From IMG/VR virus record IMGVR_UViG_3300017762_000090, positions 1 through 22,338 of that record: a DNA stretch of 22,338 nt. The stretch is one strand, 5' to 3'. The stretch's first letter is position 1. Each line of letters begins with the position of its first letter. Below the pieces are notes generated by a model. It searched no databases, was not told where the DNA came from, and was given only the letters and a program-made list of their open reading frames with translations. The DNA comes from a virus. Both the position numbers and the translations under genes were made by a program. Positions 1-22,338 of this stretch are shown here, one piece after another.

Positions 1-2178
1 AATGTTGCTTGTAGAAGCAACGTCTAAATTTTGAGCAGGAGATGTGCGGTTGATGCCAACATTTCCAGTCGTCAATACATTCTGACTACCAAAGTCAGGG
101 CTAATCTTTGTACCTGCAATAGCAGCACTACTGCTGACCTTGGCGTTAGTAACAGCACCATCGACTAGCTCTGATGTGTCGACAGTGTTGTTGCTTGGCT
201 GACCAATATTTACTGTTGATCCAATCGTGACAATGAACTGACTCGCACCAGACGCAGGCGCAGCAGCAAAGATGATGTCGTTGTTGTTAATGGCAAAGCC
301 TTCTGATGGTTGGCTTGTGCCGCTGTTTGGCTTTTGGATAACGCCATTAACACTGACCAGCATCTGCTGAGCATTAGCGCCAGCGTTGCTAAGGGTGAAT
401 CGATAAGCGCTGCCGTTAAACGTGGCAGACCCGCCGCCCGTAGCGCTTGACGACGACAGTGTGTTGATAAAGAAGTTGCCGACAGACTGCACTTCTTTCC
501 ATGCAGATGTTGCGGTGTCGTACACCTTCATCTTGTTGGCAGTGGTGTCGTACCAGAGATCGCCTTCGTCTAGATCCGTGGTTGGCGCATTAGCCGACAC
601 GCGATACCGCGCTTGGAAATCATTGATGTCATCGCTCAGCTGTTTGACGTCAGCTTCTTTGGCAATGAGTTTGTGATAGGTGTAAGTGTTGAGTGTGCTT
701 GTTGTCTGTACTTGCAGGCCCAGGCCAGCGCCCAGGGTGGTGCTATGCAGGCTGCTAGGGAAGCCGTTGATTGTGACCGTGACGTTGCCGGTAGTCCGAC
801 CAGTAGCGCTTACTCCGCTGGCATCAACTACAACGCCACCGGCATCAGCAATTGACACCACCGTGCCCGCGTTATCGCTGGGGTCAGGGTTGGTTGTCGG
901 GAAGCTGACCTCGTTTGCGATGGCGACAAAGCCGCCCAAGGCATTAAGCAAGCCAGACACAAACGTATTGACTGCCGAGCTGGTCGGAATGTCGTTGGTG
1001 TTGGCTGGTGTCAGCGTGCTGCTAACTGTCTTGCCGTCCAGCTGATTGATCTCTGCTGTTGATGCAGTCAGGCCATCAGTGACATTTAACTCAGTGGTGG
1101 TGGCAGTTACGCCATCTAAGACGTTGATCTCAGCTGTTGTCGACGTAACGCCGTCCAGCTTGTTCAGCTCTGTAGTGCTGAGGGTGGCGCCATCAAGCAC
1201 TTGCACTTCTGCCTGAGTTAGATCAGCAAGGGCAGATGCTGTAGTTGCTGGCATGGTGGCCAGCTCTGTCAGTTCAGAGTCCAGCGGCTGCTTGCCGTTG
1301 ATCTGGTTCTGAATTGCAGAAGTGACACCGTCGACAAAGTTCAACTCTGCTGTTGTGGCTGTAACGCCATCCAAGAGGTTGATCTCAGCTGTCGATGCAG
1401 TGACGCCATCCAGCTTGTTTAGTTCAGCAGTAGACGCAGTAATTCCGTCAAGCGCATTGATCTCAGCGGCGGTAGCAGTAACGCCGTCAACAATGTTGAG
1501 TTCAGCAGTGCTTGCTGTAACCCCGTCCAGCTTGTTTAACTCAGCTGTGCTGGCAGTGACGCCATCTAATTTGTTGAGTTCTGACGTAGACGCCGTGATC
1601 CCATCGAGCGTATTTAGCTCCGACGTGCTGACGGTTGCGCCATCAAGGATCTGTGTCTCTGCTTGTGTCAGGTCTGCCAGTGCGCTGGCAGTGCCAGACG
1701 ACATGGTCGCCAGCTCAGTTAGCTCAGCGTCAAGCGGCTGGAAATTAGTGTCGACGTAGTTCTTGGTTGCTGCGTCCTGTGCTGCCGTCGGGTCCGCTAC
1801 TTCAGTTAATCGCTGGCTGGACAGCGTTGGCAGGCCAGTAGTGGCGCTAATTGTGACAACCTGTTTCTGTGCGTCGTCTAGCTCCTGGTCAAGGTAAAGC
1901 TGCTGCAGGGCATTAGTGTCTAGGTCAGCAGCCGTCAGCGTTGAGCCATCGGTGTAATCGACTAAGACATTGTCAGCAGGCGTAACTCGACGAACCTCTA
2001 CTCGCAGTCCGTTTGCAGGCGCTGTTGCCAGTTGCGCAGTGCTGTCGTTGGCAAAGGTAAAGGTGGTGTCGACGTAGTTAACGAAGACTTTGACGTGCTC
2101 CTTCCTGATATATGGGAAGGAGATTGTGTACTGAGTGGCGCTGCCATTGCCGGCGTAGACGGAATATGCGTAGGGCAT
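1..2178 (-). CDS. Tail fibre protein, T7 gp17-like N-terminus, 3' end cut by window
   Basis: This is the receptor-binding fibre attached to the nozzle. The frame starts two bases after the giant gene's stop and stays open for 726 codons to the window edge. Residues 1-110 (MPYAYSVYAGNGSATQYTIS, then FPYIRKEHVKVFVN and LTAADLDTNALQQLYL) match the T7 tail-fibre N-terminal domain that docks on the tail. Residues 187-290 and 337-388 hold 12 copies of a 13-residue ELNKLDGVTASTA-like unit. Beyond these lie a coiled coil (KQLSDDINDFQARYRV) and shaft modules familiar from aquatic phage fibres: APTTDLDEGDLWYDTTANKM, NGVIQKPNSGTSQPSEGF and GTKISPDFGSQNV. The receptor-binding tip lies outside the window. 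No Shine-Dalgarno precedes the ATG. Confidence 0.92.
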   Translation of the reverse strand, partial: MPYAYSVYAGNGSATQYTISFPYIRKEHVKVFVNYVDTTFTFANDSTAQLATAPANGLRVEVRRVTPADNVLVDYTDGSTLTAADLDTNALQQLYLDQELDDAQKQVVTISATTGLPTLSSQRLTEVADPTAAQDAATKNYVDTNFQPLDAELTELATMSSGTASALADLTQAETQILDGATVSTSELNTLDGITASTSELNKLDGVTASTAELNKLDGVTASTAELNIVDGVTATAAEINALDGITASTAELNKLDGVTASTAEINLLDGVTATTAELNFVDGVTSAIQNQINGKQPLDSELTELATMPATTASALADLTQAEVQVLDGATLSTTELNKLDGVTSTTAEINVLDGVTATTTELNVTDGLTASTAEINQLDGKTVSSTLTPANTNDIPTSSAVNTFVSGLLNALGGFVAIANEVSFPTTNPDPSDNAGTVVSIADAGGVVVDASGVSATGRTTGNVTVTINGFPSSLHSTTLGAGLGLQVQTTSTLNTYTYHKLIAKEADVKQLSDDINDFQARYRVSANAPTTDLDEGDLWYDTTANKMKVYDTATSAWKEVQSVGNFFINTLSSSSATGGGSATFNGSAYRFTLSNAGANAQQMLVSVNGVIQKPNSGTSQPSEGFAINNNDIIFAAAPASGASQFIVTIGSTVNIGQPSNNTVDTSELVDGAVTNAKVSSSAAIAGTKISPDFGSQNVLTTGNVGINRTSPAQNLDVASTSNI
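1015..1170 (-). repeat. Tail-fibre 39-base repeats, block B (4 units)
   Basis: Four more 39-base units encode ELNKLDGVTSTTA, EINVLDGVTATTT, ELNVTDGLTASTA and EINQLDGKTVSST. They are separated from block A by a segment (1171-1290) that nearly repeats the one preceding block A (1621-1740). The whole module is thus duplicated with a 450-base period. Confidence 0.9.
1309..1620 (-). repeat. Tail-fibre 39-base repeats, block A (8 units)
   Basis: Eight consecutive 39-base units encode the 13-residue pattern ELN(K/T/I/F)(L/V)DG(V/I)TASTA in the fibre shaft. Three units are the exact peptide ELNKLDGVTASTA. The nucleotide copies differ mainly at third positions. This is a coding repeat typical of trimeric fibre shafts. 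Confidence 0.92.
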
Positions 2179-2180
2179 GA

Positions 2181-5100
2181 TCAGTTCAGTGCGTCAATGA
2201 AAGATTGTGGGCCAGCAGGGGCAGCGCGCTGGATGTCCAGTGATGTCCGCTCCTTTATGTAAGCATTGTCAGCCCTTTTCTGCTCGGCGTCACGTAGCTC
2301 TGCCTGCAGTGCTGGGCTCTCTTCCGCAAGCAACAACTTCGCTTGCTTTGCATACCTGTTCCAAACTGCCTTAATTCTTGTTAGGCGTGGTGATTGGTAT
2401 GTCGCTGAGGGGCGTGTGCGATCTTCTGGATTGCCACCCATTGGCGTCTCCTTGTATGTGATGTCCTTAGTAATAAGGTCGCGGATTTCTTCAGCCAGCA
2501 ACTTGCCGCCAGGGTCTGGGCTTGTTCCTGTCATGCGAACTACTTGGGTGCCAAGCACTTCAAGGCGATCTAACTCTTGAGGCGACAACACGCGAGACGG
2601 TAAGTCTGAGCCAAATGCGGTGTCAGACCACCACGTTTCCATGGACCCTTGGCCATGGATGCGACGCAACTCAATATCAATAGGGTCGTCAGACAAAGTG
2701 CGCGTTACAAACGCATTGGTAGGACTAAACATTTGAGTCGCGCTGCGCAAGAACCATTGGTCCTCAGGGATTAAGTTCAGGCCAAGCGCTTGAGGCATTG
2801 GAATAGGTGCGCCAGTAAACGGATGCCGCTGTGGTGGGAACTCTTTGCTTGCACCTGGCATGCGCATGCGAATCATTTGCAATGTCTGCAAGGGGATAGC
2901 AAGGAAGGGGTTGTCAGTAGCAGGTCCAGGCGGTTTGAGTTGTGGGCCAACGCGGGGCGCAGCAAAAGTTGATGGCATAAACGCACGCAAATTAGTTGAG
3001 ATGTATTTGACCCATGGATCAACTCGGCCTTCTTTTTTACCAAGCTTGCTGTTTTCCATTGCGTCGGAATACAAGTCAATGATTCGACGGAAAGGCTCAA
3101 GGATTTGAGAATTAAATTTGGCAGGGCCAAGCTCACGAGCTGTGTGCCATATCGCTGCATGCACTTGTGCAGACGCAGTTTCTGCGTCCTCGTAAGGAAC
3201 ATTTTCAACTGTTTCCCTAAATTCACCTAACATGCCAAGCACAGTCGCTAAGCTGTCAAGCGCACTAAGCCTAATTTGTGGAGTAAATGTATCGGTATAT
3301 GGAACTCTAAATTGAATAGATGCACCTTGATATCCTGTAGATGTTGCCTTTGCTCCTGTAAAACGTTCTCTCCAATTAGTGGGATCAAACCCAGTAACTC
3401 GGATCATGTCAGACTGCATTAATGCAAGCCCACCTGACATTGCAAGCGTTCCAAGCGCTGCATCGCCAACAGCTTTGTAACGAGTAAACTTGTCTTCGCT
3501 ATGCAAATCGCGCCAAAGCGTATCCGTAAGCAAGCCCCCGCCAGGCGTTAGCCGCATTGCAGCTTTTAAGATATTTACTGGGCCGCGAGGCAGTGCATAA
3601 ATAACACCAGCAAGCGGATATTTGTTTACAAAATCACCAGCAGCGCGCGCAGGCGACCACAAAGCAGACATGGCAGGAGGCCCTTCATACCCGCCTTTCA
3701 TGTAAGCGTATGCGTGCTTATCAATATCAATAGGATCTGTTAGCCCCTGTTGCCGTGCTTTTCTAATTCCCATTTGATACGTGCGCGGCTCATTCACAAC
3801 TTTCAATGGGTCCGTAAACGCGACGTAGTCCATGACGTTTTTTGCGTGTATTCCAGTTAGCGCACCCCGCTTAACTACAGCACCATTTGGCATTGTGACG
3901 TCACGGAATTGTTTTTGCAGCAGCCTTTCCGCCTCTTCATTTGCATAATTCCAAACCTCTTTAGATCCTGGCTTGCCAATACCTATTTGCTCTGCGCGCT
4001 CTAGCTGTTCGTCCATTAAGCGCGCCCACTCAGCAGACGGGCCAACTAAGCCATTAATAAAACTATCGACCATAGTGATTGGCCGGCCAACTATGGCTTT
4101 AATTCCCTTAGCGGCTCCGCCAGTTGCTCGCTCAATGTAGTTAACAGCAATAGCAGTAAAGTTTGGATTATTTCGATCCATATACCACTGGCCTTCGTCT
4201 ATCTCTTGCATTTCAATATCTTGCAAACTGCCTTGTTTTGGTTGATCCGCAATCTTGCGATCCATGCCGACATAGTCGACGCCAAGATTTCCAAACGCTT
4301 CGTTGTGGCGGAACGACGCGCCAGTTAAGCGCAATGCGTAATTGAGATTTGAAACATATTTGGCATACATGCGGAAGGCCAGGCCAGTAGCCCGTGTTGC
4401 GATCCGCGCTTCGCCAAACCGACCTTGTGCCGCAAGACGTGTCGCATCAGTGGCTGCGCCAAAAGCAGTGCCTAAAGGCATACCAGCAGCCCTAAATGCA
4501 CTACCCAGCAACATCGTCCAGTGCGTGCGTGGTGCCGACAGGATTGACATGACATGCCACTGCCTAATGTTTTGCGCAATGCCTGAACCAGGCGCTGCAT
4601 CACGCATAAAGTTTGCGATGTTTGACCGATATTTTTTGTCAGTCTTGGCTTGAATCGCGACCTCAGCAAGCGCTTTCATGTGGTCGTCGACATTGCCTGT
4701 CGACTTGTTTTGCTTGACAGCGTTGACTACCTCTGCTGGCAGCACGCGATCAAGCATGTTGCCCGCAGCAGCTGTAGCTTCAACAAACTGTTCTGCTGCT
4801 GATTTACCTGGCTGATTAGGCGGAACAATTTCTGCATTTGAACCGACAACGCGGTTGGCAGCATTGACGTCGTAAATAACAACTTCGTCAACCGGCCCGC
4901 CCTGGCGGCCAATCATTTCTGGCTCGTGCCGCAATCCCTGATAGCCGAGTCCAGTGACGTAGTCCTGCAACCCTGCCTTTTGCGCAGGTGTCAGCTCTAG
5001 GCCATTAGGCCCTTCACGCATACGACCCAGGTCCAGGTCGTTAAGAAGGTCAGCAAGATCTTTGTCCATGGACGGCAAGTCCATGATCTTGATGTCTTTC

Positions 5101-8100
5101 TGCAACGAGCCTTCAACTAGCGCGCCGCCGTAGCCAGCCATTCCTTCATAGCCGCTGCTGCTGGCTGTGAAATAAACACCGTCACCTAGTGCGCCAGCAG
5201 TTGGCTGCAAGCCTTCTGCTAAGGCGGCGTTGCCAATTTCTTCTGAGGTTGCATGTTGCAAGGTGACGCCAGGGATCAGCTTGGAGTTAAGGATGTTGGG
5301 GTCAGCCACCATCTGGGCAACACGCAAGCGTTGGCCTGCCACTCTCGTCATCTCGGCGTAAGCCGCGCCGACTTTTAGCGAGTCGTTAATAGAGGCATAC
5401 AACTTGCTTGCCGCAGAAGCTTTGTCTGCACTCGTTGTTGCATTGCCGTAGCTAATAGCAGCAATCGCTGCGTCGTTGTTTGCAGCATCTAGCAAGATCT
5501 GCGTTGCCCTAATAGAGGCCAGGTCGTCACCTGCTTGCAAGTCGCCACGCAAAGCACGGTCAGACATTTCAATCAGGCGATCTATATCGGCCCCTGTTTC
5601 GCTAAGAATCTCAATGGCTTTGCCGTTAATTTGCTCGTCAGTAAAAGTGTCGCGGCCAGTGAACTCAGCGCGATCAAGGTCGCCTGTAATTCCACGACGC
5701 ACAGCATCAAATGACGCTGCCAACTCATCACTAGTTAGCTCGATGTACCGGGTATTACCGCTTGGGCTGGCATAACGGCGAACATCGTCTTGCAATAACT
5801 CTTCGATTGTGATCTCGCCCTTCCTAAGGGCGTCCATGTTTTCAGCAATCTTGCGAGAGACTTCATCAGGCTCAGGCATTTGCACAGCCAGTTGCGGACC
5901 AGCGTCAGCAACTTGCTCTGCTTGACGCATGGCAATGTCGCCCTGGAAAGCATTTTCAAATACGTCATCCCAAGTTTGATAGCCGCGGCCTAGTAGCCAA
6001 TTGCCAGCGGCTTCTGCAATTTGTGAAATCTTGGCAAATGGTTGTGCCCATGTGGCCTTTTGATAATCACCGCCAAACTTCCACCAGCCACTAAAGGCCA
6101 TTGCCTGTACTTCTTTGCTTCCAATTTTTCCACTTAGTATTGCTTCAGCCTGCTCTGGAACAGTCTTTGCCGCCAATTCTCGAATCTCGTTATCTGCATT
6201 GCCAAGAATTTGTAGCTCACCCTTTGTTAAAAAGAGATCTTGCAGGCGGTGAAATGCTTCGTGGTATGCAGTAATTAACGTACGAGTAAAAGAAAGCGGA
6301 TTAGATTTATGGAACATTGCGATCTTAATTAGATCGTCTGCTGTTTTCTGACCACGCAAAAACATGCCTGAAGCTGAATATGCCTGGCCTTTTTTGCCGC
6401 CGTACGCACGAGCTTGCGCACCAGTGAACTGGCCCTCAATCCTGTCCACAAACTCAACATTGACGTCAACACCTGCAACCTTTGTGATTTCTTGAACCAT
6501 CACAGACTTTTCTTGCGACGTAAGAACGCTGCGTCCTGTGTAGTCCTGACCAAGTCGACCTGAGCCGCGAGTGCTGCTAACGGGCGGCAGTTCAGCTAGC
6601 TGCCCTCCGTCCCGCCAGGCTCCACTGTCAGGGACTGTGTAGCGATCGCCAGTCGCTTTGGCACCAAGGTCGGCACGGATGCGAGCACCAGCCTCCTGTA
6701 TTACTGCGTCATGCAGGCCCAGCTCGTTTTGCAGGTAAGCAATGAACTTGTCGCTGTTTTTTGAGGGACGACCTGACTTCTTGGTGACGCTGTAGATCAG
6801 CGCATCGACGTCTGATTCCCACTCCAAAACTGTTGAGCGATACCGCGGCGAGCCGTACTTGAAAGGCACTGTTGGCGGTGATTGCGGCGCAGTAACAGGC
6901 TGCGCTTCTGGCTGTGCAACAGGCTCAACAGGCTGCTCAATTGTCGGCTCGTTGATCTTGGACGGGTTAGAAGTAATTTGGCCGCCTGCATTTTGCAGTT
7001 GTGCCAACACTCTGTCGAACTCTTCTTGCGGTAAATGCAACAAGCTTTTGCGCAGCTTGGCCTCATCAATCTTTGGCTGTGGGGGCTCGGGCGCAGGGGC
7101 CTCTGCCCGTGGCGCAGGCTGAAATTCCTCTTGCAAAATTGCTCGCAGTTTCTGCAAGTTTTCGCGGACAACAGTTACTGCCTTTTTCTTCGGCGTGACT
7201 TGTGACGTCAGCTCTGTGATCAACTCACTTAGTGGGCCGACCATGTTTGCGCGCTGATTAAACACAGCTGCGCCCTGCATCGCTTCCTGACGCGCAGCTC
7301 CTGACGCCTCTACGTTGATGACATTGCCAGCGGCTTCAAGGAAGCCAGCTTTGCGCTCGCTAGCAGCAGCAGCCAATGCGTTGATTTCGGCCTTTAGCTG
7401 CGCACGAATTGCAATGCGCACCTCTAGCTGGCTGCTGAAGTCACTACTCAGCAATTGATCAAACCCTGGCAATGCCAAAGCATTGGGATCAGTAACTGCT
7501 TCTACCTGCGAAAAACGAGCAATGCTTGCTGCTTCTGCTGTTTTACTTGCGGACCACTTGCGCTTTTTAGCTGCTGCCGCCAGGTCACGCATAACCTGTT
7601 CTTCGCCACCACTGCTGCCAATAGCAGCGCCAATATCAATCGTGACGTCACCACGAGCGACTTGGTCAAACAGTTCTTGCGGCAGTTTTGATAGAGGTGC
7701 GGCCTTGAGAAATAGCTTTTCTGCTGCTTCGTTACGGATTGGCATGCCTTGGCCAATCATGTCTTCAGCGGTCATTGCTGACTCGCGCATGATTTTTGCT
7801 GCATCGACAGCAGTGCCGTTGCCTTCAGAGATGTTCTGCATTGCGCCCTTAATGCGCGCTTCTGCGGCATCAGCAGCTTCCATAAACCGAACGTTGATCG
7901 ACTGCCGATCTGCTTTCAACGCTCTTGCCAAACGGTTGTGGCCGTTGACGACGTAAACCTTGCCATCTGCAGGATCACGCCAAACGCTAATAACGTTGGC
8001 CATGTCTGCGTTAAAGACAGTTGTGTCAGCCAGCGAGCCGCTTTGCCCTGTCTTAGTTAGTCGGCCAGCTTCCTTGAATTGAAACCGTTGCGCGTCAACA

Positions 8101-9413
8101 GCAATATCGGCAACAGGATATGAGCCGACAGTGCCAGCCTCATAGTCCGCACGGGTCGGCGGCTCTAGCTCTGCAACAGCAGGTGGCTCTAGCGCTGTGT
8201 CTGGAACAATTTCGCCAGGAGCAGTTGCTTTGTAAATCGCTTCAATGTTTTCAACGCGCTCCTGCGTCTCAATAATTTCATCAGTTGCTTGCTGCAAGCG
8301 CTGCAAGCTATCGCTTGCCTCAAGCGTATTGACTTCAGCAATTAGGTCAGGCTCTGGCTTGCGGCCTGTTAGCCGCAGGGGAGGCTCTGCCGGCTGAGCT
8401 ACTGGCGTTGCTGCTACGTCAACTGCTGGCTGCTCTACTGCAGCCTTGTCTATTTCTTTTGCAAAATTGACTTGCGCAACTACACGGTCAACATGAGCGC
8501 CAACCAATTGCTTTTTAAGTATTCCAGATCGACGAGCGATTGGCCCGCCAACGGTTTCAAGGGCTCCGCCTAAAAGAGTGCCGGCAAAGATTCCTGAAAT
8601 GCCATTCTTTAAGCGCTGTATTGCGGCAGGATCGTCGTCGCTTGCAGCTAAGAAATTGTTGACAAAGCCTTCGGCAAATGTGCCGTCAGTCTTTGACTTG
8701 ATAAGCGCACCAGCGCTTTCAAAAGGATTTTCAAAAAAGTAATCGTTAACAAAGCCAGGGGCATAGCCCTCCTGCGCGCCTTGAATTAATCGTCCTAAAA
8801 ATCTTTGGCCTGAACCACTTGGGCCTGCTGCTTGGCTACTCCTTAATTTTGCTGCAGCTTTAGGCGCTATAGGAATAGCTGGCGGATTAATGCCAGACGC
8901 TTTCATAGCTTTGCCAATTGCTACGAATTGCAGTGCTGACGCGCCCATGTCAGCAATAAAATCCATTGCCGGATTGCCGCTGGGCTGATACAGCGGTTGA
9001 CCTGTATTTGGATTAGGTGGGTTTGGCTCAGCCTGCGTTGGCGGCCTAAGGCCCAGGCGTTCGGCAGCACCAAATCCACCAGGCTTATTAAGTTCGACCG
9101 CTGCAAAATTCTGCAGGTTTTGTCCTACTCGACCTGCCAATAGCTCACCAAAGTCACGCGGCAACGTACCTTCAGGGCCAAGAAGAACGCTGGCTGGGTC
9201 AGATATTGCGTTTTGCAAGACTTCGCCAATGTTGTAACCGGCTTCTTCCTGTGGCTGCTCAGCGGTTGGTTGCGACAGTTGCTCGATGACAGGCTGCACC
9301 GCCTCAACGACAGCCTCTGGATCGATCTGACCTTGCTCTGCTGGCGCTTCAGGCTCCATTACCTGAGGCATGGCAAACGAGTAAACGCCGTTTTCGTCTT
9401 GTACTAATGGCAT
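2181..9413 (-). CDS. Giant internal virion protein, gp16-like polyvalent protein with ParB-, zinc-protease- and ADP-ribosyltransferase-like domains
   Basis: This 2410-residue protein occupies the T7 gene 16 position (T7 gp16: 1318 residues) and is probably ejected ahead of the DNA. Residues 1-60 are acidic. About 145-300 contain a helical module (QGAQEGYAPGFVNDYFFENP, then DPAAIQRLKNGISGIFAGTL) typical of large phage polyvalent proteins. About 430-530 have a ParB-like motif (VVNGHNRLARALK, His492). About 960-1160 contain HEAFH (His1051-His1055) with a candidate third zinc ligand in EVQAMAF (Glu1101). About 1380-1530 resemble an ADP-ribosyltransferase: LQHATSEE (His1387), LGDGVYFTAS (Tyr1414) and PVDEVVIYDV (Glu1510). 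Residues 1600-2410 are helical, with LSAPRTHW, YPLAGVIYALPRGPVNIL and a hydrophobic stretch near 1980. No N-terminal transglycosylase is seen. Virion role is confident from position; the enzyme calls rest on motifs only. Confidence 0.9.
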   Translation of the reverse strand: MPLVQDENGVYSFAMPQVMEPEAPAEQGQIDPEAVVEAVQPVIEQLSQPTAEQPQEEAGYNIGEVLQNAISDPASVLLGPEGTLPRDFGELLAGRVGQNLQNFAAVELNKPGGFGAAERLGLRPPTQAEPNPPNPNTGQPLYQPSGNPAMDFIADMGASALQFVAIGKAMKASGINPPAIPIAPKAAAKLRSSQAAGPSGSGQRFLGRLIQGAQEGYAPGFVNDYFFENPFESAGALIKSKTDGTFAEGFVNNFLAASDDDPAAIQRLKNGISGIFAGTLLGGALETVGGPIARRSGILKKQLVGAHVDRVVAQVNFAKEIDKAAVEQPAVDVAATPVAQPAEPPLRLTGRKPEPDLIAEVNTLEASDSLQRLQQATDEIIETQERVENIEAIYKATAPGEIVPDTALEPPAVAELEPPTRADYEAGTVGSYPVADIAVDAQRFQFKEAGRLTKTGQSGSLADTTVFNADMANVISVWRDPADGKVYVVNGHNRLARALKADRQSINVRFMEAADAAEARIKGAMQNISEGNGTAVDAAKIMRESAMTAEDMIGQGMPIRNEAAEKLFLKAAPLSKLPQELFDQVARGDVTIDIGAAIGSSGGEEQVMRDLAAAAKKRKWSASKTAEAASIARFSQVEAVTDPNALALPGFDQLLSSDFSSQLEVRIAIRAQLKAEINALAAAASERKAGFLEAAGNVINVEASGAARQEAMQGAAVFNQRANMVGPLSELITELTSQVTPKKKAVTVVRENLQKLRAILQEEFQPAPRAEAPAPEPPQPKIDEAKLRKSLLHLPQEEFDRVLAQLQNAGGQITSNPSKINEPTIEQPVEPVAQPEAQPVTAPQSPPTVPFKYGSPRYRSTVLEWESDVDALIYSVTKKSGRPSKNSDKFIAYLQNELGLHDAVIQEAGARIRADLGAKATGDRYTVPDSGAWRDGGQLAELPPVSSTRGSGRLGQDYTGRSVLTSQEKSVMVQEITKVAGVDVNVEFVDRIEGQFTGAQARAYGGKKGQAYSASGMFLRGQKTADDLIKIAMFHKSNPLSFTRTLITAYHEAFHRLQDLFLTKGELQILGNADNEIRELAAKTVPEQAEAILSGKIGSKEVQAMAFSGWWKFGGDYQKATWAQPFAKISQIAEAAGNWLLGRGYQTWDDVFENAFQGDIAMRQAEQVADAGPQLAVQMPEPDEVSRKIAENMDALRKGEITIEELLQDDVRRYASPSGNTRYIELTSDELAASFDAVRRGITGDLDRAEFTGRDTFTDEQINGKAIEILSETGADIDRLIEMSDRALRGDLQAGDDLASIRATQILLDAANNDAAIAAISYGNATTSADKASAASKLYASINDSLKVGAAYAEMTRVAGQRLRVAQMVADPNILNSKLIPGVTLQHATSEEIGNAALAEGLQPTAGALGDGVYFTASSSGYEGMAGYGGALVEGSLQKDIKIMDLPSMDKDLADLLNDLDLGRMREGPNGLELTPAQKAGLQDYVTGLGYQGLRHEPEMIGRQGGPVDEVVIYDVNAANRVVGSNAEIVPPNQPGKSAAEQFVEATAAAGNMLDRVLPAEVVNAVKQNKSTGNVDDHMKALAEVAIQAKTDKKYRSNIANFMRDAAPGSGIAQNIRQWHVMSILSAPRTHWTMLLGSAFRAAGMPLGTAFGAATDATRLAAQGRFGEARIATRATGLAFRMYAKYVSNLNYALRLTGASFRHNEAFGNLGVDYVGMDRKIADQPKQGSLQDIEMQEIDEGQWYMDRNNPNFTAIAVNYIERATGGAAKGIKAIVGRPITMVDSFINGLVGPSAEWARLMDEQLERAEQIGIGKPGSKEVWNYANEEAERLLQKQFRDVTMPNGAVVKRGALTGIHAKNVMDYVAFTDPLKVVNEPRTYQMGIRKARQQGLTDPIDIDKHAYAYMKGGYEGPPAMSALWSPARAAGDFVNKYPLAGVIYALPRGPVNILKAAMRLTPGGGLLTDTLWRDLHSEDKFTRYKAVGDAALGTLAMSGGLALMQSDMIRVTGFDPTNWRERFTGAKATSTGYQGASIQFRVPYTDTFTPQIRLSALDSLATVLGMLGEFRETVENVPYEDAETASAQVHAAIWHTARELGPAKFNSQILEPFRRIIDLYSDAMENSKLGKKEGRVDPWVKYISTNLRAFMPSTFAAPRVGPQLKPPGPATDNPFLAIPLQTLQMIRMRMPGASKEFPPQRHPFTGAPIPMPQALGLNLIPEDQWFLRSATQMFSPTNAFVTRTLSDDPIDIELRRIHGQGSMETWWSDTAFGSDLPSRVLSPQELDRLEVLGTQVVRMTGTSPDPGGKLLAEEIRDLITKDITYKETPMGGNPEDRTRPSATYQSPRLTRIKAVWNRYAKQAKLLLAEESPALQAELRDAEQKRADNAYIKERTSLDIQRAAPAGPQSFIDALN

Positions 9414-9416
9414 CGT

Positions 9417-12239
9417 TTACTGGCCCCGCAGGAATCGCAATCCATTTTGATAGTGACCACCGCCAGGAAGCAAATCTTTCATTGCGCTGTTGACACTATT
9501 GCCATTGACGTCCTGTGCGTTCATGTAGTCCTCGCCGTTGGGGCCGCGGCCATCTGCATTGCCAACCAGGATCGCGGCATAAATGCGTTCCATGCCATCG
9601 CCAGGACGCACGCCCCTGTCAATTAGGTATTGCGCAGCAGCCATGGCTTGCTCCTCAAACGTGCTGGCAGCACTAACGTTGTATGTTCTTTGGTTGTCAG
9701 GGCTGAACTGGATTAAGCCGATATAACCAAGTTGATTTTTTTCTGCAGGGTCAAAGCTGCCAATTGTTTCGTAAGACATGGCAGCAGCTAGATCGTCAGG
9801 ACGAATCCCCACCCTTGCCGCTGCGCTAACAATTGCCTGAGCACGAGCGCTAGTGCCAATAATTGCGGGCGGCATTGAAGGCATTGCGTTGGCAGGTGCG
9901 CCGGGCAAGACGGAACCAATCAAGCCAACTCCTAAGCCAAGCATGCGATCAATCATTGACACCTCTTCTACGGGCTGTTGACGCTCTTGTAGTTCAACGT
10001 CAAATCCGCTAGCTGGAAACTGGGTGTCGAGAATATTTTGCACTTGATCTACAGGTATTTCGTTCTTAATTAGTTCACGTTCAAGAAACGTGCGCATGCC
10101 TCCGTAGGCATTAACTGCAGCAGAAATATGCGGGGGCAGTGATTGACCTAGCGCAGCCATATCAATAATTCCGTTAATAGCTTTTTTTGTAAATATGGGA
10201 AACGGTCCTTCAGCTGCCTGCTGCAAATTTTCCTGCAACTGTCTGTCACTTTGCTTGTTAAAATCTTGCTGCAAAGTATTGAGATCTTGATACTGGGCAA
10301 AGCCAGGATCAAGGCTGCTTGCTGCTAAGCCGTACTTGGCTGCGCCTTCGTCGCCCGCAAGCATGTTTGAGAATTGCTGCGGAAAAGCTGCCAATGCTTC
10401 GTCGCCGCCTTTTTCGTACAACTCACGCATTAACTCCATGCCGTCACGCGCCATCTCTGGGCGACGGATTGCAAACAATTGCTCTTCTTTGTCTGTAGAC
10501 GAGCCGCCAATGCTGCTAGCAGCTTTGCCTGCGTCTTTGTATTGACTAAGGCGTAGGTTGATTAGTTCTCTCATTGTTTTTTGCGCAGCCTTGTAACGGC
10601 CTTCGCGCATTGCTCGCAATTGTTTTAAGCGGCTGCCACCAGCGGTTGGGCTAATAAGACGTTGCTCAATAGCTTGCGATATTTTTGCTTCAAGTTCTTC
10701 AACGCCACGGGCAGCAGGATCGTCAGCAATTTTGCCCATCTGCATTTCTACGTCTGTAAAGAAATCAGCTTGCGCGTCTGCTCGCCAAATTTTTGGAATG
10801 TTAGTAGTGGCTGTATTAAATTTACTCATAACACTTGCCCGCAATAAATCTTGTCCTTGAAGTTCAGAAAATAATTTTGCTTGCACTTCTGCTTTCTTGT
10901 CTTCGTACTCCGTCAATGATTCTTCGGTTGGCAAGCCGTCAGAATCAAACTTAATAACGCTATTTACTTCGGATAATGCTTTGGCGTAAATTTGCTCTAC
11001 GTCTAAATCTTGTTGATTTTTTTTCTTAGTTTTAATATCAGATGTTCTTGTGTTCCACTGGCGCCGCAATGTTTGCAGATCTTGCGCATCCATCTGATTG
11101 ATGTATCGCAATTTGTCGTTAACAGTGCCGTCTGCCTTAATGCGATCAGCTACTGGACCTACCATTAACGTGCCAAGCGTTTCAAGTACCTCGTCAAAAG
11201 ACTTTGGCCTATTAGTTGAATTGTTGAGCGCTGCAACAGCATCAGATATAAAATCTTTGCGCAAGTCATCTACCTTGCTTAAAGATAAATTTGGGATGCC
11301 TTTAGGGCCAATGTTTTCAAAAAATTCTTGAAACTCTTCTGCAACATCAGCACTAGTCATTGTGCTGCCCGGTCGTTGCGCAGCGGCAATTGTGGTGTTA
11401 ATTACAATATTGCCTTGCGTTCTTATTTCGCCAAGCTGGTAATCCATGTGCTGCTTGGCTTGCGTTCCCTTTGCGCCAGCAATTGCCTGGATAATTGTTG
11501 GCATAACCTTGCGGGCTTCAGACGGCGTTAGCACGCGATCGCCATACAATTCTTGCTGCACGATTTGCATGAACTCTGAACTTTCCGGCTTAAGAGAGCG
11601 CAGCTCAATTTCATTGCCATTGGCAAGCGTGACAGTTGGATTGCCGCTTACAAACGCACTAAGTTGATGCGCTCGGCTTTGTACTTCTAAACGATTAAGC
11701 GTGCTTTCAAAATATGGATTGTTATCAATCTTGGCCTGGTATCTAATTAAAGCGTCTTCTGCTTCTTTCCGTTGCTGCGGTGTTGCGTTTTCATCTGTAG
11801 CCGCCTGCTCCATCTGGCGAAAATTGCTACGCAGCTTGTTGTTTGTTGTAGACCCAAACAGCGTGCCAGCTGCCGCTTGCTCAGCTTCAAGTTTTAGTCG
11901 CTCTGTTTCACGCTGCTTTTGACCAAGAATGTTTGTCGTCAAGCCTTTTAAGCCTGTATCAAAATCACCAAGCGATTGAGCAAGCCTTTGCAAATCGCTA
12001 ACGCTTGTAGGCTCTGGCTCGGTTTGCATGGCACCAAGCTTTACGGGGCCAGGTGCGCGCAGCTCTGCCGGCGTTGAAAAGGTGTCAACAACTGACGCCT
12101 GTGGCTGCAACCGTGGCGGCTCAATGCCACTGAATTGAATAGGAGCGCTGCCTGACTGTTGGTCGCCTAAGCCAACCGTGCGCTTTGAGCTGCGACGGTT
12201 GGTGTTGCCAGTGGCTTTGCCAAGTGAAAGTTTTGCCAT
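9417..12239 (-). CDS. Internal virion protein C, T7 gp15-like, with C-terminal lysozyme-like domain
   Basis: This is an ejection-core protein of 940 residues (T7 gp15: 747). It starts with a basic linker, then a Pro-rich segment ending in DTFSTPAEL, a pattern common in gp15 relatives. A long helical body follows (about residues 80-740) with charged coiled-coil stretches such as LGQKQRETERLKLEAEQ. Residues 755-795 include a hydrophobic Gly/Pro/Met linker. Residues 795-940 look like a lysozyme or lytic transglycosylase domain: MSYETIGSFDPAEKN carries the candidate catalytic Glu824, and GYIGLIQFSPDN follows 20 residues later, as in SLT-type enzymes. This domain would locally open peptidoglycan during ejection. 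In T7 the corresponding activity is at the N-terminus of gp16. It lies between the gp14- and gp16-like genes, in T7 order. Confidence 0.88.
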   Translation of the reverse strand: MAKLSLGKATGNTNRRSSKRTVGLGDQQSGSAPIQFSGIEPPRLQPQASVVDTFSTPAELRAPGPVKLGAMQTEPEPTSVSDLQRLAQSLGDFDTGLKGLTTNILGQKQRETERLKLEAEQAAAGTLFGSTTNNKLRSNFRQMEQAATDENATPQQRKEAEDALIRYQAKIDNNPYFESTLNRLEVQSRAHQLSAFVSGNPTVTLANGNEIELRSLKPESSEFMQIVQQELYGDRVLTPSEARKVMPTIIQAIAGAKGTQAKQHMDYQLGEIRTQGNIVINTTIAAAQRPGSTMTSADVAEEFQEFFENIGPKGIPNLSLSKVDDLRKDFISDAVAALNNSTNRPKSFDEVLETLGTLMVGPVADRIKADGTVNDKLRYINQMDAQDLQTLRRQWNTRTSDIKTKKKNQQDLDVEQIYAKALSEVNSVIKFDSDGLPTEESLTEYEDKKAEVQAKLFSELQGQDLLRASVMSKFNTATTNIPKIWRADAQADFFTDVEMQMGKIADDPAARGVEELEAKISQAIEQRLISPTAGGSRLKQLRAMREGRYKAAQKTMRELINLRLSQYKDAGKAASSIGGSSTDKEEQLFAIRRPEMARDGMELMRELYEKGGDEALAAFPQQFSNMLAGDEGAAKYGLAASSLDPGFAQYQDLNTLQQDFNKQSDRQLQENLQQAAEGPFPIFTKKAINGIIDMAALGQSLPPHISAAVNAYGGMRTFLERELIKNEIPVDQVQNILDTQFPASGFDVELQERQQPVEEVSMIDRMLGLGVGLIGSVLPGAPANAMPSMPPAIIGTSARAQAIVSAAARVGIRPDDLAAAMSYETIGSFDPAEKNQLGYIGLIQFSPDNQRTYNVSAASTFEEQAMAAAQYLIDRGVRPGDGMERIYAAILVGNADGRGPNGEDYMNAQDVNGNSVNSAMKDLLPGGGHYQNGLRFLRGQ

Positions 12240-12241
12240 GG

Positions 12242-12946
12242 TTAAGACCTAATGTACTTGCCGCCTTTCCACTCAAAGCCAGCGTCTTTAATGCCACCTG
12301 CAACGCCAAGGCCAGTGCTGACACCGCCAATCGCAGAATTAACGCCAGACAAAATGTATGGCGTACTGCTCGGCGCCGCCCTCTTAATAGGCTCTATTGG
12401 ATCAAGCACTGTCTGCTCAATATACGGAGTAACGCTTGCCACTCTGTTGGCTCTTGTTATTGCTGCTGTTCGTTTCTGTTGGTCTGAGCTTCTTCCAACG
12501 AAAGCAAGATTAGTGTCGCTGTAATAATCAAATTGAGCGCGTTCTCGGTCCACATCCGCAAGCAAGCTATCGATAACGTTGCCGACACGGCCTGAGGCCA
12601 AGACAGTGCCGCGCTGTTCAGCTGCTTCCAGAGCTGCCCCTCGTTTCTGTTGAGCCGTCGCTTGCTGTTGTTCCATGTAAGCAAGGTTGACCTGCCGGAT
12701 ATTACTGGCCTCCACCATCCTGGCCAACTCTTCGTTTTGCTGCATCTGCTGGTTGCGAGCCAACGCTTTTTGCGCTTCGTTGTCGCGCGATGCCTGAGCG
12801 CTTAATTTGCTGTATTGAAACTGCTGCTCAGCTACTCGGTTTTGGTATGCAACAGCCTGCCTTTGCGCTTGATATTGAGCCGAAGCCTGGGCAATGCCTA
12901 GACCTGCGCTAACGACACCAAGCGTGATAGATACGGGATCACACAT
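12242..12946 (-). CDS. Internal virion protein B, T7 gp14-like
   Basis: T7 gp14 is an ejection protein that forms the outer-membrane channel when DNA enters the cell. This copy has 234 residues (T7: 196). It begins MCDPVSITLGVVSAGLGIAQ, a short hydrophobic Ala/Gly segment shared with gp14 relatives of aquatic podoviruses. A long Gln/Ala-rich coiled coil follows (about residues 24-110, with QYQAQRQAVAYQNRVAEQQF). ASGRVGNVIDSLLADVDRERAQFDY is the most conserved family region. A glycine-rich hydrophobic segment near the end (SAIGGVSTGLGVAGGI) may insert in membrane. GAGGAT lies nine bases before the ATG, one of the better ribosome sites here. The next gene starts two bases after the stop. Confidence 0.88.
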   Translation of the reverse strand: MCDPVSITLGVVSAGLGIAQASAQYQAQRQAVAYQNRVAEQQFQYSKLSAQASRDNEAQKALARNQQMQQNEELARMVEASNIRQVNLAYMEQQQATAQQKRGAALEAAEQRGTVLASGRVGNVIDSLLADVDRERAQFDYYSDTNLAFVGRSSDQQKRTAAITRANRVASVTPYIEQTVLDPIEPIKRAAPSSTPYILSGVNSAIGGVSTGLGVAGGIKDAGFEWKGGKYIRS

Positions 12947-12948
12947 GA

Positions 12949-13473
12949 TTAGATCCTCACAAATTCATAGAACGTGCGTTGCTGTGGTCCAAAGTCGTCG
13001 TGTTGGTTAATGAAAGTAAATCCCATCCAGCGCAACCAACGCAAGTGAACAGTGTTGCGGGCGTCTACAAAGTTGAACAGCACCGGATACTTGGACTGCA
13101 AATCTGCAAGATGGATCCGCGACTGCCGCAAAAACTCCCATTTGTCTGCAACGTCAGTCAGCATTTCGCATCGACCCAGCATCCAAATTCGACCCGCTGT
13201 TGAGCCGTCAGGGACGACACCCCACATGCCAATTGCACGACCATGGCGGCCGACAATAGTCATGCAAGGCTTGCTCATAAAGAAAGAGTAAAGCAAAGAC
13301 TGATGTGGCGTAAGCCCTGACTGGGCCATTACTTCTTCAACATCAGGCCGGCGCATGCCATCAGCGACGTAAGTCACGTCATTAATGACAGAAGGTCTTT
13401 GATAGGCGCGGGTTACAGCCTGTTGGCTCGGCTGTGATACCACCCTTCCCATTCGGCCGATTGCACTCTGCAT
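12949..13473 (-). CDS. gp13-like internal or morphogenesis protein (GNAT-fold type)
   Basis: This gene is 174 residues as annotated from the first ATG. T7 gp13 is 138 residues, and its family begins near a segment like NDVTYVADGMRRPDVEEVM, which here lies at residues 31-49. The true start may therefore be downstream of 13473, for example the ATG at 13452. Later segments MWGVVPDGSTAGRIWMLGRCEM, HLADLQSKYPVLFNFVDARN and LRWLRWMGFTF follow the acyltransferase-like fold seen in gp13 relatives: a beta strand, a helix, then a terminal WMGF motif. T7 gp13 is needed for virion maturation and correct internal core loading. Enzymatic activity is uncertain. No Shine-Dalgarno precedes either candidate start. 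It ends two bases before the gp14-like start. Confidence 0.82.
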   Translation of the reverse strand: MQSAIGRMGRVVSQPSQQAVTRAYQRPSVINDVTYVADGMRRPDVEEVMAQSGLTPHQSLLYSFFMSKPCMTIVGRHGRAIGMWGVVPDGSTAGRIWMLGRCEMLTDVADKWEFLRQSRIHLADLQSKYPVLFNFVDARNTVHLRWLRWMGFTFINQHDDFGPQQRTFYEFVRI

Positions 13474-15833
13474 GGTAGCGGGCTATCGCTAAACAATTCA
13501 ATTTTCGCCTCTGTATTGCGTGCCATTACAGGGGCGCGGAAGGATCCGGTACGCAATGCAGGGCTACCAAGGGGGAACTGGCCGCTACCAGTAGTTGTGG
13601 CATTGAATGGATAAATCTGTGTTGATCGGTCCTGCGGGGTGATCTTGAGATCAAAGTGCGACGTCTCGTCAAAAATTACTGTCCAAGTACGCAGTTGCAG
13701 GTGCGGGCCAGCCACAACGGCTAAGCCGCCACCAGGCGGTTGCTCTTTTAGGTACGGCGTTGAGAACTCGTAATTCATTTCAAACAATTCCCCAACAAAA
13801 AACTTTGCGCTAGTCAGGTCGCCGCGAACAACCATGGTGCCGTTTCCGCCTGCGCCGCCTGTAGCTGTCTCGCTAATTGGAGAAATGACGACACCGTGAT
13901 TAATGGTGTTGCCCGTTGCTGCTCGACCAACCACTACCATCGTGCCGGTGTTAGCCATTGGGTACGGCAGTGTGATCGTGGATTGCACGTCTAAGCCTGA
14001 TGGATTGGTTAGCGCAACGCTGCATTGAGCCTCTGTCGTCTTGCGATCAAGCAAAATTTCAAACGTGCTATCAACGTCAACGTTTTCAGGGCGCAATGAT
14101 GTTTTTTCTAAATAGACGCCGTCACTACATTGAACTACGGCGTACATGTCGCTGTCTAAAATTGATACGCCAATAATGCTTTTGTTGGCCGCAACTTCCC
14201 AATACGACCAAGACGATTGCAGTTTGGTGTCATCTTCAAAGAAAAACTTGTAGAGATACAGTCGCCGCGGTTGATCTTTGCTCAGCATCACAATTGCCTC
14301 TTCCGACACAGAAGCAGTCAAGTTGACCAAATTGGCAGGAATAAATTTAGGAACTGACGACGTTACTTCCTCTGACAAAGGAACTGGGCCGCTGGCGTCA
14401 GGCAGGAAAAACTCGCGCAGTCCTGCAAACGTACCCTTTGGAATACCGAAATAAACCGTGCGGCCAACGCCTACAGGGTCAACACCGTCTAGCTGGTCAA
14501 ACGTTGTCGTAGCCGTAACTGTTGCTGTTTTGGGCGTAAGCGACGTACCAAGTGCTGTGGCGCCAGTGTCTAGACGAAACTGGCCATGGCGACTGAACAG
14601 CAGCAAAGTATTAGCAAACGCCAAACTGCTAACTAAGAAATTAATTTCTTGGCCACCAGTGCTGATATCAATAGGATCTGAGTCAATAACTGTTTGCACA
14701 GTTTCTGGCCAAAATCTGTCGTAAGCGTCAGAGGCAGACAGGATCACATTTTCATCTGCCAATAACACCAGACGGTTGCGAAATGTGTTTATGTTTTTTA
14801 TTTGGCTGCCAACAAATGTTGGGTTAGGCGCGGTAAGTGCATCGCCCGCAGATCTGCCGGTCCAAGCAAATTCTTGAAAAGTAAACGTGCCGTTTGCGTT
14901 GCGAATCAACACATGCGGCATTGTATTGGTGTCAAACAAATACTGAATGTTTGGCGCTACCGTTTCACGCCATACTCCAGGACCAAAGCCGCTGCCGGCT
15001 GACGCTACAAATTGAACGTAGTAATCATCAAAGCTAGTGCTGGCAGAGCCCTGAATTTCAACAATAAAGTTGTGCTCTGCAATTGTTGGCAGGTCTGTAA
15101 TGTCGTTGACCGTACCTTTAATAGATGAGGTTGATGCTGCAGTCGCTGTGTCGCTGCTACTTAAGGTGTAATCACCTCCATCGTCTTTGGTAATCCGAAT
15201 AATGTAATCGTCGTTAGTAACAGTAAAGCCACTAATTGTATTTAATTTTGTCGCTAGATCGTTAGCAATAGTAATCGTGTCAGGCGCTGAACCGCTTGTG
15301 CCACCAGTCGTGTGGGTCTTGACTGTGCCGTTTAGGTTGACGCGATAAGTAGTGTCGTAGTCGGCCGACTTGATGAACACCATGGACTTGGTGCCCCAGT
15401 TGTACGACAGGCTTGACGTGTTCATAGCAACCGTCTTTTCACGGTTGACGATGAAGGTATAGTCAGCAATCGATGCAACCCGGAATTGCTCACTGGGCTC
15501 GCCAGTGACATCCAAGTAATTTGTGCCGTCTGGCGTGCTGATGGTCTTGACTGACCCGTCCAAGCCAAAGACTTTGATAGCACCGTCCTGAATTAGGACT
15601 AGGTATTGAATCGTGCCGTCACGGTCAACAATGTGCGTGAAGGGCCTAGTAGAGCCTGCGCTGCCCGTAAACAAACGCGCAAGGTGATCCATCGACGGGC
15701 GCTTCTTCAGCCCTTCTACAGGGCTAGACATGCAATTAACGACAGCCTCTGCTTGCGATGACAGGCGCAAGGCAGCAGGTTGCTGGCTAACCCCGTTAAT
15801 CAAGTTCGGGATCGAGCTGCTGATTAAAGGCAT
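13413..15833 (-). CDS. Tail tubular protein B (nozzle), T7 gp12-like
   Basis: This protein makes the hexameric nozzle of the short tail, to which the fibres attach. It has 806 residues against 794 in T7 gp12. The N-terminus (SSIPNLINGVSQQPAALRL, then VEGLKKRPS) is the classic family signature. Further features are the repeated WSYWEV- and FLLDRK-like beta-rich segments, NTFRNRLVLLADENVILSAS and a C-terminus ending RVQSAEWEGWYHSRANRL. The ending is typical of the family, where the last residues form part of the nozzle. No clear Shine-Dalgarno precedes the ATG. The 3' end overlaps the start of the gp13-like gene by 61 bases if that gene begins at its first ATG. Confidence 0.94.
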   Translation of the reverse strand: MPLISSSIPNLINGVSQQPAALRLSSQAEAVVNCMSSPVEGLKKRPSMDHLARLFTGSAGSTRPFTHIVDRDGTIQYLVLIQDGAIKVFGLDGSVKTISTPDGTNYLDVTGEPSEQFRVASIADYTFIVNREKTVAMNTSSLSYNWGTKSMVFIKSADYDTTYRVNLNGTVKTHTTGGTSGSAPDTITIANDLATKLNTISGFTVTNDDYIIRITKDDGGDYTLSSSDTATAASTSSIKGTVNDITDLPTIAEHNFIVEIQGSASTSFDDYYVQFVASAGSGFGPGVWRETVAPNIQYLFDTNTMPHVLIRNANGTFTFQEFAWTGRSAGDALTAPNPTFVGSQIKNINTFRNRLVLLADENVILSASDAYDRFWPETVQTVIDSDPIDISTGGQEINFLVSSLAFANTLLLFSRHGQFRLDTGATALGTSLTPKTATVTATTTFDQLDGVDPVGVGRTVYFGIPKGTFAGLREFFLPDASGPVPLSEEVTSSVPKFIPANLVNLTASVSEEAIVMLSKDQPRRLYLYKFFFEDDTKLQSSWSYWEVAANKSIIGVSILDSDMYAVVQCSDGVYLEKTSLRPENVDVDSTFEILLDRKTTEAQCSVALTNPSGLDVQSTITLPYPMANTGTMVVVGRAATGNTINHGVVISPISETATGGAGGNGTMVVRGDLTSAKFFVGELFEMNYEFSTPYLKEQPPGGGLAVVAGPHLQLRTWTVIFDETSHFDLKITPQDRSTQIYPFNATTTGSGQFPLGSPALRTGSFRAPVMARNTEAKIELFSDSPLPCRVQSAEWEGWYHSRANRL

Positions 15834-15835
15834 GG

Positions 15836-16444
15836 CTAGATGCGGCGAAGGGCTCGGCTAGGCAGGTAAGTGTTTAGCGCGCTTGTCATGTTGGGGTTGC
15901 CTCGCAACATGTTGTGCTCGCTCTTGGTTGTCTCTTCTTCTAGAAATTGACTGCGTGCTTCAAGCTCTTGGGTCAAATTGATCTTCGTCAAGTCACCGCT
16001 GCCCAAAATGGCTTCTTGCAGCTGCCGACCTGCCTTGATCATGATGTACTGATGCGCGTGCTCAGGCAGATCGTCCCAGGTCAATAGATACGTGACATCA
16101 GCCTTGAGGTCTTCGGTAAACGTATAAGCCTGCCGGCGACGGTCATAAAGTTTTGCGCCGCGCTGAATGACGTCATAGTCCGGGTATTGCGTCGGACTTA
16201 CAACGACGCGGCTGACGTTTGAGCCAACAGGAATTTCGTTGCTGGTGTTGCGTTGCAACGTCACTTCGTAGTCAGTGTTAAACGACCAGCCCTCCGCTTG
16301 GATTTTGCGACTGACATCGTTCAATGATGTTTCAGCCTGCTTGGCCAAACCAAATTGACCTTGCAGGCTGTTAACCGGCGCCTCGCCCAGCATTTGCAAG
16401 ACGCGGTTGACTGCCTCTAGAAAGCTGGTGCGTGCGAGTGCCAT
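15836..16444 (-). CDS. Tail tubular protein A, T7 gp11-like (gatekeeper)
   Basis: This protein forms the ring below the portal that closes the head after packaging and connects it to the nozzle. It has 202 residues against 196 in T7 gp11. It starts MALARTSFLEAVNRVLQMLG and contains GEAPVNSL. The motif RKIQAEGWSFNTDYEVTL matches the gp11 family's conserved 'GW-F-N' region, and AYTFTEDLKADVTYLLTWDDLPEHAHQYI is followed by a helical C-terminus. Only a weak AGAAG precedes the ATG. The stop is followed after two bases by the tail tubular B start, as expected for genes 11 and 12. Confidence 0.93.
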   Translation of the reverse strand: MALARTSFLEAVNRVLQMLGEAPVNSLQGQFGLAKQAETSLNDVSRKIQAEGWSFNTDYEVTLQRNTSNEIPVGSNVSRVVVSPTQYPDYDVIQRGAKLYDRRRQAYTFTEDLKADVTYLLTWDDLPEHAHQYIMIKAGRQLQEAILGSGDLTKINLTQELEARSQFLEEETTKSEHNMLRGNPNMTSALNTYLPSRALRRI

Positions 16445-16447
16445 GAG

Positions 16448-16594
16448 TTACTTCTTCTTTTTTTTGGCTGTTTTTGCAGAATCACGGAACGCCTTATCTG
16501 TTGGCGCACCTTTACTGCCTGGCTTGCGGGGGGTTTCACCGCGCCGCCGTTTGGCATGAATGTTGTCGTACAGACCCCGTTTTTTGGCAGCCAT
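16448..16594 (-). CDS. Small basic phage protein, 48 aa (MAAKKRGLYDNIHAKRRR type)
   Basis: The protein begins MAAKKRGLYDNIHAKRRRG, continues PRKPGSKGAPTDKAFRDSAK and ends in a lysine run. Small proteins of this pattern (a KKGLYANIHAKR-like start, RKPG-KGAPT, a Lys-rich tail) are widespread in tailed phages, often among structural genes, and have no established function. The ATG overlaps the TGA of the 20-aa gene as TGATG. AGAAGG lies eight bases upstream, inside that gene. The stop is four bases before the tail tubular protein A start. The strong positive charge suggests nucleic-acid or nucleoprotein contact, by inference only. Confidence 0.82.
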   Translation of the reverse strand: MAAKKRGLYDNIHAKRRRGETPRKPGSKGAPTDKAFRDSAKTAKKKKK

Positions 16595-16656
16595 CAGTAG
16601 CCCTTCTTCTTGCCGCCTTTGCCGCCCTTGCTGCCTTTAGTTCCTTTCTTGTGCAT
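16594..16656 (-). CDS. Tiny Gly/Lys-rich protein, 20 aa
   Basis: This short frame reads MHKKGTKGSKGGKGGKKKGY. TTGGAG lies seven bases before its ATG, directly after the capsid terminator. The TGA shares a base with the next ATG (TGATG), so it is probably coupled to the 48-aa gene. Nearly half of the residues are lysine and a third are glycine, so it would be strongly basic and unstructured. The good ribosome site and coupling support translation. The function is unknown. It could bind nucleic acid, or serve as a leader that controls expression of the following gene after the terminator. Confidence 0.55.
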   Translation of the reverse strand: MHKKGTKGSKGGKGGKKKGY

Positions 16657-16666
16657 AGTGGTCTCC

Positions 16667-16690
16667 AATAAAAAGGGGCCCGTAGGCCCC
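16667..16690 (-). terminator. Rho-independent terminator after capsid gene
   Basis: On the minus strand the stem GGGGCC / GGCCCC closes a four-base loop (TACG), followed by TTTTTATT. It lies 12 bases past the capsid stop. The position matches T7, where the late terminator T-phi follows gene 10. The T tract runs directly into the ribosome-binding site of the next small gene, so read-through must be substantial for the tail genes unless another promoter exists. Confidence 0.85.
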
Positions 16691-16702
16691 TTAAGGATAC
16701 GG

Positions 16703-17668
16703 TCAGGAGAAAGTAAGCTCAACCGCGCAGTCAGGACGCAATACGCCAGTACCGCAAGCCATAGAACCGACCATGAAGGTTCCCTGGTACAGAGCGTGAA
16801 CGTCTGCCCCAGTTTGCTCCATCTTCAGATCCATTAGCTTCACGGTGCCAACAGCTTGACGGTTGAACACCAGGCCAACGTTGTTGGTGAAGTTAGCGGC
16901 GTAGTCGTTGTTTTCGCCAGTAGCCGCTGAACGGTTGGTGGTTGGCAAATGATTGGTTTTAACAATCGTGATGCCAGCAACTTTCAGCACAGTGCCTTCG
17001 GCGTAAGCGCCTTGGCCGCCCCAATCGCGGTTAATTACATTGGTTTCTTGGACCAATTTATAATATTCGCGGGGCGCAAGAGCGCAGTAGCGATCGTCCT
17101 CAGGTACTGAGTTCTCGTCCATCTTCTGAGCAGCAGAGAACAATGCAGTCGCAAGTTGTGCGCCTGTGATGTTTGCCTTAGCAGAAGAGGCAGCACTGAT
17201 GTTGACGGAAGAACCGCCAGGCAAGTCAGTGTTGAAGTTCGTAGTAGTACGAGCAGCTTTAGCGATAATTGCTGCAACGTTCTGGTCAAAGGTGTAGGCC
17301 AGAGCGTTACCCATCTGAGTTGAATACTCAGACCGAACGTCGTAGTGATTCTTGGCTTCATCAATGTCTGCGATGAAGGTGTTGCTCACCAGCTTGTCAT
17401 CAATCAGCACAGTCGCTTCTGCGTGCTTGATGGCGTTACCTGTCAGCTGTGTGCCAGGCGTATGGTACGAAGTGCTGGAAAGGCCAATAATTGGAAATTG
17501 TGCACTTTTGCCTGATGCAATGGTGCGACTGACGTGCAGATTTTCGAAGATCGTGTTTTTGCGGAACGCAGAAAGCACTTCTCCAGCAAACACTTTTAAG
17601 AAAAGTGCGTCGTAGCCAGTGCCAGTTGTGTTGACCAGGCCAAGCCTGGAAGCGGTGAAGTTAGCCAC
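16703..17668 (-). CDS. Major capsid protein, T7 gp10A-like
   Basis: This is the HK97-fold shell protein. It has 321 residues against 345 in T7 gp10A. The N-terminus (MANFTASRLGLVNTTGTG) and the segment ALFLKVFAGEVLSAFRKNTI are characteristic of podovirus gp10-type capsids, as are LVSNTFIADIDEAKNHYDV and the late-domain APREYYKLVQ and RDWGGQGAYAEG. The start codon is GTG. A TAG lies in frame nine bases upstream, so translation cannot begin earlier in this frame, and the family N-terminus matches this position. No Shine-Dalgarno is visible before it, which is unusual for the most abundant virion protein. The gene stands alone between two terminators. There is no obvious slippery site near the end for a T7-like 10B frameshift product. 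Confidence 0.95.
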   Translation of the reverse strand: MANFTASRLGLVNTTGTGYDALFLKVFAGEVLSAFRKNTIFENLHVSRTIASGKSAQFPIIGLSSTSYHTPGTQLTGNAIKHAEATVLIDDKLVSNTFIADIDEAKNHYDVRSEYSTQMGNALAYTFDQNVAAIIAKAARTTTNFNTDLPGGSSVNISAASSAKANITGAQLATALFSAAQKMDENSVPEDDRYCALAPREYYKLVQETNVINRDWGGQGAYAEGTVLKVAGITIVKTNHLPTTNRSAATGENNDYAANFTNNVGLVFNRQAVGTVKLMDLKMEQTGADVHALYQGTFMVGSMACGTGVLRPDCAVELTFS

Positions 17669-17779
17669 TGTTTGTGTCTAATAGGTTTACTGCCTGTCAC
17701 CACCACCTTCACAAAGGGTGTCCTCCGCAGAGGGCCAGAGCTTCCGTGAGAGGGTCTAGGTATAAGAAATATACCCAAG
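17669..17779 (-). promoter_or_regulatory. Non-coding leader of the capsid gene, probable promoter region
   Basis: These 111 bases between the terminator and the capsid start hold no credible gene. They contain a perfect six-base inverted repeat GGTATA-TTTCT-TATACC (17759-17775) and a small hairpin CCTC-TGCG-GAGG (17722-17733). The most abundant phage protein follows a strong terminator, so a promoter is expected here. I see no clear sigma-70 -35/-10 pair and no sequence like the T7 RNA polymerase promoter, so the exact site cannot be given. Confidence 0.5.
17759..17775. repeat. Inverted repeat in capsid leader
   Basis: A perfect palindromic pair GGTATA and TATACC is separated by five bases. 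It starts four bases after the T tract of the scaffold terminator. It lacks a following T run, so it is not a second terminator. It could be an operator-like site, part of a phage promoter, or an RNA stem at the 5' end of the capsid message. Confidence 0.7.
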
Positions 17780-17804
17780 AAAAAACCCCTGGACATGCCA
17801 GGGG
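17780..17804 (-). terminator. Rho-independent terminator after scaffold gene
   Basis: On the minus strand a seven-base-pair stem CCCCTGG / CCAGGGG closes a five-base loop and is followed at once by six T residues. It lies 25 bases past the scaffold stop codon and upstream of the capsid gene, in the direction of transcription. It would end or reduce messages coming from the terL-scaffold block. Confidence 0.88.
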
Positions 17805-17828
17805 CTCCCCCTTCACTCATTCAACACT

Positions 17829-18641
17829 CTAGAAGACATTCGAGCGAGAAAGTTTTTCCTCTAACTTTCTTCGGTATGCCGGGTCCGCTTTGTAACGCGG
17901 GTCTTGCATTGCTTCAACCAATTGAGCGGTGGACTCAAATTTGGATTCAGACGATCGCGAAGAGCGACCGCCAACAAGACGTGGCTCAGTGCCGGTTTGA
18001 GAAGAGAAACGGCTTTGGAGACCAGCCACTGCAAATCGAACTTGATCCATGTCGCTAGACGCAATTGACTTGTTAAAAGCGTTTTGTTCGCCCTCTGACA
18101 AGTTTTCGCCAGCCCACTGGACCATGTCTTGATAAGCCTGCTCGCCACCAAACTCAGTCTTAATTTGCATAACTTGCTGCGCAGCCAACGCAGAATCCTG
18201 CGATTGCTGGAACTGCAAGCCAGACAAATAAGCGTCGACCATTTCCCGGCCAAAGCCGGCATTACCAAGCTCGCCGTAGTCATCGTCAGTTAGCTGACCA
18301 CTTTCCTGCCAACGACTGTTCATGCTTTGAAAGTCGATGCCAGCCTCAGACAGGCGCGTGCCAACGTATTCCCCATAAATGGAGTTTGCGTCGGGCGCGT
18401 CGTCTGATTCTTCTGCTGGCTCTGCCTCTTCAGCAACAGCTTCCGGCTCAGGCTCAGGCTCAGGGCGATTGCGCTCGCTTTCAAGCTCTTTGTAGCCCTT
18501 GACTAAATCGTCAACGTTTTTGTATTTGCCAGCAAGAAGTGGTTCCTCGCCCTGTACTTGTATATCGCCGTCAGAAGTTTCCTCCTGACCTGGCGCCATT
18601 GCAGGTGCGGGACTGCTTTTGATGGTAATTGCTTCAGGCAT
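17829..18641 (-). CDS. Capsid assembly scaffolding protein, T7 gp9-like
   Basis: This is the internal scaffold that drives procapsid assembly and leaves before or during packaging. It has 270 residues against 307 in T7 gp9. The motif LLAGKYKNVDDLVKGYKELE (about residues 34-53) is the hallmark of the N-terminal part of this family. It is followed by a strongly acidic linker (Pro/Glu repeats, about residues 56-85). A helical middle contains GGEQAYQDMVQWAGENLSE. The C-terminus (MQDPRYKADPAYRRKLEEKL) is the expected capsid-binding helix. The start is well supported by AAGGAGA seven bases upstream. A strong terminator follows the stop, separating this gene from the capsid gene, whereas T7 genes 9 and 10 are also separated by promoter sequence. 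Confidence 0.92.
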   Translation of the reverse strand: MPEAITIKSSPAPAMAPGQEETSDGDIQVQGEEPLLAGKYKNVDDLVKGYKELESERNRPEPEPEPEAVAEEAEPAEESDDAPDANSIYGEYVGTRLSEAGIDFQSMNSRWQESGQLTDDDYGELGNAGFGREMVDAYLSGLQFQQSQDSALAAQQVMQIKTEFGGEQAYQDMVQWAGENLSEGEQNAFNKSIASSDMDQVRFAVAGLQSRFSSQTGTEPRLVGGRSSRSSESKFESTAQLVEAMQDPRYKADPAYRRKLEEKLSRSNVF

Positions 18642-18650
18642 GTGCTCTCC

Positions 18651-18875
18651 TTATTTGATTTGGATAGTGCCGTCGTCATCAACACTGACGACAGGCTTTT
18701 TAACTTCAACCACTTTGGGCTCAGGGATTTCCCCGATCTCAATAACCTCGTAATCAGCCGGCGGCTGCGGGGATGCCGGCTGGCCCACTAGGGATTCCTG
18801 GGGCTGTGACTCCGTCTGGGAGGGCGTTTGGCTGGGGTCCGGGGACTCCGCTTTCTTCCGTGAACTGGGGGCCAT
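18651..18875 (-). CDS. Small acidic protein between portal and scaffold, overlapping the portal 3' end
   Basis: This is a 74-residue protein. AGGAG lies seven bases before its ATG. Its first 122 bases lie inside the portal gene in another frame, and its TAA sits just before the scaffold ribosome-binding site. The N-terminal 40 residues are Ser/Pro/Gln-rich and low in complexity. The C-terminal half (DYEVIEIGEIPEPKVVEV, then VVSVDDDGTIQIK) looks like a constrained short beta-rich segment, and it lies almost entirely outside the overlap. The good ribosome site, tight spacing to the scaffold and protein-like C-terminus argue for a real gene. The function is unknown. Its place between portal and scaffold suggests head assembly, by inference only. 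Confidence 0.72.
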   Translation of the reverse strand: MAPSSRKKAESPDPSQTPSQTESQPQESLVGQPASPQPPADYEVIEIGEIPEPKVVEVKKPVVSVDDDGTIQIK

Positions 18876-20508
18876 AAGTCGCTCCTGGCTGAGTGTAGTT
18901 TTTGGCGATTTGAGCAGCAGCTGGGGACTTCATCATGTCCATCAGCTGCTGCTGCTCCTGCGTTTGCTGTTGGGCTTGCGCAGCAGCTTCTGCTTCTTGT
19001 TGTAGCTGTTCTTTTGTTTTTACCAAGTTAGTTGTATCAATCGAACCGCTAGCAGCTAGTCGCCGCAATGCTTCGTCAACGTTGATGTATTGCATCATCA
19101 CCTCAGGCCCAAGCGTTTGCTGCGCTGCTGTGATGAACTCAATCAACTTGTTACGGTCATCGCCGCGGCCAATTGCTTCAAGACCAGTCACTGGTTTGGG
19201 ATTAACCAACGGCTCGCCATTGCTGCCATTAGGGAAAGCAGGCAGCTTGCGTTGCTTGCGCAAAATGTGCATCAACCTGCGCACAAGTGGCAGTTGCAAC
19301 TCTTGCGTCAAGATCGAATACAAGCCACCAATTGATGCTTCTAGCTCCTGGCTCATGTAACGAATCTCTTCTGCTGTTACCCGCTCGCCTGGGCGCTGAA
19401 TTGCAGTGTTAAGCATGAACGCAAACTGCAAACGACCTTCAATGCGGTCAATTGTTGCGCTTGCAATTTGCAGATCTTGGCCTTTTTGGCTTTGGATGAC
19501 CGTGACGTCCTGGGCGTTGCCTTGCACGATTGCGCCATTAGCAGCGCTAGCCAGTGTGCGCGGGCGCGTAGTGCCGTTGGGATTAACCAAAAACAAGATC
19601 TTGGCCGCGGCTGCACTGCCTTCCAGAACCGCTTGATACAGCGACTCCAGCGCTAACAGGTCACCGTAATACTGCTCAACGTATGAACGCCCGTACTCTT
19701 CGGTGTCCGTGCGATCAAAGCGAAGTGGAACCCAGGGGCTGCTTTCTTCAGGGCTCATGCCATGAGTGCCTGGGATCTCACGACCCTTGCACTCCTGATA
19801 CCAGTGACACTGCCCGTCGTAGAACTTGACGCAGGTGTAGATCTTTAGCGTTCGTTGTGACGGTTTGTCTTCGTCGTATTCATCGTCCTCAAAATCCTCA
19901 TCTGAATCGATGAAACCCGTGGGGAGCGCTTCAGGGTAGACCTCCTCTTCAACAACAATCTCAGTGACATGACCCATAGGGTCACGGCAAAGCACATAGC
20001 GATCCAAATGGATGACTCGTACTCCTTCTTCGGAGATGTAAAGCAAGGCGTTGCCGCCGACGAGCAAATGCTTAAAGGCTTCGTGCAGTGAGGCGCGGCC
20101 ATTGGCCAGCTCCATAACTTGCATCACTGCATGCTCAACCTTTACCAGCGCGCTGTCCAGTTCGGTTTTAATCTCAGGCCCTGCTTCCTCAATGCGCAGC
20201 GCCAAGCCATCAACCTCAAGCTTGAAGAATGCACTGTTTGGAGGAAACAGAGTGATAAGCAGGCGGTTAGCTAAGTAATTGACCCCACGCGCACCCAGGC
20301 TTTGGTACGGCGTCTTGAAACTGCCGTGGTCGCCATAGTTTTCGTCTGGGATTAGGCCCGGCAATGTGACCTTGCTGCAGTCACGCGCACGCTGCAAGAA
20401 CGGAGAGCGGTTGCCGCGCAGCTGTTCGTAGCGGTTAGCAGCAGAGTGCTTGCCGCGGCCGTAGTCACTGGGCTGACGATCAACCTTGCTAGTCAGATTT
20501 AGGCGCAT
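18754..20508 (-). CDS. Portal (head-tail connector) protein, T7 gp8-like
   Basis: This protein forms the dodecameric ring at one capsid vertex through which DNA is packaged and ejected, and it anchors the tail. It has 584 residues against 536 in T7 gp8. Family features include the N-terminal RYEQLRGNRSPFLQRARDC, the LPGLIPDENYG segment, YQSLGARGVNYLANRLL and LFPPNSAFFKL, and the later YGRSYVEQYYGDLLALESL. RPGERVTAEEIRYMSQELE follows in the crown region. The last 130 residues are glutamine- then Pro/Gly/Ala-rich and look disordered. That tail is overprinted by the start of the 74-aa gene for 122 bases. The start is preceded only by a weak GGAT. Its ATG lies four bases after the stop of the gp7.3-like gene. 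Confidence 0.95.
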   Translation of the reverse strand: MRLNLTSKVDRQPSDYGRGKHSAANRYEQLRGNRSPFLQRARDCSKVTLPGLIPDENYGDHGSFKTPYQSLGARGVNYLANRLLITLFPPNSAFFKLEVDGLALRIEEAGPEIKTELDSALVKVEHAVMQVMELANGRASLHEAFKHLLVGGNALLYISEEGVRVIHLDRYVLCRDPMGHVTEIVVEEEVYPEALPTGFIDSDEDFEDDEYDEDKPSQRTLKIYTCVKFYDGQCHWYQECKGREIPGTHGMSPEESSPWVPLRFDRTDTEEYGRSYVEQYYGDLLALESLYQAVLEGSAAAAKILFLVNPNGTTRPRTLASAANGAIVQGNAQDVTVIQSQKGQDLQIASATIDRIEGRLQFAFMLNTAIQRPGERVTAEEIRYMSQELEASIGGLYSILTQELQLPLVRRLMHILRKQRKLPAFPNGSNGEPLVNPKPVTGLEAIGRGDDRNKLIEFITAAQQTLGPEVMMQYINVDEALRRLAASGSIDTTNLVKTKEQLQQEAEAAAQAQQQTQEQQQLMDMMKSPAAAQIAKNYTQPGATYGPQFTEESGVPGPQPNALPDGVTAPGIPSGPAGIPAAAG

Positions 20509-20512
20509 TTAA

Positions 20513-21091
20513 TTATCCGGGGATAGACAGGCCACCTGCGCCGCCAGCAACGCTGGTGCGGAAGCGGCGACGGCCCATGCCTGAGCGCTGTGAACGTGGC
20601 GCAATAGCTAATCCTTGCGGCGCTGGCTGCCGGTCACCGGCCGATTGATTTGGCGCGTACAAAGGATCAACTCCTTGAGGAGTTGGTTCAATAACGGGTG
20701 GCGTTGCAGCTGTTGCGTTTGTTTGCGCTGTTGCGTTTGTTTGCGCTGTTGATGAATTTACAAATGGAGCTTCAAGCATTTTGCCAGCGGTGTGCATAAA
20801 GCCTGGCGCTGCCGGGTTTGCTTGCATCATTGAACTAGCGTTTTGCACAAAGCTGGGCGCTGCCGTTGCTGTCGGGTTTGACCGTGCAGACGTCTCCGCA
20901 ATAGGGTTCGGACGCGGTGGTAGTGGTGCATCTGCTGCAGCACGTTGCTCTTCATACCGCGAATTTTGCTGCGCTAGCTGCAACTCAAACTGGCGCTTTT
21001 GCTCAGCCATCTGCTCGCGCTGGAGCGCCATTTGCTGCTCGTGACGACGCTGGTTTGCTGCGTCGTTATTGCCACCACCGCCGCCGCACAT
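20513..21091 (-). CDS. gp7.3-like virion or tail-assembly protein, 192 aa
   Basis: The protein starts MCGGGGGNND and then has a charged, glutamine-rich coiled coil (about residues 14-50). A long low-complexity Ala/Pro/Thr/Asn middle follows. The C-terminus is basic then glycine-rich (GMGRRRFRTSV, then GGAGGLSIPG). T7 gp7.3, from memory, also ends in a basic stretch followed by a GGG-x-I motif, and its gene also lies directly upstream of the portal gene. gp7.3 is a small virion protein involved in adsorption and tail assembly and is ejected at infection. Position and end motif support the comparison, but overall similarity is low and this protein is about twice as long. GAGG lies eight bases before the ATG and overlaps the upstream stop. 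An exact 18-base tandem duplication falls in the middle region. The gene ends four bases before the portal ATG. Confidence 0.72.
   Translation of the reverse strand: MCGGGGGNNDAANQRRHEQQMALQREQMAEQKRQFELQLAQQNSRYEEQRAAADAPLPPRPNPIAETSARSNPTATAAPSFVQNASSMMQANPAAPGFMHTAGKMLEAPFVNSSTAQTNATAQTNATAATPPVIEPTPQGVDPLYAPNQSAGDRQPAPQGLAIAPRSQRSGMGRRRFRTSVAGGAGGLSIPG
20711..20746 (-). repeat. 18-base direct tandem repeat, two copies
   Basis: The 18-base unit tgttgcgtttgtttgcgc (plus-strand reading) occurs twice in immediate succession, with five more matching bases after it. It encodes the duplicated peptide AQTNAT within the low-complexity centre of the gp7.3-like protein. An exact in-frame duplication suggests recent slippage in a linker that tolerates length change. 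Confidence 0.9.
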
Positions 21092-21093
21092 AG

Positions 21094-21276
21094 CTAGTCC
21101 TCGTTGTTTTGCTCAGAATAAACGGCACGCAACATGCGGACCACACTGCGTTGCCCTACATAAATCCATATCTGCCGATCAGTCCAGTCCGCTTCAGGGC
21201 ATTTTTCTGGGTACTGATCTTCGAGACGTCTCAGGATTGATTCATCAAGCGTTGGCCACTGGCTGTCGTCTTTCAT
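21094..21276 (-). CDS. Hypothetical small protein, 60 aa, downstream of terminase
   Basis: This is a 60-residue soluble protein containing LRRLEDQYPEKCPEADW and a helix QIWIYVGQRSVVRMLRAV. Short proteins with a similar pattern (a leucine/arginine helix, a P-x-x-CP motif, then W-x-x-x-GQRSVVR) are familiar from aquatic podovirus genomes, but I know no assigned function. I chose the ATG at 21276 over the TTG at 21282 because it overlaps the upstream stop as ATGA, which suggests coupling. No strong Shine-Dalgarno is visible. The size and helical character would fit a small DNA-binding or packaging accessory protein such as a small terminase subunit, but this is speculation. T7 gp18, the small terminase, is about 89 residues, and I see no clear similarity to it. 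Confidence 0.68.
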   Translation of the reverse strand: MKDDSQWPTLDESILRRLEDQYPEKCPEADWTDRQIWIYVGQRSVVRMLRAVYSEQNNED

Positions 21277-21503
21277 TCGCAATCTTTAGGAAACGCTTGG
21301 CAAACTTTGACTTCAAACGGTAGCTGCTCCCAACAATCACACATGGTGGCTACTTCAAATGCGTTTTCTGCGTCTTTAGCCAAAACAACTATTTGATAGC
21401 CGCCTACTGACATGCCGGCCCATTCACCTAAAAACCCAGATGGCAGTCGTACAACGAAAGGCCGTGGCTCATCGACCTGCGAGTTGGATCCACTCTTCCG
21501 CAT
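21273..21503 (-). CDS. Hypothetical small protein, 76 aa
   Basis: I do not recognise this protein. The frame is open from 21698, but the likely start is the ATG at 21503, because GGAAGG sits six bases before it and the upstream extension lies wholly inside terL. The protein is soluble-looking, with no membrane segment or signal peptide. It has a central mixed hydrophobic stretch (GEWAGMSVGGYQIVVLAKDAE) and two cysteines close together (CDCWEQ), with a third near the end. It overlaps the terL end by 35 bases, and its TGA overlaps the next ATG (ATGA), so the three genes are probably translationally coupled. The position next to terL suggests a packaging or late accessory role, but that is inference from location only. 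Confidence 0.7.
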   Translation of the reverse strand: MRKSGSNSQVDEPRPFVVRLPSGFLGEWAGMSVGGYQIVVLAKDAENAFEVATMCDCWEQLPFEVKVCQAFPKDCE

Positions 21504-22338
21504 CTGACCTTCCGATTTGATCCAAGGGTATCCCCAATACTTTTGCGTCCAGCGCTCCTTCAATGTTTCCCATATACGCCTCCATTTCAAGCTTCCATAG
21601 CTCTGCCTGCCGCTCCTTGATCGCTCGATCTTCGTCAATAGCCAGCGACTCATTCCAGTACTGGATAGCTCCCGCCAGTGCATCCAAACGGTCGTCATGC
21701 TGTAAGCAATTTCTCTCGACCGTAATATGCGTTAGTTGATGAAACAACTGGTACGCCAAAGCTGTTTCAATTGACTCGTCGTCTCTGCTGCGGCTGTCGT
21801 GCTCAACGACTGAACGGTTTACAACCAGCCGGTGCTGGTTCATAACCGGCTCTAGCGCGTTAATAATGCGCCGCTCCTTCTGCATGTTGCTGCGAACTGG
21901 CTCAATCGTGCAGGGGTGGTACTTGCGCAGGAAGGGCTGCAAAAGGCTCTGCAGCATGCCCTGGCCGAACTGGTCCTCTAGGAGGATTAATGTCACCTTT
22001 CGGCGCTTTGCGGCCTTTGCTAGGCCCTCCAGGACTTCATCTGAGTAGCCATCAGTAAACGCACCAACCTCCAAGACGTACAGGTTGCCGTTGAGTTGGC
22101 CAACAATTGCGTATGCCGTTTCGTCGGCACCCTTGCCAGAGGGGTCAACAAACATCACGCAACCATCTAGCTCCAGCCACTCACCGTGGATAAAGGCTGG
22201 TCGGTAGTAGTAGTCGCCGCTAAAGCCCACAGACGGCAGATCTGTAACGCGATATTCCGCCCCTGCTGACCACACCACTTTTTCGGGGACGTGGTCGTCA
22301 ACCTCAAGCACCATGAGATCTGAGACACGCAGCGGAAA
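21469..22338 (-). CDS. terL: Terminase large subunit, C-terminal part (T7 gp19-like), 5' end cut by window
   Basis: This is the nuclease half of the packaging motor that cuts concatemeric DNA and, with its ATPase half, pumps it through the portal. The frame is open to the window edge, giving 289 visible residues. T7 gp19 is about 586 residues, so the ATPase domain lies outside the window. The motif FVDPSGKGADE has the first acidic catalytic residue of the RNase H-like nuclease and resembles the VDPAGGG segment of T7 gp19. LLEDQFGQG and HDDRLDALAGA are the further acidic motifs expected of the same fold. An internal ATG at 22314 is not the true start, because in-frame codons (FPLRVSDL) precede it and match the family. 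The 3' end overlaps the next gene by 35 bases. In T7, gene 19 ends the late region, so its place upstream of the portal is a different arrangement. Confidence 0.94.
   Translation of the reverse strand, partial: FPLRVSDLMVLEVDDHVPEKVVWSAGAEYRVTDLPSVGFSGDYYYRPAFIHGEWLELDGCVMFVDPSGKGADETAYAIVGQLNGNLYVLEVGAFTDGYSDEVLEGLAKAAKRRKVTLILLEDQFGQGMLQSLLQPFLRKYHPCTIEPVRSNMQKERRIINALEPVMNQHRLVVNRSVVEHDSRSRDDESIETALAYQLFHQLTHITVERNCLQHDDRLDALAGAIQYWNESLAIDEDRAIKERQAELWKLEMEAYMGNIEGALDAKVLGIPLDQIGRSDAEEWIQLAGR

Follow-up and report, generated by a model that had tools for sequence, protein, structure and literature searches.

A predicted lytic transglycosylase at the C-terminus of the gp15-position ejection protein of a T7-like phage, in a slot that appears to be exchangeable

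In phage T7 a lytic transglycosylase forms the N-terminus of gp16 (residues 15–127, Pfam SLT PF01464), as the original prediction for the locus described here had stated. An enzyme at the C-terminus of gp15 as such is also already known, from phiKMV, SP6 and PhiM1, and was found here in cyanophage A4. The phiKMV protein gp36 (898 amino acids) is entered as gp15-like in Table 1 of PMC8954989; lysozyme activity has been reported for its C-terminus, and a C-terminal lysozyme domain for SP6 gp36 (PMC5380687). The cryo-EM description of the ejectosome of the Pectobacterium phage PhiM1 gives a gp15-type protein, OEP, with a lysozyme-like domain at residues 718–903, and a gp16-type protein with an endolysin-like domain at residues 268–528, the gp15-type proteins forming octamers and the gp16-type proteins tetramers (PMC11440229). 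Virion-associated lysins at this gene position are described in these accounts as entry proteins (PMC5380687, PMC11440229). For the group of the Prochlorococcus phage P-SCSP1, functional annotation of the ejection genes is described as not possible (PMC9860041).

The window analysed here is the whole 22,338-nt stretch of the IMG/VR record IMGVR_UViG_3300017762_000090 (positions 1–22,338), a partial genome. Its source virus is a T7-like bacteriophage, and no near DNA match to it was present among the phage records searched. The genes of the ejection and nozzle region are as follows.

2181–9413, minus strand: gp16-position giant ejection protein, 2410 amino acids (open reading frame; no lytic domain by sequence)
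9417–12239, minus strand: gp15-position ejection (internal virion) protein, 940 amino acids (open reading frame; predicted enzyme at the C-terminus)
12242–12946, minus strand: gp14-like ejection protein (Pfam T7_gp14, 1.2e-8)
12949–13473, minus strand: gp13-like protein (Pfam Phage_T7_Gp13, 3.1e-6; phrog_308, 1.4e-34)
13413–15833, minus strand: gp12 nozzle, tail tubular protein B (Pfam Phage_nozzle, 2.1e-249)

The gp15 and gp16 of the window are assigned by position and not by homology to the T7 proteins, the gp15-position gene lying between the T7_gp14 match and the gene for the 2410-residue protein. Compared with T7 gp16, the latter gave an hhalign probability of 0.3%, against 99.2% for the proteins of phages that carry the enzyme at the N-terminus of gp16 (gp16-N phages); since no profile homology to T7 gp16 is detectable, the label gp16 here rests on gene position. 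The hhalign probability for the gp15 body was 0.6% against T7 gp15 and 78.8% (E 1.6e-5) against the gp15-position proteins of gp16-N phages. The profile of the gp15 body matches that of P-SCSP1, the gp16-position protein is 37% identical to its P-SCSP1 counterpart over 95%, and no solved relative of the gp15 body was found. Five IMG/VR loci have the gp15-position protein at 71–73% identity. The gp15 and gp16 genes share a reading frame in the window, as they do in 14 of 32 loci with the enzyme at the gp15 C-terminus (gp15-C), 9 of 15 gp16-N loci and 5 of 14 other loci. A gp15-gp16 fusion by stop-codon readthrough was considered and discarded, as the stop is TAA and the shared frame sets nothing apart.

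The gp15-position protein terminates in the motif quoted in the original prediction, which had placed a peptidoglycan-cutting domain of the lysozyme superfamily at this end. The features of the domain are listed below.

9423–9854, minus strand: predicted lytic transglycosylase (GH23/SLT-type) domain, residues 796–939 (profile boundaries, AlphaFold2, fold matches, PDB profile match)
9768–9770, minus strand: Glu824, predicted catalytic acid (codon position; invariant, E44 of alignment A2)
9708–9710, minus strand: Gln844 of the GLIQ motif (codon position; invariant, Q64 of alignment A2)

Pfam gave no match to this domain. A PHROG profile matched residues 794–902 (3.5e-11), and a 12-sequence profile of the domain retrieved the solved phage lytic transglycosylase 9udh (9.6e-20). 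AlphaFold2 modelled residues 781–940 with a pLDDT of 92.8 and a pTM of 0.87, giving a lytic transglycosylase fold, for which 9udh was also the top solved structural match (Z 13.3, Foldseek and VIA-align). Further structural matches were MltF, Slt and MltE (Z about 10), and residues 8–145 of T7 gp16 matched the model with Z 9.2 and 23% identity; the fold is common also to phage lytic transglycosylases such as phiKZ gp144. Profiles, model and fold matches thus bear out the domain that had been proposed. To judge from them, the C-terminal 145 residues are a lytic transglycosylase domain of the GH23/SLT type, with a predicted activity as a peptidoglycan cutter. A GH24 (T4-lysozyme-type) identity was discarded, as the fold and profile matches point to lytic transglycosylases.

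In GH23/SLT lytic transglycosylases motif I holds the catalytic Glu, motif II is G-x-x-Q and the third motif is of the AYNxG kind. Glu824 and Gln844 stand where the original prediction had put them, and both are invariant across 61 sequences of widely differing architecture (alignment A2). The third motif of the window domain reads YAAILVGNADG, against forms like YSAINAG, with a canonical-looking NAG, in the N-terminal relatives. Between the gp15-position proteins of the window and of locus L010 the domain is the best-kept part (78–85% identical, against 10–56% in the body).

Pfam matched no lytic family in the gp16-position protein, either over its full length with an E limit of 1 or over residues 1–450 with a limit of 0.01, and the profile of the gp15-C domain did not match its N-terminus; searches of this kind did recover such a domain at the N-terminal end of gp16 in T7 and of 12 further proteins in the gp16 position. 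The expectation that the first ~430 residues carry no such motif therefore holds by sequence (Pfam and domain profile), while AlphaFold2 gave no confident fold for the first 450 residues (pLDDT 41 from 12 sequences).

Like the window protein, phiKMV gp36 has the same gene position and the enzyme on the same protein end, but its C-terminus resembles, by eye, a T4-type (GH24) lysozyme and has no match to the window-type profile. SP6 gp36 is likewise a gp15-position protein with a C-terminal wall enzyme, which belongs to another family (Pfam Phage_lysozyme PF00959, residues 770–905). By its published description the PhiM1 OEP is, like the window protein, of the gp15 type and has a lysozyme-like domain, whereas the gp16-type protein of PhiM1 also carries an endolysin-like one. 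The pre-ejectosome protein of cyanopodophage A4 (PDB 9k2v, A-4L gene 28) is a gp15-position protein of 1058 amino acids followed by a protein of 1717; it has the same domain family as the window at residues 869–978 (profile 4.4e-9; PDB profile match 6.9e-7) and, unlike the window, an additional M23 peptidase domain (664–755). The T7 transglycosylase shares the fold and the inferred task of the window domain, but is a Pfam SLT enzyme at the N-terminus of gp16. The named T7-like phages with the closest domain relatives are Rhizobium phage Pasto (36% identity) and Mesorhizobium phage Lo5R7ANS (32%), in which, unlike in the window, the domain is the first ~145 residues of the gp16-position protein. 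P-SCSP1 (MPP-C), the nearest cultured relative, has a common gp15 body and a gp15 C-terminal enzyme too, which differs from that of the window in being Pfam SLT_3.

A survey was made of 63 T7-like loci, a mixture of loci fetched with the domain (a biased sample) and loci fetched with gp12. Among the gp12-fetched loci with a complete gp15 (n = 35), the enzyme was at the gp15 C-terminus in 21 and at the gp16 N-terminus in 2, and none was detected in 12; either the enzyme is not universal among T7-like loci or some were missed. Relatives of the window domain occupy residues ~1–145 of the gp16-position protein in 12 of the 61 loci with a readable gp16 start. The gp15 C-terminus carries SLT_3 in P-SCSP1 (1.1e-13) and 10 more of the 63 loci, phage lysozyme (PF00959) in 2 of the 63 (known by count only, the second member being taken to be phiKMV), M15 peptidase in L110 and L128, glucosaminidase in L132 and an endolysin-related family in five loci, these five assignments and one as GH23-like (L116) being made from PHROG matches and reading of the sequence. 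L134 has LysM and an unnamed domain in this place and was counted as having none. Enzymes on both sides were found in 0 of 61 loci, from which exclusivity is not claimed because the Pfam scan covered the first 400–450 residues of gp16 and the last 330–400 of gp15, and PhiM1 is reported with both.

The gp12 nozzle was the marker for the survey tree, a quick tree without bootstrap in which some forks join long branches, and along which the side of the enzyme changes at least 2 times and its type at least 16 times. The window clade and the P-SCSP1 (Prochlorococcus-phage) clade are sisters. Throughout the window's part of the tree the enzyme, wherever found, is at the gp15 C-terminus, and the families in that slot differ.

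Two marine phages, L124 and L134, have DNA that is 93.7% identical over 7.36 kb and 94.3% identical over 4.04 kb, the identity being interrupted solely at the gp15 C-terminal domain. Alongside them, three alternative C-termini (10, 4 and 2 members) occur among the 16 close relatives whose gp15 tail could be read. By profile comparison and the gp12 tree, the gp15 body is common to proteins with different C-terminal enzymes. These findings suggest that unrelated wall-cutting families replace one another at the gp15 C-terminus, which would thus be an exchangeable slot. The strongest cases come from a related group of T7-like phages, with ~36% gp12 identity to the window; the nearest kin of the window all have the same enzyme as the window. 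This exchangeable behaviour appears to be the new part, a limited search of the literature having turned up no description of cassette exchange for the gp15 C-terminal enzyme.

We consider it very probable that the window protein bears at its C-terminus a virion-associated lytic transglycosylase that acts in entry and sits in an exchangeable socket. The original prediction had the domain move from gp16 to gp15 across the gene boundary. A slide over the junction in the ancestry of the phage, by shifted stop and start codons or local recombination, would accord with the presence of the same domain family on the other side of the junction in the 12 loci noted above; a looser clade of gp15-C and gp16-N domains, including domains of other phages that branch among gp16-N, gave an AU p of 0.144, which leaves room for an old link between the two. 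An exclusive clade of gp15-C and gp16-N was rejected, however (AU p 9.7e-6 and 3.5e-6 in two tests), and of the rows from outside the T7-like phages, L028 came closest to the gp15-C domains in the first domain tree. With different enzyme families in the gp15-C slot of the window's part of the gp12 tree, a gp16-position protein that has no detectable homology to T7-type gp16 and gp15-C enzymes already described, a slide appears improbable, and the evidence for this phage does not support a move from gp16 to gp15. The survey of architectures did show that other T7-like phages have relatives of the domain at the N-terminus of gp16, but near the window gp15-C is the usual side. The original interpretation is therefore partly supported. 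Read by eye, the L028 protein resembles a tape-measure protein.

Two further readings concern function. If the domain had degenerated into a structural remnant, with no murein-cutting activity left and a role confined to packing or tunnel assembly, its divergent third motif, the lack of a Pfam match and the T7-like loci with no detected enzyme would be accommodated; the invariance in 61 sequences of Glu824, the predicted catalytic residue, and of Gln844 in GLIQ, and the high conservation of the domain relative to the gp15 body between the window and L010, make this quite unlikely. A role as endolysin in progeny release at lysis, rather than in entry, is the least probable of all: the domain is fused to a 795-residue ejection-type protein, encoded between a gp14-like protein and a giant ejection protein, and the virion-associated lysins described from the same position are entry proteins, even though phage lytic transglycosylases, phiKZ gp144 among them, have the same fold and the window covers a genome only in part.

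Ahead of the predicted transglycosylase lie two features that touch on its delivery.

9906–9941, minus strand: hydrophobic 12-mer LGLGVGLIGSVL, residues 767–778 of the gp15-position protein (Kyte-Doolittle)
9885–9893, minus strand: Ala-Asn-Ala, residues 783–785, signal-peptidase-like (AxA) site of hypothetical function

The 12-mer is the most hydrophobic stretch of the protein (Kyte-Doolittle mean 2.14, rank 0 among 928 windows), and Ala-Asn-Ala falls between it and the enzyme. An arrangement resembling an internal signal peptide recurs in the window clade and in the sister clade of Prochlorococcus phages: the stretch ahead of the enzyme ranks first or nearly first in gp15 for hydrophobicity, a basic residue precedes it, and an Ala-x-Ala or Val-x-Ala site follows, which in the P-SCSP1 protein is Val-Met-Ala. 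A rule-based scan, using a simplified form of the (-3,-1) rule for signal peptidase sites, gave a match at most ~100 residues ahead of the enzyme in 13 of 34 gp15-C proteins (7 of the window clade, 4 P-SCSP1-like, L110 and L127), and a general gp15-C trait was accordingly discarded; among 29 other gp15s it matched only L001 and L178, close to the N-terminus. At least one match anywhere was found in 21% (gp15-C), 16% (others) and 33% (window) of shuffled gp15s, which limits the support to place, rank and conservation, and because the two clades are sisters the motif may reflect a single inheritance. It is conceivable, though unlikely, that on arrival gp15 places this segment in the inner membrane and that cleavage by the signal peptidase of the host then frees the swappable enzyme in the periplasm; the phage would then deliver a released wall-cutting enzyme and not a tethered one. 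A limited literature search found no report of a signal-peptide-like segment ahead of a gp15 C-terminal enzyme.

For the virion-associated transglycosylase in its exchangeable socket, we infer the following course. The gp15-position protein would be packed in the head and exit via the tail ahead of the DNA. Once in the periplasm, it would cut glycan strands with its terminal enzyme, allowing the tunnel of gp14-, gp15- and gp16-type proteins to pass the murein, as with the T7 enzyme at the gp16 N-terminus. Enzyme cassettes would be replaced by recombination at the gp15 C-terminus while the gp15 body and gp16 stay. By analogy with PhiM1, where the gp15-type protein is an octamer and the gp16-type protein a tetramer, carrying the enzyme on gp15 may roughly double its copy number per virion.

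For a marine T7-like group in which the ejection genes are described as resisting functional annotation (PMC9860041), the analysis identifies the most likely carrier of the wall enzyme. If the gp15 C-terminus is a general socket, which the survey suggests, passage through the murein of a given host would be set by a replaceable cassette and not by the core ejection machine, and natural phages that differ only in the cassette would offer a test of how the tunnel is ordered and spaced in the envelope.

The minus strand of the window carries the late genes of a T7-like phage, arranged as follows, with the gp15- and gp16-position proteins named by gene position:

Minus strand: terminase, portal, scaffold, capsid, gp11, gp12, gp13-like and gp14-like proteins, before the gp15-position gene
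9417-12239, minus strand: gp15-position protein, 940 aa, after the gp14-like protein
2181-9413, minus strand: gp16-position protein, 2410 aa, after the gp15-position protein
Minus strand: tail fibre, after the gp16-position protein

A comparison with 50,697 phage records gave no near DNA match for this 22 kb virus record. Among cultured phages, P-SCSP1 of the Prochlorococcus MPP-C phages come closest, with a gp16-position protein 37% identical over 95%.

Residues 796-939 of the gp15-position protein matched no Pfam family. The region is matched by PHROG profiles (3.5e-11), and a 12-sequence profile of the domain matches two solved structures: 9udh, a lytic transglycosylase from a phage (9.6e-20), and 9k2v, the cyanophage A4 internal protein (6.9e-7). 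The AlphaFold2 model (pLDDT 92.8, pTM 0.87) was based on 61 aligned sequences, all from the window and the contigs of the related-locus search, across which Glu824 and Gln844 do not vary. Its fold neighbours (Foldseek, VIA-align) are 9udh (Z 13.3), MltF, Slt and MltE (Z about 10) and residues 8-145 of T7 gp16 (Z 9.2). The original prediction of a peptidoglycan-cutting domain at this C-terminus was right, the enzyme assignment being well supported by profiles, predicted fold and the two invariant residues.

The enzyme is closely preceded by the most hydrophobic 12-mer of the protein (residues 767-778), followed by Pro-Gly-Ala-Pro-Ala-Asn-Ala. The same pattern, in other letters, precedes a different enzyme, SLT_3, in P-SCSP1 and three surveyed relatives. 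Of 34 proteins with a gp15 C-terminal enzyme, 13 gave a motif-scan hit close to the enzyme, and the 29 others gave nothing comparable; however, between a fifth and a third of shuffled sequences also contain the motif at some place. Signal-peptide-like cleavage before the enzyme might be hypothesised.

The absence of a transglycosylase from the N-terminus of the gp16-position protein was also borne out by sequence searches: neither the whole protein nor its first 450 residues gave a lytic Pfam family, and the profile of the window-type domain (the family of the window's own domain) has no match in it. These searches have power, because the same kind of search recovered the T7 gp16 domain (1.7e-31) and the window-type domain in 12 other gp16-position N-termini. 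Structure prediction for this N-terminus was of low confidence. Profile comparison detected no homology to T7 gp16 (0.3%, vs 99.2% for the proteins of phages with the enzyme at the gp16 N-terminus), so that 'gp16-like' describes where the gene lies. The long phrog_21 'portal protein' profile matches, at its far end, residues 418-739 (7197-8162; 2.6e-41), relatives of which occur in large proteins of other phages; this part of the window protein includes NGHNRLARAL (7917-7946), ParB-like by eye. HEAFH (6249-6263, residues 1051-1055) is an HExxH-type, zinc-protease-like motif in this giant ejection protein, around which Pfam gave no convincing match.

The gp15-like proteins in Table 1 of one review (PMC8954989) include phiKMV gp36 and SP6 gp36; another ascribes a C-terminal lysozyme to phiKMV gp36 and classes SP6 gp36 as a lysozyme (PMC5380687). 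In the cryo-EM account of PhiM1 (PMC11440229), the gp15-type protein is an octamer whose residues 718-903 form a lysozyme-like domain, and the gp16-type protein, a tetramer, has an endolysin-like domain. Gene 28 of cyanophage A4 (Anabaena phage A-4L; L180:25321-28497) occupies the gp15 position and encodes a single ejection protein that combines a lytic-transglycosylase-type domain of the window type, at 869-978, with an M23 peptidase. The placement at the gp15 C-terminus is therefore already known in kind. The cultured MPP-C phages have a gp15-position protein that was unannotated (P-SCSP1d, L003:11995-14853); at its C-terminus lies a lysozyme-like domain, Pfam SLT_3 (1.1e-13).

T7-like loci were gathered by the domain, by gp12 and as named phages; once duplicate contigs were dropped, 63 had a complete gp15-position ORF, 61 of them with the gp16 start. 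The gp15 C-terminus carries a window-type domain in 12, SLT_3 in 11 and an endolysin-related family in 5, and more rarely phage lysozyme (2), M15 peptidase (2), glucosaminidase (1) or a GH23-like sequence (1). At the gp16 N-terminus were found window-type domains (12), SLT (2) and Phage_lysozyme2 (1). In fourteen loci these searches found an enzyme at neither end, and in no surveyed locus at both. The gp12 tree of 61 loci requires at least two changes of side and, among typed loci, at least 16 changes of enzyme type. Window-type, SLT_3, M15, GH23-like and endolysin-related enzymes all occur in the window's own 15-row clade (gp12 at least 59% identical), where several gp15 bodies are recognisably related to that of the window. 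In three surveyed loci (L002, L047, L051) 57-58 nt separate the gp15- and gp16-position genes, vs mostly 0-6 nt in phages with a gp15 C-terminal enzyme; by eye, these gaps hold a G+C-rich inverted repeat and then T-rich sequence. A LysM domain precedes the C-terminal domain in several gp15-position proteins (L130, L131, L148, L162, L166, L134).

Two phages of a neighbouring T7-like group, rather than the window's nearest kin, are 93.7% identical in DNA over 7,357 aligned positions and 94.3% over 4,040 (L124 and L134). The sole break in their alignment, 438 bases in one and 745 in the other, falls at the gp15 C-terminal domain. The gp15 tail is readable in 16 close relatives, which divide into three alternative C-termini (10, 4 and 2 members); their gp16 start is 88-100% identical to that of L124. 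We read these comparisons as exchange of an enzyme cassette at the gp15 C-terminus, a pattern for which no report was found in the literature searched. In L134 (7342-8091) and L198 the domain after LysM has no assigned family and stands where near-identical phages have SLT_3.

Movement of the domain from gp16, as originally proposed, was not established. An old single slide across the gene boundary would fit the finding that Pasto, Lo5R7ANS and ten other surveyed loci carry relatives of the domain at the gp16 N-terminus, and grouping the gp15 C-terminal domains with all of the 38-row clade in which the gp16 N-terminal rows lie is compatible with the data (AU test, p 0.144). An exclusive grouping of the two sets, however, is rejected (p 9.7e-6 and 3.5e-6), and in the domain trees the domains of other phages lie between them. 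The window-type gp15 clade of the second tree comprises 12 rows (support 94/88) without L066, whose gp15 C-terminal domain falls in a separate group. Movement from gp16 is the less likely history, and our reading is that domains have been recruited repeatedly to one junction.
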